Shown here piece by piece: positions 1 through 54,889 of a stretch of DNA of 54,889 bases. Within the stretch, counting starts at the first letter, position 1; each line of letters begins with the position of its first letter. The translations under genes were made by a program, and so were the position numbers. The notes below the pieces were generated by a model, which saw only the letters and a list, made by a program, of their open reading frames with translations, was not told the DNA's origin and made no database searches. Origin of the DNA: Occallatibacter sp. (GTDB lineage: Bacteria; Acidobacteriota; Terriglobia; Terriglobales; Acidobacteriaceae); assembly GCA_031296165.1 (NCBI GenBank), contig JARLGF010000039.1, positions 1 to 54,889 on the forward strand, written 5' to 3'.

Positions 1-1
1 G

Positions 2-127
2 CTCCGTGCAGCCAAGGCGAGAACCAGAGAAGCGCTGGACCAAGCGATCACAGGACTGCTGCCTGCCATCACTCCTGACGACGCCAAAGCATGGTTCAGA
101 TTGCCCTTTGCCGCTCTACAGAATTAG
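2..127 (+). pseudogene. IS630-type transposase, C-terminal 41 residues (cut by window edge)
   Basis: An open frame enters from the left edge and stops at TAG 125-127. It reads LRAAKARTREALDQAITGLL, then a segment with the sequence DDAKAWFRLPF, and ends ALQN. This matches the usual C-terminus of IS630-family DDE transposases, where an arginine/alanine-rich helix is followed by a D-A-x-x-W-F motif. The catalytic residues would lie upstream, outside the window, so it cannot be told whether the gene is intact. It is followed directly by non-coding repeat DNA, which fits a mobile-element junction. Confidence rests on a short segment only. Confidence 0.6.
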
Positions 128-233
128 GCAAGATGCTCTAAGCCCCGAGGGATGGTTTCTGCGGAATCCGTCCCCAAATCGGCCTTTTTCCGCAGCCGGT
201 TCAGCCGCTATTTCCCCCCTGAGGAACTACAAC

Positions 234-443
234 GGGAGGCTATTTTCAACCCGATGCAAAACCGTAAAAATCTCGATATGCGGTACGTAAACCTCAAAAA
301 ACGTCAAAAAACTCCTGTAACCCCTTTTTTATCTAATTCTTGGCATATAACCCTTTTAGAATCTAATTTTTACGACAATCTACCCCTCGCATCTCGTTGA
401 AACTGGAGAACTTGACTAACTACATAGGGGGAGGGGGGGTAGG
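234..443 (+). repeat. Dispersed repeat, right-end module (partial copy)
   Basis: The stretch shares long blocks with 7340-7550 and 31680-31887: TTTTCAACCCGATGCAAA, then ATCTCxATATGCGGTAC, then two nearby copies of an A/T-rich ATCTAATTYTT unit, and finally a GTTGAAA...GGAGAAC...TACATA block ending in a G-tract at 427-443. Only the right-hand part of the repeat is recognisable here; similarity fades upstream of about 234. It lies 3' of prfB, which is read from the other strand. No credible protein is encoded. The remaining sequence at 128-233 and 444-530 holds nothing I recognise. Confidence 0.75.
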
Positions 444-530
444 TGCCGCTATGTGGTACGGAACCGTTCAATTGCACCGGCTGGCAGGGCAGTCCAGCGG
501 CATGGACCAGGCACTCTGCTGACGTTCCAT

Positions 531-605
531 AGCAGTTTCAGGATTGGTATCAAGCGAAACCAGAGAGCGGCGCCCCTGCCCTCCTCTGGCAATCTTGAAA
601 CTGCT
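531..605. repeat. Inverted-repeat element at the 3' end of prfB (type-2 repeat)
   Basis: Arms AGCAGTTTCAGGATT (531-545) and AATCTTGAAACTGCT (591-605) can pair with a single G-T wobble around a 45-nt interior. The interior, with GGTATCAAGCGAAACC and GCGGCGCCCCTGCC, resembles the interior of the element at 24824-24938. A reduced relative lies at 37654-37696. All three touch the stop codon of a minus-strand gene. It may work as a terminator for prfB, or it may be a small mobile palindrome that inserts at gene ends. Confidence 0.55.
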
Positions 606-610
606 TTGCT

Positions 611-1748
611 TCACAGGTCCAGATCGTCGTCTGCCTCGGCAACCACGGCTGTTCCCCGCCGCTTGGCCAGCAGGTAGCCGCGCAGAAACGGCTCCAGGTA
701 CCCGTCCAGCACCTTGTCCACGTCGCCCACCTCCACCTTGGTCCGGTGGTCCTTGGCGATGCGATAAGGCTGCAACACATACGACCGGATTTGCGAGCCG
801 AAGTTGATCTCCAGCTTGGAATCTTCCACTTTTTTGCTGACCGCGCGCTTCTTTTCCAGCTCGTATTCATACAGCCGCGAGCGCAGCATCTTCATGGCCC
901 GTTCGCGGTTCTTGTGCTGCGAGCGCTCGTTCTGGCAGCAGACCACGATGCCCGTCGGAAGGTGCGTCATGCGCACCGCGGAGTCGGTCGTATTCACATG
1001 CTGACCGCCCTTGCCGCCCGAGCGGTAAGTGTCGATGCGCAGGTCGTCCACCTTGATATCCACCTGGATGGTGTCGTCGATTTCAGGCGAAACATAAACC
1101 GAGGCAAACGACGTGTGCCGCCGCTTGGCCTGATCGAAGGGCGAAATGCGCACCAGCCGGTGGACGCCGCTCTCGCCTGCCAACTGGCCAAAGGCGTAAT
1201 CGCCAATGATGGTGAACGTGGCTGACTTGATGCCCGCCTCTTCGCCGTCCTGGTAGTCGTTGATTTCGGTCTTGAAGCCCTGCTGCTCGGCCCAGCGCAG
1301 GTACATGCGCATCAGCATCTCGGCCCAGTCCTGGCTCTCCGTACCCCCGGCGCCCGGGTGCACGGTAACAATGGCGTTCAGCGGATCGGCCTCGCCATTC
1401 AACATGGTCCGCGCTTCAAGCTCTTCGTTGAATGCCGCCAGCGCCTTGATGTCGCGTTCCAGGTCGGCCAGAACATCTTCGCCCTCGCGGGCCAGCTCGA
1501 AGTACGCCTCGATGTCCCCCGCGCGGCGCACCAGCTCCTCATCGTCGGAGACGAGGTTCTCCAGCCGCTTCTTGTCGCGCATGATCGGCTTGGCGGCGTT
1601 GGGATTGGACCAGAGAGCCGGATCGGCCAGCTTGGTTTCTATTTCGGCCAGTTCCCTGCGGATTCGGGCAGGGTCAAAGATACTCCCGCAGGTCGCGGAC
1701 TTGATCGCGCACGGGAGCATAAGCGAATTCGAGATCGTTTAACGACAT
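611..1748 (-). CDS. prfB: Peptide chain release factor 2 (RF2), expressed by +1 frameshift
   Basis: RF2 recognises UGA and UAA stop codons and triggers peptidyl-tRNA hydrolysis. The gene is in two frames. The first frame starts at ATG 1748 and gives 24 codons (MSLNDLEFAY...LREYL) before an in-frame TGA at 1676-1674. The second frame resumes at Asp (1675) and runs to 611. Together they give 378 residues, a normal RF2 length. The specificity tripeptide SPF is at about 202-204 and the catalytic GGQ at about 247-249 of the fused product, very close to the E. coli positions. The start lies 7 nt after the lnt stop, so the two are probably co-transcribed. The UGA in the frameshift site makes synthesis autoregulatory, as known for this family. 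Confidence 0.96.
1674..1688 (-). promoter_or_regulatory. Programmed +1 ribosomal frameshift site of prfB
   Basis: On the minus strand the sequence reads CGG GAG TAT CTT TGA C. The slippery CTT (1679-1677) is followed by the UGA stop and a C. A Shine-Dalgarno-like GGGAG lies three bases before CTT. This is the same arrangement as the E. coli RF2 site (SD-like run, TAT, CTT, TGA, C). Low RF2 slows termination at UGA and lets the ribosome slip +1 into the main frame. Confidence 0.95.
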
Positions 1749-1755
1749 GCTTTGC

Positions 1756-3450
1756 TCAGGACCTGACTTTGCTTTGAACTTTTGTGGGGTAGAGAGCCTG
1801 ACGCAGGATTTTTCTTCCCGCCCAGGCCATCGCCACCAACCCCAGTATGGCACAGGCCCACGCAAAGAGGTCGCCGTGAGCCGTATAGAAGGTCACGTCG
1901 TCGCGGAAGCCGAACTGCGCGGGCAGCGCGTCCACCTGGTGGCGTGGAAGGCTCTGCCGCACCCGGCCGTAAGGGTCGATAACCGCGGTGACGCCGGTAT
2001 TGGTGTCGCGCAGAATCCAGCGACGGTTTTCAATGGCCCTCATGCGCGCCATGTTCAAGTGCTGCCAGGGCGCGCTGGTGTCGCCGTACCACCCGTCGTC
2101 GCTGATATTCACCAGCACCTCGGCGCCCAGTTCGGCAAACTCCCGCACCTCGTCGGCAAACACCGACTCGTAGCAGATGAAAATCCCATAACGGTGCCCG
2201 TTCAGCCTGAAGACTTTGCGCTCGTCTCCCCGCGTGAACGTGGAAACCCGGCCAGTGAGCTTGTGAGCAAACTTGAGCAAATTCTGAAAAGGGATGTACT
2301 CCCCAAAGGGCACCAGGTGGATCTTGTCGTAGCGGCCCACGCGCGACCCATCCGCGCCCACCACCAGCGCGGAGTTGTATTCGCGCCAGGCCTGTTCCTC
2401 GGCTGAAAAGTCCGTTCCGATGTTGCCCACCACCAGCGGTGCCTGCATTTGCCGTGCGAGTTTCACCAAGGCGTTTTGAAAACGGGCGTCGTCCTCTTCA
2501 AACGGCGCCGGCGACTCCGGCCACGCCACCAGATCCGGATGCGTCGTATAGGGCGGGCAGATGATCTCCCCGGTCGGCGCGCCAGTCTGCGGAATGCCGG
2601 CAATATAGGTCTTGCACTGCTCGCCGGCCAGCCGTGCGAACTCCGCCATATGGCTGTCCCATTCCCCCGGACCCGCCCACCGGTTGTCGCCAGCCACGTC
2701 CAGATTGGGCTGGATCAGCACCGCCGAGGCCGTGGCCGCGGGCTTGGGAGGCGCTATCAGAACGCCCCCCCCACCCACCATCAACAAAACCGCTCCAGCC
2801 ACTCCCCACACCCGCCGTCCCGAGCGCCGGTCCAGCAATACTCCGCCAGTAATGAGCGCGTTGACGGCAACCAGCAAAAAACTGATGCCATAGACTCCGG
2901 TCCACGGCGCAAGCTGGTTCACCAGCGTGTTGTCCACCTGCGAGTAGCCCAACTGATCCCAGGGAACGCTGGTAATCCGCGCAGCCGCCAGTTCCAGCCC
3001 GGCCCACAAAACCGGCGCCACGGCCAGCGCCAGCCGCGTGTCTCCGCTGGCCCGCCGCACCAGCGCCACACCCAGGCCGAAGAGTCCGAAGTAAAGACCC
3101 AGCACCAGGCTGTAGCCGATGAGCAGCAAAGTCGGTGCACCCACGGGCATATCGCCGTAGTGCATCATCGTGTCGCGCACCCAGTAGCAGTTCCCCACGT
3201 ACCAAAGGAAGCCGCAAAGATAGGCAAGCAGGAAGGCGCGGCGCAGCGGGCGCGGCTGGCGAGTCCCCGCCGCCGACAAAACCGCCCACAGCAGCGGAAC
3301 CACTCCGAACCACGCAAAAGCCGTGCGCCAGGCGGGAAGCGGCCCGGCCAGCGGAAACGGCAACTCCAGCAATCCGGCGGAAAGCGCCGCCGCAGCCCAC
3401 AACTTCCAGGTCCCGGGATTCCTGCCCGCATTCCAGGTTGATGCTTGCAT
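1756..3450 (-). CDS. lnt: Apolipoprotein N-acyltransferase
   Basis: The product transfers the third acyl chain to the N-terminal cysteine of lipoproteins on the periplasmic face of the inner membrane. The 564-residue length fits the family. Hydrophobic segments fill residues 15-235, followed by a C-terminal carbon-nitrogen hydrolase domain. Candidate catalytic residues are Glu312 (AWPESPAPF), Lys376 (RYDKIHLVPFGEYIP) and Cys426 (IFICYES). The N-terminus is rich in small hydrophobic residues. prfB follows at 7 nt. The window encodes several lipobox-bearing proteins that would be substrates. Confidence 0.95.
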   Translation of the reverse strand: MQASTWNAGRNPGTWKLWAAAALSAGLLELPFPLAGPLPAWRTAFAWFGVVPLLWAVLSAAGTRQPRPLRRAFLLAYLCGFLWYVGNCYWVRDTMMHYGDMPVGAPTLLLIGYSLVLGLYFGLFGLGVALVRRASGDTRLALAVAPVLWAGLELAAARITSVPWDQLGYSQVDNTLVNQLAPWTGVYGISFLLVAVNALITGGVLLDRRSGRRVWGVAGAVLLMVGGGGVLIAPPKPAATASAVLIQPNLDVAGDNRWAGPGEWDSHMAEFARLAGEQCKTYIAGIPQTGAPTGEIICPPYTTHPDLVAWPESPAPFEEDDARFQNALVKLARQMQAPLVVGNIGTDFSAEEQAWREYNSALVVGADGSRVGRYDKIHLVPFGEYIPFQNLLKFAHKLTGRVSTFTRGDERKVFRLNGHRYGIFICYESVFADEVREFAELGAEVLVNISDDGWYGDTSAPWQHLNMARMRAIENRRWILRDTNTGVTAVIDPYGRVRQSLPRHQVDALPAQFGFRDDVTFYTAHGDLFAWACAILGLVAMAWAGRKILRQALYPTKVQSKVRS

Positions 3451-3658
3451 ACAGGGCCGAGTTTATAGCATCCGGCACAAACGGCGCAGTGGCGCAATGC
3501 GGTCCCATGGCGGCATTTCACCCTGAAGAAATATATCGTCCTGCCGGCTACCGTTCCCAGTCAATTCCAGGATGCGCATATTCACCGGGGTTGCGGTTCT
3601 TTTCGCCATCGCGCGCAAAATCGCTTCACTCCGGCCCAAACACGCTACAATCTGCATT

Positions 3659-3784
3659 ATGTCCTTGGCGATTTTTGCAATGCGGACTCTGGAAGTAATG
3701 TTTTTTGCCGGCCTCGTGGGCTCCGCCGTGGTGGTGCTCATCAGCTTCATCGAAGACGGTAAAGAGCTGTTTGGCAAGGATTAG
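3659..3784 (+). CDS. Small single-span membrane protein, 41 aa
   Basis: The peptide begins MSLAIFAMRTLEVMFFAGL, has one hydrophobic span through about residue 28 (GSAVVVLISF), and ends in an acidic tail (IEDGKELFGKD). A longer start at 3572 exists, but the ATG at 3659 puts the hydrophobic segment near the N-terminus as expected for a small membrane protein. The pattern of a short N-terminus, one helix and an acidic C-terminus resembles small proteins I have seen next to acidobacterial housekeeping genes, but I know no function. It lies between the divergent lnt start and the APC permease, with which it is unlikely to share a promoter because one is predicted at 3830. Confidence 0.5.
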   Translation: MSLAIFAMRTLEVMFFAGLVGSAVVVLISFIEDGKELFGKD

Positions 3785-3829
3785 CACTGCCTTGTCCAAG
3801 CCGCCGCCAGTCCTGCCCGTGCTTTCTTA

Positions 3830-3858
3830 TTGACTCTACCTTGATTCGGAAATAAACT
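3830..3858 (+). promoter_or_regulatory. Sigma-70-like promoter for the APC permease
   Basis: TTGACT at 3830-3835 and TAAACT at 3853-3858 are separated by 17 bases. The predicted transcript would start near 3865, giving a leader of about 65 nt before the ATG at 3930. Confidence 0.5.
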
Positions 3859-3929
3859 CACCGCAGGGCGGGCGATAATTCAGCTCTCTCTCGACTCAAG
3901 AACGCTGACAGTCAGCCGGCACCTACGCG

Positions 3930-6302
3930 ATGGCATCTACCCGAACGACCGTAGCCCCTGTTTCAAACCGCGTCAGGCTCATCGTGGCATCCTCTGTGAT
4001 GCTCACGTTCATCTCCTTTTGGCGCGCGGCTGCCATCGTTCTCTGCGATCTCGGCTCTTCAGCCTTTTATGCCGGGGGCATTGCCGAGCAGGCTGTGGGC
4101 GCGGCAGCTCCGTGGTTCATCCTCGGCATCATGCTGTTCAGCTTCGCGGTCCGGGCGGTCTACGTCGAAAGCTGTTCCATGTTCACCCGCGGCGGCGTGT
4201 ACCGCGTGGTGAAGGAAGCCCTGGGCGGCACCTTCGCCAAACTCAGCGTCTCCGCCCTGATGTTCGATTACATTCTTACCGGTCCCATCTCAGGCGTTTC
4301 CGCCGGACAATACATTACAGGTTTGATGAACGAGCTGATGGTGGTAACAAACAACAGCCACTGGCTGCCACCAGCTCTCATGGACTCCACCGGCAATCCC
4401 TTCCAGTTCGATATGAATCACACCTCGGCAGTCTTCGCCGCGGTGGTCACCATCTACTATTGGTGGCAGAACATCAAGGGCATCGAGGAGTCCAGCGGCA
4501 AGGCTCTGCGGGTCATGCAGATCACCACGTTGATGGTGATTATTCTTTTGTTCTGGGGCGTTTTCTCGGTGGTATTTACACCGGGCATCCACCTGCCGCC
4601 GCCGCCCACTGCGTCCAACCTCAAGTTCAGCGACGATGCTCTCGGCTTTCTCAGGGGAACCAGGCTGGTGCCGTTGTTCGGCCTGTTTGGCATTCTCATG
4701 GCATTCGGCCACTCCGTCCTGGCCATGAGCGGCGAGGAAAGCCTGGCCCAGGTCAACCGCGAAATCGAGCATCCCAAGCTCAAGAATCTCAAGCGCGCCG
4801 CCATTGTCATTGCCATTTACAGCCTGATCTTCACCGGCGGCGCCACGCTGCTGGCTTCCATGCTCATCCCCACCTGGGAGCGGACTCACATCTACCAGGA
4901 CAACCTGATCGCCGGCCTCGCCATGTACATGGTCGGACCCATGTTCTGGCGCATCGCCTTCCGCATTTTTGTAGTGCTGGTCGGCTTCCTGATTCTCTCC
5001 GGCGCCATCAATACCTCCATGATCGGCTCCACCGGCGTGTTGATGCGCGTAGCCGAAGATGGCGTGCTCACTGACTGGTTCCGCAAACCCCACGCCAAGT
5101 TCGGCACCAGTTCCCGCATTATCAACCTGGTCTTCATCCTCCAGATGTTCACCATCGTCGCCACCAGGGGCAACATCATCACCCTCGGCGAGGCGTACGC
5201 CTTCGGCGTTATCTGGTCCTTCACCTTCAACAGCCTGGCCATGCTGGTGCTGCGCTGGAAGTACCACGGCGAACGCGGATGGAAGGTTCCTCCCAACATT
5301 CGCATTGGCAAAACTGAAATCCCCATCGGCCTGCTCTCGGTCTTTCTCGTCCTGCTCTCCGTGGCCATCGTCAACCTGTTCACCAAGTCCGTGGCCACGG
5401 TGAGCGGCATCATTTTTGCCGCTGCCTTCTTTGTCATCTTCAGCGTGTCGGAGCGCCAGAACCTGCGCAAGCATGCTCTCACCGCGCGGCAGATGAAGGA
5501 TCAGTTCCAGCTCGAGCACCAGGACACAATCAGCAGCGAATCGGCGGCCATTCGTCCCGGCGGCGTCATGGTGACCATGCGCGATATAGCCAATCCTCTG
5601 GCGCTCAAGTGGACCCTGTCCCGCACCAGCACTGAAGATCAGGACGTGGTGGTCATCAGCGTACGCATCATGGGCGTTGGTGGACCGGAGTATCTCAGCG
5701 CTGAGCAGCAGAGTTTCAGTGAACATGAGCAGATGCTCTTTACCAAGGCTGTCTCCGTGGCCGAAAGCTTTGGCAAAAAAGTATCGCTGCTGGTGGTTCC
5801 CGCCGGAGATGTATTCGCCGCGCTGGTGCAGGGCGCAAATTCGCTGGAGATTGACTCCGTGGTCTCCGGCGTTTCCAGCAAGATGACCGCCGAGGATCAG
5901 GCCTTCCACATGGGCCAGGCATGGGAGGCGCTGCCCGAACCCAAGCGCCAGTTCAATTTCTATGTCATCAGTCCCAGCGGAGAGGTCAAGGTCTTTTACA
6001 TCGGCCCGCACGCGCCCAGCCTGGGCCCCGACGACGTGCAGTTAGTGCACCGCTTGTGGCTGAACATGCGCCGCGATCCCACCGTTCAGGATCTGCACCA
6101 CAGCGACATCATCACCTATGCCCTCACCCGGCTCGCCGGCCAGTATGCCCGCGAGAAACAGGAGATCCTGCGCGACCTGCGCAACTATCGCGCCGCCGAT
6201 GCACCGGCTAACCTGCGCCTCGGCGGCCACGATCTTTCCAGCGTCCCGTCCGCGTCTCCCGCATCCCAACTGCCGCCATCCCAGCTCAGGCCTCCGCGCT
6301 AA
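3930..6302 (+). CDS. APC-superfamily amino acid permease with universal-stress-like C-terminal domain
   Basis: The 790-residue protein has about twelve hydrophobic segments in residues 15-510, typical of APC permeases that import amino acids or related solutes. Examples are SVMLTFISFWRAAAIV near the N-terminus and ALMFDYILTGPISGVSAGQY. The first helix is followed by GGIAEQAVG. From about residue 540 the sequence becomes soluble: MVTMRDIANPLALKWTL, DVVVISVRIMG, then a helix and a second strand KKVSLLVVPAGDVFAALV. This alternation resembles a UspA-type regulatory domain of the kind seen on some large permeases. The substrate cannot be told. No strong Shine-Dalgarno sequence precedes the ATG. 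The last 30 residues are proline/serine rich and probably disordered. Confidence 0.85.
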   Translation: MASTRTTVAPVSNRVRLIVASSVMLTFISFWRAAAIVLCDLGSSAFYAGGIAEQAVGAAAPWFILGIMLFSFAVRAVYVESCSMFTRGGVYRVVKEALGGTFAKLSVSALMFDYILTGPISGVSAGQYITGLMNELMVVTNNSHWLPPALMDSTGNPFQFDMNHTSAVFAAVVTIYYWWQNIKGIEESSGKALRVMQITTLMVIILLFWGVFSVVFTPGIHLPPPPTASNLKFSDDALGFLRGTRLVPLFGLFGILMAFGHSVLAMSGEESLAQVNREIEHPKLKNLKRAAIVIAIYSLIFTGGATLLASMLIPTWERTHIYQDNLIAGLAMYMVGPMFWRIAFRIFVVLVGFLILSGAINTSMIGSTGVLMRVAEDGVLTDWFRKPHAKFGTSSRIINLVFILQMFTIVATRGNIITLGEAYAFGVIWSFTFNSLAMLVLRWKYHGERGWKVPPNIRIGKTEIPIGLLSVFLVLLSVAIVNLFTKSVATVSGIIFAAAFFVIFSVSERQNLRKHALTARQMKDQFQLEHQDTISSESAAIRPGGVMVTMRDIANPLALKWTLSRTSTEDQDVVVISVRIMGVGGPEYLSAEQQSFSEHEQMLFTKAVSVAESFGKKVSLLVVPAGDVFAALVQGANSLEIDSVVSGVSSKMTAEDQAFHMGQAWEALPEPKRQFNFYVISPSGEVKVFYIGPHAPSLGPDDVQLVHRLWLNMRRDPTVQDLHHSDIITYALTRLAGQYAREKQEILRDLRNYRAADAPANLRLGGHDLSSVPSASPASQLPPSQLRPPR

Positions 6303-6420
6303 AGTGCCATCGTTACTGCTGCGGGTAAATGCCTCTGCGCATCCAAATATCAGATGTAATTCAAGTAAAGATCCTCTGGCAGCGGGGTACCAGACCAATG
6401 GTCTGGACAATGCCGCAAAC

Positions 6421-6560
6421 CTCCAGCAGAAGGGCGGCCTTCAGCCCTGCCCCCCTCGCAACTTCTCGATACCGGCAACAAAGATACGTTTCCACAGAAA
6501 TCCAGCCTGTTTTTGCGAGCAAATGCACCAAAAAGCGCCCATCCATCCGCTTGAGTCATA
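6421..6560 (+). repeat. Dispersed repeat, left-end modules (A and B)
   Basis: The sequence CTCCAGCAGAAGGGCGGCC, then CGCAACTTCTCGATACCGG, then AGATACGTTTCCACAGAAAT is shared with 31220-31378 and 54785-54889. Module B alone (AGATACGTTTCC...AATCCATCCG) recurs at 6927-7012, so this locus carries it twice as direct repeats on either side of the tRNA and integrase remnant. A short dyad (CCAGACC AAT GGTCTGG, 6390-6406) lies just upstream. The rest of 6303-6600 has no gene. Confidence 0.7.
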
Positions 6561-6602
6561 TGCTTGCGATTCCATAACTGAAAATGGGGTAGTTCGGAAG
6601 GG

Positions 6603-6679
6603 TGGTAGGCGAGTCGGGGCTTGAACCCGAAACCCCCGGCTTAGAAGGCCGGTGCTCTATCCAATTGAGCTACTCGCCC
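6603..6679 (-). tRNA. tRNA-Arg (anticodon TCT), CCA encoded
   Basis: The minus strand folds as a full cloverleaf. The acceptor is GGGCGAG/CTCGCCT (one G-U pair), the D-arm contains AGCTCAATTGGATAGAGC, the anticodon stem-loop is CCGGCCTTCTAAGCCGG with anticodon TCT, and the T-arm is TCGGGTTCAAGCCCCGA. The discriminator base is A and the terminal CCA is genome-encoded. It decodes AGA (and AGG by wobble). It sits alone, next to an integrase remnant. Confidence 0.96.
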
Positions 6680-6702
6680 GCATTATCAACAACTTGCGAG
6701 AT

Positions 6703-6734
6703 TTTCCTCCAAAATCCCCCCGGTTTGGAGGAAA
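6703..6734. promoter_or_regulatory. 11-bp perfect inverted repeat covering the ribosome site of the integrase remnant
   Basis: TTTCCTCCAAA (6703-6713) and TTTGGAGGAAA (6724-6734) are exact reverse complements separated by 10 bases. The right arm holds the GGAGGA Shine-Dalgarno sequence just before GTG 6737. In RNA it would hide the ribosome site; in DNA it could be a binding site for a recombinase or its regulator. Confidence 0.5.
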
Positions 6735-6736
6735 TC

Positions 6737-6926
6737 GTGGAACCTCGCTTTGAACAGTCTATCCGTGAACGCCAATACCTCACAAATGTTACCCCTGCCA
6801 CTGTCGAATGGTACCGACACTGCCTGAGCTGGTTGCCTTCGGAATCCCCACACAAGCGAACCTCAAAGACCTCATACTGCGGATGCGGCAAAAGGGTCTG
6901 GGGTAAACGGGCGTCAACACCGTGCA
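6737..6926 (+). pseudogene. Site-specific integrase remnant (N-terminal SAM-like domain)
   Basis: From GTG 6737 the frame reads VEPRFEQSIRERQYLTNVTP, followed by ATVEWYRHCLSWLPSES. This is the SAM-like core-binding start of tyrosine-recombinase integrases, with the typical x-R-x-x-Y-L-x-N-V-x-P-x-T-V-x-W-Y pattern. Near 6845 the frame slips: the continuation PTQANLKDLILRMRQKGLG is in another frame and meets TAA at 6904. The catalytic domain is missing, replaced by repeat module B at 6927. The gene is therefore dead. It lies 58 bp from the 5' end of tRNA-Arg, whereas integrases usually sit beside the tRNA 3' end, so a rearrangement is likely. Confidence 0.65.
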
Positions 6927-7550
6927 TTGAGAGATACGTTTCCACAGAAATCCAGCCAGTTTTGCGGGCAAAACACGCCAAAAAGTGCCAATCCATCCGA
7001 AATGACGCGCTGGCGAGCAGGTTTCACTGCCTCTGGAGCGCCGATTTTCACGGGTGGCTCAGCCTTGACCGTCCAAAATGATCGGGAGTCGGTGCCTCGC
7101 TGTTGGGCGCCGGGGGGAGACCACGAACCAAAAACGAGCAGCGTGTCTGCCCCACCGCAGATTTGCAGATAATTACCCCACTCAGGCGCACAATCGATCC
7201 ATAGTGTCTTTTTTGAACCAGGCAGTTGGCCCACTCACTGATCCATCCACCTGTCCATCCCAAAAAGACGAATCTGTGCTCCATTCATCGCGGTTTTATC
7301 GCGATGAGTGGGTCGCCGGGCCGCAAAGGAACACCGTCAAAGGAGTTTTCAACCCGATGCAAACCATAAAAATCTCAATATGCGGTACAAAAATCTCCAA
7401 AACCACCCAAAAACCGCCCGTAACTCCTTTGTTATCTAATTTTTGACATGTAACCCCTTTAGAATCTAATTTTTGCAACGGTACCCCCTCCGTAACTCGT
7501 TGAAACTGGAGAACATGACTAAATACATAGGGGGGGGGAGGGGGGTGGGG
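6927..7550 (+). repeat. Dispersed repeat, modules B-C-D
   Basis: The stretch follows 31288-31887 in order. Module B is AGATACGTTTCC...CCATCCGAAATGACGCGCTGG. Module C runs from CGGTGCCTCGCTGTTGGGCG through GGCAGTTGGCC. Module D begins with the hairpin TCATCGCG...CGCGATGA at 7287-7309 and ends at TACATA (7524-7529) and the G-tract. Short open frames here contain frameshifts relative to the other copy, so the element is read as non-coding. It ends about 65 bp from the 3' end of the lrp-like gene on the other strand. Confidence 0.8.
7500..7550 (+). promoter_or_regulatory. Promoter-like pair plus G-tract at the right end of the repeat
   Basis: TTGAAA (7500-7505) and TACATA (7524-7529) are 18 bases apart and are followed at once by a run of G with single interruptions (7530-7550). 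Identical spacing occurs at 397-443 and 31842-31887. If active it would transcribe toward the 3' end of the opposing gene. The G-tract could form a quadruplex. Confidence 0.4.
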
Positions 7551-7614
7551 TAATCGGCCAGTCCGCAAGCCAGGAAACGCCCCCCCTGAGGACCGTTTCT
7601 TGAAGCGAACCGTC

Positions 7615-8115
7615 TCAAAACCGCCGCCGTCCAGCAGGCCTTTTGGCAATCGTGCTCGGTTTGCCGGTCACGTCGTATCTGCGCCGCTCGACGGGTGTCG
7701 AGAGCACCAGGCTGGTCACCGGGTTGCCGTACGCCAGCAAAGCCTCAATCAGCGCCTCCAGGTCGGCCATGCTGGCCGTGGTCACCTTGAGCAGGAAATC
7801 GTCGCCCCCGGTCAGATGGTGGCACTCGCGCACCTCTTCCAGCGTCTGCACGTACTCCACCAGGCGGTGGTAGTGCTGCCCGCCGCAACTCATGCGGATA
7901 AACGCCATCACCTCCAGGCCCAGCGCCTCGCGGTCGATCTCCACCGTGTAGCCGAGCAGGATGCCGGCCTCTTCCATCTGCTTCATCCGCTCGGCGGTCG
8001 CCGTGGGGGAGAGGCCGATGCGCCGGCCCAGCTCCGCCAGACTGAGACGCGCGTTCAATTGCAGCTCGCCCAGCAGCTTTCGTCCGTAACTATCGAGTAG
8101 AGTCGTGGATTCCAT
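7615..8115 (-). CDS. Lrp/AsnC-family transcriptional regulator
   Basis: The 166-residue protein has an N-terminal winged helix-turn-helix (LLDSYGRKLLGELQLNAR, then SLAELGRRIGLSPTATAERM) and a C-terminal RAM/ligand-binding domain (about 70-145; YHLTGGDDFLLKV-like pattern at HHLTGGDDFLLKVTTASM). The family senses amino acids and often regulates the adjacent gene. It is divergent from hutH, with only 98 bp between the starts and a pair of dyads in that space, so control of histidine breakdown and of itself is the simplest reading. The last 20 residues are basic and probably disordered. Confidence 0.9.
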   Translation of the reverse strand: MESTTLLDSYGRKLLGELQLNARLSLAELGRRIGLSPTATAERMKQMEEAGILLGYTVEIDREALGLEVMAFIRMSCGGQHYHRLVEYVQTLEEVRECHHLTGGDDFLLKVTTASMADLEALIEALLAYGNPVTSLVLSTPVERRRYDVTGKPSTIAKRPAGRRRF

Positions 8116-8151
8116 GGCAATTGATGCAAATCATAGTGGATTCCACGGCAA
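8105..8151. promoter_or_regulatory. Candidate Lrp-type operator between the lrp-like gene and hutH
   Basis: Two 16-bp direct repeats, GTGGATTCCATGGCAA (8105-8120) and GTGGATTCCACGGCAA (8136-8151), differ at one base and start exactly 31 bp apart, close to three helical turns. Each holds an 11-bp dyad GTGGA-T-TCCAC. The first overlaps the regulator's own start codon. Same-face repeats of this kind suit the multimeric binding of Lrp proteins. Confidence 0.5.
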
Positions 8152-8213
8152 AAGCCAATTCCTGCCAGGCAATCGCACTGTACCATCGCCGTCCTCCGGC
8201 CTAACATCGGCCT

Positions 8214-9746
8214 ATGGATTCTGTGATGCTCGACGGCCAGCCGCTCACTCTGGCCGAGATTGAAGCTGTTTCTCTGGCCGGCTGTCCGCTGGCCGTCGCT
8301 CCCGCCGCTCTCACCCGCATGGCCGTAAGCCGCGCCCTCATTGAGGAGATTCTGGCAGCGGGCCAAACCGTCTATGGCGTCAACACCGGCTTTGGCAAGC
8401 TGGCGGACGTCCGCATTGCCCCGGAGAACCTGGCCCAGTTGCAAACCAACCTGGTGCGCAGCCACGCAGGCGGCGTAGGCCAGCCGCTCTCCGTGGGCGA
8501 GTCGCGCGCCATGCTGCTGCTGCGCGCCAACGTGCTTGCCAAGGGCTTCAGCGGCTGCCGTCCGGCGCTGGTCGAGCTGCTGGTGGCCATGGTCAACGCC
8601 GGGGTCAGCCCGGTGATTCCCGAGAAGGGTTCCGTAGGCGCCAGCGGCGACCTGGCGCCTCTGGCTCACTTGGCGCTGGTGGTCATTGGCGAAGGCGAGG
8701 CGTTTTACCGGGGCGAACGCATGGCCGGCGGCGAAGCGCTGCGCCGGGCCGGCTTGCAGCCCATGACCCTGGCCGCCAAAGAGGGCCTGGCCTTGTTGAA
8801 TGGCACGCAGGCCATGACCGCCGTCGGTGCGCTCGCAGTGGCTCGCGCCCGCCGAGTAGTCCGCCTGGCCGACCTCGCCGGCGCCATGTCCCTCGAAGCC
8901 CTCATGGGCACTCCCGCCGCCTTCGATCCCCGCATCCACCAAGCCCGACCCCATGCCGGCCAAATTTCCGCCGCCGCCCACCTCCTCCGCCTCCTGGCCC
9001 ACTCCGAAATTCGCGAAGCCCATCGCGAACACGATTCGCGCGTGCAGGACGCCTATTGCCTGCGCTGTATGCCCCAGGTGCATGGAGCCGTACGCGGCGT
9101 CCTGGAGCACGTGACCGGCGTTCTGGAGATTGAAGCCGGTTCGGCTACGGATAATCCGCTGGTCTTTCCAACACTCCCAACCGAAACGCTAAACAACGGA
9201 GTTGTCTCCGGGGGGAATTTCCACGGAGCGCCACTGGCCTACGCCTTCGACTACGCGGCCCTCGCGCTGACCGACCTGACCGGCATCACGGAACGCCGCA
9301 TCGACCGCCTGCTCAATCCCGACATCAACGAAGGCCTGCCGGCGTTTCTGTCCCCGGACGCCGGCCTCTCCTCCGGCTTCATGATGGCGCAGATTGTAGC
9401 GGCGGCGCTCATCAACGAGTGCCAGGTGCTCTCTCATCCCTCCTCCACCGGCAGCATTCCCACCAGCGGAGGCAAGGAGGATCACGTCTCCATGGGCATG
9501 ACCGGAGCGCTCAAGCTGCGCCAGATTGTGGAAGATGCCGAGCGCATCGTGGGCATCGAGCTCATGTGCGCGGCCCAGGGCCTGGAGTTTCGCCTCCCGC
9601 TCAAGCCCGGCCGCGAAATTGCCCATGCCGCCCAGGCCGTGCGCTCCGTGGTTCCGCGCCTGGAGCAGGACCGCGTTCTCGCGTCCGATATCGCGGCCAT
9701 GGCCGAGGCGGTGCGTGCCGGAGCCTTTAACGCATGGTGTGAGTAG
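8214..9746 (+). CDS. hutH: Histidine ammonia-lyase
   Basis: The enzyme deaminates L-histidine to trans-urocanate, the first step of histidine degradation, in the cytoplasm. The 510 residues match family length. The Ala143-Ser-Gly triad in GSVGASGDLAPL would form the MIO electrophile. Other signatures are YGVNTGFGKLADV (54-66) and the later NGTQAM, GSATDNPL and EDHVSMG motifs. The other hut genes are not in the window, so this copy is isolated. Two close ATGs (8214 and 8226) are possible; neither has a clear ribosome site. Confidence 0.95.
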   Translation: MDSVMLDGQPLTLAEIEAVSLAGCPLAVAPAALTRMAVSRALIEEILAAGQTVYGVNTGFGKLADVRIAPENLAQLQTNLVRSHAGGVGQPLSVGESRAMLLLRANVLAKGFSGCRPALVELLVAMVNAGVSPVIPEKGSVGASGDLAPLAHLALVVIGEGEAFYRGERMAGGEALRRAGLQPMTLAAKEGLALLNGTQAMTAVGALAVARARRVVRLADLAGAMSLEALMGTPAAFDPRIHQARPHAGQISAAAHLLRLLAHSEIREAHREHDSRVQDAYCLRCMPQVHGAVRGVLEHVTGVLEIEAGSATDNPLVFPTLPTETLNNGVVSGGNFHGAPLAYAFDYAALALTDLTGITERRIDRLLNPDINEGLPAFLSPDAGLSSGFMMAQIVAAALINECQVLSHPSSTGSIPTSGGKEDHVSMGMTGALKLRQIVEDAERIVGIELMCAAQGLEFRLPLKPGREIAHAAQAVRSVVPRLEQDRVLASDIAAMAEAVRAGAFNAWCE

Positions 9747-9788
9747 ACAAGTTTTTCAGCAATCTAAGCCTTGCCCCCAGGCCAGGCT

Positions 9789-10388
9789 CTACTTCACGCT
9801 CAAATCCCCGTCCACGTCCAACACCAGCGCGTCGCCCTGGATCTGCATGGAATGAATCTTCAGCCGGTCCAGGCTCACCTTGTACCCGATGGAGGTAGCC
9901 GACCCTGCGAGCGCCTTGCGCAGCAGGTCGGCGGCGTTCACCTTCATGGCGGAGGGAATCTGGTGGCTGAGAAAGGGAGAAAGCACAAAGTTCAGTTCCC
10001 TCTGCTCGCTCACCCTGTCCACCCGTGCATCGCGGAAGCCGATCGTTTCCCCCTCCGCATCCGGAGCCAGAGAGACCTCTGCCGGCAGCGAGAGCGAAAT
10101 GCCCAGGCAGGTGCCGGCCACCGCTCGGCCAAGACGCGCGTGGGTCTTCACCTGCACCACGATCCGGTCCTCGGCAAAGCTCAACTTGGGATCCTCGGCA
10201 AAGATGTAGCAGGCAGAGTGCGCATTGCCCTTCAGGTAATACCGTCCGTCGGGGCCGTTGAAGAGCTGCTGATTCAGGGTACGCGTCAGTGCTTCCCGAC
10301 TCACCTTGAGCTCGACGGCGCTCGCCTGCGCCAGGCCGCCGGCAACAAGGAACAGACCGGCCACCAGGACTCGCCATTGTGTTGTCAT
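9789..10388 (-). CDS. Exported protein of unknown function
   Basis: A classical signal peptide (MTTQWRVLVAGLFLVAGGLA, cleavage near QASA) precedes 175 residues rich in alternating beta-like stretches. There are several short amphipathic segments (VELKVSREALTRTLNQQLF, KIHSMQIQGDALVLDVDGD) reminiscent of DUF1439-type or other lipid-binding tubular folds, but I cannot assign a family. Two cysteines in the mature part (SACYIF, GTCLGI) could form a disulfide. A GAGGAT ribosome site precedes the ATG. It converges with hutH, 42 bp away. Confidence 0.75.
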   Translation of the reverse strand: MTTQWRVLVAGLFLVAGGLAQASAVELKVSREALTRTLNQQLFNGPDGRYYLKGNAHSACYIFAEDPKLSFAEDRIVVQVKTHARLGRAVAGTCLGISLSLPAEVSLAPDAEGETIGFRDARVDRVSEQRELNFVLSPFLSHQIPSAMKVNAADLLRKALAGSATSIGYKVSLDRLKIHSMQIQGDALVLDVDGDLSVK

Positions 10389-10565
10389 AAGAGTATCCTC
10401 ACACCGAATGCCCGCCTATTGCCAGTTTAGCCAATACCAGGCCAGCGCCAGATCCGTAAATATACCGCCATCTATTCAACTAATCCTCTATGAATAAATA
10501 ACTTACGACCTCATCGCGCATTTTGCCCGCAACCTGCCTTTCTCCGGCAAACCCGCATTTTTCTA

Positions 10566-10594
10566 TTGATTTTTGAAGAAAATATACGTAAAAT
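10566..10594 (+). promoter_or_regulatory. Strong sigma-70-like promoter of the 75-aa protein
   Basis: TTGATT at 10566-10571 and TAAAAT at 10589-10594 are 17 bases apart in an A/T-rich stretch that stands out from the surrounding DNA. A start near 10601 gives a leader of about 90 nt before ATG 10690. The rest of 10389-10565 shows nothing else. Confidence 0.55.
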
Positions 10595-10689
10595 GGATTG
10601 TAAGAGTTTCCTCTGGACAGACAGGTTACCCCCAGCCCGCTTCCGAGGATGTACGTGCAAGTCACCCTCTTCTTAAGGACAACAAATCG

Positions 10690-10917
10690 ATGGCAAAGCG
10701 TCGTGGAAATCCAAATTGGGGCAAACCAGAGCCCATTGGCCCGGTTGTGCCCACAGTGACCTCCTTTGAACAAATCGTCAAGGAGTTCAAGCTCAGCCCG
10801 GATCAATACATCCGGTCTACCCGTCTGCGCGAGTGGGCGCGGCGGAACAAGAATTCCAAGTATATCCCTGAGGCCCTTCTCGAGGCCTGGGGTTTTGAGA
10901 TCGAATCGACGTTGTAG
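10690..10917 (+). CDS. Small basic cytoplasmic protein, 75 aa, unknown function
   Basis: The start ATG 10690 follows TTAAGGAC and gives MAKRRGNPNWGKPEPIG at the N-terminus. The C-terminal half looks helical: FEQIVKEFKLSPDQYIRS, then LREWARRNKNSKYIPEALLE. The basic N-terminus with R/K-G-N-P-N-W-G-K and the two-helix core suggest a nucleic-acid binding or adaptor role, but no family is recognised. It has its own promoter (10566) and a textbook terminator (10939), so it is a monocistronic and probably well-expressed gene. An alternative upstream start at 10573 would overlap the promoter and is rejected. Confidence 0.75.
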   Translation: MAKRRGNPNWGKPEPIGPVVPTVTSFEQIVKEFKLSPDQYIRSTRLREWARRNKNSKYIPEALLEAWGFEIESTL

Positions 10918-10938
10918 GAGTTTTCTGCTATTTTCCTC

Positions 10939-10966
10939 AAAAGCGCTGCCTTCGGGCAGCGCTTTT
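10939..10966 (+). terminator. Rho-independent terminator
   Basis: AAAAGCGCTGCC, a TTCG tetraloop and GGCAGCGCTTTT form a perfect 12-bp stem ending in a short T run, 21 bp after the stop of the 75-aa gene. It also insulates ribBA downstream. Confidence 0.9.
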
Positions 10967-11006
10967 GCTGTTTATGCCTGCCATGGGCGAGAATAGAGGG
11001 GTCGCC

Positions 11007-12350
11007 ATGACCCATACCCCTCGCACTTTCGAGCCCCCTTTCATCGATGTACCCGGAGCACTACAGGAAATTCGCGCCGGCCGTATGGTCATTGTCGTCG
11101 ACGACGAAGACCGCGAAAACGAGGGCGACCTGACCATGGCCGCCGAGTTTGTCACCCCGGTGGCCATCAACTTCATGGCCACCTATGGCCGCGGATTGAT
11201 CTGCTTTACGCTGACTGAGGAGCGCGCCGACTACTTGCGCCTCTTCCCCATGTCCGCGCAGAACACCTCGCGCTTCGGCACGGCGTTTACTGAGACCATC
11301 GAGGCGCGCGAGGGGGTCACCACCGGCATCTCGGCCTTCGACCGGGCGCACACCATCCGTACCGCCATCGATCCCGCTTCCACCTATTCCGATCTGGCCC
11401 GCCCCGGCCACGTCTTTCCGCTGCGCGCCCGCAAGGGCGGCGTGCTGGTGCGCGCCGGCCAAACCGAGGCTTCCGTGGACTTGGCCCGCCTGGCCGGTCT
11501 CAATCCCTCCGGCGTCATCTGCGAAATCATGAAGGACGACGGCACCATGGCCCGCATCCCGGACCTCATTCCCTTCTGCAAGGAACACGGCCTCACAATC
11601 CTTACCGTGGCCGAGCTGATCCGCTACCGTCTGCGCCATGAGCGCTATATCGTCCGCGCCGGCGAGAGCCGCATCCAGACCCGCTACGGCGAGTTCCGCA
11701 TGATCGCTTACGAGAGCCAGGTCAACGGCGGCGAGAGCCACATCGCCCTGGTCCGCGGAGATTTGTGCGCCGACTGCCCCGCTTTCAACTGTGGACCGGC
11801 AGTAAGCGACGCCCCTGCGGCCGGCTTGCCGGCCAATCTGCCCCATGCGCCTTCCGGCATGTTGGAGACGCGGCCGCCCTGTCCCCATGCCGTTTTGGTG
11901 CGCGTCCATACCCGCTGCACCGCGGGCGACGTGTTTGCCGCCGATTGCCACTGCCGCGAAACCCTCGACCAGTCCATGCGCATGATTGCCGAGGAGGGTT
12001 GCGGCGTCGTGCTCTACCTGCACAATACCTCGCGCGGTTTTGAGATCGACCACACTCCGGCAAATGATTTCGCGCCGGACGGAGCGGCAACCTCGCCGAA
12101 CCCGCAAGGAAACGATGTGGGCCGGCTGATCCTGCACCAGGAACTGCGTGCGCGGGAAGGCGCGCAGGACCGCAGCGGGCGCATTCTGCGCGCCATCGGC
12201 CTCGGCGGACAGATTCTGTCGGACCTGGGCATTCAGCGCATCCGTCTGCTGTCGAATACGCCCATGCACATTCCGGCCCTGGAAGGTTTTGGGTTGGAAA
12301 TTGTCGAGCAGGTGGCGATTCCGATCGAGGAGTGCAGCCACGTTGGCTGA
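11007..12350 (+). CDS. ribBA: RibBA-type bifunctional riboflavin enzyme (DHBP synthase / GTP cyclohydrolase II-like)
   Basis: The start ATG 11007 follows GAGGGG at good spacing; earlier starts run into the terminator. Residues about 10-215 form 3,4-dihydroxy-2-butanone-4-phosphate synthase, with [13 protein letters not shown] (metal and substrate binding), [12 protein letters not shown] and [10 protein letters not shown]. The C-terminal half resembles GTP cyclohydrolase [12 protein letters not shown], then [19 protein letters not shown] with the three zinc cysteines, and [16 protein letters not shown]. However, about 45 extra residues lie between ALVRGD and VLVRVHT, and the usual RQEGRGIGL motif is replaced by [11 protein letters not shown]. 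So the DHBP activity is secure, and the cyclohydrolase activity is uncertain. Confidence 0.88.
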
Positions 12351-12490
12351 AATCAATCGGATGAGTTGATCCAGCTTTACGCCCAGACAGCCAGACTGGA
12401 GCGGTCTCTTATATCTGATTCGGCACTTTGGCGCGGCACCGTGCTCTGCCGCCCTATTCCTTTGCTCTACGTTCATGAGAGCCACCCTGT

Positions 12491-14422
12491 CTAGGGAAGA
12501 ATGGGTGGGCCTGCGAATGGCGTCTTGATGGGCGTGGCGATACCGACAAACTGCGTGATGGTATCGTTGCCGAAGTTCGAGACCCAAACATTGCCGCTGG
12601 CATCGAGTGCCAGCCCGTAGGGTTCCAGTAGCGAGGCGTCCGTGCCAAAGCCATTCGCAGGCGAGAGAAATGTTCCAGCAGAAGCGCTGGAAGAACCGCT
12701 GACCTCGGAGATGGAGCCGCCGCGGTAGTTGGCCACCCAAACCGTGCCGGAACCATCCACCGCGATGCCCTGAGGATGCAGCACTCCGCCGCCGGTAATG
12801 CCGTTTAACAGCACGGTACCGCTCGTGTCGACTTCGCTGATGCTGTTACCGTAATAGTTTGCCACCCAAACATTGTTGTTCTGATCGGTTGCAATACCGG
12901 AAGCTCCGTCACAGCAGGAGATGACGGTAGTGGTCAATCCGTTTGCCGAAATCTTCGTTATCGTGTTGGCCGATTGATTGGCGACCCAGGCATTGTGATT
13001 GGAATCCACCGCCAGCGCCACCGGAAACTCAAGCGACGTACCGCCCCAGCCGGTAGTACCGGATAGCGAAGCGCCGGAACTGCTGAGCAGCGTCACCTTC
13101 GAGTCGCCGTAATCGACAATCCATATGTTGCCGTTGGGGTCCGCGGTCACGGCGATGGGAAAATAGATGCCGCCGGCGTAGAAGCCGCTGCTGCCGGAAA
13201 GCAGTTGGCCGCTGGAACTGAGCTTGGTGATAGTGCCAAGATTGCTGTTTACCCCGCTGCTCTGCTCGTTGGCAAACCAAATATTGTTACTGGTGTCGAT
13301 GGCCATGCCATAGCTCTCATTCAACCCGCCGCCGGTATAACCGGTCGCCGAGAGCGGCACGCCCACCGTAGAAAATGCTGAGGCAACGCTAAAATAATTC
13401 GACACCCAGAGCGCGCCCGAGCCATTCACGCCGAGCGAAGCGGGTCCATTGAGGCCACCGCCGCTAAGCGTGACAAAAAGCATCCAGTCGTTCGGCGCGC
13501 TGCCTAGCTGTGGCTGAAACGGCGCACTCGCCGTAGAAAGATCGAACAGCGCCGAGACTGCATGGCCCGGATTCTGCGCAATGTAAAGCGCCGCTGCAAC
13601 GATGTCGGTTGCCTGCGTTTTCCCTGAAGGCGTTGCCGCGGAAAAAAGGCTGCTGCAGGCTGAGGAGGCTCCGCTCGCTGAGTTGACGCACGGCGCAAAA
13701 ATATCCGCCAGCGTATCGATCTTGCTTTGCGGAACCGCGCCGTTGGCGGCTGGCGTTTTGGTCAGCGCCAGTCCGGTTGCAATGCTTACGATATTCGGAA
13801 CCTGGGCAAAGGCATTTGCAAGGCCTGCCGCATTGGTACTGGAGGCGCCGATATGAGTTGCGTCTGAAATGAACGGCCGCAGTGCCCACACCGAGGCCAC
13901 TGTCGTCACTTCATCGATGACGATGTTGGGATATGTCGAAACCATCGAACTGCATGTACCCAACGCCGCCATCAGGGCTAGAGCCGTATTATTGGTTCCA
14001 TTGGCGAGTCCCGGGTTCCCCTCGAGCGCCAGCATGTAAACCTGGTCCGACCCATCTGGACAACTCCAGCCGTCGGGAATGTCAAAACTGCCGCTAGTGT
14101 CGGTAGTGACATAACCTTTCCCATTGCCGTCCGTGTCCACACCACTCGTTGACGTATTCAGCAGGGACTTTGCAGCCGAGCCATACCCGGCGGAACCAGC
14201 CGCATACAGGTAGACCTTGGCGCCGGCAACGGGCTGCTGCCCTCCATGTACGATGCCACTCAAGGCAACCCCTGCAGCGCCTGTTGTTGACGGGGTGGCA
14301 GATCCTCCGCATCCTGAAACTAAGCCAACGCAGAAACCGAGCAGCATCAGTAGCGGGAACATGACGGAAGTGAACAGAACTTCACCGCGCTCCACCGCAT
14401 CGTGCTCAATCTTCCCGAACAT
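12491..14422 (-). CDS. Lipoprotein with NHL/Vgb-like beta-propeller repeats
   Basis: ATG 14422 has a GGAGG site 7 nt upstream. A hydrophobic segment ends in a lipobox (LVSGC), so the product is probably a lipoprotein. Residues about 45-320 are a module shared with the next gene upstream (14546-16102): VHGGQQPVAGAKVYLYAAGS, IDEVTTVAS, KIDTLADIFAPCVN and ALYIAQNPGHAVSALF. From about 335 on there are at least six repeats of the form A-x-D-x-x-x-N-x-W-V-A-N (for example GIATDQNNNVWVANYYGNSI), typical of NHL/SMP-30-like propellers. The role may be adhesion or binding on the cell surface. It follows its paralogue by 123 bp on the same strand. Confidence 0.85.
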   Translation of the reverse strand: MFGKIEHDAVERGEVLFTSVMFPLLMLLGFCVGLVSGCGGSATPSTTGAAGVALSGIVHGGQQPVAGAKVYLYAAGSAGYGSAAKSLLNTSTSGVDTDGNGKGYVTTDTSGSFDIPDGWSCPDGSDQVYMLALEGNPGLANGTNNTALALMAALGTCSSMVSTYPNIVIDEVTTVASVWALRPFISDATHIGASSTNAAGLANAFAQVPNIVSIATGLALTKTPAANGAVPQSKIDTLADIFAPCVNSASGASSACSSLFSAATPSGKTQATDIVAAALYIAQNPGHAVSALFDLSTASAPFQPQLGSAPNDWMLFVTLSGGGLNGPASLGVNGSGALWVSNYFSVASAFSTVGVPLSATGYTGGGLNESYGMAIDTSNNIWFANEQSSGVNSNLGTITKLSSSGQLLSGSSGFYAGGIYFPIAVTADPNGNIWIVDYGDSKVTLLSSSGASLSGTTGWGGTSLEFPVALAVDSNHNAWVANQSANTITKISANGLTTTVISCCDGASGIATDQNNNVWVANYYGNSISEVDTSGTVLLNGITGGGVLHPQGIAVDGSGTVWVANYRGGSISEVSGSSSASAGTFLSPANGFGTDASLLEPYGLALDASGNVWVSNFGNDTITQFVGIATPIKTPFAGPPILP

Positions 14423-14545
14423 CGCAAAGCCTCCAATTTTGAACTAAAAGACAAAAGGTTTCAAAACTGGTTGTAGCAATAACTACATGCTCCAAAATGA
14501 CTGGAACCTCCGATGCGCGGACCCTTGCTTGCGAACACTCCCTGC

Positions 14546-16102
14546 TTAAGGAGCTGTCACGGTGTTGCCGGTCAATGTAACCGCGCCGGTACTCGCCAAT
14601 GCTTGGCCTTGAAGCGTGGCGCCGCTCTCCACAGTGATGGAGGCATACGCCATAACGGCCCCCTCGAGTGTGGAACTCGTTCCAAGGGTCGCAGAGGAGC
14701 CAACCTGCCAAAAGACGTTCCGGGCCTGGGCCCCGTTGAGCAGAACAACCTGCGAACTCGACGCGGTCGTGAGCGTGGACCCTATCTGGAAGACGAACAC
14801 TGCATCCGCATCGTTCTGCGCGTCTAGAGCCAGAGTCCCCGTCAACTGGGCAGTGCTCGTGAACTTGTACACACCCGGGGTCAGAGGCGTCGACGAGTTG
14901 AAGCTACCCAGATCCTGACCAGTCAGGTCCAATGCTCCCGTTAATCCCTTGGCGTAGTCATATGCCAGGGTTAAATCGCCTTGGGCATTCTCTGCGACTG
15001 CATCGGTCAGGTGTACCGTCGTAGGAGCGCCCGTAACTATTCCGGGCCCCGTGGGCGAGGAGAATGTAAACCCGGTAACTGCGGCTCCGGTTGCCGGGTA
15101 TATTCCCAGATCCCCGCCGCTCACAACGGTCGAGCCTGTGCTGGTGATCGCAGAGTTGCCCAAAACTGCAAAACATGCCAATAGACCCGTTGAAGTGCTG
15201 ACAGCAAAGCCCGCCGTCGGAGCAGAGCTGAGGGCGACGAAAGGCGGATTTGGGGGAACCAGACCGAAGAGCGCCGAAACATTTCTCGTTGGATTCTGCG
15301 CGATATACCAGGCAGCCTGGACAGTATCGGCTGCGGCGGTGTCGCTGGAAGGCGTGGCGTAGGAAAACAGATTTGAGCAATTATTGGGAGTGGCGCTGGT
15401 GGGGTCTGAGTTCACACAGGAGGCCAGTATGTCGGCCAGCGTATTGATAAGCTTGCCCTTGCTGCCCGTCGAATTCACGACAGCCCCGGTAGAAACAGAG
15501 GCCAGGCTGCTGACGTTCTCGAAGGCAGTCCGCAGATCGTTGTAATTTGCGGCCGGTGCGCCAATTACAACCGATGCGCCCGCAATGCCCGTGGGAGCAG
15601 CGATGAATGGCTGTAACTCCAGAACTGCGGCGGCGGTAGTGACCTCGTTGATGTTGATATATGTAGAAGGAATTGTAGTACTGGCAGTGCAGCTACCCAG
15701 AGCAGCCATCATGACGATATCTGGATTTTCTGGGTTGCCGGAGCCAGGTCTGCCGCCTGTAGCCACGATATAGAAATGGCTTGGCGTGGAAGGTAGAGTG
15801 TAGGTAAAAGTGAAGGAGCCGTTGGCGTTGGTAGTCGGCAAGGGCGCAGAGATAAGAGGCGTAGCGCCCTGGCCCAGACCTGTAGTGCCTGCGGCATAAA
15901 GTTGAATTGTGGCGCCCACAACGGGTTGCTGGCCACCGTAGACACTACCCTGAATTGTCTGTGTAGTGGATGTACTCGGCGAGGACGCGCTTGAACCCTG
16001 ATTCCCCATGCCGCAACCGGTTGTGCCAAGCACAGCGAGCGAGAAAAGTGTGAGGGGCAGCAGGCTAAGTGAAGCGGCCTTAAGTCTGTATCCATGTGCC
16101 AT
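14546..16102 (-). CDS. Lipoprotein with ice-binding-like (DUF3494-type) C-terminal domain
   Basis: ATG 16102 is preceded by AAGGAG at 6 nt. The signal peptide ends in a lipobox (LGTTGC). Residues about 45-310 are homologous to the N-terminal module of the 12491-14422 product (VYGGQQPVVGATIQLYAAGT, INEVTTAAAV, LINTLADILASCVN, AWYIAQNPTRNVSALFGL). Residues about 315-518 match the DUF3494/ice-binding beta-solenoid: FAVLGNSAITSTGSTVVSGG, GIYPATGAAVTGF, then VFVFQIGSTL and NVFWQVGSSATLG. Members bind ice, but the family is broader than that and may act as an adhesin. The actual ligand is not shown by sequence. Confidence 0.87.
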   Translation of the reverse strand: MAHGYRLKAASLSLLPLTLFSLAVLGTTGCGMGNQGSSASSPSTSTTQTIQGSVYGGQQPVVGATIQLYAAGTTGLGQGATPLISAPLPTTNANGSFTFTYTLPSTPSHFYIVATGGRPGSGNPENPDIVMMAALGSCTASTTIPSTYININEVTTAAAVLELQPFIAAPTGIAGASVVIGAPAANYNDLRTAFENVSSLASVSTGAVVNSTGSKGKLINTLADILASCVNSDPTSATPNNCSNLFSYATPSSDTAAADTVQAAWYIAQNPTRNVSALFGLVPPNPPFVALSSAPTAGFAVSTSTGLLACFAVLGNSAITSTGSTVVSGGDLGIYPATGAAVTGFTFSSPTGPGIVTGAPTTVHLTDAVAENAQGDLTLAYDYAKGLTGALDLTGQDLGSFNSSTPLTPGVYKFTSTAQLTGTLALDAQNDADAVFVFQIGSTLTTASSSQVVLLNGAQARNVFWQVGSSATLGTSSTLEGAVMAYASITVESGATLQGQALASTGAVTLTGNTVTAP

Positions 16103-16798
16103 TGGTAACTCCTTGGGGAATTGGCATGATCGCCGCGTACGCCTGCAGAAAGCGAAATACTGGATGTGAAACGGATGAAATCAAATGCTTCTCTTACACT
16201 CGGCTCAGCAGCGCGAAATTCCTGATCTTACACCTAGAAAATAGCGGGCAGAGGATTACACGTCTGAGCAGAATTGCTCACGGAACCTCTCCGCCAATCC
16301 CGCAGTTCATATGTGTATGTCGAACTGAACACATATATGCGGCATGTGCTCATGGCAATCCCCGCTAAAGCTATTGCATGAAGATGTTGATGTTGATGTT
16401 GCGAGAGTTGCAATGCAGCCGAACTGGGTGGGTCTATTTTCTTGGCAATAATTTGCACAATGCTTGCAGGCGCCTGTTGCGCAAAGTGTGCAATTTTGAA
16501 CAGCAGGTAAATCGGCGGCATGGCAATATGTGGGAACGGTGAATCTCGCGGTTTCTTGTTTTGCGGGGTGTTATCCGTCTTGGAAGATTGGAACCAGCGG
16601 GTGGGTTTTCCTGTGTGGTTTATTGAGAAAAGATAATATCAGCGCATTCATCAGCGCCGGCGGGTAGGTTTACTGGATGCCGGCTTAGCCGGTGTCGTCT
16701 GAATGAATGATAAGAGTATTACCATCACACTGCGCCATGCCGGACGTCCACGAAGAACCACTCAACGAACTTGCAGACAGACACACAGGAGTTGCCAA
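16103..16798. other. Divergent intergenic region of about 700 bp
   Basis: No credible gene. It holds two interleaved dyads: CAGTTC/GAACTG (16303-16308 and 16322-16327) and ATATGTGT/ACACATAT (16309-16316 and 16329-16336). There is also a short run of TGATGT units (about 16385-16400) and a CCGGC-TTA-GCCGG hairpin near 16680 before the small sorting-signal gene. I looked for a cyclic-di-GMP riboswitch and did not find one. Confidence 0.4.
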
Positions 16799-17002
16799 GT
16801 GATCAAGCCACGTTACGCCGTTCTTTCCTCTATCGTCCTCCTCTTTGCCGAAATCTCGCTGCACGCGCAGACCGGGACCGGCGGTGGTTGCGTCGATTCA
16901 CCGGAAGCTCCAACCATCCTGCTGATGCTCGTAGGCTCTGCCGGCATGTTCTACGGCTCGTCCGTGCTGAGGAAGGTGCTTTGCCGCAACAGCAAGAGGT
17001 AA
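16799..17002 (+). CDS. Exosortase-associated TM-motif-TM protein, 67 aa
   Basis: GTG 16799 is chosen because AGGAG lies 7 nt before it. The product has a signal-like first helix (AVLSSIVLLFAEISLHAQ), a short Gly-rich linker, a motif CVDSPEAPT, a second helix (ILLMLVGSAGMFYGSSVL) and a basic end (RKVLCRNSKR). The order motif, hydrophobic span, basic tail is that of PEP-CTERM-like sorting signals, here with almost no passenger protein. Its stop overlaps the exosortase start (TAATG), which indicates translational coupling. It matches what I recall of the small protein found next to acidobacterial exosortase J. It may be the dedicated substrate of the enzyme. Confidence 0.8.
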   Translation: MIKPRYAVLSSIVLLFAEISLHAQTGTGGGCVDSPEAPTILLMLVGSAGMFYGSSVLRKVLCRNSKR

Positions 17003-18786
17003 TGCCAGGCGATACTCGGTTGCCTGCTCCTCAGGCCTCTGACTCAGTGCGTCTCAACGAGACATTTTCATCCGGTATTTTCACATTCCCGGCTGGCGAT
17101 GAGGTGATCGATCTTCAGCGCGCTGGCAGCTTTGCCTGCTCTGCAAATCGTCTGGCGCGTCTTCCTGCGGCTTTTTACGCCGGGCTCGTTGCGGTGCTGG
17201 TGGCCGTCGGCAGTCTTTCGCTGTCTCCGCTCTGGCAGGCCATGTGCCACCTCTGGGCCACTGACCCGCTTCGCTCCATCGGTGCGGTCTTTCCGCTTGT
17301 GGCCTGCGCGGGCGTTCTTGCTGCCTGGCGCCGGCTCGGCTGGAGCATGAACGGCGCCTTCTGGGCGCTTCCGCTGGTTGGCTTGTCCATTCTGCTCGCG
17401 CGGGCCTTCGCCGCCTCCTCGGTTGTTGTAGGTTACAACGGGCATCAGTTGAGTCTGATGAACTTCGGCACCGTATTGTTCCTTTACGGAAGCGGCGCTG
17501 CACTGCTCTTCGGCGGACCTCGTCTGCTGCGTGCCTCGATTGCTCCCTTATGCCTTCTTCTGTTCATCAATCCTGTTCCAACTGTGTTCAACTCCATGGT
17601 GGACCTGCCGCTTCAGCACGTCTCGGCTTCCACTGCCCGATCCTTTGCCCACCTCATCGGTCTTCAGCCAACCGGCGTGCAGCTCCGCATGATGTTTGCG
17701 CCCGACTTCGGCATGTTCATCGCACCCGGTTGCAACGGCGTTCGGGGATCCATAACGCTAGGCTATCTGGCATTGATCTTTGGTTATGCCCGTCGCCTGC
17801 GCCCCCGCGCACTGATCCTCACCTCGCTGGGAGCGCTTCTTCTGGGCTACGCGCTCAATCTCTTCCGCCTCTGCGTTCTCGTCGTCTACTACCGGATCGG
17901 TGTCAGCCTCCCTTCGATTCAGAAGCACGGCGCCGGCGTTGACTACGCAATCGGCTGCACCCTTTTCCTGTTTGCCGCCCTTGGTCTTGGACTGCTCATC
18001 CGTTCGCTTGAACCGGGCACTGTGGCCGGCATCCAAAAAGCAAAACAAAGACCCGGCGTGGAAAGATCCGGATCTCCTCTGGGGGGCCGGCGCCAACAAT
18101 ACCTTGTGGCTGCGCGTGCGCTCTGCTTCCTAGCACTTACCTTCGCCTTCATCGTTCCGGAACTCCACTCAGCCGCATGGCCGCCCGCGCTGCGGCCGAA
18201 CGAGCAGGCGGTCCTCAGTAGCTTTCCCGCCACGGTGGGGCCGTATCGGCTTACCCGCACCTGGGCCGAGCACGACAGCAATGGAATGATTGCGTTGGCG
18301 ATGGCTGAGTATTTCACATCGCCGGATACCGGGGACACGGCCAGGAGCTTTACATTCGGCCTTTGGGTTGGTTCAGCCAGCCACCTCGTCGCCGGTAGCA
18401 AGTTCATCCAGGGAGTAATAGCTCAATGGACTGGATCCTTCGATGCCACAACGCAACAGGCGCTGCCGGTTCACTTCGTCACCAGCTTCTATGACGACGG
18501 CGCCAGCCGCCAGTATGACGCTGAGTCCACCTGCTCCCTCAGCGGCTGCGCGGGCCACTTCATAAGCTCCATGCAGAAAGGCTTCGTTTTTTCGGCGCCT
18601 GGATTCTCCAATCTCACCTTTGCTCCCCGTGGCAAAAGTCTCCCGATCCTGCTTCGGCGCGAGTGGCTCGACAGCGACTCCACTCCATCTGCTGGTCTCC
18701 GCACGCGGTTTGAATCCGATGCACGCCTCTTCATGGAGCAAGTCGATATCCAGTCGCTTGTGGTTCAACACGGATCTCAATTTTGA
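17002..18786 (+). CDS. xrtJ: Exosortase with fused EpsI-like C-terminal domain (exosortase J type)
   Basis: Exosortases are integral-membrane cysteine transpeptidases that recognise PEP-CTERM-like signals. The ATG at 17002 overlaps the previous stop, giving 594 residues. Multiple hydrophobic segments span about 55-340. The catalytic set is visible: Cys244 in APGCNGVRG, Arg289 in NLFRLCVL and His309 in QKHGAGVDYAIG. After about residue 375 comes a further TM and an EpsI-like periplasmic domain (FPATVGPYRLTRTW...). The fusion to EpsI is typical of several exosortase classes. No other PEP-CTERM gene or exopolysaccharide cluster is in the window. The symbol is offered from subclass resemblance only. 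Confidence 0.85.
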   Translation: MPGDTRLPAPQASDSVRLNETFSSGIFTFPAGDEVIDLQRAGSFACSANRLARLPAAFYAGLVAVLVAVGSLSLSPLWQAMCHLWATDPLRSIGAVFPLVACAGVLAAWRRLGWSMNGAFWALPLVGLSILLARAFAASSVVVGYNGHQLSLMNFGTVLFLYGSGAALLFGGPRLLRASIAPLCLLLFINPVPTVFNSMVDLPLQHVSASTARSFAHLIGLQPTGVQLRMMFAPDFGMFIAPGCNGVRGSITLGYLALIFGYARRLRPRALILTSLGALLLGYALNLFRLCVLVVYYRIGVSLPSIQKHGAGVDYAIGCTLFLFAALGLGLLIRSLEPGTVAGIQKAKQRPGVERSGSPLGGRRQQYLVAARALCFLALTFAFIVPELHSAAWPPALRPNEQAVLSSFPATVGPYRLTRTWAEHDSNGMIALAMAEYFTSPDTGDTARSFTFGLWVGSASHLVAGSKFIQGVIAQWTGSFDATTQQALPVHFVTSFYDDGASRQYDAESTCSLSGCAGHFISSMQKGFVFSAPGFSNLTFAPRGKSLPILLRREWLDSDSTPSAGLRTRFESDARLFMEQVDIQSLVVQHGSQF

Positions 18787-19055
18787 TTCCGGAAGCTATC
18801 TTCCCCCATACGTCACATGAAAGTTATGCGGCGCCTTCGTGACTTAAAGGCTCAGGCCCTGGAAGCAATTACGTGAAAACTCCCAAATGATCGGCTAGCC
18901 GGAAGTCGATCCCGGAGCCTGACGGGATTACTCTGCATGGATGCGCCAAGTCGTGCGCATCGTTAGCGGCGGCCGGCGTGGAGCAGTCCACTTTGCATCG
19001 CCAAATATTGATCTCTGAACTCCTTTACACTTTTGCGCCTGAAATCGGGGCGGCT

Positions 19056-20354
19056 CTACTGGCCGGTTTGGAAGCTGACGGCGGCAAGAGCTGTTTGGTA
19101 TGCATAACGCGCGTTGGCGTAAGCAATCTCGGCCTGCGTTTGTGCAAGTTGTGCCTGGCTTAACTCCACAATGCCGCTCAGGCCCAACTTGTACCGCGTC
19201 TCGGCAAGATCCAATGCCAGGTTGGATTCATCGAGCAATTGCCGGGTCACTTCGATGCGATGAAATGCGGCCTGCGCTGCCAGCGCGGAAGTGCGAACGT
19301 CGCGGGCGATCGTCTCCCGCAGATTTCTCACCTCTTCCTGCGCGGCAGTGGCTCGAAGGTCCGCTTCGCGGGCCCGCGCGGAGTAAAGAAAGCCGTTGAA
19401 TATGGGAATGCTCACGTTCGCGCCTACGGCTCCATACCAGGACGAATCGATCTGGTCTGCTCGGACGGGCGTCCCGCCTGCCGTCCCCAGTGCGGAGACG
19501 GTGGGGCGGCTCAAGGCATGTTCGGCGGCGCGGAATCGATTCGCGGCGGCGTAGCTCTCGTTCAGGGAGGCCAGGTCTGGGCGCGAGCTGAACGCCATCT
19601 GCACCAGGCTTTCGATATTCTCCGGTCCCGGTTGCGCGTTCGTGGGCGTCTCGTCAACCAGGGTGTAGCGTTCGTCCTGTTCGGAACCGAGCAGCGCATT
19701 GAGATTGGCCATGCTGTCCTGCTCCGCATTTTGCGCGTCGAGCAAAAGGAGCTTGGCCTGGGAAAACTCAACATTGGCAAAACTTAGATCCAGTGAAGAC
19801 TTCAACTTGGATGCGGCGAGAGCGCCAATCTGGTCAGCCGTAGCCTGGCGCGCCGCAACTGTCTGCTCCGCTACCTTGAGCACGGCCTGGCTGGCCAGCG
19901 CGTTGTAGAATGCCTGATCGACGGCCAGCACGATATCCGCGGTGGTTGCGCGCTGCGCCTCCACTTGCGCCTTGGCCTGCGACTGCGCGCTTAAAACCAG
20001 ATTGTGCGTCCGGCCAAAGTCGGTGATGAGCTGGCTTACCGTGATGCCGCCCGCCGCTCGCTCATACACAATTGGGTTATTCAAGCCGCCCGCCGTGATC
20101 CGGCTGCCATTCCGTGAATCGACCGCGGTCAGATTCGCGGCGGCGCTTGGCAACTCGCTGGAACGCACCTCCCGCACCACCTGCGCTTGTGCAAGCTGGA
20201 GCAGCCGGGCAATGTTGATGCGGGGATTGTGCTCGATGGCTAGATGCTCCGCTTCGGCAAGGGTAAGCGCGGGCGTTGCCTGCTGCGCCCTCACCGTGGC
20301 GCAGGCCGCTGCCAGCGCCATGCCAGCCATGCAGGTTCTCATGAATCCGTTCAT
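19056..20354 (-). CDS. TolC-family outer-membrane efflux channel
   Basis: The 432-residue protein has a signal peptide (MRTCMAGMALAAACATVRAQ, internal start possible) and two OEP repeats rich in long helices. Examples are EAEHLAIEHNPRINIARLLQ and the later ELSQAQLAQTQAEIAYANAR. The first ATG (20354) overlaps the stop of the RND pump gene (ATGA), so the two are translationally coupled. It forms the outer-membrane exit duct of the tripartite pump encoded here. About 270 bp of plain sequence separates it from the exosortase gene. Confidence 0.92.
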   Translation of the reverse strand: MNGFMRTCMAGMALAAACATVRAQQATPALTLAEAEHLAIEHNPRINIARLLQLAQAQVVREVRSSELPSAAANLTAVDSRNGSRITAGGLNNPIVYERAAGGITVSQLITDFGRTHNLVLSAQSQAKAQVEAQRATTADIVLAVDQAFYNALASQAVLKVAEQTVAARQATADQIGALAASKLKSSLDLSFANVEFSQAKLLLLDAQNAEQDSMANLNALLGSEQDERYTLVDETPTNAQPGPENIESLVQMAFSSRPDLASLNESYAAANRFRAAEHALSRPTVSALGTAGGTPVRADQIDSSWYGAVGANVSIPIFNGFLYSARAREADLRATAAQEEVRNLRETIARDVRTSALAAQAAFHRIEVTRQLLDESNLALDLAETRYKLGLSGIVELSQAQLAQTQAEIAYANARYAYQTALAAVSFQTGQ

Positions 20355-23300
20355 GCTTGTTCCCCTTTCTGGTGGCTTGCGCGACTGCGATGCACGATCA
20401 AGTACGCGGCCGGAACCACGAACACCGTCAGGACTACCGACACAGTGAGTCCGCCGATCACGGCGCGCGCCAGTGGAGCATAGAGTTCGCTGCCTTCTTC
20501 AAGCGCCAGAGCCATGGGAACCATGCCGAGAATGGTTGCAAGAGAAGTCATGAGAACAGGACGCAGCCGGACTCGGCAGGCCATGGCAACGGCCTCTTCC
20601 ACCGGCATGCCTTCCTTGCGCAGGGACCGCGTGAACTCGACGATCAGAATCGAATTCGAAACCACGATCCCGGTCATCATCACCACGCCCATAAGCGACA
20701 TCACATTCAGCGTCGTGTGTGTAACCAGCAGGAAAAGGATCACTCCCATGATGCCCGGAGGTATGGCCAGCAAGATGATAAACGGATCCTTGAATGAGGC
20801 GAATTGCGCCATCAGGATCAGATAAACCAGAATCACCGACAGGATCAACCCGATGCCAAAGCTGGAAAACGATCTCCGCATTCCTTCCACCGACCCGCGC
20901 AAGGTCACGCGCTGATCGCCGGGAATCTTCGTGCCCGCAATCACGCCATCGACACGCCGGGCCAGGCCGCCCAGGTTTTCGCCTGAAGGTGAAACGTATA
21001 CGTCGATCACCCGCTGAATCTGGTAGTGGTCCACCTCGGTGGGTGTTTGTATGGAACGTATGCTCGTAACTGCGCCCAGGTTCGTGGCCACCGTGCCGTT
21101 GCGCGAGCGGATTGGAATCTGATTGAAATCGGTGAGAGATTTGATGTCGGCCGTGGGGAACTGCACGGTCAGCAGGTAGTTGTTGCCGTTCTTGGGGTCA
21201 ACGTAATAGCTGGGAGCGATCATGCCGTTTGAGGTCAGCGCGGTTATGACGTTATCCACGATCTCGCTCGAATCCAGCCCCAGCCGCCCCGCCATCTCGC
21301 GATTCACATCCAGTTCGATGCCGGGATAGTCCAGATCCTGTGGAATCAGAACGTCGCTCACTCCCTTCAGATTGCGTATCTGCCCTGCCAGATTGCTGGC
21401 GGTAGCGTAAGCCTCTTTCAGATTTTGCCCTTCGACCTGGATGTCGATTGGAGCGGGAAGACCGAGGTTCACCACTGCATCCACCAGGCCGCCCGTCTGG
21501 AAATAAGTGGTCAGCTCCGGCAGATCGTCGCGCAGTTTGGCGCGCACCAGGTCCATGTAGGCAAAGCTGCTCTTGCTGTGTCCTTTCTTCAGACTTACCT
21601 GCACAAAGGCCGTGTGCTGGCCTGAGTTGCTCGTGTAGATAGCCGAGAAATCCGGCGTGATGCCGATATTCGAGACAATCATGCCCAGATCTTCCGCGGG
21701 AATAACTGCGCGAATATCTTCCTCGGCCTTTGCGATGTATTGATCGGTAACTTCCAGTCGCGTGCCGCTTGGGGCTTTCACGTTGATGACAAACTGCCCA
21801 GGGTCTGTTCTCGGGAAGAAGGAAAGCCCCATCAAAGGAAAGAGACAGAGGCTCAACAGAAAAATTCCCAGAATGCCGGAGACCGTTGCAACAGGCTTCA
21901 GCAGACTCTTGCGCACCGCAATGTCGTAGTGCATCAGCAGGCGGTCGTAGCGGCGATTGAACCAGCGCACAAAGTTCGTGAACCAGTTGCCGCCGCTGTG
22001 ATGCACATCCTGGATGTGCGCGATGCGAAGAAAACGCGCGCAAAACAGCGGAACCACGGTTAGTGCCACGGCATAGGAAGCAAACAGCGAAAGCACTACG
22101 GACAGAGCCAGCGCCGTGAACAGAAAGCGGCTCACGCCGTAAAGAAAGACAACCGGAAAAAAGACAATGGCGGTGGTAAATGTGGCGGCAAGAACCGGAA
22201 TAGCCACTTCGCGGCCGCCTTTCTCTGCCGCTTCTTCGGGAGGCTCGCCCATTTCGAGATGGCGAAAAATGTTTTCCAGTACCACGACCGAGTTATCGAT
22301 GAGCCGCGAAAAGGCCAGCGCCAGGCCGCCAAGCACCATGGAGTTGATCGTCTGCCCCATCATGTTCAGAATGAGAAACGCCGCCAACGCAGAGAGAGGA
22401 ATTGAGAGCATCACGGCCACGGTCGCCCGTCCGCTGCCCAGGAAGATAAGAATCATCAGCGCTGTTAGCACCAGGCCGATGCCGCCCTCGCTGCCCAGGT
22501 TCGAGATGGCTGTTTTGACGAACACCGACTGGTCGAAGACCACCTTGGTCACCAGTGTTTTGGGCACATCCAACAGATGCTTGAGCGCCTCCCGGATGCC
22601 ATTGACCACGGCAATCGTATTGCTTCCACCGCCTTGTTTCAGGATGGCCAGGTAAACGGATTTCTGACCGTCCACGCGCACGATATTGGTCTGAATCGCA
22701 GCATCGTCTTTTGCTTTCCCAATGTCGGAGATCAGCAGTTGTCCGTTCCCAACCGATCGCAGCGGAAGCCGGTCAATCTCATCCATGCTGGGGAATTGCG
22801 AGTTGGTATAAATGTTGAAGTCCCGCGAGCCAATGCGCACATCGCCGGCCGGCAGAATCGCGTTGGCCTGGTTCACTGAGCGCACCACATCCATGGGACT
22901 GAGTTGATGCGCCTCCAGCTTCACCGGGTCCACATAGATTTGAATCTGCCGGTACTTGCCGCCAAACGGTTGCGGAACCGATGCTCCCGGCACGCCCGCA
23001 ATCTGGTTGCGGACATTGAACTGCCCCTGGTCGTGCAACTGCGTCTCGTTCAGTCCTTCGCCCTTGAGCGTAATCAGGCAAACCGGCAGGCTGGAGGCGT
23101 CGAACTTGAGCACCACGGGCGGCAACGTGCCCGGAGGCAAACGCCGCAACTGCGCCATGGCCAGATTTGAAATCGTGGTAACAGCGGCGTCGGCATCGGT
23201 GCCCGGCTGGAAATAAACGCGGATCAGGCTCACGCCCGTCAGCGAGCGCGACTCGATATGATCGATGCCGCTGCCCAGCGTGAAGAAACGCTCAAAGGGA

Positions 23301-23488
23301 TTCGTGATGTTGGCTTCTATCTGCTCCGGCGGCATTCCGTTGTAAAACGTTGCCACTACAACCACCGGAATCTTGATCTCCGGAAACAGATCCACCGGCA
23401 TGCGCGCCACGGTCACCGAACCCACCACGGCCACAATCATGCACAGCATGAGAATAAAAAACGGATAGCGGAGTGCGAATTTAGACAT
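20351..23488 (-). CDS. RND efflux transporter (AcrB/MdtB-like inner-membrane pump)
   Basis: The 1,045 residues fit the RND pump length. The layout is canonical: TM1 (FFILMLCMIVAVVGSVTVAR), a large periplasmic loop, TM2-6 including a short GLALAFSRLIDNSVVVLENI stretch, a second loop, and TM7-12 (GVVMMTGIVVSNSILIVEF). Proton relay positions of TM4 normally carry Asp-Asp in drug pumps; here SRLIDNSVVV keeps one Asp. The start has a GGAGGAG site. It extrudes substrates with proton energy. The specificity is unclear, but the set resembles the widespread acidobacterial multidrug/lipid pumps. Confidence 0.95.
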   Translation of the reverse strand: MSKFALRYPFFILMLCMIVAVVGSVTVARMPVDLFPEIKIPVVVVATFYNGMPPEQIEANITNPFERFFTLGSGIDHIESRSLTGVSLIRVYFQPGTDADAAVTTISNLAMAQLRRLPPGTLPPVVLKFDASSLPVCLITLKGEGLNETQLHDQGQFNVRNQIAGVPGASVPQPFGGKYRQIQIYVDPVKLEAHQLSPMDVVRSVNQANAILPAGDVRIGSRDFNIYTNSQFPSMDEIDRLPLRSVGNGQLLISDIGKAKDDAAIQTNIVRVDGQKSVYLAILKQGGGSNTIAVVNGIREALKHLLDVPKTLVTKVVFDQSVFVKTAISNLGSEGGIGLVLTALMILIFLGSGRATVAVMLSIPLSALAAFLILNMMGQTINSMVLGGLALAFSRLIDNSVVVLENIFRHLEMGEPPEEAAEKGGREVAIPVLAATFTTAIVFFPVVFLYGVSRFLFTALALSVVLSLFASYAVALTVVPLFCARFLRIAHIQDVHHSGGNWFTNFVRWFNRRYDRLLMHYDIAVRKSLLKPVATVSGILGIFLLSLCLFPLMGLSFFPRTDPGQFVINVKAPSGTRLEVTDQYIAKAEEDIRAVIPAEDLGMIVSNIGITPDFSAIYTSNSGQHTAFVQVSLKKGHSKSSFAYMDLVRAKLRDDLPELTTYFQTGGLVDAVVNLGLPAPIDIQVEGQNLKEAYATASNLAGQIRNLKGVSDVLIPQDLDYPGIELDVNREMAGRLGLDSSEIVDNVITALTSNGMIAPSYYVDPKNGNNYLLTVQFPTADIKSLTDFNQIPIRSRNGTVATNLGAVTSIRSIQTPTEVDHYQIQRVIDVYVSPSGENLGGLARRVDGVIAGTKIPGDQRVTLRGSVEGMRRSFSSFGIGLILSVILVYLILMAQFASFKDPFIILLAIPPGIMGVILFLLVTHTTLNVMSLMGVVMMTGIVVSNSILIVEFTRSLRKEGMPVEEAVAMACRVRLRPVLMTSLATILGMVPMALALEEGSELYAPLARAVIGGLTVSVVLTVFVVPAAYLIVHRSRASHQKGEQA

Positions 23489-23490
23489 GG

Positions 23491-24726
23491 CTACTCCTCC
23501 CCGTTTCCAGCAGCGTTCTTTTCGTTTGTCATCGTCACTTCTCTGGCTTCCACGGCTTCGCCCGGCTGAAAGCTCTCAAGGTTCGCCACCACCACGCTCT
23601 CGCCTTCCCGCAACCCGTCCACCACCTCTACGAAACGGGCCGTCTCCATCCCCAGCCGCAGCGTCCGCTTCTCGATGCGCCCCTGCCGGTTCACTACAAA
23701 TGCAAAGGGCGCAGATTCACTGCGGTCCACAGCCTCCACCGGAATCGTCAATCCATTGCCGCTGCGCTCAACGTCGAGCGTGACATCGGCGTACATCCCC
23801 GGGGTCAGCTTTCCATCTTTGTTATCCACATCGATTTCAACTTGAAGAGATCGCGTCGCCAGGTCCAGTTCGCCGGTCGTGCGCACCACCTTTCCGGTGA
23901 ATTCCTCTCCAGTCGCCTGCACATGAATCCGCGCCGTCTCGCCCACATGTACAAATCCCGCCAGCGATTCGGGAACTGGCAGCCGCAGACGAAGAATGTT
24001 GACCTGCGCCAGCTTGATCGCCGGCATCGATCCTGAATTCGAGGTGCCGGCCTGCAACAGCGTTCCCGTATCGGCGTAACGCCAGGTCACAATGCCGTCG
24101 AACGGGGCCGTGATGCGCGAGTAATCGGCAAGCGAAGCGAAGTGGCGATGGTCTGCCCGCGCTGCGCCCAGTGTCTGCTCTTTGGATGCCAGTTCCGATC
24201 GGGCTGCCTCAACTTGCGCCTTTGCTGACAGGTCTTTGGCCTCGGCATCGTCCAGTTCCTGCTGCGCTATCAGTCCCGGCCTCGCAGCCGAGGCTTGCTT
24301 CAGACGCACAGACGCCGCGTGCAGAGCCGCATAATCCGCCGATGCCTGCGCCACCGCGCTCCGGGCGCTCAGAATATCCTGCTGGCTGCGTTGCACCACC
24401 GACTGAGCCCCTTCCACCTGTGCCGTCATCTCCGGAACCTCGAGTTCGGCCAGCAGTTGCCCGGTATGAACGCGGTCCCCGATATCGACATGGATCTTGC
24501 GGATATATCCGGAGACCTTGGCGTGAATTTCCACTTCCTGAAAGGGAAGAAACTCTCCCGCCACTTCAAGCCGGTTTGAAAGCGGCGTGCGCCCCACTCG
24601 CGCAACCGGCGCGGCGGGCAAGGCATTGTGGGCGGACGGCTGGGACCGATGGCAGCCCATGCTGAATGCACCCAATAGACACAAGAAGGCGAGCAGCGGC
24701 CACCTGACCGAAGACGGCAGAGACAT
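23491..24726 (-). CDS. RND efflux periplasmic adaptor (HlyD/AcrA family)
   Basis: The start at 24726 gives MSLPSSVRWPLLAFLCLLGA and a lipobox-like FSMGC (Cys25), so it is probably anchored as a lipoprotein. A longer frame upstream would put 42 odd residues before the signal. The barrel-sandwich hybrid (VAGEFLPFQEVEIHAKVSGY...VHTGQLLAELEVPEM), a helical hairpin (about 100-180), and the beta-barrel region follow. The stop is 2 bp before the pump start, so the operon order is adaptor, pump, channel. It links pump and TolC. Confidence 0.93.
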   Translation of the reverse strand: MSLPSSVRWPLLAFLCLLGAFSMGCHRSQPSAHNALPAAPVARVGRTPLSNRLEVAGEFLPFQEVEIHAKVSGYIRKIHVDIGDRVHTGQLLAELEVPEMTAQVEGAQSVVQRSQQDILSARSAVAQASADYAALHAASVRLKQASAARPGLIAQQELDDAEAKDLSAKAQVEAARSELASKEQTLGAARADHRHFASLADYSRITAPFDGIVTWRYADTGTLLQAGTSNSGSMPAIKLAQVNILRLRLPVPESLAGFVHVGETARIHVQATGEEFTGKVVRTTGELDLATRSLQVEIDVDNKDGKLTPGMYADVTLDVERSGNGLTIPVEAVDRSESAPFAFVVNRQGRIEKRTLRLGMETARFVEVVDGLREGESVVVANLESFQPGEAVEAREVTMTNEKNAAGNGEE

Positions 24727-24823
24727 GACAAACAACCTCGCTGAAAAACCAGGGCTATATACACAAAGGTTCACCCGCAATCGATGTGCGGGCACAACGT
24801 AAAAATGGAATGAGGGAAAGCCG

Positions 24824-24938
24824 GAGCAGTTTTCAGGAATGGTATCGAGCAAAGCCGGGATGCTCCGTCGGCGCGTCTATCGGGAAGCGGCGACCCTGCA
24901 ACACCTTTGGCAACTCTACGTTATTCCTGAAATTGCTC
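24824..24938. repeat. Inverted-repeat element (type-2 repeat), between the efflux operon and a hypothetical gene
   Basis: Arms GAGCAGTTTTCAGGAAT (24824-24840) and ATTCCTGAAATTGCTC (24923-24938) pair with one bulge and one mismatch. The interior shares GGTATCxAGCxAAxCC and GCGGCGxCCCTGC with 531-605. The right arm ends on the stop codon of the next minus-strand gene, the same placement as the relatives beside prfB and mntH. Confidence 0.55.
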
Positions 24939-25306
24939 TAGCGGACTGGCGGGGGGCGAAAGAAGAGATTTGACGAGAAATAGGACGCGGAGGAAACCGC
25001 AAAATCGCTGCGTGAAAAATTACGTCCCGGCAATGCATCTGCATTCCACAGGAACGCGGCAGTCAAGGCCGTCAGAAAAACAAAACATTCCCCAGGGTGG
25101 ACGGGATCGGACGCGGGAACGCCATGCGCCACCACCTCAGGCAAATCGGCAGGGCGCGCCTTTGCGGCCGCAATCTCGCTGCCCGATCCGCCCGCCGGAT
25201 TGAACCAGGCCAGCTTGGCTTCCATGGCAAAGCCAAACGCCAGCAGGCACAAGCCAACGGCAAGCGCCGTGCGCCTCAGGTTCCGGGATGCGGAAACTTC
25301 TGTCAT
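24938..25306 (-). CDS. Hypothetical membrane protein, 122 aa
   Basis: There are two hydrophobic segments, RTALAVGLCLLAFGFAM (about 12-28) and CFVFLTALTAAFLW (about 74-87). The region between them (GGSGSEIAAAKARPADLPEV) is soluble. The C-terminal 35 residues are serine and phenylalanine rich. There is no recognised family and only a weak ribosome site, so it may be a chance frame. Its stop lies in the type-2 repeat. Confidence 0.45.
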   Translation of the reverse strand: MTEVSASRNLRRTALAVGLCLLAFGFAMEAKLAWFNPAGGSGSEIAAAKARPADLPEVVAHGVPASDPVHPGECFVFLTALTAAFLWNADALPGRNFSRSDFAVSSASYFSSNLFFRPPPVR

Positions 25307-25419
25307 AAAGTCAGCCTACCACGCCTGTTTGACGGCGATCTTGCCCGCTTGGCACTCCAGGGCCTGTCGGGACGATGCGCAAACCGGATTTACTTCCGGA
25401 TTCTCTCCCCGGCCGTAAC

Positions 25420-25704
25420 CCATTTAAGGCGGCTTCCCCGGACTGGCCGATTTGCTCGCTGCCATCCAGACCGGCACGATAATTCGCCCGGTGTGCGAAA
25501 CAATCGCATGACCCGTCGCCGCCTCCGGCAATGCGCCACGCCAAAAGTTCTCCCGCCGTCCGTACCCCGCCGCATCGGCACATCCGCATCGGCCCAGTCG
25601 CTGCCCAGTGTGCGCCTGCCCACCGCATAGGCAAGCACCGTATTCCGCTTCGTCACCACAATGCCGGGAATGCGGTAAGTCGCATAGCCGCCCTGGCAGG
25701 AGCC
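25420..25704 (-). pseudogene. Exo-sialidase (BNR-repeat) remnant
   Basis: One frame reads GYATYRIPGIVVTKRNTVLA, then SDWADADVPMRRGTDGGRTF. These are the RIP motif and the first Asp-box-like repeat (S-x-D-G-G-x-T-W/F) of BNR sialidases. The continuation GHAIVSHTGRIIVPVWMAAS is also sialidase-like but lies in another frame, so there is a frameshift. After it a stop follows (SKSASPGKPP*). Most of the protein is missing. The gene is decayed. Confidence 0.6.
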
Positions 25705-25773
25705 ATGAAGCCTGCGGTCGGCCTCAACGGAGCCCTTATCGCCTGCGGCCTGCTGAGCACCATCCATACACGC

Positions 25774-25829
25774 AGCACAGCCGCAAGCCTGCCCCCAGCG
25801 TAACCAGTGGGGAGACCTGCGGCTGTGCT
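25774..25829. terminator. Long hairpin downstream of the lipoprotein gene
   Basis: AGCACAGCCGCA (25774-25785) pairs perfectly with TGCGGCTGTGCT (25818-25829), and the stem continues with mismatches (GCCTGCCCC against GGGGAGACC). It begins 38 bp after the stop of the minus-strand lipoprotein gene and could end its transcript, though no long T run follows. Confidence 0.45.
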
Positions 25830-25866
25830 TTATCCATCCTGCCTGACCTGCTGATTCAGCGCGCCT

Positions 25867-26409
25867 CTAGCACTTCGGATGCGGGTTCTTGAACACAACC
25901 TCCACCGGCACCCAGTCTGTCAGCCGCTTCGCATCCACTTCGGCATCTCCAGCCTCGCTGGAAAGCGACGACCGTGTAAGCGCCACGGATATCTTGACCT
26001 TCCCCTTGACGCAATACGTCCCCAGAAATGTCGCCAGATCCTTGTCCGCCGCGCCCATATAGTCCGCCGGCAGAGCGCCCTCCGCGCCGGTCACATCCAC
26101 CGGGGCCAGAATCATCTTGTTCATCCTCGGCACATATTTCGTTGCTCCCAAATCGTCAAAGCGAATCACCAGCATGGCTCGCTTCTCCAGCATGTCGGGA
26201 TTCGCCGTGAACTTGATCGCCGGCAGCGTAACCCCCGCCGGATTCGGTTTCGCTGCCTGCGCGTCCAGAGTAATGCGGTAGGGAGCGCCCTTCCATTTGG
26301 GTCCAACCGGGATTTGCGAAGCCTTGTCCCCCTGGTTGCCGCACCCCGCCAAAAACGCCAATCCACCAAACGCCAATCCGCCGATTGCCAACATGATGCC
26401 GTATCTCAA
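25867..26409 (-). CDS. Putative lipoprotein of unknown function
   Basis: TTG 26409 is chosen because AGGAGG lies 5 nt before it; the next ATG is too far from that site. The signal is MRYGIMLAIGGLAFGGLAF with a lipobox LAGC. The mature part (160 residues) has no known motif. It includes PYRITLDAQAAKPNPAGVTL, a short FTANPDMLEKRAMLVIRFDD segment and a C-terminal PVEVVFKNPHPKC. The phrase DLATFLGTYCVKGKVKISV suggests a beta-rich fold. The function is unknown. Confidence 0.7.
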   Translation of the reverse strand: MRYGIMLAIGGLAFGGLAFLAGCGNQGDKASQIPVGPKWKGAPYRITLDAQAAKPNPAGVTLPAIKFTANPDMLEKRAMLVIRFDDLGATKYVPRMNKMILAPVDVTGAEGALPADYMGAADKDLATFLGTYCVKGKVKISVALTRSSLSSEAGDAEVDAKRLTDWVPVEVVFKNPHPKC

Positions 26410-27128
26410 GTGATCCTCCTCGTCCTTCTCAGATGACGAGCCAGAATATCACTCCTGTGCCGCACTCGCACCAAGCACCGCCAGCCGTTCCCTGCCCCAC
26501 GCCTGGCATCGGCCCATGTACCCCGCGCGCCCCCGCCTCCTCCAGCATTCCCCTTGCTTCCATCCAGATGTCCGCCCACCCTCCCTAACCTCAAACAGGT
26601 TCGTAGGCGCGTTGCCCGTAATCCGGCCGCTGCAGTTCAATCGCTATGAGCCGACTTCAAGGGAATAATTTGTTCTGGATCAGTGCCTCGGCGATTTTGC
26701 GTCACATTCCAGAAACCATTCTGGAGCCCGGTGCCCCATCCATTTCACAGCTCCATCATGAAATGTGTGGGAAACTACGAACCCCGGCGATCCTGTCTTG
26801 TAACAGCGCGAGTCACCACCGCCTCCGGAATAACTCACTCCAGCGTTGAACAGGCGAGGCTTTGTAACAGGGCACGACTCTAGACGCATCGCCCATGCCG
26901 AAAATCGACAGTTGTGAAAGGGCACGACTTTCAGTCGTGCCGAACCGCCCCATCCAAAGAAAAAATCAATCAACGCGGCGCAAGCCGCGTTGAACCCCAT
27001 CCCTGAACCCTGCGGCGTTTACGGGGAGTAATCCTCCTGCCGGACTGGAAGTGTTCGATTCCTGGTCGTTGGCAGGGGGACATTCCATCCGACGCCGGTC
27101 CATCGGTTTGACGTTTGATGGCGTTGCT
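26410..27128. other. Intergenic region with REP-like hairpins
   Basis: No supported gene. At 26923-26944 GGCACGACT-TTC-AGTCGTGCC forms a hairpin, followed at 26972-26991 by AACGCGGC-GCAA-GCCGCGTT and then the tail GAACCCCATCCCTGAACCC and TGCGGCGTTT. The hairpin and tail recur at 53428-53475. The rest (26410-26900) shows nothing recognised. Confidence 0.55.
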
Positions 27129-28538
27129 TCAGTCTTTGGTATCAGGGGCCAACTGGATGCCCGCGCCGTTTGCCTCTCGAAAGCGTCTCAATCTCGTCAT
27201 CAAAAGGTAAAGCGGATAGGTAAAAGCGATTACCGCTAGGGTGAAGAGTGCATGCTTCAGATCGGCAATTATGGATGCGACGAGAAAAGCACCTGTACCA
27301 AGACAAATCGCCAGATTGGTCCATGGATATCCCAACATTTTGAATGGGCGTGGAAGATCCGGCTGGCTGGACCTCAGGATATAAAGCGAGATGAATCCAG
27401 ACATATAAACAGCTACGAATAGTATGGCAGCCATCGCCACGAGGGTCTCAAAGCTGCCGCTGAGAACCAGTCCGATGGAGGCCGCTGTGCAAAGAAGCAA
27501 CGCCCTGCTGGGAGTACCACCGGAATTGATCGACGTGATCGACTCGGACATCAGCCCATCGCGCGCCATTGCGAAGAGAATCCGCGGGGTGATCATGAGA
27601 CTTGCATTGATCGTGCTGACTGCCGTTACCAGCGAAAGAACAAGTATGACCGTCCTGCCGTGGCCACCGAAGATCAACGCGGCGGCTTCCGCGGCCGGCA
27701 TCTGCGAAGTAGCTAACTTGTCGATGGGAAGCACGTGGAGCAATGCGGCGTTCACCAGCAGAAAGATCGCTCCGCAAGCCAGCACGCCAATGATGGATGA
27801 GCGGGGCAGGTTCCTGGCCGGATCCTCATCTTCTTCAGTGAAATAAATCGCTCCATACCAACCGTCGTAGCTGACGATAATGGGTTGCAAGGCCAGGATG
27901 ATAGCGATCAACAGCCCCAAGGGCGGTAATTGCGTGAGACTTTGGGACGCAACAGTAGTGCTCGGAACCGCTCTGGGGGAAACCAGAAAACACACCACGA
28001 CAAATGCAATCAGCGCTAGAGCTTTTGTCAGGCTTGTAATCTCCTGCACTCGGCTGCCTGTTCGCAGGCCTAGCCAGTTCAGCAGCATCAGAGCGATTAA
28101 GCAAGCAACCGCCAGCGCCTTTGTGCGTCCTTGTAATGCCGGTGTGAGATCGGCGGCAAACTCGCCAAATGCTGCCGCCAGATAGGCAATGGCCGCCGAT
28201 TGCACGATCCAATCGCAGCACCCCACGAGGAACCCGCCATACTCTCCAAATGCCCGGCGCGCATAGACAAACCATCCACCCGCCTGTGGGAGCATGGTTC
28301 CCAGCTCCGCAACGGACTGCGTACAGAAAAAGGCGAAAACGCCGCCCGCGCTCCAGGCTGCAAAGATGAACCATGGATTCCTTAAGTGGGCAGCAACTTC
28401 ACCGGGCGTAAGCAGGATGCCCGAACCGATGGTGTTGCCGACAATGACGGCAACTCCAAAGCCCACGCCGAGAATTCGCAGAAGATGCCCCTTCGAGCGG
28501 GTGCCGGCACGTTCAATCTCTGATATGGGTGCGTGCAT
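27129..28538 (-). CDS. APC-family amino acid permease (LAT-like)
   Basis: The 469-residue protein has 12 hydrophobic segments. The first carries the typical GVAVIVGNTIGSGILLTPG (unwound helix 1, G-S-G substrate motif), and the third begins WFVYARRAFGEYGGFLVG. Residues 210-330 include SYDGWYGAIYFTEEDEDPAR, a conserved intracellular loop of the L-type amino acid transporter group. It imports or exchanges amino acids across the inner membrane. AGAGAGG precedes the ATG. The gene is divergent from the phosphatase receptor at 28713; the 174 bp between them holds no obvious site. Confidence 0.9.
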   Translation of the reverse strand: MHAPISEIERAGTRSKGHLLRILGVGFGVAVIVGNTIGSGILLTPGEVAAHLRNPWFIFAAWSAGGVFAFFCTQSVAELGTMLPQAGGWFVYARRAFGEYGGFLVGCCDWIVQSAAIAYLAAAFGEFAADLTPALQGRTKALAVACLIALMLLNWLGLRTGSRVQEITSLTKALALIAFVVVCFLVSPRAVPSTTVASQSLTQLPPLGLLIAIILALQPIIVSYDGWYGAIYFTEEDEDPARNLPRSSIIGVLACGAIFLLVNAALLHVLPIDKLATSQMPAAEAAALIFGGHGRTVILVLSLVTAVSTINASLMITPRILFAMARDGLMSESITSINSGGTPSRALLLCTAASIGLVLSGSFETLVAMAAILFVAVYMSGFISLYILRSSQPDLPRPFKMLGYPWTNLAICLGTGAFLVASIIADLKHALFTLAVIAFTYPLYLLMTRLRRFREANGAGIQLAPDTKD

Positions 28539-28712
28539 TATGCCTCTCTGGGATGGAGAGTTGCCTGCGGGGAGGACTCATAATAACTTCTTGATCACAC
28601 TGAGTCAATTGACAAAGTGCAAAGATGACTTCGGCATAAAGATTAGCGATTCCCCTCCCGGCATGGATTGGCTATAGTGCAGAAAGTAGCTTCCCGCGAA
28701 TGAGGTTCCGGA

Positions 28713-30752
28713 ATGGCCCGACAACTCTCCCGGTCTCTCCTGTTGACGGCTTTCCTTGTGTGTGCCATCGTTTCTTCCGCACAGTCTACGGCATCGCCGA
28801 AGCCTGCGCCTGCGGCATCCAACGCTGCTATTTCTTCCACTCTCGGCCAGCCCGCGGTTCCGCTCAATGGCCCGTGGAAGTTCCACATTGGCGACAACCC
28901 GCGATGGGCCGATCCGGGCTTTGACGATTCCGCCTGGCAGAACTACACCCTCGATCCTGAACACCCCGCGCAAACTGCGGCGCAGACGCTTCAGTCCAAT
29001 CAGCTGACCGGCTGGCAGCAGCACGGCCATCCCGGTTACACGGGCTACGCGTGGTATCGCATTCGGCTTCAAGCTCCGCCGGATGCGCCCGCGCTCGCAC
29101 TGTTGATGCCGCAGTATGTCGACGACGCATTTGAGGTCTACATCGACGGCAAGAAGATCGGCAGCTTCGGCAAGCTGGATGGTTGGCGCATTGTTTATCC
29201 GGGACAAGCAAAGCTCTTTCGTCTTCCCGCAGGTGCTCCAGGCAGCGGCGAGTCCACCTGCCTGGCAATTCGGATATGGAGTCAACGCGAGAAAGCCTTG
29301 CCCAGCGAGCACAACCTGGACGGCGGCCTGCGCGGCGTGCCCTTGCTTGGGCCGCCCGAGTTGCTTGAGGCCTTTCAGAAGAGCGAGCAAGAACAGACGT
29401 ATGAGACGCTTTGGACTGGGTGGTTGCTCACGGCTCTATTTGGCGGGGTCGGCATCATCTCTCTGTTCCTGTTTTGTTTCAGCAGAAGCCAACGCGAGTA
29501 TCTATGGGCCGGCATCAGCTTAACGGGCATTGCCCTGCTGGTGGCGTTTGAAGTTATCGTGCCCGCAATGGAGATCCCCGTTCTATTTGTTGACATCGCG
29601 CAATCTATTACGAGTCTTGTTGGTTACTTTGCCCTCCCTTTAGCTGCCGTGTACCTGTTGGGCGTATCCAAACCAATCTGGCGCCGAGCTAACTTCCTGC
29701 TGTTGGGGTTCAACCTCGCCCGTAGTCTGGCATCGCTGTGTCTCCACCTCGGTCTTCTGCCGCCGACGGCCGCGACGGATCGGGCCAACAGCATCTCGTT
29801 GCTCGCGGCTGTTTTAACCTATGCGATGCTTCTGCTCGCAATCGCGGTGGACGGCGTGCGCACCATAGGACGGAAGGCGTGGCTGCCATTGACTCCCGGC
29901 CTGCTCTGCGCCTGCGGCCTTGTTGCCGCAGTGGTTCATCCGGTGCCGATCCAGGCGGTCGGAATCTACTACTACTTTTACGTCAGCGTTCCGTTAGCTG
30001 TTCTGGTCATCTTCCTCATGCGCTTCGCAGAGCAGCAGCGCCAAAATGTTCGTCTGGTGGACGACATGCGGCAGGCGCAGGAGGTGCAGCAGGTCATGCT
30101 TCCCGAGGCGCACATGCACTTTCCCGGTTTTTCAATTGAGAGCGAGTACCGCCCCGCCCGCGAGGTTGGAGGCGACTTCTTCCAAATCATTCCTCATAGG
30201 TCCGACGGTAGCTTCCTCATCGTCGCCGGTGACGTAACCGGCAAGGGGCTTAAAGCCGGCATGCTTGTGGCATTGCTCGTAGGCGCCATTCGCACCGCGG
30301 CCCGCCTCAACCTCGATCCGCTTGCTGTGCTTGGCGAGCTCAACCAGCGGCTGCTCGGACGTAGCGACGCCCAGGCTACCTGCCTCGCCATGCGCATCGG
30401 CGCGGAAGGCAAAGCAACCCTGGCCAACGCAGGCCACCTGCCGCCTTACCTCAACGGAGAACCTCTCGCAATGGATGGCGCGCTTCCTCTCGGCATGGTC
30501 GAAGCCGCGGAGTTTTCCCTGATGCATTTCCGATTGAAAAACGGCGACAAACTGGTGCTGATGTCAGACGGCGTTGCCGAAGCCACCGACGCACGCGGGA
30601 ATCTCTATGGCTTCGAGCGCGTTCAACAGTTGCTTAGCACCGCAACGACTGCCGCTGGCATCGCCGCCGAAGCCCAGCGTTTCGGACAAGAAGACGACAT
30701 CAGCGTTATCACCGTCACCTGTACAGGAATCCTGGAGTCTGCAAGCGCTTAA
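28713..30752 (+). CDS. Membrane receptor with SpoIIE/RsbU-type PP2C phosphatase domain
   Basis: A signal peptide (LSRSLLLTAFLVCAIVSSAQ) precedes a jelly-roll-like sensor (PLNGPWKFHIGDN...DPGFDDSAWQNY, about 50-215), similar to carbohydrate-binding folds of glycosidases. Seven or so membrane segments follow (about 235-430), then a short coiled linker (MRQAQEVQQVMLPE). The C-terminal phosphatase has REVGGDFFQI, VAGDVTGKGLKAGM, LMSDGVAEATD and GQEDDISVIT, which supply the metal-binding aspartates. Such proteins dephosphorylate anti-anti-sigma factors, but no partner is nearby. It likely converts an external signal into a partner-switching response. A weak hairpin (30763-30786) follows. Confidence 0.9.
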   Translation: MARQLSRSLLLTAFLVCAIVSSAQSTASPKPAPAASNAAISSTLGQPAVPLNGPWKFHIGDNPRWADPGFDDSAWQNYTLDPEHPAQTAAQTLQSNQLTGWQQHGHPGYTGYAWYRIRLQAPPDAPALALLMPQYVDDAFEVYIDGKKIGSFGKLDGWRIVYPGQAKLFRLPAGAPGSGESTCLAIRIWSQREKALPSEHNLDGGLRGVPLLGPPELLEAFQKSEQEQTYETLWTGWLLTALFGGVGIISLFLFCFSRSQREYLWAGISLTGIALLVAFEVIVPAMEIPVLFVDIAQSITSLVGYFALPLAAVYLLGVSKPIWRRANFLLLGFNLARSLASLCLHLGLLPPTAATDRANSISLLAAVLTYAMLLLAIAVDGVRTIGRKAWLPLTPGLLCACGLVAAVVHPVPIQAVGIYYYFYVSVPLAVLVIFLMRFAEQQRQNVRLVDDMRQAQEVQQVMLPEAHMHFPGFSIESEYRPAREVGGDFFQIIPHRSDGSFLIVAGDVTGKGLKAGMLVALLVGAIRTAARLNLDPLAVLGELNQRLLGRSDAQATCLAMRIGAEGKATLANAGHLPPYLNGEPLAMDGALPLGMVEAAEFSLMHFRLKNGDKLVLMSDGVAEATDARGNLYGFERVQQLLSTATTAAGIAAEAQRFGQEDDISVITVTCTGILESASA

Positions 30753-31109
30753 ACCTCAACCGAGAAACCAAGAAGACGGGGTTTCTATTGCAGCTCACTT
30801 GCCTTATGACAACGGCGGCTTTTCACCGGCTGCCGCTAAGACCGAGTGTTTCGAGTTCCGGATGAGTAACCGCTATGTGTTAGTTACCAGTTGATCGATA
30901 GTTCCCCACGCCTTCGGTGTGGACGAGTTTTCGGTGCCCATAAGCTTCTTATGGAAGCATTGCGGAGTGTTGGTCGGCCAATCCGACTCCCACCGGAAAC
31001 CGTCGTCTCAACCCAAGAAGCTCGACACAATTAATCCAACAGGTTCATATTCTGCGTGTTAAGGGCTCTTTCCAAGATATGTACTCGAATGTCGGCATAT
31101 AGCAATTGA
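30753..31109. other. Intergenic stretch without a gene
   Basis: A weak hairpin AGAAACC/GGTTTCT (30763-30786) may end the upstream transcript. The rest contains several short imperfect dyads (for example CCACGCC-TTC-GGTGTGG near 30906) and no coding pattern. It resembles the flank of a structured RNA or an old insertion, but I cannot name it. Confidence 0.35.
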
Positions 31110-31890
31110 CCTCGACAGGACGGATCACCGTCAATCCAAAAGAAACCCTCAACTATCAAAACCAGCCACAATGCTCAGCATAAATAGACAGGTCCCTGAA
31201 ACGCAGCCCTGCCTCAAAACTCCAGGAGAAGGCCGGCCCTCAACCCTGCGCCCCCCGCAACTTCTCAATACCGGGCAACAAAGCAACATTGAGATACGTT
31301 TCCGCAGAAATCCAGCCAGTTTTTACGAGCAAAATCCGCCAAAAAGTGCCAATCCATCCGAAATGACGCGCTGGCGAGTGCCGCGCCACTGCCTCCGGAG
31401 CAACGCATTTCGCCGATTTTCACGGACGGGTGGCCCCGGTGCCTCGCTGTTGGGCGCCGGGGAGACCACGAACCAAAACCGCGCAGCGTGTCTGCCGCAC
31501 CGCAGATGTTTGCAGATAATTACCCCACCCGGGCGCACAATTGTTCCATGGTGTCTTTTTGAGCCAGGCAGTTGGCCTGATCACCGATCCACCTGTCCAT
31601 CCCAAAAAGGCGAAGCTGTGCTCCATTCATCGCGGCTTTATCGCGATGAGTGGGCCGCCGGGCCGCAACGGAACGCCATCAAAGGAGTTTTCAACCCGAT
31701 GCAAAGCGTAAAAATCTCAATATGCGGTACGAAAACCGCAAAAATCCCCCAAAAAACGCCCATAAGTCCTTTTTTATCTAATTTTTGATAGATAACCCTT
31801 TTAGAATCTAATTTTTACGGCGATAGGAACCACCTATCTCGTTGAAAATGGAGAACTTGACTAAATACATAGGGGAGGGGGGTAGGGTGT
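31110..31890 (+). repeat. Dispersed repeat, most complete copy (modules A-B-C-D)
   Basis: This copy shows all parts in order: a left lead-in similar to 54745-54785; module A (AGAAGGCCGG...CGCAACTTCTCAATACCGG, 31220-31285); module B (AGATACGTTTCCGCAGAAAT...ATGACGCGCTGG, 31288-31378); module C (CGGTGCCTCGCTGTTGGGCG...GGCAGTTGGCC, to about 31610); and module D from the hairpin TCATCGCG-GCTTTAT-CGCGATGA to the TTGAAA/TACATA pair and G-tract. A 205-residue frame crosses it, but the other copies are frameshifted relative to it. So it is non-coding, about 780 bp. No transposase is included and no terminal inverted repeats are seen. It ends 105 bp from the tsaE stop. Confidence 0.8.
31842..31887 (+). 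promoter_or_regulatory. Promoter-like pair and G-tract at the right end of the repeat
   Basis: TTGAAA (31842-31847) and TACATA (31866-31871), 18 bases apart, then the G-tract 31872-31887. The equivalent pairs are at 397-426 and 7500-7529. Confidence 0.4.
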
Positions 31891-31994
31891 CAGTATGGGG
31901 TACAGGACAGCTCCAGTTCGCCCGGATAGCGCACGCTCGTGCCCGTCTCTGCCGCGCCTTGCAGCGCAAGCCGCATCTGCCCCACTGCAGGGGT

Positions 31995-32468
31995 CTATTC
32001 TTTCAGCGTCACGGTAATCTTCCGCGTATCGCCGCCTTCGGAACTGATCGCAATCTCTCCGGTAGCCTTCTTGCGGATGCTCTTGAACTTTTCGCCCCAC
32101 TCCACCAGCACCAGCGCATCCGGCGTCAGCAACTCGTCCAGTCCCAGCGTCTCCAGTTGCCGCTCGCCCTCCAGCCGGTACACGTCCAGGTGGAACAGCT
32201 TCACTGCCTTGCCGTCCTGCGTCCCGTCGTACTCGTGAATCAGCGTAAAGGTCGGGCTGGTCACCTCGTCCGCCTCGGCCGCATCCAGAGCCTGTGCAAT
32301 GCCCTTCACCAGCGTGGTTTTCCCCGTGCCCAGGTCCCCGCGCAGAATCAGCAATTGCGGCGGCTTCAGCAACCGCGTCAGTTGGCGGCCCACTTCAACC
32401 GTGTCCAGGCTGCTCCGCGTTGAAAACTCGTGAATCCACCCTGCGGCGGGAGGTGCGCTGTTACTCAT
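31995..32468 (-). CDS. tsaE: tRNA t6A-synthesis ATPase TsaE
   Basis: TsaE is the ATPase that partners TsaB/TsaD in making the t6A base of ANN-decoding tRNAs. The 157 residues have the Walker A GDLGTGKTTLVKGIAQAL (about 44-61), TSPTFTLIHEYDG and the Walker B-like LVLVEWGEKF, all standard. The ATG overlaps the nnr stop, so the two are coupled; this pairing is common in bacteria. The C-terminus lies beside the repeat copy. Confidence 0.95.
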   Translation of the reverse strand: MSNSAPPAAGWIHEFSTRSSLDTVEVGRQLTRLLKPPQLLILRGDLGTGKTTLVKGIAQALDAAEADEVTSPTFTLIHEYDGTQDGKAVKLFHLDVYRLEGERQLETLGLDELLTPDALVLVEWGEKFKSIRKKATGEIAISSEGGDTRKITVTLKE

Positions 32469-34114
32469 CCTTCAGCCTCGCGAGAAACTGCTGCATGCAA
32501 TGACCCCTGCAACCAAACATATCCGTTTGTACCGCGTGAGCGAAAGCGAAATGCCCTAGAAAACTGTGCAAGACTGTCCGTGGCCAGAAATGTGTGCTCG
32601 TCGCCCGCCCGCACCGCCAGATCCCCGGCCAGCCCGTGCAGATAAACCGCCGCCTCTACCGCCCGTCCCGCTTCACCGGGATATTGCGCCAGCAACCCCG
32701 CCACCAGGCCTGTCAGCAAATCTCCGCTTCCACCCTTGGCCATCCCCGGATTGCCTGTTGTATTCACGGCCACGCGCCCATCCGGATGCGCAATCAGCGT
32801 CCGCGCACCCTTCAGCACCAGCGTCACGCCCATCCGCTGGGCAAAGCCGCGCGCTATTTCCAGCCGGTTGCCCTGCACCTCGGCCACCGGTATCCCCGCC
32901 AGCCGCGCCATCTCGCCGGGATGCGGCGTCAGCACCAGCGTCCGTCCCTTGGCCAGTTTAGCCAGCAAAACCGGCTTGGTGGCCAGAATATTCAGGGCGT
33001 CTGCATCGATCACCGCCGGAATCCTGGTCGCCGCCAGCAACCCCGTCACAAACTTGACCGTCTCCGGGTTCTGCCCCAGTCCCGGCCCAATGGCCAGCAC
33101 CGTCTTGCCGGCCATAAGCTCCGCAACCAGTTCCGGAGCCAGATTCTCCGCCGCAATGCACCCCGCAGGCGCAGCCGCCAGCGGCCAGGTCATCAGCTCC
33201 GGCGCCACCGAGGCCACCAGCGCCAGCGCCGGAACCGGCACCGCCGCCGTCACAAGGCCGGCTCCGGACCGCAGCGCCGCCAGGGCAGCCATCGCCGGCG
33301 CGCCTGCCTTGCCGCCCGCCGGTCCATAGCTCCCCCCCACCACCAGTACATGTCCAAAGTTGCCCTTGTTGGCCCCCGCCGCCCTCTGCGTCTGCACCAG
33401 ATCCATCGCCGAACCCGCCCAATGCAAGCCAAGCTCCGACGTGACCGCCGCCTCCGGCGAACCGATCGGCGCCACCACTACCGCCTGGTCCCATCGCCGC
33501 GTCAACTGCCCAAATACATGCGCCGGCTTAGGCGCGGTGAACGTAATCACCGCATCGGCAGCAAAGACTGGTCCTTCACCCACAGCCGCCGTCCCATCCG
33601 CCGCCCAGCCAGAAGGCAAATCCACGGCCAGCACCGGTGCCTTGCTCCCCTTTGCCCACTCCAGAGCCGCCAGCGCCAGCCCCTTTAGGGGCGGTTTAAA
33701 CCCCGTGCCCACCACCGCATCCACAATCAAATCGGTATCCAGCGCACCCTTCAGCCGCGCCAGATCCTGTGCAGCCGTCACCACATGGATCGCGCCGCTC
33801 GGCGGTGTGGTCAGTTCAGCCCAGGCCTCGGCGGCGTCGCCCTTCAACCCCGCGGGCGTGCCCAGCAGCAGCGTGGTCACGTCCAGTCCCGCACGGGCCA
33901 GCAGCCACGCCGTCATCATGCCATCGCCGCCGTTGTTGCCCCTACCGCAAAGCACCGTCACCCGCCGCGCCCGCGGAAACTGTCCTCGCGCAAAGGCCGC
34001 AACTGCTGCCGCCGCCGCGCGCATCAAATCCAGCGAAGCCACCCCGTACCGCTCCGTGGTCGCGCGGTCGCAAGCCTGCATCTCGGCTGCTGAAAGAATG
34101 TACATCGCTTCCAT
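32465..34114 (-). CDS. nnr: Bifunctional NAD(P)HX epimerase / ADP-dependent NAD(P)HX dehydratase
   Basis: It repairs hydrated NADH and NADPH. The N-terminal YjeF domain (about 1-220) has CDRATTERYGVASLDLMRAA and VLCGRGNNGGDGMMTAWLLA. The C-terminal carbohydrate-kinase-like dehydratase (about 235-540) shows HVLVVGGSYGPAGGKAGAP, LTPHPGEMARLAG and a GNPGMAKGGSGDLLTGLVAG ATP-binding loop. Length (549) is right. The start is 11 bp after the TonB receptor stop, so it may be read through from it. A second in-frame ATG at 34105 is possible. Confidence 0.95.
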   Translation of the reverse strand: MEAMYILSAAEMQACDRATTERYGVASLDLMRAAAAAVAAFARGQFPRARRVTVLCGRGNNGGDGMMTAWLLARAGLDVTTLLLGTPAGLKGDAAEAWAELTTPPSGAIHVVTAAQDLARLKGALDTDLIVDAVVGTGFKPPLKGLALAALEWAKGSKAPVLAVDLPSGWAADGTAAVGEGPVFAADAVITFTAPKPAHVFGQLTRRWDQAVVVAPIGSPEAAVTSELGLHWAGSAMDLVQTQRAAGANKGNFGHVLVVGGSYGPAGGKAGAPAMAALAALRSGAGLVTAAVPVPALALVASVAPELMTWPLAAAPAGCIAAENLAPELVAELMAGKTVLAIGPGLGQNPETVKFVTGLLAATRIPAVIDADALNILATKPVLLAKLAKGRTLVLTPHPGEMARLAGIPVAEVQGNRLEIARGFAQRMGVTLVLKGARTLIAHPDGRVAVNTTGNPGMAKGGSGDLLTGLVAGLLAQYPGEAGRAVEAAVYLHGLAGDLAVRAGDEHTFLATDSLAQFSRAFRFRSRGTNGYVWLQGSLHAAVSREAEG

Positions 34115-34125
34115 ACTAGCTGATA

Positions 34126-37100
34126 TCAGAACTCGACTCTTGCTTGAAACGCAATCATGCGTGGAGAACTGTCTCCGCCAAGCCCAACACCGAGCAACCC
34201 GGTCGGAGGCGAAGTCGTGCCTTCCAGCGTGCCAAACTTTGCCGGTACATAGACTCCGGGCACACCTGCTTCCACATTGCTTGGCAAGGCGAAATTCGGA
34301 TGATTAAGCGCATTGAACATCTGTACATCGACGCGCAGGCTCTTGCCTTCTGCAAGCGGGATCTTCTTCGTCACATACACATCCGAGTCCGTGAAGCACG
34401 GCCCGCGCACCGTATTGCGTCCCGCGTCTCCAAACTGGCAGTTGGCCGCCGAGTTGCCGCCCGTGCAGGCGCCCGTCGTCGGATCGACAACAGAAACAAA
34501 CGCATCGGGATTCAGCCACTGCCGCGTGCCCATCACCGTAACGCCGCTGTAGGCTGTCTTGCGGTAGAGCGGCACCCCGGGAACGCGTCGTGCAAATTGC
34601 GGCCCGCTGGCTTGAAAAATTCCCTTGCCGTTTGCCGTGTAGGGCTGACTGAGTACGGAAAACGGAAGCCCGCTGTGAAAGAACGCCGTCTCGGAATACG
34701 ACCAGCCTCCCAGCACTGCGCGCAGCAGCGCATGGGATGACCTGAAGGGAATCCGGTAGATCCCGAAAGCCGAAATGTTGTGGCGCACATCATAGTCGCA
34801 GTTTCCATGCTGGCGTCTTAGTTCCCCCGGCAGCGGCGAAAGTATTCCCTGCGACGAAAACGACAGTAATCCCCCGTTCGACACCTCGTCCAGGCAATGG
34901 CTGAACGTATAGTTTCCGCGCAGTGTCAGCGTACCGATCTGCTCGTCAATGCTGGCCTGCAATCCGGAATAGCTGCTGCTGGCGCCGGTTTGAAACTCGT
35001 TCACGCTGCCGAATCGCTGGTCGAGAGGCTGCTTGTAAGCATACGGAGCAAAGCATCCGGCACAGACCGTCTGGTAGCCGTTCAACTCTACCTGGTACGG
35101 CTCATGCACGCCGCGTGTGCCCACGTAATCCACTCTTACCGCGCCGCGCGCGCCCACCTGCTGTTCAATCCCGAGGTTGTATTGGTAGTAGACAGGCGTC
35201 TTCAGCGTGCCGCTGGGAAACGTGTTCAGACTCACCGCCAGCGGGCATGTCGGCGCGCCCGCGGCTATGCCCGCGCAAGGCGCCGCCCCTGCCGAAAAAA
35301 CAGACTGAAAACTCCTCTCGGCGCTGCTGGCCGCATCCACCGCGCTGCCGGTCACATTCGGCGCAATTCCCGTTCCTCCCGCCTGCCCGCCGGTCCCGCC
35401 CACAAAAGTCGGCGCATACGGCGCATTGGTCGCCGCCAAATCGGCAATCTGCGTAGGAATCATGTCGTTGAAAACGCCAACACCCGCATGGATCGCCGTC
35501 CCCGATGCAACCTGGTAGGCCGCGGAAATGCGCGGTTGCCAAATCAGCAGTGGCGTCGCCGGAAACAGCGTGCGCACGTTGCTCTCAATCGCCTGATCCA
35601 GAGGCTGGCCGATATCGTGAGACATATCCTGAAACGATCCCGCCGGCCGAGCAAATCGTCCCTGCTGATTCACTGGATTGGTATTCCACGTTGCCCGCAC
35701 GCCGGCGGTCAGCATCGTGCGCTCCGTCGGCTTGTACATGTCCATGGCATAAAAATCCAGATTGCCCGCCGACACGCGCTCCTTCAGCGCAACCGAAAAT
35801 GTCTTGCTTGCCGTATACGCTGTGCCATAGGTGAACTGGGCCAGATCGTTATAGACAACAGTTGGCACAGTTCCTTCCCCCAGGTCGTAATCGCTTACAT
35901 CCACACGCCGCGTATTCACTCCGAACTTGTAGGTATTTCGCTCCAGCGTCCAAATCAGGTTGTCGTTGATCTGCCACTGCGTCACCTTGCGCCCCTGCGG
36001 ATAGGTATTGTCGTTGCCTCCGATCGTCGTGAACGGCGCGCTGCTGCTGCCCGCCGCAAGCACTATGGGGAAGGCCTGCACCACCTGCGCAAAATGGTCC
36101 GGCTCAAAGACGCTCGCATACCAGCTCGCGCCCGGATTGAACTGGTTCAACAGGTTCGCATTGAACACATGCGTGTAGCCGGCAACCAGCGTGTATTGCG
36201 GCTGCGGCGAGTAGGAGTTGAACATGGGGTTGATCCCATCGGTATAGGCCGCCTGTAAACCCGTATCCTGCTGGTAGCGGTACCAGACGCTGTTGTTCCT
36301 GTCGATCGTGTGGTCGATCTTCACCACCACCAGATTCTCGCTGTCGCTGTTGGTCAGCGACTCTTGCCGCTGATGCGCGCAGCCGCTTCCGTTGAAGAGA
36401 CTGCCGCTCGTCTGCGTGCCGGGCAGCAGCGCTCCGCTCGCGTCCAGAGGACACGAACTCACCGCCACCGGGGTCCCGGCCGTGTTGCCGTAGAGCTTGA
36501 ACATCGACTGGTAGAATCCAATCTGCCCAGGCTGCGCCGGCATCGCGTCTCCTGTAATTGGATCGCTCCCGCCCACCGCCAGTTGGCCCAGCACATACTG
36601 CTGATACGCCGCCGAGGGAACCACCGTCTGCGTCACCAATGGCAGCGCAATCCGTATTCCCTCGTAGTGCGCAAAAAAGAATAGCTTGTCCCGCCTGATC
36701 GGCCCGCCCACGCTCGCTCCAAATTCATTCACCGTCGAGCGCGGCTTGTGCGCCGCGTTGCCTGCCGTATCGTTCGCGTGCAGAAAATAGTTCTCCGCGT
36801 TCAGCTGCGAGCCGTTCCATGTCTCGTACAAATCGCCGTGCCACCGGTTGCTTCCCGACTTAGTAAAGTAATTCACCTGCGACGCGCCATATCTCCCCTG
36901 ATCGACGGCGTATGAATTCGTATTCACCGTCGCTTCTTCCACCGCATCCAGGCCGATCACCAGGTTCGTCGATAAGCCGATATTCAGTCCCAGCCACGGA
37001 TCGTTCGTGTCGTACCCGTCCAGAATATAGCCGTTCGACGTAGCGGGAAGACCGTTGAACTCCACGTTGCCGTACCCCCCCGAGGCCTTGGCGTCGTTGG

Positions 37101-37626
37101 ATGAGCCCGCGGTATTCATCAGCGCTCCCGGCGCAAACTGCACAACATAGGTCAAATCCTGCCCGGGGTTGGGAAGGCTCGCAATCGTTTTGCTCTCCAG
37201 CGTTGTCGTGGTGTTCGGATTCTCCAGGCTGAGCAGCTCCTGCTGCGACCTCACCTCCACGCTCTGCGATGCGGAGGCCAACTGCAGCGTCAGATTCTGC
37301 GTCGCCGTGCGTCCCACTTCCACTGAAACCGGCTGCGGCTTCTGCTCCGCGTAACCGCTCGCCCGCACCGTCACCACATACCTGCCCGGATTCACCTGCG
37401 AAAACAAATAACGGCCGTCTCCGTTGCTTTCCATCTCACGGCTGGCAGCCGTATCCAGATTGGTCGCCGTCACCGTCGCATGAGGCACTGCCCCGCCTGT
37501 TGCGTCCGTCACCGTCCCGCTCAGAGCGCTCGACGTGCCGCTCTGCGAATGTAATAACTGGCAATTAACTATAGTTAACATCGAAAAATAAATGAATAAG
37601 TTCCTTATAACTCGCCTCGATAACAT
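34126..37626 (-). CDS. TonB-dependent receptor, Oar-like, with carboxypeptidase-regulatory N-terminal domain
   Basis: GGAGG lies 7 nt before ATG 37626. The signal peptide is MLSRRVIRNLFIYFSMLTIV, ending near HSQS. Residues about 32-115 form a carboxypeptidase-regulatory-like domain (SGTVTDATGGAVPHATVTAT, PGRYVVTVRASGY). A plug (about 125-240) with PNPGQDLTYVVQFAPG and a long beta-barrel follow, ending FQARVEF, the terminal aromatic expected of an outer-membrane barrel. Total 1,166 residues fit Oar-like receptors. It lies 66 bp after mntH on the same strand. Its signal-peptide codons contain a copy of the palindrome found before mntH, so a metal-uptake role is inferred. The ligand is otherwise unknown. 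Confidence 0.9.
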   Translation of the reverse strand: MLSRRVIRNLFIYFSMLTIVNCQLLHSQSGTSSALSGTVTDATGGAVPHATVTATNLDTAASREMESNGDGRYLFSQVNPGRYVVTVRASGYAEQKPQPVSVEVGRTATQNLTLQLASASQSVEVRSQQELLSLENPNTTTTLESKTIASLPNPGQDLTYVVQFAPGALMNTAGSSNDAKASGGYGNVEFNGLPATSNGYILDGYDTNDPWLGLNIGLSTNLVIGLDAVEEATVNTNSYAVDQGRYGASQVNYFTKSGSNRWHGDLYETWNGSQLNAENYFLHANDTAGNAAHKPRSTVNEFGASVGGPIRRDKLFFFAHYEGIRIALPLVTQTVVPSAAYQQYVLGQLAVGGSDPITGDAMPAQPGQIGFYQSMFKLYGNTAGTPVAVSSCPLDASGALLPGTQTSGSLFNGSGCAHQRQESLTNSDSENLVVVKIDHTIDRNNSVWYRYQQDTGLQAAYTDGINPMFNSYSPQPQYTLVAGYTHVFNANLLNQFNPGASWYASVFEPDHFAQVVQAFPIVLAAGSSSAPFTTIGGNDNTYPQGRKVTQWQINDNLIWTLERNTYKFGVNTRRVDVSDYDLGEGTVPTVVYNDLAQFTYGTAYTASKTFSVALKERVSAGNLDFYAMDMYKPTERTMLTAGVRATWNTNPVNQQGRFARPAGSFQDMSHDIGQPLDQAIESNVRTLFPATPLLIWQPRISAAYQVASGTAIHAGVGVFNDMIPTQIADLAATNAPYAPTFVGGTGGQAGGTGIAPNVTGSAVDAASSAERSFQSVFSAGAAPCAGIAAGAPTCPLAVSLNTFPSGTLKTPVYYQYNLGIEQQVGARGAVRVDYVGTRGVHEPYQVELNGYQTVCAGCFAPYAYKQPLDQRFGSVNEFQTGASSSYSGLQASIDEQIGTLTLRGNYTFSHCLDEVSNGGLLSFSSQGILSPLPGELRRQHGNCDYDVRHNISAFGIYRIPFRSSHALLRAVLGGWSYSETAFFHSGLPFSVLSQPYTANGKGIFQASGPQFARRVPGVPLYRKTAYSGVTVMGTRQWLNPDAFVSVVDPTTGACTGGNSAANCQFGDAGRNTVRGPCFTDSDVYVTKKIPLAEGKSLRVDVQMFNALNHPNFALPSNVEAGVPGVYVPAKFGTLEGTTSPPTGLLGVGLGGDSSPRMIAFQARVEF
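37565..37578. promoter_or_regulatory. Palindrome TTAACTATAGTTAA inside the TonB receptor gene
   Basis: The 14-bp perfect palindrome is the same as the core of 39076-39091. It encodes codons 16-21 (MLTIVN) of the receptor. Being 48-61 bp after the start codon, it could block elongation or RNA polymerase if bound by the nearby DtxR-family regulator. Confidence 0.55.
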
Positions 37627-37653
37627 CGGAAAACCTCCAGGGGAAAGAAAGAC

Positions 37654-37696
37654 CTAGAGCATTTTTCGGAATTGGTGTATTCCGAAAATGCTCTAG
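37654..37696. terminator. Hairpin at the end of mntH (type-2 repeat, short form)
   Basis: CTAGAGCATTTTTCGGAAT (37654-37672) pairs with ATTCCGAAAATGCTCTAG (37679-37696) with one bulged T and a 6-nt loop. The right arm contains the mntH stop codon TAG. It is related to 531-605 and 24824-24938 and lies between mntH and the receptor, where it may limit read-through. Confidence 0.6.
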
Positions 37697-39054
37697 CGGC
37701 CCATCGCCGTCTCAATCAGCAACCACACATTGAGCCCCGCAATCAGGACAGCCGTTAGCCACGCCAGCACTTGCAGCCAGCGCGCATTCACAAACTCGCC
37801 CATGATTTTCCTGCTGCCGGTAAACATCACCAGAGGAACCACGGCAAAGCTCAGTTGCAAAGACAGAATCACCTGGCTGAAAATCAGCAGCTTTTCCGTG
37901 CCCTGCTCGCCGGTAATCGCAACCACGATGATCGTGGGAATAATGGCCAGCGAACGGGTAATGATCCTCCGCAGCCACGGCGACAGCTTGATGTGGATGA
38001 AGCCCTCCATCACCACCTGTCCGGCCAGAGTTCCCGTGATCGATGAGTTCTGCCCGCTCGCCAGCAGCGCCACTGCAAACAACGTGCTCGCGCCAGCCGC
38101 GCCCAGCAATGGACTCAGCAGCTTGTAGGCGTCCTCAATCGCCGCTACCTCGTAGTGCCCGCTGCGATGGAACACCGCCGCCGCCACAATGAGAATCGCC
38201 GCATTCACAAACAACGCCACCGTCAGCGCCAGCGCGGAGTCGATGTTGGACATGAAAATGGCTTCGCGCTTGCCCTCCGGCGTCCGCTTGTAGCGCCGGC
38301 TCTGCACAATCGACGAATGCAGATATAGGTTATGCGGCATTACCGTTGCTCCCAGAATCCCGATCGCGATGTACAGCATGTCCGGGTTGGTCACAATCGA
38401 CGCCGAGGGAATAAACAGATTGCGCAGCACCGGCCCGAACTCCGGCCTTGACAGAAACAGTTGCACGCCGAACATCGCGATAATCGTACCGATCAGCGTA
38501 ATCACCAGCGCCTCCACATAGCGGAAACCCCAGCGCTGCATCAGCAGAATCAGCAGCACGTCCAGCCCGGTAATCAGCACGCCGTAGAACAGCGGAATAT
38601 GAAACAGAAGATTCAGAGCAATCGCCGAACCGATCACTTCGGCCATGTCGCAGGCGGCGATCGCGATCTCCGCGCCCACCCACAGCACAAAACTCGCCCT
38701 CGGTCCGTAGCTCTGGTGGCAAACCTGCGCCAGGTCCCGCTCCGTCGCCACCCCCAACTTCAGGCTCAGGCTCTGCAGCAGAATCGCCATCAGGTTCGAC
38801 GCCATGATGACGAACAGCAGCGTGTAGCCAAACCGCGATCCGCCGGCAATGTCGGTGGCCCAGTTGCCGGGGTCCATGTAACCTACTGAAATCAGAAATC
38901 CCGGTCCAAGAAACCCCAGCAGCCGCCGCCACGTGACCGGCGATTGCGAAATGCCGACGCTGGCATGAACCTCCGGCAGTGATGGAACCAGATGCTCGGG
39001 GTCCGGCGCCAGGCCGGGAAGAACCGGAAGGGGGGCAAAGTCCTCTGGACTCAT
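37693..39054 (-). CDS. mntH: NRAMP-family divalent metal transporter (MntH)
   Basis: Proton-driven uptake of Mn2+/Fe2+ across the inner membrane. Hydrophobic segments fill the protein. Metal-binding signatures are MDPGNWATDIAGG in helix 1 and VMPHNLYLHSSIVQSR in helix 6, the canonical Asp-Pro-Gly-Asn and Met-Pro-His sets. I choose ATG 39054 (MSPEDFAPLPVL, about 453 residues), since the ATG at 39072 lies only 3 bp from the palindrome and would leave almost no leader. The regulator gene ends 61 bp upstream. The stop codon is in the terminator-like hairpin. Confidence 0.93.
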   Translation of the reverse strand: MSPEDFAPLPVLPGLAPDPEHLVPSLPEVHASVGISQSPVTWRRLLGFLGPGFLISVGYMDPGNWATDIAGGSRFGYTLLFVIMASNLMAILLQSLSLKLGVATERDLAQVCHQSYGPRASFVLWVGAEIAIAACDMAEVIGSAIALNLLFHIPLFYGVLITGLDVLLILLMQRWGFRYVEALVITLIGTIIAMFGVQLFLSRPEFGPVLRNLFIPSASIVTNPDMLYIAIGILGATVMPHNLYLHSSIVQSRRYKRTPEGKREAIFMSNIDSALALTVALFVNAAILIVAAAVFHRSGHYEVAAIEDAYKLLSPLLGAAGASTLFAVALLASGQNSSITGTLAGQVVMEGFIHIKLSPWLRRIITRSLAIIPTIIVVAITGEQGTEKLLIFSQVILSLQLSFAVVPLVMFTGSRKIMGEFVNARWLQVLAWLTAVLIAGLNVWLLIETAMGR

Positions 39055-39075
39055 ACAAAAAGTATCCCACATTTA

Positions 39076-39091
39076 GTTAACTATAGTTAAC
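39076..39091. promoter_or_regulatory. 16-bp palindromic operator GTTAACTATAGTTAAC before mntH
   Basis: The sequence is an exact dyad, GTTAACTA/TAGTTAAC, in the 61-bp gap between the DtxR-family gene and mntH. It includes TATAGT, a fair -10 element for the minus strand. The surrounding stretch is strongly A/T rich, unlike the rest of the region. Position and symmetry suit a dimeric metalloregulator. Confidence 0.65.
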
Positions 39092-39115
39092 ATTTTTTCT
39101 TATATTTAATTACTA

Positions 39116-39781
39116 TTAAACATCGCACCTCAACCAGATCGCCTCCGCTGCCGGATGTCCCAGAATACAACTCACCTTATCTAACTCAATCAAAACGGTT
39201 TGATCGTAGTTCTGTTTCGCCACCCGCAGCTTTTTTCCGGGCCCGATCCCCGCCTGATGCAGAAACAGCAACAGCTTGGGGTCGCGCTCGTGCAGGCTGA
39301 TCACCGTGTACTGCTGCCCCTCTGCCGCCTCTGACAGCGGCACCTCGCCGCGCCGTTTCCGTTCCGCGGGACTCACCGGCAGCACTGAATTCCCGTGGGG
39401 ACAGGCCCCGCCCTCGCCCAGTTTCTCCCTCAGTTTCGCCTCGAAAGCCGGAGAAACGGCGTGCTCCAGCCGCTCCGCCTCTTCGTGGATCTCGTGCCAC
39501 TCCATCCCGAAAATCTCGCTCAACATGCGCTCGATCAGGTGGTGCCGCAGCGCGGTGCGATAGGCCGTCTCGCGTCCCGTCGCGGTCAGCCGCACTATCC
39601 CATCCGCGCCCACCTCCACAAACCCATCCCGCTTCAGCCGTTTCAGCGCCATGGTCACCGCCGGCGCAGACACTTCAAGCCAATGCGCCAGCACCGCCGG
39701 AATCACCTCGCGCCCTTCGGCCTCAGCCTCAAGGATTGCTTTCAGGTAGTTCTCTTTCGATACGTAAAGCGAGTCTTTCAT
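39116..39781 (-). CDS. DtxR/MntR-family metal-dependent transcriptional regulator
   Basis: The 221-residue protein has a winged HTH (LKAILEAEAEGREVIPAVLA, then VSAPAVTMALKRLKRDGFVE), a dimerisation and metal domain (HHLIERMLSEIFGMEWHEIH, with EEAERLEHAVS), and a C-terminal SH3/FeoA-like domain (about 145-221; YTVISLHERDPKLLLFLHQA). It would bind DNA when loaded with Mn2+ or Fe2+ and shut off uptake. The immediate target is mntH, and by the shared palindrome the TonB receptor. Metal choice (Mn or Fe) cannot be fixed from sequence; pairing with NRAMP favours manganese. Confidence 0.92.
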   Translation of the reverse strand: MKDSLYVSKENYLKAILEAEAEGREVIPAVLAHWLEVSAPAVTMALKRLKRDGFVEVGADGIVRLTATGRETAYRTALRHHLIERMLSEIFGMEWHEIHEEAERLEHAVSPAFEAKLREKLGEGGACPHGNSVLPVSPAERKRRGEVPLSEAAEGQQYTVISLHERDPKLLLFLHQAGIGPGKKLRVAKQNYDQTVLIELDKVSCILGHPAAEAIWLRCDV

Positions 39782-39923
39782 AGGAGCTCTGCATCCACTC
39801 TAAACGCTGCGAGTGCGCGGATCGCGCGCGTCCCCAACTATATCTGAGTGCTCCGGGCGCCACCGTCGCTACGAAAATTCGTCCCTTCCACCACTCCCCT
39901 AGAAATAATTCCCTGAAATCCCC

Positions 39924-39950
39924 TTGACAGATCATTCGATTCTTATGTTA
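39924..39950 (+). promoter_or_regulatory. Promoter of blaI
   Basis: TTGACA (39924-39929) is a consensus -35. TATGTT at 39945-39950 (15-base spacing) or GTTACA at 39947-39952 (17-base spacing) could serve as -10. The start would fall about 8-10 bases before ATG 39965, so the mRNA is nearly leaderless; no Shine-Dalgarno sequence is present. Confidence 0.5.
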
Positions 39951-39962
39951 CATTCAGTAACA
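39946..39962. promoter_or_regulatory. BlaI-type operator
   Basis: TGTTAC-ATTCA-GTAACA is a perfect 6-bp dyad with a 5-bp centre. It overlaps the -10 region and the transcription start, right before the blaI start codon. BlaI/MecI operators are dyads of TACA/TGTA type; this one fits an autoregulated switch. Confidence 0.6.
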
Positions 39963-39964
39963 CT

Positions 39965-40393
39965 ATGGCAAGTAACACTCCACCAACGCACGACCCCGCC
40001 GAACTGGGAGAACTGGAGCGCAGCATTCTCCTCATCGTCTGGCGCACCGGCTCGGCAACGGCAGACCAGGTACGCGAAGAGCTGGGCCGTCCCCTCAAGG
40101 ACTCCACCATCCGCACCGTTCTGCGCCGGCTTGAAGAGAAGGGCTATCTCGCCCATTCCGTCGATAACCGCACCTTTCTTTACCGTCCTGCTCAGTCCCG
40201 GCAGCGGGTCGCCGGCCGCGCCGTCAAGCGCATCGTCGACTGGTTCTGCGAGGGCTCGGTCGAAGCGCTGCTGGTCGGCATGGTCGACTCCAAGGTCCTC
40301 GATCGCGCCGAATTGCAGCGCCTTGCAGACCGCATCGCCGCCGCACAGAAAAACACCCCTGACGAAAAAGTAAACAAGGAGGGAAAACCATGA
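39965..40393 (+). CDS. BlaI/MecI/CopY-family transcriptional repressor
   Basis: The 142 residues show a winged helix (about 12-85): ELGELERSILLIVWRTGSAT, ADQVREELGRPLKDSTIRTV, RRLEEKGYL. The C-terminal dimerisation helix region begins SRQRVAGRAVKRIVDWF. Repressors of this family are normally cleaved after signalling by an M56 protease, which is encoded next, overlapping by ATGA. The lack of a beta-lactamase gene here means the target may be only the operon itself or genes elsewhere. Confidence 0.93.
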   Translation: MASNTPPTHDPAELGELERSILLIVWRTGSATADQVREELGRPLKDSTIRTVLRRLEEKGYLAHSVDNRTFLYRPAQSRQRVAGRAVKRIVDWFCEGSVEALLVGMVDSKVLDRAELQRLADRIAAAQKNTPDEKVNKEGKP

Positions 40394-42555
40394 TTCCATC
40401 CCTGATTCCCGTGTTGATTGAAGCCGCCCTCAGGGCGCTGGTTCTCGCGCTCGCTGTTTGGGCTGGACTGCGCCTCTTGCGTGTCGGCAATGTCCTGGCG
40501 CAGAAGACCGTCTGGGGCCTGGTGTTGGCCGCTGCCTTCCTCATGCCGCTGCTCATGCCGCTCATCGCGCGCTGGCAATGGATGCCCGCCGCGGCCGTCC
40601 GTGTGCCTGCCTGGAATCAACCGGCCGCTGCTCAGCCGGCTCAGCCCGCGCCTGCTTCCTCCACTCTCGAGGCTCGGCCCGTCCTATCCGCGCCGCATCG
40701 GGTCTCCCCGGCTCCTGAGTCCCCCTCCGCGCCGGGAGACCGCTTCCCAGCTCCGCTCATCTCCAGTTCGGAGTTCGATACGCCGCCCGCTTCCCGCGAT
40801 TTTGGCAATCCCGCCGCTGTACCGCAAACCAGTCTGCGCCATGTCCTTCTTGAGCCGGTTCTCCTTGGCTGGCTTCTCTATCTCGGCGTCTCTGCCGCTT
40901 TGCTCGTGCGCCTCTGCTTTGGCCTGGGCTTCGCTGCCCGGCTGTGGTGGACGGCCAGGCCCGTCCTCTGGACGCACCAGTTTCCCTTGCCCGCGGGTCT
41001 CCGTCTGCGCTCCACTCCGCGTGTCGCCTCGCCGGTCGCCATCGGCTCCGGCATCCTTCTGCCCATCAACTACGAGGCCTGGGACGCGGAGAAGCTTCGC
41101 GTCGTGCTGGCCCATGAATATTCCCACATTCGCCAGGGAGACTTCTATCTGCAGATTCTTGCCAGACTCTACGCCTCTCTGTTCTGGTTCAGCCCGCTGG
41201 GCTGGTGGCTACAGCGGAAGCTTTCCGATTTAGGCGAGGCCATCAGCGACCGCGCCGGCCTGGAACACGCCGCAAGCCGCTCTTCGTATGCCCAGGTCCT
41301 TCTTGAATTCGCGGCCCTGCCGCGCCCAACCTTGATAGGAGTAGCCATGGCTCGCAGCAGCAGTCTTTCTGGTCGCATCGACCGGTTTCTTAACGAATCC
41401 ACCTTCCGTCTCTGCTTTACCGGCAGCCGCCGGCGCGCATTTGTCGCCGTGTTGCTGGTTCCCGTAGCCCTGTTCGCGGCCACCGCTCTCATCCGCGTGG
41501 AAGCGGCAGCCTCGGCCCAGCCCGCAGCGCCGGTCCGCGCCGCGCTCCAGGTCCTGGTAAATCCACAGTCCGCACACGCACCGGTCGCTCTCATAGAACC
41601 CGTCGCTCCAACAGGTACGGTCTCCGCTCCCGCACCCATTGGGGCTCCTGCGCCGGTCGCTCCCATAGCGCCCCTCGTGGAAATCGCCGGTCTTCCGGCT
41701 CGTGGGTTCCTGGTCGGTCCCTTGCACGCGCTTCTCGGTGGTTCCATACGCGCGGGCGATTCGGATCGCGGCGCTGAAGCCACCTTTGAGCGCACTCTCT
41801 CGGTCAGCGGACAGGTCGAGCTTTCCGTCGCCACCGGCTCCGGCAACATCCACCTCACCCGCGGCAGCGACAGCAGCATCCACATCCACGGCACCGTCAA
41901 GGCAAACGAGGGCGGATACGAAGAGCAGGTTCGCCAGGTCGCCGCCAATCCTCCCATCGAGCAAACCGGCAACATCGTCCACATCGGCCCGCACCAGGGC
42001 AGCCAGGATGAGAACCTGCGCCACATCAGCATCAGTTATGAGATCACGGCACCGGCCAACGCCATTCTCAAAGCCAGTTCCGGCTCCGGCAACATCACCG
42101 ACGACGGCATCGGCCAGCAGGCCAAACTCACCACCGGCTCCGGCAACATCCACGCCACTGGCCTGCGTTCGGGCTTTGACGCTCAAACCGGTTCCGGCAA
42201 CATATACGTCGAGCAGAGCGGCCAAGGCGAAGTCAGAGCTCAGACCGGCTCCGGCGACCTTGAAGTGAAAGGCGTACTGGGCGGGCTGAAAGCCCAAACC
42301 GGCTCCGGCAACATCAAGATCAACGGAACCCCGACTGCGGACTGGAAGCTGCAAACCGGCTCCGGTGACGTCGAACTCTGGACCGGCAGCGCGCCGCTTA
42401 CCATCGACGCCTCCTATGGCTCCGGCGGCTTGCACACGGACCGCGAGATGCTCACCCAGGGTTCATCCGATCACCACCACACCACCGGCAAGCTGAACGG
42501 CGGCGGTCCCTTGGTTCGCATTGGAACCGGTTCCGGCGAAATTCGCGTTCATTAG
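40390..42555 (+). CDS. BlaR1/M56-type membrane metalloprotease fused to a repeat-rich C-terminal domain (DUF4097-like)
   Basis: Membrane segments are about 14-30, 43-60, 155-178 and 350-368. The zinc motif HEYSH (242-246) sits in the usual cytoplasmic loop, with downstream EAISDRAGLEHA providing the third ligand. Residues about 370-455 are Pro/Ala rich. From about 465 to the end (721) there are at least six TGSGNI/TGSGDV-type repeats (for example SVATGSGNIHLTRG, DAQTGSGNIYVE, KAQTGSGNIKING), like DUF4097 beta-solenoids. In BlaR1 the outer part is a penicillin-binding sensor; here it is replaced. The start overlaps the blaI stop. Confidence 0.88.
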   Translation: MIPSLIPVLIEAALRALVLALAVWAGLRLLRVGNVLAQKTVWGLVLAAAFLMPLLMPLIARWQWMPAAAVRVPAWNQPAAAQPAQPAPASSTLEARPVLSAPHRVSPAPESPSAPGDRFPAPLISSSEFDTPPASRDFGNPAAVPQTSLRHVLLEPVLLGWLLYLGVSAALLVRLCFGLGFAARLWWTARPVLWTHQFPLPAGLRLRSTPRVASPVAIGSGILLPINYEAWDAEKLRVVLAHEYSHIRQGDFYLQILARLYASLFWFSPLGWWLQRKLSDLGEAISDRAGLEHAASRSSYAQVLLEFAALPRPTLIGVAMARSSSLSGRIDRFLNESTFRLCFTGSRRRAFVAVLLVPVALFAATALIRVEAAASAQPAAPVRAALQVLVNPQSAHAPVALIEPVAPTGTVSAPAPIGAPAPVAPIAPLVEIAGLPARGFLVGPLHALLGGSIRAGDSDRGAEATFERTLSVSGQVELSVATGSGNIHLTRGSDSSIHIHGTVKANEGGYEEQVRQVAANPPIEQTGNIVHIGPHQGSQDENLRHISISYEITAPANAILKASSGSGNITDDGIGQQAKLTTGSGNIHATGLRSGFDAQTGSGNIYVEQSGQGEVRAQTGSGDLEVKGVLGGLKAQTGSGNIKINGTPTADWKLQTGSGDVELWTGSAPLTIDASYGSGGLHTDREMLTQGSSDHHHTTGKLNGGGPLVRIGTGSGEIRVH

Positions 42556-42565
42556 GCCCATAGCC

Positions 42566-42592
42566 GCGGGCCGGCATCACCGCCCGGCCCGC
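42566..42592. terminator. GC-rich hairpin after the M56 gene
   Basis: GCGGGCCGG (42566-42574) and CCGGCCCGC (42584-42592) form a perfect 9-bp stem 11 bp after the stop. No T run follows, so it may serve the opposing gene too or act only as an mRNA 3' end. Confidence 0.4.
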
Positions 42593-42680
42593 GCACTTCT
42601 TCCGCAGGCAGGTCAAAACCCCGCAAAAAGATCTCGTCTGACCTTCCCTCTATGTTTTTTCAGGTAACTGCCCACAGGCT

Positions 42681-44975
42681 TCAGAACAGTTTCAAACTCC
42701 GCGGCCGGTTCCAATCGAACAGATTGAATCGGCCCGGCTGTTCCTTGGCCGGGTGCGCCATGCAGTGGCTTCTCGACTGCACCGGCGTCGCATACGAACG
42801 CGTCACGTGCAGACGGTCCATCACCACGTACCGGGTGCGCAATCCATTCACGGTCGCGGGCAATTGCGCGGGAACTTTCCTCCGGTCCACGTAGATCACC
42901 AGCGCCGCTTCCTTTGGATTGTCCAGGCTCTGTCCCACGCCCACGCCGAAGAACGCTGCATTCTGCCTCATCAGCCTGCCCGCAACCTGCTCCTTGACGG
43001 CCACTGCCGCGTTCAGCACGGACGACTGCAGAGCCGATACCGCGGAACCGGTTTCAAACGGAGCCTGCGGCGCAGACCCATAAGCCACCGCGCGCGCGGT
43101 GGTGGCAACCGCCAGCGTGCGCACGCCGTCCACCGTTGCCGGAACGTTCGCATTCATATTCTCGTCCGTATAGACCAGCACCGCCCCTTCGCCGGAATGG
43201 TCGCTGCTCTTGCCCGTTCCCACGCCCAGAATTCCCTGGGAGGGATTCACCAGCGCGCGCGCCTGTGCCAGTGCCTGCTGCGCGCGGCCCAACTCCGTAC
43301 CGCTCAGCGTCCGTCCCTGCGCCGCCGCCACCGTGTTGGAGCCATAATTCAGGCAGCTCACAGCGTGGTCCGTGGTGCCCACAAACGTGTACGAGATCCC
43401 GCCGCCCACCTGCGCGCTCAGTTCGCTCAGCACCTCGCCCACCGGGTTGGCCACCGCCTGGCTCACTCCCGATACATCCGTCCCACCGGCAAAAAACAGC
43501 CCCACCGGCTCGGCATTCGCGCTATCCACCACCAGCGCCCCGGAGTCGCCCGCATCGCTGAATTGGTTGCCGCTGATCGCCAGTTGGTTGGTAAAGGTCT
43601 TCGTCAGGTAAGACCTGGTCTCTGCGCAGTCCAGGTAGTAGTCCACGCGCACGTCCAGACTCAGCGCGGAAACGCTGGCGCACGTCAGCCCCGTGGTGCG
43701 TCCGCTTTTGGCCACCTTCAGATTCAATACGGCCGTCTCGCCCTTGCCGCCCGTCGAGGAAATGCCCGGGGGCGCGGCCGCCAGTTGCCCGTCCGTCTGC
43801 TGTGCTCCCAGTTCCAGAATGCTGCCGCTGCTGTTCACCGCTCTGGAGTTCACCTGCGCAATGGCAGCATCCGCGTTGGTTGCACTCGAACTCAGCGCCA
43901 GCCAGCCGGTCAGAAAACCCACCGGCGTCGTCCCGGAGCCCTCGCCGTAGGGTGTGCAGTTATTGTCGATCAGCCCCGGCTGGATAATCGTATTGCCCAC
44001 GCTGGCGTGGTCGCTGCGCGCCAACACGTGGTTGGCGCTCAGCAGGTACTGGCGGGCGTTGCTGTCCTGGATCAGCGAGCCCAGCGTCCCGCTGCAGCAA
44101 TCCACAATCTGGTTGCCTGAGCTGTCGTAGTCGCTGTTGTTGCCGCCTGAGCTGCCCAGCGGTACCGGCGTCGTCCCTTCCGTCTGGTGGGTCGCGGGAT
44201 TGCTTGACACCCCCGCCGTATTCAGCAGCACCTCGCTCACTGCCCGTGAAGCCGTGCCGATGCTCGCCACAATATACGTCACGCCCGTAGACGAAACGCT
44301 AGACGGCGCCGTATACGTCACCACGCAGGAAGTAAAGTTCGCACTGCCGCGCAGACAGCGCGGCGCGCTCAGAGAACCCTGTCCCCCGCTCGTCCCGGTT
44401 GCCGTGCTCGACAGCGCAAAGTCGATGCCGGCGCTGCCCCCTGCCTCCGCCACGTAGCCGGTCACGGTCACGGTTCCGTTGGCGCCCAGCGCCACGTTCT
44501 CCGGTGTCAGCGGCTGCAGAAATCCCGGCGTCAAGGTCAGCACGGCGGTCGCCGTCGTGGTCGCGTTCAGCGTGGCCGTCACCACCACTTCCACATGGTC
44601 GGTCGTCAGATAGCTCGGCGGCGTGTACGCCCCCGCCGCGGTAATGCTCCCCGCTCCGCTGTTGGCGTCCCCACCGCTCACCGTCCAGGTCACGCCCGCA
44701 GCGCCTCCACCGGTAAGCGTCGCCGTAAACTGCTCCACCAATGCGCCCTTCGCATTGGTCCCGTTGCAGCCCGTGCAATTGGTGTCGATCGTGTTGGTGC
44801 CGGGACTGATTGAAAACGTGCTGTTCGACGGGTTGGCGGTCACGCTGCTGCCGCTGCCGCATCCCGCCGCCGCCAGCAGCACCGGAACCAGCGCCATCGC
44901 CAGCCCGCGCAGCCGCATTCTCCGCGCACACCCGCCCAGGGGACGCATCGGCACTTCCGTCGCGGTTTGCGTCAT
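42681..44975 (-). CDS. Secreted trypsin-like serine protease lipoprotein
   Basis: The chosen ATG (44975) gives MTQTATEVPMRPLGGCARRM and a lipobox LLAAAGC. A GTG at 45029 would add 18 residues; neither start has a strong ribosome site. After the lipid anchor comes an Ig-like beta region. In the longer numbering the catalytic triad is His334 (LLSANHVLA), Asp387 (TNADAAIAQV) and Ser496 (SDAGDSGALVVD). Two copies of a 60-residue unit follow (GVGTGKSSDHSGEGAVLVYT and GVGVGQSLDNPKEAALVIYV, each ending in P-A-T-V-x-G-x-R-T). The protein is probably displayed on the outer surface. The substrate is unknown. Confidence 0.87.
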   Translation of the reverse strand: MTQTATEVPMRPLGGCARRMRLRGLAMALVPVLLAAAGCGSGSSVTANPSNSTFSISPGTNTIDTNCTGCNGTNAKGALVEQFTATLTGGGAAGVTWTVSGGDANSGAGSITAAGAYTPPSYLTTDHVEVVVTATLNATTTATAVLTLTPGFLQPLTPENVALGANGTVTVTGYVAEAGGSAGIDFALSSTATGTSGGQGSLSAPRCLRGSANFTSCVVTYTAPSSVSSTGVTYIVASIGTASRAVSEVLLNTAGVSSNPATHQTEGTTPVPLGSSGGNNSDYDSSGNQIVDCCSGTLGSLIQDSNARQYLLSANHVLARSDHASVGNTIIQPGLIDNNCTPYGEGSGTTPVGFLTGWLALSSSATNADAAIAQVNSRAVNSSGSILELGAQQTDGQLAAAPPGISSTGGKGETAVLNLKVAKSGRTTGLTCASVSALSLDVRVDYYLDCAETRSYLTKTFTNQLAISGNQFSDAGDSGALVVDSANAEPVGLFFAGGTDVSGVSQAVANPVGEVLSELSAQVGGGISYTFVGTTDHAVSCLNYGSNTVAAAQGRTLSGTELGRAQQALAQARALVNPSQGILGVGTGKSSDHSGEGAVLVYTDENMNANVPATVDGVRTLAVATTARAVAYGSAPQAPFETGSAVSALQSSVLNAAVAVKEQVAGRLMRQNAAFFGVGVGQSLDNPKEAALVIYVDRRKVPAQLPATVNGLRTRYVVMDRLHVTRSYATPVQSRSHCMAHPAKEQPGRFNLFDWNRPRSLKLF

Positions 44976-45029
44976 CGATGGCAATTTCTTTCCCTGCGCC
45001 TTCGCTTCTGTTCGTGAGATTCGAATCAC

Positions 45030-45404
45030 AGTTTAGATGTCTTTTCGCCGCCCGGGGTGAGCCCTTTTGCTCATTCCCCTGTTCTCCCGTAAAACGCGGC
45101 CCATTCGTAAAAACAGCAACTCGGCGACCGCCTCTTCCGCGCGTCGCCGCCTTGAGCGGTGCTCCAGTTGCGACAGAGAGAAACCATGCAGGTCACGCTC
45201 CATAAAGTGGAGAATACCCCTTAAATAACGCTAAATAAGGATCTTGCCCCCTTCAGCCTTCAGCAAAAACCTTCCCGGAAATCCCATCGCCTGGGAAAAT
45301 GCGCAATCCCGGCATCGAAGCAAAACTCTCTACGCTTTTCAAGATTAACGCAACGAAGCCTCCGCACTAGACTCTAAACAGCAGAAGTTACACCAGGAGA
45401 AATA
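45030..45404. other. Divergent intergenic region
   Basis: It separates the protease gene and the aldo/keto reductase. Apart from A/T-rich stretches near 45220-45240 (TTAAATAACGCTAAATAAGG), which could hold a promoter, nothing specific is seen. Confidence 0.3.
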
Positions 45405-46403
45405 ATGGAATACGTTAATTTCGGCAATACCGGCCTCAAAGTCTCCCGCCTCGCTCTCGGCTGCATGACCTACGGAGCCCCTGCAACTGGCCAGCCGCAG
45501 CCCGGTCGCCACGCCTGGACCCTCAATGAAGCCGACAGCCAGCCTTTTCTGCGCCAGGCTCTCGATCTCGGCATCAATTTCTTTGACACTGCCAACGTCT
45601 ACTCCAGCGGCGAAAGCGAAACCGTCCTCGGCCGCTTTCTCAAGGCCAACACCCGCCGCGAAGCCATCGTCATCGCCACCAAGGTGCATATGCCCATGCG
45701 CGACGAACCCAACGGCCGCGGCCTTTCCCGCAAGGCCATCCTCTTTGAACTGGACCAGAGCCTTCAGCGTCTCCAGACCGACTACGTCGATCTCTACCAG
45801 ATTCATCGCTGGGACTACGAAACCCCCATCGAAGAAACCCTTGAAGTCCTCCACGATGTGGTCAAGGCCGGCAAGGTCCGTTACATCGGCGCCTCGTCCA
45901 TGTTCGCCTGGCAGTTCGCCAAGGCCCTCTATCTCGCCCGCCTCAACGGATGGACCCGCTTCGTCTCCATGCAGAACCACTACAACCTGCTCTATCGCGA
46001 AGAAGAGCGCGAAATGATCGGCCTCTGCCAGTCTGAATCCATCGCCGTCATGCCCTGGAGCCCTCTTGCCCGTGGCCGTCTCACCCGCGCCTGGCAAAGC
46101 GATTCCACCAAGCGCTTTGAAACCGACATCTACGGCCGGACCATGTACGCGCACACTGAAGAAGCTGACCACAAGGTCGTCGATCGCCTCGGCCAGATTG
46201 CCGAACAGCGCGCCCTGCCACGCGCTCAGATCGCCCTCGCCTGGCTGCTCGCGAAGCCCGCCGTCACCACTCCCATCGTAGGCGCCAGCAAGCCCCATCA
46301 CCTTGAAGACGCCGTCGCAGCCCTCTCCGTCCGCCTCACAAATGAGGAAATCGCCGCCCTCGAAGAGCCTTACATCCCCCACCCCGTCCTGGGCTTCAAC
46401 TAG
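45405..46403 (+). CDS. Aldo/keto reductase
   Basis: NADPH-dependent oxidoreductase with a TIM barrel. The tetrad is Asp61, Tyr66 (FFDTANVYSSGE), Lys93 (VIATKVHMP) and His134 (LYQIHRWD). The C-terminal cofactor region has TPIVGASKPHHLEDAVAALS. At 332 residues it resembles the YajO/YhdN-like subgroup. AGGAG lies 8-9 nt before the ATG. Substrate cannot be told. A hairpin follows at 46415. Confidence 0.93.
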   Translation: MEYVNFGNTGLKVSRLALGCMTYGAPATGQPQPGRHAWTLNEADSQPFLRQALDLGINFFDTANVYSSGESETVLGRFLKANTRREAIVIATKVHMPMRDEPNGRGLSRKAILFELDQSLQRLQTDYVDLYQIHRWDYETPIEETLEVLHDVVKAGKVRYIGASSMFAWQFAKALYLARLNGWTRFVSMQNHYNLLYREEEREMIGLCQSESIAVMPWSPLARGRLTRAWQSDSTKRFETDIYGRTMYAHTEEADHKVVDRLGQIAEQRALPRAQIALAWLLAKPAVTTPIVGASKPHHLEDAVAALSVRLTNEEIAALEEPYIPHPVLGFN

Positions 46404-46414
46404 CAAACGCAGCA

Positions 46415-46438
46415 AGGCCGGGGTTTCCGCCCCGGCCT
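46415..46438 (+). terminator. Hairpin between the aldo/keto reductase and DUF1080 genes
   Basis: AGGCCGGGG-TTTCCG-CCCCGGCCT forms a 9-bp stem 11 bp after the stop. It is symmetric and could serve both converging genes. The same hairpin type (GCCGGGGTTTTAACCCCGGC) occurs at 53377-53396. Confidence 0.55.
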
Positions 46439-46464
46439 CGCCCAACCAGACTTTCAATCGCCCT

Positions 46465-47244
46465 TTATTGCCCAGGCCCCAGTTCCCGTATCCAGATATT
46501 CCGGAAGTGCACCGGGTAGTGATGATCCTGTAGATGCAGCGGCATCTTCTCCGGCACCGGCTTGTACACGCTCGGATCAATGTAGGTGATGCCCTCAATC
46601 TCCACGTTGTCCTGCACCAGCACTCCGTTGTGAATCACCGTCACATGCGCCTTACGGGTCAGCGTGCCGCTCGCGTCAAACCGTGGCCCGTGAAAAACGA
46701 TGTCGTAGGTCTGCCACTCGCCCGGAGGCCGCGTCGCATTCACCTGCGGCGGATACTGCCCATACACAGCCCCCGCCTGCCCGTCGGGATACGTGGCCGC
46801 GTGGTAGGAATCCAGCACCTGGATCTCGTACTGGTTCATCAGAATCACGCCGCTGTTGCCGCGCGCCTGTCCCTCGCCCACGGCCGGAACCGGCTCGGCA
46901 AATTCAATGTGCATCTGCATGTCGCCGAAGGCACGCCGCGTCACCAGGTCGCCGCCGTGCGGAGTCACCTCAATATAGCCGTTCTCCACCTTCCACTTCG
47001 AAGGCTGCCCCTCCTTGTCGCACCACTGCGAAAGGTCCTTGCCGTCGAACAGAACAATCGCATCCGACGGCGCCTTCCCCGCTTCCTTCTGCGTGCTCGC
47101 CGTTCCCGGATCGATCTCCGTCGGAGCCGGGCGGGTCATGTCGTGGACCTTGTAGCGCGGGTCCGTCTGCGCCCCGGACATCTGCGCAAAGCACAGAACC
47201 GCGGCCGCTGTCATACCAAGGGAAAATTTTGCATTCATTGTCAT
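46465..47244 (-). CDS. Exported DUF1080 (3-keto-glycoside hydrolase-like) protein
   Basis: The start at ATG 47244 is supported by GAGGAA about 9 nt upstream and yields a clear signal peptide (MTMNAKFSLGMTAAAVLCFA, cleavage near SGAQ). A longer frame upstream has no such features. The domain (about 60-255) has DAIVLFDGKDLSQW, GYIEVTPHGGDLVTRRAFGD, NSGVILMNQYEIQVLDSYH and HLQDHHYPVHFRNIWIREL. This is the lamin-G-like fold of DUF1080, which acts on 3-keto-sugars in several bacteria. It is thus probably secreted or periplasmic. Its neighbours are reductases but a link is not shown. Confidence 0.9.
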   Translation of the reverse strand: MTMNAKFSLGMTAAAVLCFAQMSGAQTDPRYKVHDMTRPAPTEIDPGTASTQKEAGKAPSDAIVLFDGKDLSQWCDKEGQPSKWKVENGYIEVTPHGGDLVTRRAFGDMQMHIEFAEPVPAVGEGQARGNSGVILMNQYEIQVLDSYHAATYPDGQAGAVYGQYPPQVNATRPPGEWQTYDIVFHGPRFDASGTLTRKAHVTVIHNGVLVQDNVEIEGITYIDPSVYKPVPEKMPLHLQDHHYPVHFRNIWIRELGPGQ

Positions 47245-47433
47245 AAGTGAAAATTCCTCGCTGCAAGAATACACAACCTCACCCGCCGTGAGCGTAATTT
47301 CCCTGGCCTCCGCCACGCCCATTGCGCAAAAGGTTAACCGCCCGCGCGTGCCCGTACAGCAAACGCCCCCATTCCAACCATCCCCGGCGTTGAACTCGCC
47401 GGCAGTTTGACCGCAATCGTTCGATAAGTGCAA

Positions 47434-47676
47434 TGTCCAGCCGCCTGCACAACAATGAACTCAAGGTGAAGACCCGCCGCCAGGAAGCCGATGAAAAACG
47501 CCAGGATCCCGGCAAACGAGCACGCCGATGGGTTGTCGAACGCAGCCATTCCTGGTTCAACAGATACCGTAAACTGCTAGTCAGCTTCGAAAAAAACCGA
47601 AGCCAGCTACTACGCGCTTCTGGCGCTGGCCGCCGCGCTGATCTCCTGGAGACAAACCATACCTATTTACGGATAA
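47434..47676 (+). pseudogene. IS5-family transposase C-terminal remnant
   Basis: One frame reads RARRWVVERSHSWFNRYRKL, the classic IS5 C-terminal motif (R-R-W-V-V-E-R-x-H-S-W-x-N-R). At a run of seven A near 47592 the frame must shift by one to continue as TEASYYALLALAAALISWRQ and end at TAA 47674. The N-terminal part, with most of the DDE residues, is absent. It lies between two minus-strand genes and 40 bp from the stop of the second aldo/keto reductase. Confidence 0.7.
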
Positions 47677-47715
47677 TATCTAAAGTCGTGCCACAGCCAA
47701 TGAACGGACGTGAGT

Positions 47716-48612
47716 TCAGTGTCTTGCATTGGACATAGCTTCAAGGACGGTAAGTTCTTTTGCGGGAATTTGCAGCTTCGCCGACTGGAGATTTTCGCGA
47801 AGATGCTGGAGGGAAGTTGTTCCGGGAATGACCAGAATGTTCGGCGAGCGCTGGAGAAGCCACGCAAGCGCAACTTGCATCGGCGTGGAGTTGAGACGCG
47901 ACGCTACGTTCGACAAAGTATCCGACTGCAGCGGAGAGAAACCGCCAAGAGGGAAGAAGGGAACGTAAGCGATGCCGTCAGGCGCGAGATCGGCAACGAG
48001 CGTATCGTCAGACCGATGCGCCAGGTTGTACTGATTCTGGACGCAGACGATGGGGACGATGCGCCGCGCTTCCGCGATCTGTGTGCGCGTGACGTTGCTC
48101 AATCCGATATGACGGATCAGCCCCTTTTGCTGAAGCTCGGCCAGAACGGTCAGCGGCGCCTCGATCGAGCCTTCCGCCGGTTGATGTACGTTCAACATGA
48201 TGCGCAGGTTGACCACATCCAGCACGTCCAGACCGAGATTGCGAAGATTGCTGTGCACCGCATCCGTCAGTTCTTCCGGGCTGAAAGCGGGAATCCACGA
48301 TCCATCTTCACCACGCAAGGCACCGACCTTGGTCACGATGACCAAGCCGTCACGATAGGGAGAGAGCGCCTTGCGCAGGATTTGATTGGTGACGTGCGGA
48401 CCATAAAAATCGGACGTATCAATATGGTTCACGCCGCTTTCGACGGCTTCCTGCAAAAGAGCAATCGCACCGTCAACATCCGGGGGCGGACCCCACACGA
48501 GCTTGTTGCCGTCTTTCCCCGCAAGTTGCATGGCCCCGTAGCCCATGCGGTTTACGCTGAGCAAACTCCCAGGCAGAGTAAAACTGCCAGCCAGATTCAT
48601 TTGTTGAAGCAT
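47716..48612 (-). CDS. Aldo/keto reductase (oxidoreductase YdbC-like)
   Basis: The 298-residue TIM-barrel protein has Asp65 and Tyr70 (GVNHIDTSDFYGPHVTN) and Lys95 (VIVTKVGALRG). The usual His is replaced: DVLDVVNLRIM has Arg at the matching position, as in the subgroup with the VNLR motif. The cofactor loop is ILVIPGTTSLQHLRENLQS. GAGGAAAATGAG precedes the ATG. It is divergent from a broken TetR regulator, whose intact relatives commonly sit beside such reductases. Confidence 0.92.
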   Translation of the reverse strand: MLQQMNLAGSFTLPGSLLSVNRMGYGAMQLAGKDGNKLVWGPPPDVDGAIALLQEAVESGVNHIDTSDFYGPHVTNQILRKALSPYRDGLVIVTKVGALRGEDGSWIPAFSPEELTDAVHSNLRNLGLDVLDVVNLRIMLNVHQPAEGSIEAPLTVLAELQQKGLIRHIGLSNVTRTQIAEARRIVPIVCVQNQYNLAHRSDDTLVADLAPDGIAYVPFFPLGGFSPLQSDTLSNVASRLNSTPMQVALAWLLQRSPNILVIPGTTSLQHLRENLQSAKLQIPAKELTVLEAMSNARH

Positions 48613-48753
48613 CTCATTTTCCTCTGATGGGTGATTTTTGACATTTTCATTGGCCGGAATTGACGAACGGGCCGGCTTCGGTAAAACTGTGAATGCTTCC
48701 GAACTAATAGATAAACGGAGGAAGGCTCCGGTTGCAAGTTATTTGTGTGGAGT

Positions 48754-49142
48754 ATGTCGAATCTCTCAAAAACCGTCCCTAGAAAGCCGCGCACGGATGC
48801 GCTGCGGAACCGCGAACGCATTTTGGATGTGGCGAAGAAGGCGTTTACCCGTTTCGGCACGGAGGCTAGTCTGGACTATATTGCCAAGCAGGCCGGTGTG
48901 GGAGTTGGAACTCTCTATCGCCATTTCCCATGCGGGACGCCCTGATTGAAGCGGTCTATCGGAGCGAGGTGGAAAAACTGGTTGCGGCGGAGCGCAAATT
49001 CATCGAGACGCTGCCGCCGGTCGAGGCGCTAAAAACATGGATGTTGTTGTTCGTCGACCATATTGCGGCAAAGCAGATCATAGCCCCCGCATTGAATGGT
49101 GTTGCAGGAGGCCAGTCGAAACTTATCGCGGGCTCCTTCTGA
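48754..49142 (+). pseudogene. TetR-family regulator, frameshifted
   Basis: Frame one gives MSNLSKTVPRKPRTDALRNR, then ERILDVAKKAFTRFGTEASL and AKQAGVGVGTLYRHFP, a full TetR N-terminal HTH. It then ends in CGTP*. The rest (MRDALIEAVYRSEVEKLVAA ... KTWMLLFVDHIAAKQIIAPA) lies one frame over, starting at 48930; a single missing base in the HFP-x-RDAL junction explains it. The second part stops at 49142 (SKLIAGSF), shorter than usual. A sequencing or assembly error at the junction is an alternative. It would have regulated the divergent reductase. Confidence 0.75.
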
Positions 49143-49177
49143 AGGTGACTCAGCTGCTTTTGGAAAACACCACCGCC

Positions 49178-50302
49178 TTACCCCACCAGTTTCATCGCAC
49201 GGATTGTTTCCTTGCGCACCGTAAGCCGCTCCACCAGGTCCGTGCGTACCTGGTAGCCTCGGCCCGGCGTGTCTGGAACGGCGATCTCTCCCGCCGCGCT
49301 CACCACCACCTCCGGCTCGATGATGTCCTCAGCCCAATACCGCGCTGACGCCGACACATCGCCGGGCAGGGTGAAGTTTTCCAGAGTCGACAGCGCGATA
49401 TTGTGCGCCCTTCCAATCCCCGACTCCAGCATCCCCCCGCACCACACTGGAATCCCCCGCTCCTGCGCCGCGTTATGTACGGCAATAGCCTCGGAAAATC
49501 CGCCGACGCGGCCGAGCTTGATGTTGATGATTTTGCAGCTCTCCATCTCGATGGCCGCGAGCGCGTCCCGCCGGTTGCGGATGGATTCGTCTAGGCAGAT
49601 GGGGGTTTCAAGCCTCTTCTGCAGCATCGAGTGGTAATAGAAATCGTCGGCCCAGAGCGGCTGCTCAATCATCAGCAGATCGAAAGCGTCAAAGCTCACC
49701 AGGTGGTCTGCATCCCGCAGCCTGTACGCGGAGTTGGCGTCGCAGCTCAGCGTAATAGCCGGCCACTTGTTGCGCACCCGCTCCAGAACCTCCACGTCCC
49801 AGCCCGGCTTGCACTTGAGTTTGATGCGCTGGTATCCAGCGGCCAGTTCCTTTTCAATCACAGCCAGCAACTCCGGAATCGAAGCCTGAATGCCCAGCGA
49901 AACTCCGCATGGTATCGTGTCGCGCACGCCGCCAATCAGCCGGGAAAGCGAAACGCCCTCACGCTGCGCTTCAATGTCCCAGATGGCATTTTCCAGCGTC
50001 GCCTTGGCCATGCGGTTGCCCCGTACCTGCCTGAAGATCCGCGGACACGCGCCTCCATGCTCAGGTGTTTCCGCGGCCAGCACCGGGCCCAGTTCGTTTA
50101 CCATCACAGCCCAGGCGCTATCGGTCGACTCCTCTGAGAAAAACGGCCGCTCGCCCGCCGTACATTCGCCCCACCCGGTCAACCCCTCGGACTGAATCTC
50201 CGCCAGCAGAATTCTCCGCTCGCGGGTCACGCCAAAGCTGGTCTCAAACGGGCGCACCAGCGGCAGGTGCAGTTCACGCAGCATGATTGCATCGATTTTC
50301 AT
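49178..50302 (-). CDS. Enolase-superfamily N-acylamino acid racemase / o-succinylbenzoate synthase
   Basis: The 374-residue protein has the MLE-type capping domain and barrel. Catalytic features: KLKCKPGWD (Lys-x-Lys acid/base), Asp in LSCDANSAY, Glu in LMIEQPLW, Asp/Glu in ICLDESI as metal ligands, and Lys in IINIKLGRVGG. This set belongs to the OSBS/N-succinylamino acid racemase group. No menaquinone genes are near. The preceding gene is a GNAT-type acyltransferase, a pairing known from the N-succinyl D-to-L amino acid conversion pathway, which favours racemase. Symbol left blank because the two activities cannot be separated by eye. Confidence 0.85.
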   Translation of the reverse strand: MKIDAIMLRELHLPLVRPFETSFGVTRERRILLAEIQSEGLTGWGECTAGERPFFSEESTDSAWAVMVNELGPVLAAETPEHGGACPRIFRQVRGNRMAKATLENAIWDIEAQREGVSLSRLIGGVRDTIPCGVSLGIQASIPELLAVIEKELAAGYQRIKLKCKPGWDVEVLERVRNKWPAITLSCDANSAYRLRDADHLVSFDAFDLLMIEQPLWADDFYYHSMLQKRLETPICLDESIRNRRDALAAIEMESCKIINIKLGRVGGFSEAIAVHNAAQERGIPVWCGGMLESGIGRAHNIALSTLENFTLPGDVSASARYWAEDIIEPEVVVSAAGEIAVPDTPGRGYQVRTDLVERLTVRKETIRAMKLVG

Positions 50303-50343
50303 AAAGTTTGCATTCCTCGGGAAAAAATCGGTTCAATTGGAAA

Positions 50344-51138
50344 TCAATCCAGCTCCGGCTGGTCAAGGGGCCCTAATTCGAAAACGCCATTTCCTTCCGC
50401 ATCCCTGACAAAACCAAGTACGGCCAAACCCCGGACAAAAGCCTGTTGAAACTTCCGGCGGTTCTCCAACTGAACGGCGAGTGCGCGTTCCCGGCCGGCT
50501 TCCGTAGCCTTCCATTGGTAGATGGGGGCCGGAACCAAAATCCGCTCCTCTGCAATGTGTACTGCTGCCGGACCGCCCTCCAGAATGCCCTGCACCCTGG
50601 GCGAATCCATATGCCACTCCGCCAATAGCCGGTCCGTTGGCAGTCCGCCCTGCAATCGAGATGAGGATACACCATAAAAATTCACGCGATACTCGCGAAC
50701 CACGGCTCCCAGCCTGTGGATATTGAGATAAGCGTTCTTGATCTCCAGCGGGTCGAAGGTCCACTCCATGTGCCGGATGCCGCGCGCCAGCGCCTCTCTA
50801 CGCTGCTCCCGCTTCAGTTGCGCGCCCAGGCCGCAGTCCCTGTACCCCTCCCGCACAGCCAGCATGTGAGAGTGCAGATAAGCCTGCGGTTTGCCTTGCC
50901 TCGTTTTCACGCCCGGCAAAGAAAAAACAAAACCTATCAGCGCTGCCGCACCATTCCCCGGTCTGGCATCGGCAATCTCCGTATCGAAGGCGCCAATCAC
51001 CTGCCCGCCGATCTTCTGCGCCAGCAGGAATGTCTTGCACGGAATCACGTCCGTCTCATCGTAGCCCCAGGTTTCAATCTGCAGCGCAACGCAGGCCGCC
51101 AGCTCCTCAAAACCCTCGCAGACTCGAATCGCAATCAT
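50344..51138 (-). CDS. GNAT-like N-acyltransferase (COG3375 type)
   Basis: The start at 51138 (MIAIRVCEGFEELAACVALQ) overlaps the mazG stop as ATGA; the much longer upstream frame is antisense-like. The 264 residues include VIGAFD, GFVFSLPGV, YLHSHMLAVREGYRDCGLGA (the acetyl-CoA-binding Q/R-x-x-G-x-G/A-like loop) and MEWTFDPLEIKNAYLNIHRL. The latter motif is characteristic of the predicted acyltransferases found with OSBS-like racemases. Substrate may be an amino acid. It forms an operon with mazG and the racemase. Confidence 0.85.
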   Translation of the reverse strand: MIAIRVCEGFEELAACVALQIETWGYDETDVIPCKTFLLAQKIGGQVIGAFDTEIADARPGNGAAALIGFVFSLPGVKTRQGKPQAYLHSHMLAVREGYRDCGLGAQLKREQRREALARGIRHMEWTFDPLEIKNAYLNIHRLGAVVREYRVNFYGVSSSRLQGGLPTDRLLAEWHMDSPRVQGILEGGPAAVHIAEERILVPAPIYQWKATEAGRERALAVQLENRRKFQQAFVRGLAVLGFVRDAEGNGVFELGPLDQPELD

Positions 51139-52118
51139 GTCCGCTCCCCCGGTCCAGCCGCCAGCTTCCGTTTCGCCCCTGCCCACAGCTCTTCCAGTTC
51201 CGGTGCGGAAAGCTCTTCCAGCGGCCGTTCTGAAGCCAACTCCATCTCCCTGAAGCGCGCGCGAAACCGCCGGTTGCACCCGCGCAAGGCCATCTCCGAG
51301 TCCACGCCCAGGTGCCTGCCCAGGTTCACCACGGTAAACAGCAGATCGCCCAGTTCCGCTTCCACAAAGGGTTTGCGCGACGGATCCTCTGACGAGGCTT
51401 CCGCCTCCAGCTCCGCGGTTTCTTCGGCCAGCTTGGGCAGCAGATCGCGCCAGTGCGGCCAATCGAATCCCGCCTTCTGCGCCTTGCCTCCCAGCTTCGC
51501 TGCTTCTGCCAGCGCCGGCATCGCCCGCTGCACGCTGTCCAGCCGCGATGGAGGCGCGGCCCCGGCTGCCCGTTCGCTCCTTCGCTCGGCGGCTTTAATG
51601 TCCTCCCAGTTGCGCAGCACCGCCGCCGAAGAACCTTCCACGGCAGCGTCCACATCGGCCTCATTTCCTGCGGCCCGCGAGGCTTCCTCGCCAAACACAT
51701 GCGGATGCCGCCTCACCAGCTTCCGGTTCAGGTGCTCCAGCACATCGGCCATGGTGAAGTGCCCCTCGTTTGCCGCCATCTCCGCATAAAACAGCACCTG
51801 CAGCAGCAGGTCGCCCAGCTCTTCCGCCAAATGCGGAAAGTCGCGCCGCTCAATGGCGTCAAAGACCTCGTAGGTCTCTTCCAGCGTGTATTTGCGAATG
51901 GAATCGAAGGTTTGTTCGCGGTCCCATGGGCAGCCGCCGGGCGCCCGCAGCCGCGCCATAATGCTCAGCGACTGCTCAAACAACACCGCCGCTCGCGCCG
52001 GGTCGGTTCCAGGACGCGGCGCGGAATCTTGTGCAGTGGAGCTATCGGGCGGAAGGTCCATGCACATCCAGTCTACCCCGCCCCGGAGCGGAAGACCTGC
52101 TCGCTGCGTCTCATCCAC
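51135..52118 (-). CDS. mazG: Nucleoside triphosphate pyrophosphohydrolase MazG
   Basis: Hydrolyses noncanonical or excess nucleoside triphosphates to the monophosphate and PPi. Both MazG domains are present: the first with GGCPWDREQTFDSIRKYTLE, EETYEV and ELGDLLLQVLF; the second with EETAELEAE and ELGDLLFTVVNLG. The family's E-x-x-E and E-x-x-D metal motifs are intact in both. Start choice is open: 52118, 52067 or 52061. Divergent from the prepilin peptidase, which starts 18 bp away. Confidence 0.93.
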   Translation of the reverse strand: MDETQRAGLPLRGGVDWMCMDLPPDSSTAQDSAPRPGTDPARAAVLFEQSLSIMARLRAPGGCPWDREQTFDSIRKYTLEETYEVFDAIERRDFPHLAEELGDLLLQVLFYAEMAANEGHFTMADVLEHLNRKLVRRHPHVFGEEASRAAGNEADVDAAVEGSSAAVLRNWEDIKAAERRSERAAGAAPPSRLDSVQRAMPALAEAAKLGGKAQKAGFDWPHWRDLLPKLAEETAELEAEASSEDPSRKPFVEAELGDLLFTVVNLGRHLGVDSEMALRGCNRRFRARFREMELASERPLEELSAPELEELWAGAKRKLAAGPGERT

Positions 52119-52136
52119 CGTATACTCAACTGTCCA

Positions 52137-53024
52137 ATGATTCGCATTTTATGCACGATCTTTGCGGGACTGCTCGGGCTGGCCTTCGGCAGCTTCCTGA
52201 ACGTGTGCCTGAGCCGCTGGCCTGAGAGCGAAAGCATCGTCCAGCCGCGTTCCCACTGCCGCCATTGCACGCACACGCTGGCCTGGTGGGAGAACATTCC
52301 GCTGCTCAGTTGGCTCGCTCTCCGTGGCCGCTGCCGCAACTGCCGCGCCTGCATCGGATGGCGCTATCCGCTGGTCGAGCTGGCTGTCGCGGTGCTTTGG
52401 GCCATCCCCGTCTGGAAGCTGATGCCGGAACTTGTTGACGCCAATCTGCCGCTGGCTCTCATCTACTTTGAGTTGGCTAGAACAGCGTGCGTGCTCATCT
52501 TTCTTTGGGGTCTGGTGGCCATGGCCATGCTGGACGCGGAAAACCTCTGGCTCCCTGACTGGATCACCCTGCCCGGAATCGCTCTGGGGTTCATCGTTTT
52601 CAGTTTTTCCAGCGCCTTATTGCCGTCCCTCAATGGGCTGGAATGGGTGCCTTTCGGCTTCCTGTCGGCCGCATTGCAGTCCTTGCTGGCCATTCTCGCC
52701 GCCGTCGCGCTCATCCTGTTCATCCGCTGGATCTACTGGCTCATACGCCGCCGCGAGGGCATCGGCCTGGGCGACGCCAAGCTCATGGCCATGCTTGCTG
52801 CCTGGCTCGGTCTGCCCGGCGCCCTGCTCGCCTTTGCTCTTGGAGTGGTTCTGGGAGCCCTGGTAGCCGTAATTCTGCTTCTCATGCCCACAGCGCAGAA
52901 CCGGTCGGAAGGATGGGCCGCAAGCAAGCTGCCGCTCGGTACATTTCTCTGCATCGGCGGCATCGTCAGCAGCCTCTGGGGGCAGCCAATACTCGCCGCC
53001 TATCTCCGCTGGACTGGCCTGTAA
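52137..53024 (+). CDS. Prepilin peptidase / N-methyltransferase (type IV leader peptidase)
   Basis: It cleaves type IV prepilin-like leader peptides and methylates the new N-terminus, at the inner membrane. The start ATG 52137 gives 295 residues; a longer frame upstream runs through antisense mazG. The N-terminal methyltransferase region has CxxC pairs (Cys41/44 and Cys66/69). The two catalytic aspartates of A24 proteases are Asp133 (MLDAENLWLPDW) and Asp213 (IGLGDAKL). About eight membrane segments are present. Pilin genes are outside the window. Confidence 0.94.
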   Translation: MIRILCTIFAGLLGLAFGSFLNVCLSRWPESESIVQPRSHCRHCTHTLAWWENIPLLSWLALRGRCRNCRACIGWRYPLVELAVAVLWAIPVWKLMPELVDANLPLALIYFELARTACVLIFLWGLVAMAMLDAENLWLPDWITLPGIALGFIVFSFSSALLPSLNGLEWVPFGFLSAALQSLLAILAAVALILFIRWIYWLIRRREGIGLGDAKLMAMLAAWLGLPGALLAFALGVVLGALVAVILLLMPTAQNRSEGWAASKLPLGTFLCIGGIVSSLWGQPILAAYLRWTGL

Positions 53025-53707
53025 GGAACCTGATAAGGAACAAGTATCGAATGTCCTGTCTCTGAAATTCGCAGTCAAATCGGAAACTGTCGTTCCGAGT
53101 GACCGCATACGCAGCGCTTGTCATCCTGACATTTCTATAACTCTGTCTTCCTGAGCGACCGCAGCGTAGCGAAGGGAGTCGAAGGACCTGCGTTTGTTCT
53201 TGCATTTGCATCTACTATTGCATTTGTTTTTTTACTTGTGCCTACCGGGGTACGCCGTCCTCGCCGTCCTTCTGAGCAAAGCGCAGCAAAGTCGAAGCAC
53301 CAGTTTCTTGACACCTCGCAAAAAGGGTGGGAAACCACGAACCCAAACCTGCACTTTTACGGTCGCAACTGGTAGGCCGGGGTTTTAACCCCGGCAATCA
53401 CCGCCCCATCAAAACAGAAAATCAATCAACGCGGCGCAAGCCGCGTTGAACCCCATCCCTGAACCCTGCGGCGTTTTCGATGACCGATCCGGCTGTCACT
53501 GCGTAAAGACCCATCGATGAGTGCCTTGGGCTGTTGGCATCATTGCAGATTCCATTGGAGATGTTCGCATCGATGTCATTTGCGCGCTTGCCTTCCGTCT
53601 AACGTGGTATCTCTGGAGTGCAGTGCTTGCAGAGCGGGAAGTCGGCTCAAGGAACAGCAGATGCTAAGGTGGGTTATCCGATCCCGGAAAGATCAAGGAG
53701 ATTACAG
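53025..53707. other. Repeat-rich intergenic region
   Basis: Two copies of a short unit, CTGAGCGxxxGCAGCGxAGCGAAG...GTCGAAGGACC (53151-53191) and a shorter relative (CTGAGCAAAGCGCAGCAAAG, 53273-53292), resemble the common TGAGC...GTCGAAGG intergenic repeats of acidobacteria. A hairpin GCCGGGG-TTTT-AACCCCGGC type (53377-53396) and the AACGCGGC-GCAA-GCCGCGTT hairpin (53428-53447) follow. No gene is supported. An AAGGAG site at 53695 serves the next gene. Confidence 0.5.
53428..53475. repeat. REP-like hairpin plus conserved tail (second copy)
   Basis: AACGCGGC-GCAA-GCCGCGTT (53428-53447), then GAACCCCATCCCTGAACCC and TGCGGCGTTT, identical over about 48 bp to 26972-27020. Both copies are preceded by ATCAATC and a variable perfect hairpin. 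This is a two-hairpin unit of the REP type. Confidence 0.6.
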
Positions 53708-54643
53708 GTGAGATCGTTCAGACGCTGGACCATTATTGCCATTGTTCTTCTCTCCTTCGCGACAGTTGATTATGCCCAAGTCGATTCCACTGCGCACAAG
53801 GTTCAGTTTGTGAACGTGGACAAGGGTATCAAGCTAGAAGTCTTAGATTGGGGAGGCAACGGACGACCGCTCGTCTTGCTCCCTGGCCTCGGCGACACGG
53901 CCCACGTCTTCGACAAATTCGCACTCGAGCTCACCTCCAATTACCACGTATTCGGAATTACTCCTCGTGGCTTCGGAAGGTCAAGCGCTCCGCCGCCCGT
54001 GCTTGCGAACTATTCGGCAGATCGACTCGGAAAGGACGTTGTGGTGGTAATTGACTCACTCAAGCTCGATCACCCTATCCTTGCTGGTCATTCCGTCGCG
54101 GGGGAAGTGCTGAGCGCTGTCGGAGTCCGTTACCCCGGCAAGGTATCCGCCCTGATCTATATCGATGCGGGATATGCTTATGCGCTTTACGACCAAGCAC
54201 ATGGAGACCTGGCTCTTGACGCTATCGAGTTACGTAATGAACTCAATGAACTACATCCCGGCACGCTTCCAAGAAACCCAAAACAGGTGGATGAACTGCT
54301 GATCGAGGTTCGGCAGCTGGAACAGGAACTACAACAGAGAAAGGACGATTTCTCCCAAATCTCCGCTCCGAATCCGATTGACAATCGCATCAGTGTGGCG
54401 CTTCTCGACGGCCAGGAGAAATTCACCGAGATCCGTCTTCCTGTGCTCGCGATCTTCAACGTGCCGCATTCACCGGTCTTTAGGCGCACCATGGAGGACC
54501 AGGCCAAAGCCTTCGCGGCCGAGGTGCCCCAGGCGCACATTGTCCGAATCGAGAATGCCGACCACTACCTGTTTCAAAGTAAAGAGGCTGATGTCGTCCG
54601 CAAAATAAATGAGTGGGTTACATCTCTGCCCAGCAAGGATTAG
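53708..54643 (+). CDS. Secreted alpha/beta hydrolase
   Basis: GTG 53708 is chosen because AAGGAG lies 7 nt upstream and a signal peptide (VRSFRRWTIIAIVLLSFATV, cleavage near DYAQ) begins there. The 311-residue protein has the oxyanion region LVLLPGLGDTAHVFD, the nucleophile Ser129 in LAGHSVAGE, and His286 in ENADHYLFQ. An acid could be Asp153 (IYIDAGY), since the usual position after strand 7 has no Asp. A helical cap with ELNELHPGTLPRNPKQVDEL is present. Substrate unknown; periplasmic or secreted. Confidence 0.85.
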   Translation: MRSFRRWTIIAIVLLSFATVDYAQVDSTAHKVQFVNVDKGIKLEVLDWGGNGRPLVLLPGLGDTAHVFDKFALELTSNYHVFGITPRGFGRSSAPPPVLANYSADRLGKDVVVVIDSLKLDHPILAGHSVAGEVLSAVGVRYPGKVSALIYIDAGYAYALYDQAHGDLALDAIELRNELNELHPGTLPRNPKQVDELLIEVRQLEQELQQRKDDFSQISAPNPIDNRISVALLDGQEKFTEIRLPVLAIFNVPHSPVFRRTMEDQAKAFAAEVPQAHIVRIENADHYLFQSKEADVVRKINEWVTSLPSKD

Positions 54644-54889
54644 TGGCGCGTGATGCAAAGCCACTAATCCTCATCGAGTGCATTATCGCCAATGCGCTCA
54701 CCGAGGCGAATCGGTCCCCGTTTAGTCGCCTTATAACGATTGACCACGACAGATCGGATCACCGGCAATCCAGGCCGCAACGCTCCGGCAGAAGGCCGGC
54801 ACTCCCCCCTGCGCCCCCGCGCAACTTCTCCATACCGGGCAACAAAGCAACATTGAGATACGTTTCCGCAGAAATCCAGCCTGTTTTTA
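54644..54889 (+). repeat. Dispersed repeat, left-end modules A and B (continues beyond the window)
   Basis: From about 54745 the sequence matches 31110-31330: the lead-in TTGACCACGACAG...CGGATCACCGGCAATCC, module A (GCAGAAGGCCGG...CGCAACTTCTCCATACCGGG) and the beginning of module B (AGATACGTTTCCGCAGAAAT). It is cut by the window end. 54644-54744 holds nothing recognised. Confidence 0.7.

What the first reader, a model, noticed from the sequence alone, without database searches (positions are those of the whole stretch)
31110..31890. A modular, non-coding dispersed repeat of up to about 780 bp, present in at least four places
Shared blocks occur in the same order and orientation at 31110-31890 (all modules), 6927-7550 (B-C-D), 6421-6560 (A-B), 234-443 (end of D) and 54745-54889 (start, cut). 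Open frames through it are frameshifted between copies, so conservation is at the DNA or RNA level. No transposase and no terminal inverted repeats are seen. It is longer than REP or typical MITE units. Five partial or full copies in 55 kb implies many in the genome.
Basis: partly seen in the sequence, partly recalled or inferred. Interest (0 to 1): 0.7.

Follow-up and report, generated by a model that had tools for sequence, protein, structure and literature searches.

The report
Mosaic intergenic repeat in acidobacteria
The repeat is real and very common: it is a patchwork of separately dispersed intergenic pieces, built round a promoter-plus-leader element that occurs in many genera of one acidobacterial family and for which our searches found no description.

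Summary
Confirmed, and larger than reported. The window is one contig of an incomplete genome (2.78 Mb, 65.5% complete) with at least 65 copies of the conserved end, module D. The 780-bp unit is a mosaic. Module C3 (31612-31658) is a REP-like hairpin that in relatives flanks RAYT-type transposase genes as an inverted pair (7 of 30 fetched genes). Module C2 (31507-31559) is a rigid promoter-like motif, TTGCAG-N20-CACAAT; its pattern occurs 70 times in this genome, 0 times read backwards. The D-core (31760-31874) is an array of ~30-bp boxes before a G-tract, without conserved fold. D-core matches occur in 89 of 200 genomes of the order, in 22 genera of one family. In several genera the element lies directly upstream of a Cys/His protein gene: 14 of 30 loci, 11 at E up to 0.001. 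Copies resemble each other more within G000 or G007 than between them. I read it as non-autonomous DNA, mostly solo leaders, tolerated in 3' and convergent gaps; how it moves is inferred. New variant of the BOX/BIME kind; a REPtron-like partnership with the Cys/His protein is possible but untested.

The parts
31090..31294 (+). module A (A1+A2), the rarer 5' part
   Evidence: Found in few of the mapped copies: L001, L024, L028 and partial copies
31295..31425 (+). module B; different upstream sequences are joined at its GTTTTTGCGGGCAAAAT stretch
   Evidence: Alignment of B left flanks shows several upstream types
31426..31506 (+). module C1, GC-rich hairpin (CCCCGGTGCC...GGCGCCGGGG); absent in some copies
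   Evidence: occurs apart in relatives
31507..31559 (+). module C2, promoter-like: TTGCAG 31510-31515, 20 bp, CACAAT 31536-31541
   Evidence: Pattern 70 times in G000 and in 31 of 59 genomes of the genus (own included); reversed-pattern control 0 in all 59. Upstream of 43 of 59 D-cores, all on the same strand, by a lenient iterated profile
31560..31614 (+). module C3a
31612..31658 (+). module C3rep: REP-like hairpin around ATTCATCGCGGCTTTATCGCGATGAGT
   Evidence: Inverted pairs of it flank 7 of 30 fetched RAYT-type (PF01797) genes in relatives
31686..31759 (+). module D1, leader part before the boxes
   Evidence: 46-sequence alignment A1
31760..31874 (+). D-core: AT-rich boxes starting TAAGTCCTTT, TAACCCTTTT and TATCTCGTTG, 30 and 42 bp apart
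   Evidence: models R1 and R2
31872..31887 (+). G-tract that ends the unit
31888..31930 (+). start of module E1, possibly a decayed start of the Cys/His ORF
   Evidence: similarity to the ORF(i) start is reached by 7 and 17 of 2000 shuffles for two E1 forms
6411..6549 (+). partial copy A2-B
6931..7547 (+). copy B-C-D with G-tract
243..459 (+). copy of D with the start of E1
54731..54889 (+). copy with A and the start of B, cut by the contig end

Best explanation
The unit is a mosaic intergenic repeat whose core is a solo copy of a family-wide promoter-leader element: promoter-like C2, a hairpin, the box array and a G-tract. Elsewhere the same element can stand in front of genes for a Cys/His-rich protein, here called ORF(i). 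In this lineage a composite version, which holds a RAYT-type REP and other hairpin repeats, was amplified to at least 65 copies as non-autonomous DNA. Copies persist downstream of genes and between convergent genes because insertions do least harm there. SHOWN: copies, modularity, REP nature of C3, rigid C2 spacing, lack of a conserved D-core fold, spread over one family, position upstream of ORF(i) at part of the loci, homogeneity within G000 and G007. INFERRED: that C2 is used as a promoter, that spread was by transposition in trans (by RAYT, by ORF(i) or by an unknown enzyme) rather than by recombination between gaps, and that most copies have no function.
For: At least 65 places in 2.78 Mb. 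No gene overlap in 47 copies; of 27 with both neighbours seen, 13 convergent, 8 ++, 6 --, 0 divergent, against 7 convergent and 8 divergent of 32 pairs in the window (caller). Pieces found apart in 28 of 35 relatives. Inverted C3 pairs at 7 of 30 fetched RAYT-type genes. C2 pattern 70 against 0. R2 hits in 89 of 200 genomes of the order, all of family f1, and in 19 of 247 of the phylum, 17 of them f1. D-core upstream of ORF(i) on the same strand at 14 of 30 loci (E up to 1) or 11 of 30 (E up to 0.001), with no hit elsewhere in these loci at E up to 0.001. D-core identity 0.86 within G000 and 0.74 within G007, 0.61 between them. None of 20 relatives has module D or a full composite behind tsaE, the place of the 31110 copy.
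Against: No target-site duplication and no clean empty site was found. 11 of 16 listed positions agree between G105 and G113, which speaks for slow turnover. Within-genome likeness is not universal: G076 copies are as close to those of G030 (0.79) as to each other (0.78), and G030-G011 reach 0.72. G000 has no ORF(i) match, though it is incomplete. In other genera 5 of 32 copies with both neighbours lie between divergent genes. 16 of 30 ORF(i) loci show no D-core hit. Two relatives do have one short module behind tsaE.
Confidence: 0.55

Rival explanations
1. A functional regulatory or architectural element: a DNA-binding protein recognises the box array, and C2, hairpin and G-tract act as promoter, two-way terminator and stop for read-through between genes.
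For: No conserved fold in the D-core, so DNA-level recognition is likely. In g31 the element survives inside gaps whose remaining sequence aligns poorly. Hairpins with quite different sequences follow the -10-like box (z below -2 in 25 of 39). 19 of 31 copies of same-genus relatives with both neighbours lie between convergent genes. In G007 18 of 19 aligned copies have CCCT-rich pyrimidine tails instead of the G-tract.
Against: In the same g31 loci most gaps without an element are better conserved (0.83-0.95 in 5 of 6) than the element gaps (0.52-0.78) or their D-cores (0.65-0.80). Copy number ranges from none found to over 60 in related genomes. Position not kept behind tsaE in 20 relatives. 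Box spacings of 30 and 42 bp are not cleanly phased with the helix.
Confidence: 0.25
2. A multicopy small RNA gene family: transcription from C2 through hairpin and boxes to the G-tract makes a functional RNA.
For: Promoter-like C2 and a -10-like box at rigid distance.
Against: RNAalifold finds 0 pairs over 59 diverse D-cores and 4 pairs, none with both sides changed, over 46 copies of G000. No Rfam match for 31000-32000 at E up to 1. At part of the loci the same region lies before a protein gene.
Confidence: 0.1
3. Spread only by homologous recombination or gene conversion between gaps that share repeats, without any transposase.
For: Different sequences joined at shared stretches in B and after the G-tract. 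High identity inside G000.
Against: Does not by itself explain how 65 different places first received the unit.
Confidence: 0.1

Closest known systems
REP/BIME and RAYT systems, and TIRtrons/TIRYTs of Acidobacteria (PMC3733652, found passages read)
   Same: Module C3rep is a short dispersed hairpin repeat and flanks RAYT-type genes as inverted pairs
   Different: The composite is 600-800 bp, and its conserved core (C2, D-core, G-tract) is not a palindromic REP; I saw no C3rep in the element copies of other genera that I printed
BOX elements of Streptococcus pneumoniae (PMC3049150, found passages read)
   Same: Modular, non-coding, ordered with variable modules, over-represented between convergent genes
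   Different: No sequence relation tested; here one module is promoter-like, the core has no stable fold, and some copies stand before a protein gene
Neisserial intergenic mosaic elements (seen only as a search listing; features recalled)
   Same: Several repeat families strung together in gaps
   Different: Other organisms and modules; not compared by sequence
MITEs (recalled)
   Same: Short non-autonomous multicopy DNA
   Different: No terminal inverted repeats or target duplications found for the whole unit

Membership tests
REP of a RAYT system (module C3rep only) | Hairpin repeat with many dispersed copies | tested here: met
   Listed matches that cover most of query 503-549 occur in 25 of 35 same-genus relatives (my count)
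REP of a RAYT system (module C3rep only) | Inverted copies flank a Y1/RAYT gene | tested here: met
   7 of 30 fetched PF01797 loci (of 54 listed) have it within 400 bp on both sides as an inverted pair, 1 more on one side, 22 not
REP of a RAYT system (module C3rep only) | GTAG tag at the foot of the hairpin | not tested
   Not examined
MITE | Terminal inverted repeats and target-site duplication | tested here: inconclusive
   None seen in boundary alignments; no exact empty site available
BOX-type modular repeat | Ordered modules, some dispensable, non-coding | tested here: met
BOX-type modular repeat | Sequence homology to boxA, boxB, boxC | not tested
   Not compared
Known structured RNA family | Rfam match | tested here: not met
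   No match for 31000-32000 at E up to 1; whole window only a tRNA at gathering scores
Structured RNA | Covarying base pairs in the core | tested here: not met
   0 pairs; 4 pairs, none with both sides changed
Insertion sequence | Transposase gene inside the unit | tested here: not met
   No called gene overlaps 47 D copies

The most novel reading that the evidence does not exclude
A new REPtron-like system of one bacterial family: the Cys/His protein ORF(i), whose genes can sit behind the element in several genera, recognises the box array in its own leader and mobilised (or still maintains) the many solo leaders in trans, as RAYT is thought to do for REPs. The window's repeat would be a solo leader that also holds a true REP, so two mobility systems meet in one composite.
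Probability: 0.17. Interest if true: 0.82.

Novelty: new variant of a known kind. Interest (0 to 1): 0.62.

Why it matters
An element present in up to dozens of copies in many genera of one bacterial family has no Rfam match and was not found in the papers searched. It links an unnamed protein family (no Pfam match for the two members scanned, no PDB match, only scattered weak NCBIfam names) to a leader that also runs free as an intergenic repeat. It also shows how composite repeats arise: a REP of a RAYT system sits inside another repeat and was multiplied with it. Several single-contig genomes carry it, so function and mobility could be tested where such strains can be grown.

Tried and rejected
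Structured RNA: rejected for the D-core. Coding sequence: rejected (indels between copies; no gene overlap). One recent segmental duplication: rejected (65 places, mean D-core identity 0.86 over 43 copies). Tie to replication direction: best two-switch fit 36 of 47 copies in G155 and 36 of 48 in G135 (23 and 20 of 500 shuffles reach it), 27 of 37 in G144 (498 of 500 reach it), so unsettled. Empty site: behind tsaE, gaps to the next called gene are 25-763 bp in the 18 of 20 relatives where the caller found tsaE, and no exact junction could be read; two of the 20 stretches were short because of contig ends (L166, L173). Shared flanks between genomes of the genus: only a few locus pairs share a flanking protein at 60% identity or more (for example L068-L141 78%, L003-L130 63%, L066-L157 65%, L094-L112 89%), but sampling is uneven. 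Solved-structure relatives of ORF(i): none at E up to 1. NCBIfam: 3 names in 1-2 of 23 members, best E 2.3e-5 (gas vesicle GvpO), taken as chance; PHROGs 1 of 23, E 0.0019. Pattern scan of genome contigs gave 2 stretches: one from bog_364 and one from a Winogradskyella record, the latter taken as chance. Eight paper searches gave no description of the element; only CC0, CC BY and CC BY-SA papers are covered. From PMC3733652 and PMC3049150 I saw found passages only.

Limits: genome scans score only part of the candidates (for example 40 of 113) and long lists are cut, so copy numbers are lower bounds. Gene calls come from my own codon-usage caller trained on the window and used on other genera too. 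Two hits outside f1 (G293, G355; E 2.5e-4 and 7.5e-4) are taken as chance among 247 genomes. In one search, 43 elements with TGTCAA were kept and 9 lacked it (among the latter the six G144 copies do not show it); 4 near-identical ones were dropped before the count of 39. There the -10-like box was sought with a loose pattern in a 27-nt window, and shuffles kept base composition only. The C2 profile used lenient inclusion. In one search five D-core hits at E up to 1 lie on the opposite strand upstream of ORF(i); none at E up to 0.001.

Full report
Observation. The window is contig C120 of a 161-contig genome, G000. A search of that genome with 31110-31890 gives 63 matches, with 40 of 113 candidates scored. 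The union of four searches gives 65 distinct places with module D, a lower bound. Module A begins about 20 bp before the stated start, and similarity can continue past the G-tract into one of two ends, E1 or E2.

Anatomy. Mapping modules on 47 oriented copies shows the order A-B-C1-C2-C3-D-E with modules missing or replaced. Different upstream sequences are joined at one point in module B. The most constant part is D; its 46-copy alignment has 88% mean column identity and ends CTAAATACATAGGG plus a G-tract. No called gene overlaps any of 47 D copies. Of 27 with both neighbours visible, 13 are convergent, 8 and 6 tandem, 0 divergent; among 32 adjacent gene pairs of the window 7 are convergent and 8 divergent.

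Module C3 is a REP. In 28 of 35 same-genus relatives, and in none of 24 genomes outside the genus, short pieces of the composite match. By my count from that list, 25 of 35 have a match over query 503-549, the C3 hairpin; others match parts of C1 or C2. PF01797 (Y1 transposase) was then sought in ten of these genomes: 54 matches, 30 fetched. Of the 30, 8 have the hairpin within 400 bp, 7 of them on both sides as an inverted pair. That is the arrangement described for RAYT/REP and for TIRYT genes of Acidobacteria (PMC3733652, passages).

Module C2 is promoter-like. Its pattern TTGCA-N3-AATT-N13-GCAYAAT is found 70 times in G000 (33 and 37 on the two strands) and in 31 of 59 genomes of the genus; read backwards it is found in none. 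A lenient profile of it precedes 43 of 59 D-cores, all on the same strand. In most elements of other genera the unit begins (C/T)TGTCAAGCCCC (43 of 52; not those of G144). A -10-like box stands 73-75 nt later in 37 of 39, then often a hairpin of varied sequence (z below -2 in 25 of 39), then boxes and G-tract. The gap between the -35-like and -10-like parts is 20 bp in the window copy and in alignment A4 of other genera (read). Use as a promoter is inference.

D-core. Boxes follow each other at 30 and 42 bp in the window copy. A profile also matches its own reverse strand, since boxes are partly palindromic. RNAalifold gives no pairs over 59 diverse sequences and 4 unsupported pairs over 46 copies of G000. 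Rfam has no match. Recognition as double-stranded DNA fits best; that is inference.

Spread. A strict model (R1) hits 14 of 99 genomes, all of one genus. A broader model (R2) hits 89 of 200 genomes of the order, 22 of 57 genera, all of family f1, and 19 of 247 of the phylum, 17 of them f1 and two near chance. Five genomes, four of them single contigs, have 8, 28, 48, 61 and 64 matches at E up to 0.01, with 150 candidates scored each and some places counted on both strands. Mean D-core identity is 0.86 in G000 (43 copies) and 0.74 in G007 (19), but 0.61 between them. Likewise G020, G068, G011 and G030 are closer within than to any other sampled genome, while G076 is not (0.78 within, 0.79 to G030). 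So copies were amplified or homogenised in several lineages. In G007 18 of 19 aligned copies end in a CCCT-T-rich tail and one (L161) keeps the G-tract: two subfamilies in one genome.

Stability. Behind tsaE, where the window's main copy lies, none of 20 relatives has module D or a full composite; two have one short piece, C1 in G003 and C3rep in G030. In g31 the picture differs: 11 of 16 listed positions agree between G105 and G113. At two loci compared over three species each (two elements per locus), the stretch from TGTCAAGCCCC to the G-tract can be aligned while much of the same gap outside it cannot. But most other gaps of these loci, without an element, are better conserved (0.83-0.95 in five of six) than element gaps (0.52-0.78) or D-cores (0.65-0.80). 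So there is slow turnover, perhaps with selection on some motifs, and this is evidence both against plain ongoing mobility and against strong constraint on the whole element.

Link to a protein. In G011, G003 and G001 an ATG follows the G-tract and opens a Cys/His-rich protein, ORF(i). Two members have no Pfam match. ORF(i) occurs in 83 of 150 genomes of the order, 25 of 42 genera, 1 to 11 matches each, and not in G000. Nine positions are invariant over 23 members, among them C5, H7, C15, C26 and H29. Of 30 fetched ORF(i) loci 14 have a D-core hit (E up to 1) within 500 bp upstream on the same strand, 11 at E up to 0.001, and at that cut-off there is no hit anywhere else in these loci. Some of the others show the TGTCAA to -10 motif or a G-tract. 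In G144, 4 of 7 ORF(i) have an element 43-76 bp upstream. Elements outnumber ORF(i) genes (G135: 48 listed places against 3 ORF(i) matches), so most elements are solo leaders. Module E1 of G000 may be a decayed ORF(i) start (7 and 17 of 2000 shuffles as good).

Interpretation. The simplest reading is a mosaic, non-autonomous repeat: a family-wide promoter-leader element that also runs free, into which a REP and other hairpin repeats were built in this lineage, the whole being amplified. Excess between convergent genes has been read as a mark of mobile, parasitic repeats for pneumococcal BOX, RUP and SPRITE (PMC3049150, passages). The enzyme is unknown. RAYT could act through C3rep in this genome, but I saw no C3rep in the printed elements of other genera. 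ORF(i) is a candidate partner because it goes with the element, as RAYT does with REPs; nothing here tests that. A terminator or protein-binding array is the main rival.

Novelty. Modular intergenic repeats are a known kind. What is new, as far as eight paper searches show, is this family-wide element, its coupling to ORF(i), and the REP held inside it.

Noticed in passing
L061 1-540 (G000 C113): An IS200-type TnpA remnant (PF01797, one internal TGA) whose right side abuts CTAAATACATAGGG, as if inserted into the tail of a D copy.
   Followed up: partly
L188, L190, L210, L187, L195, downstream of C2: C2 without a D-core stands before other small ORFs: a type with AMPPLSGQENIRDF and short proteins with weak DUF6364 matches.
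   Followed up: partly
L195 (G031): Three C2 copies in tandem about 190 bp apart, with a REP-like hairpin between them.
   Followed up: no
window 26944-27039 and 53400-53495: Another dispersed repeat, 96 bp, 89% identical.
   Followed up: no
window 6603-6679 and 6737-6900: tRNA-Arg (TCT) between two partial repeat copies, followed by a decayed frame that looks like an integrase start by recall; Pfam gave no match for its open piece.
   Followed up: partly
L093, L107, L117, L125-L141 (G007): G-tract replaced by CCCTTTTTTTCTTTTTTTT-like tails in 18 of 19 aligned copies, which resembles a terminator tail.
   Followed up: partly
window 31872-31887 and other copies: The GGGGGAGGGGGG tract resembles conserved sequence block II of mitochondrial DNA (recalled, not tested), where a G-quadruplex stops transcription.
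   Followed up: no
contig ends of G000, for example C67, C51, C52, C120: Several copies lie at contig ends, so the repeat may have broken the assembly and be undercounted.
   Followed up: no
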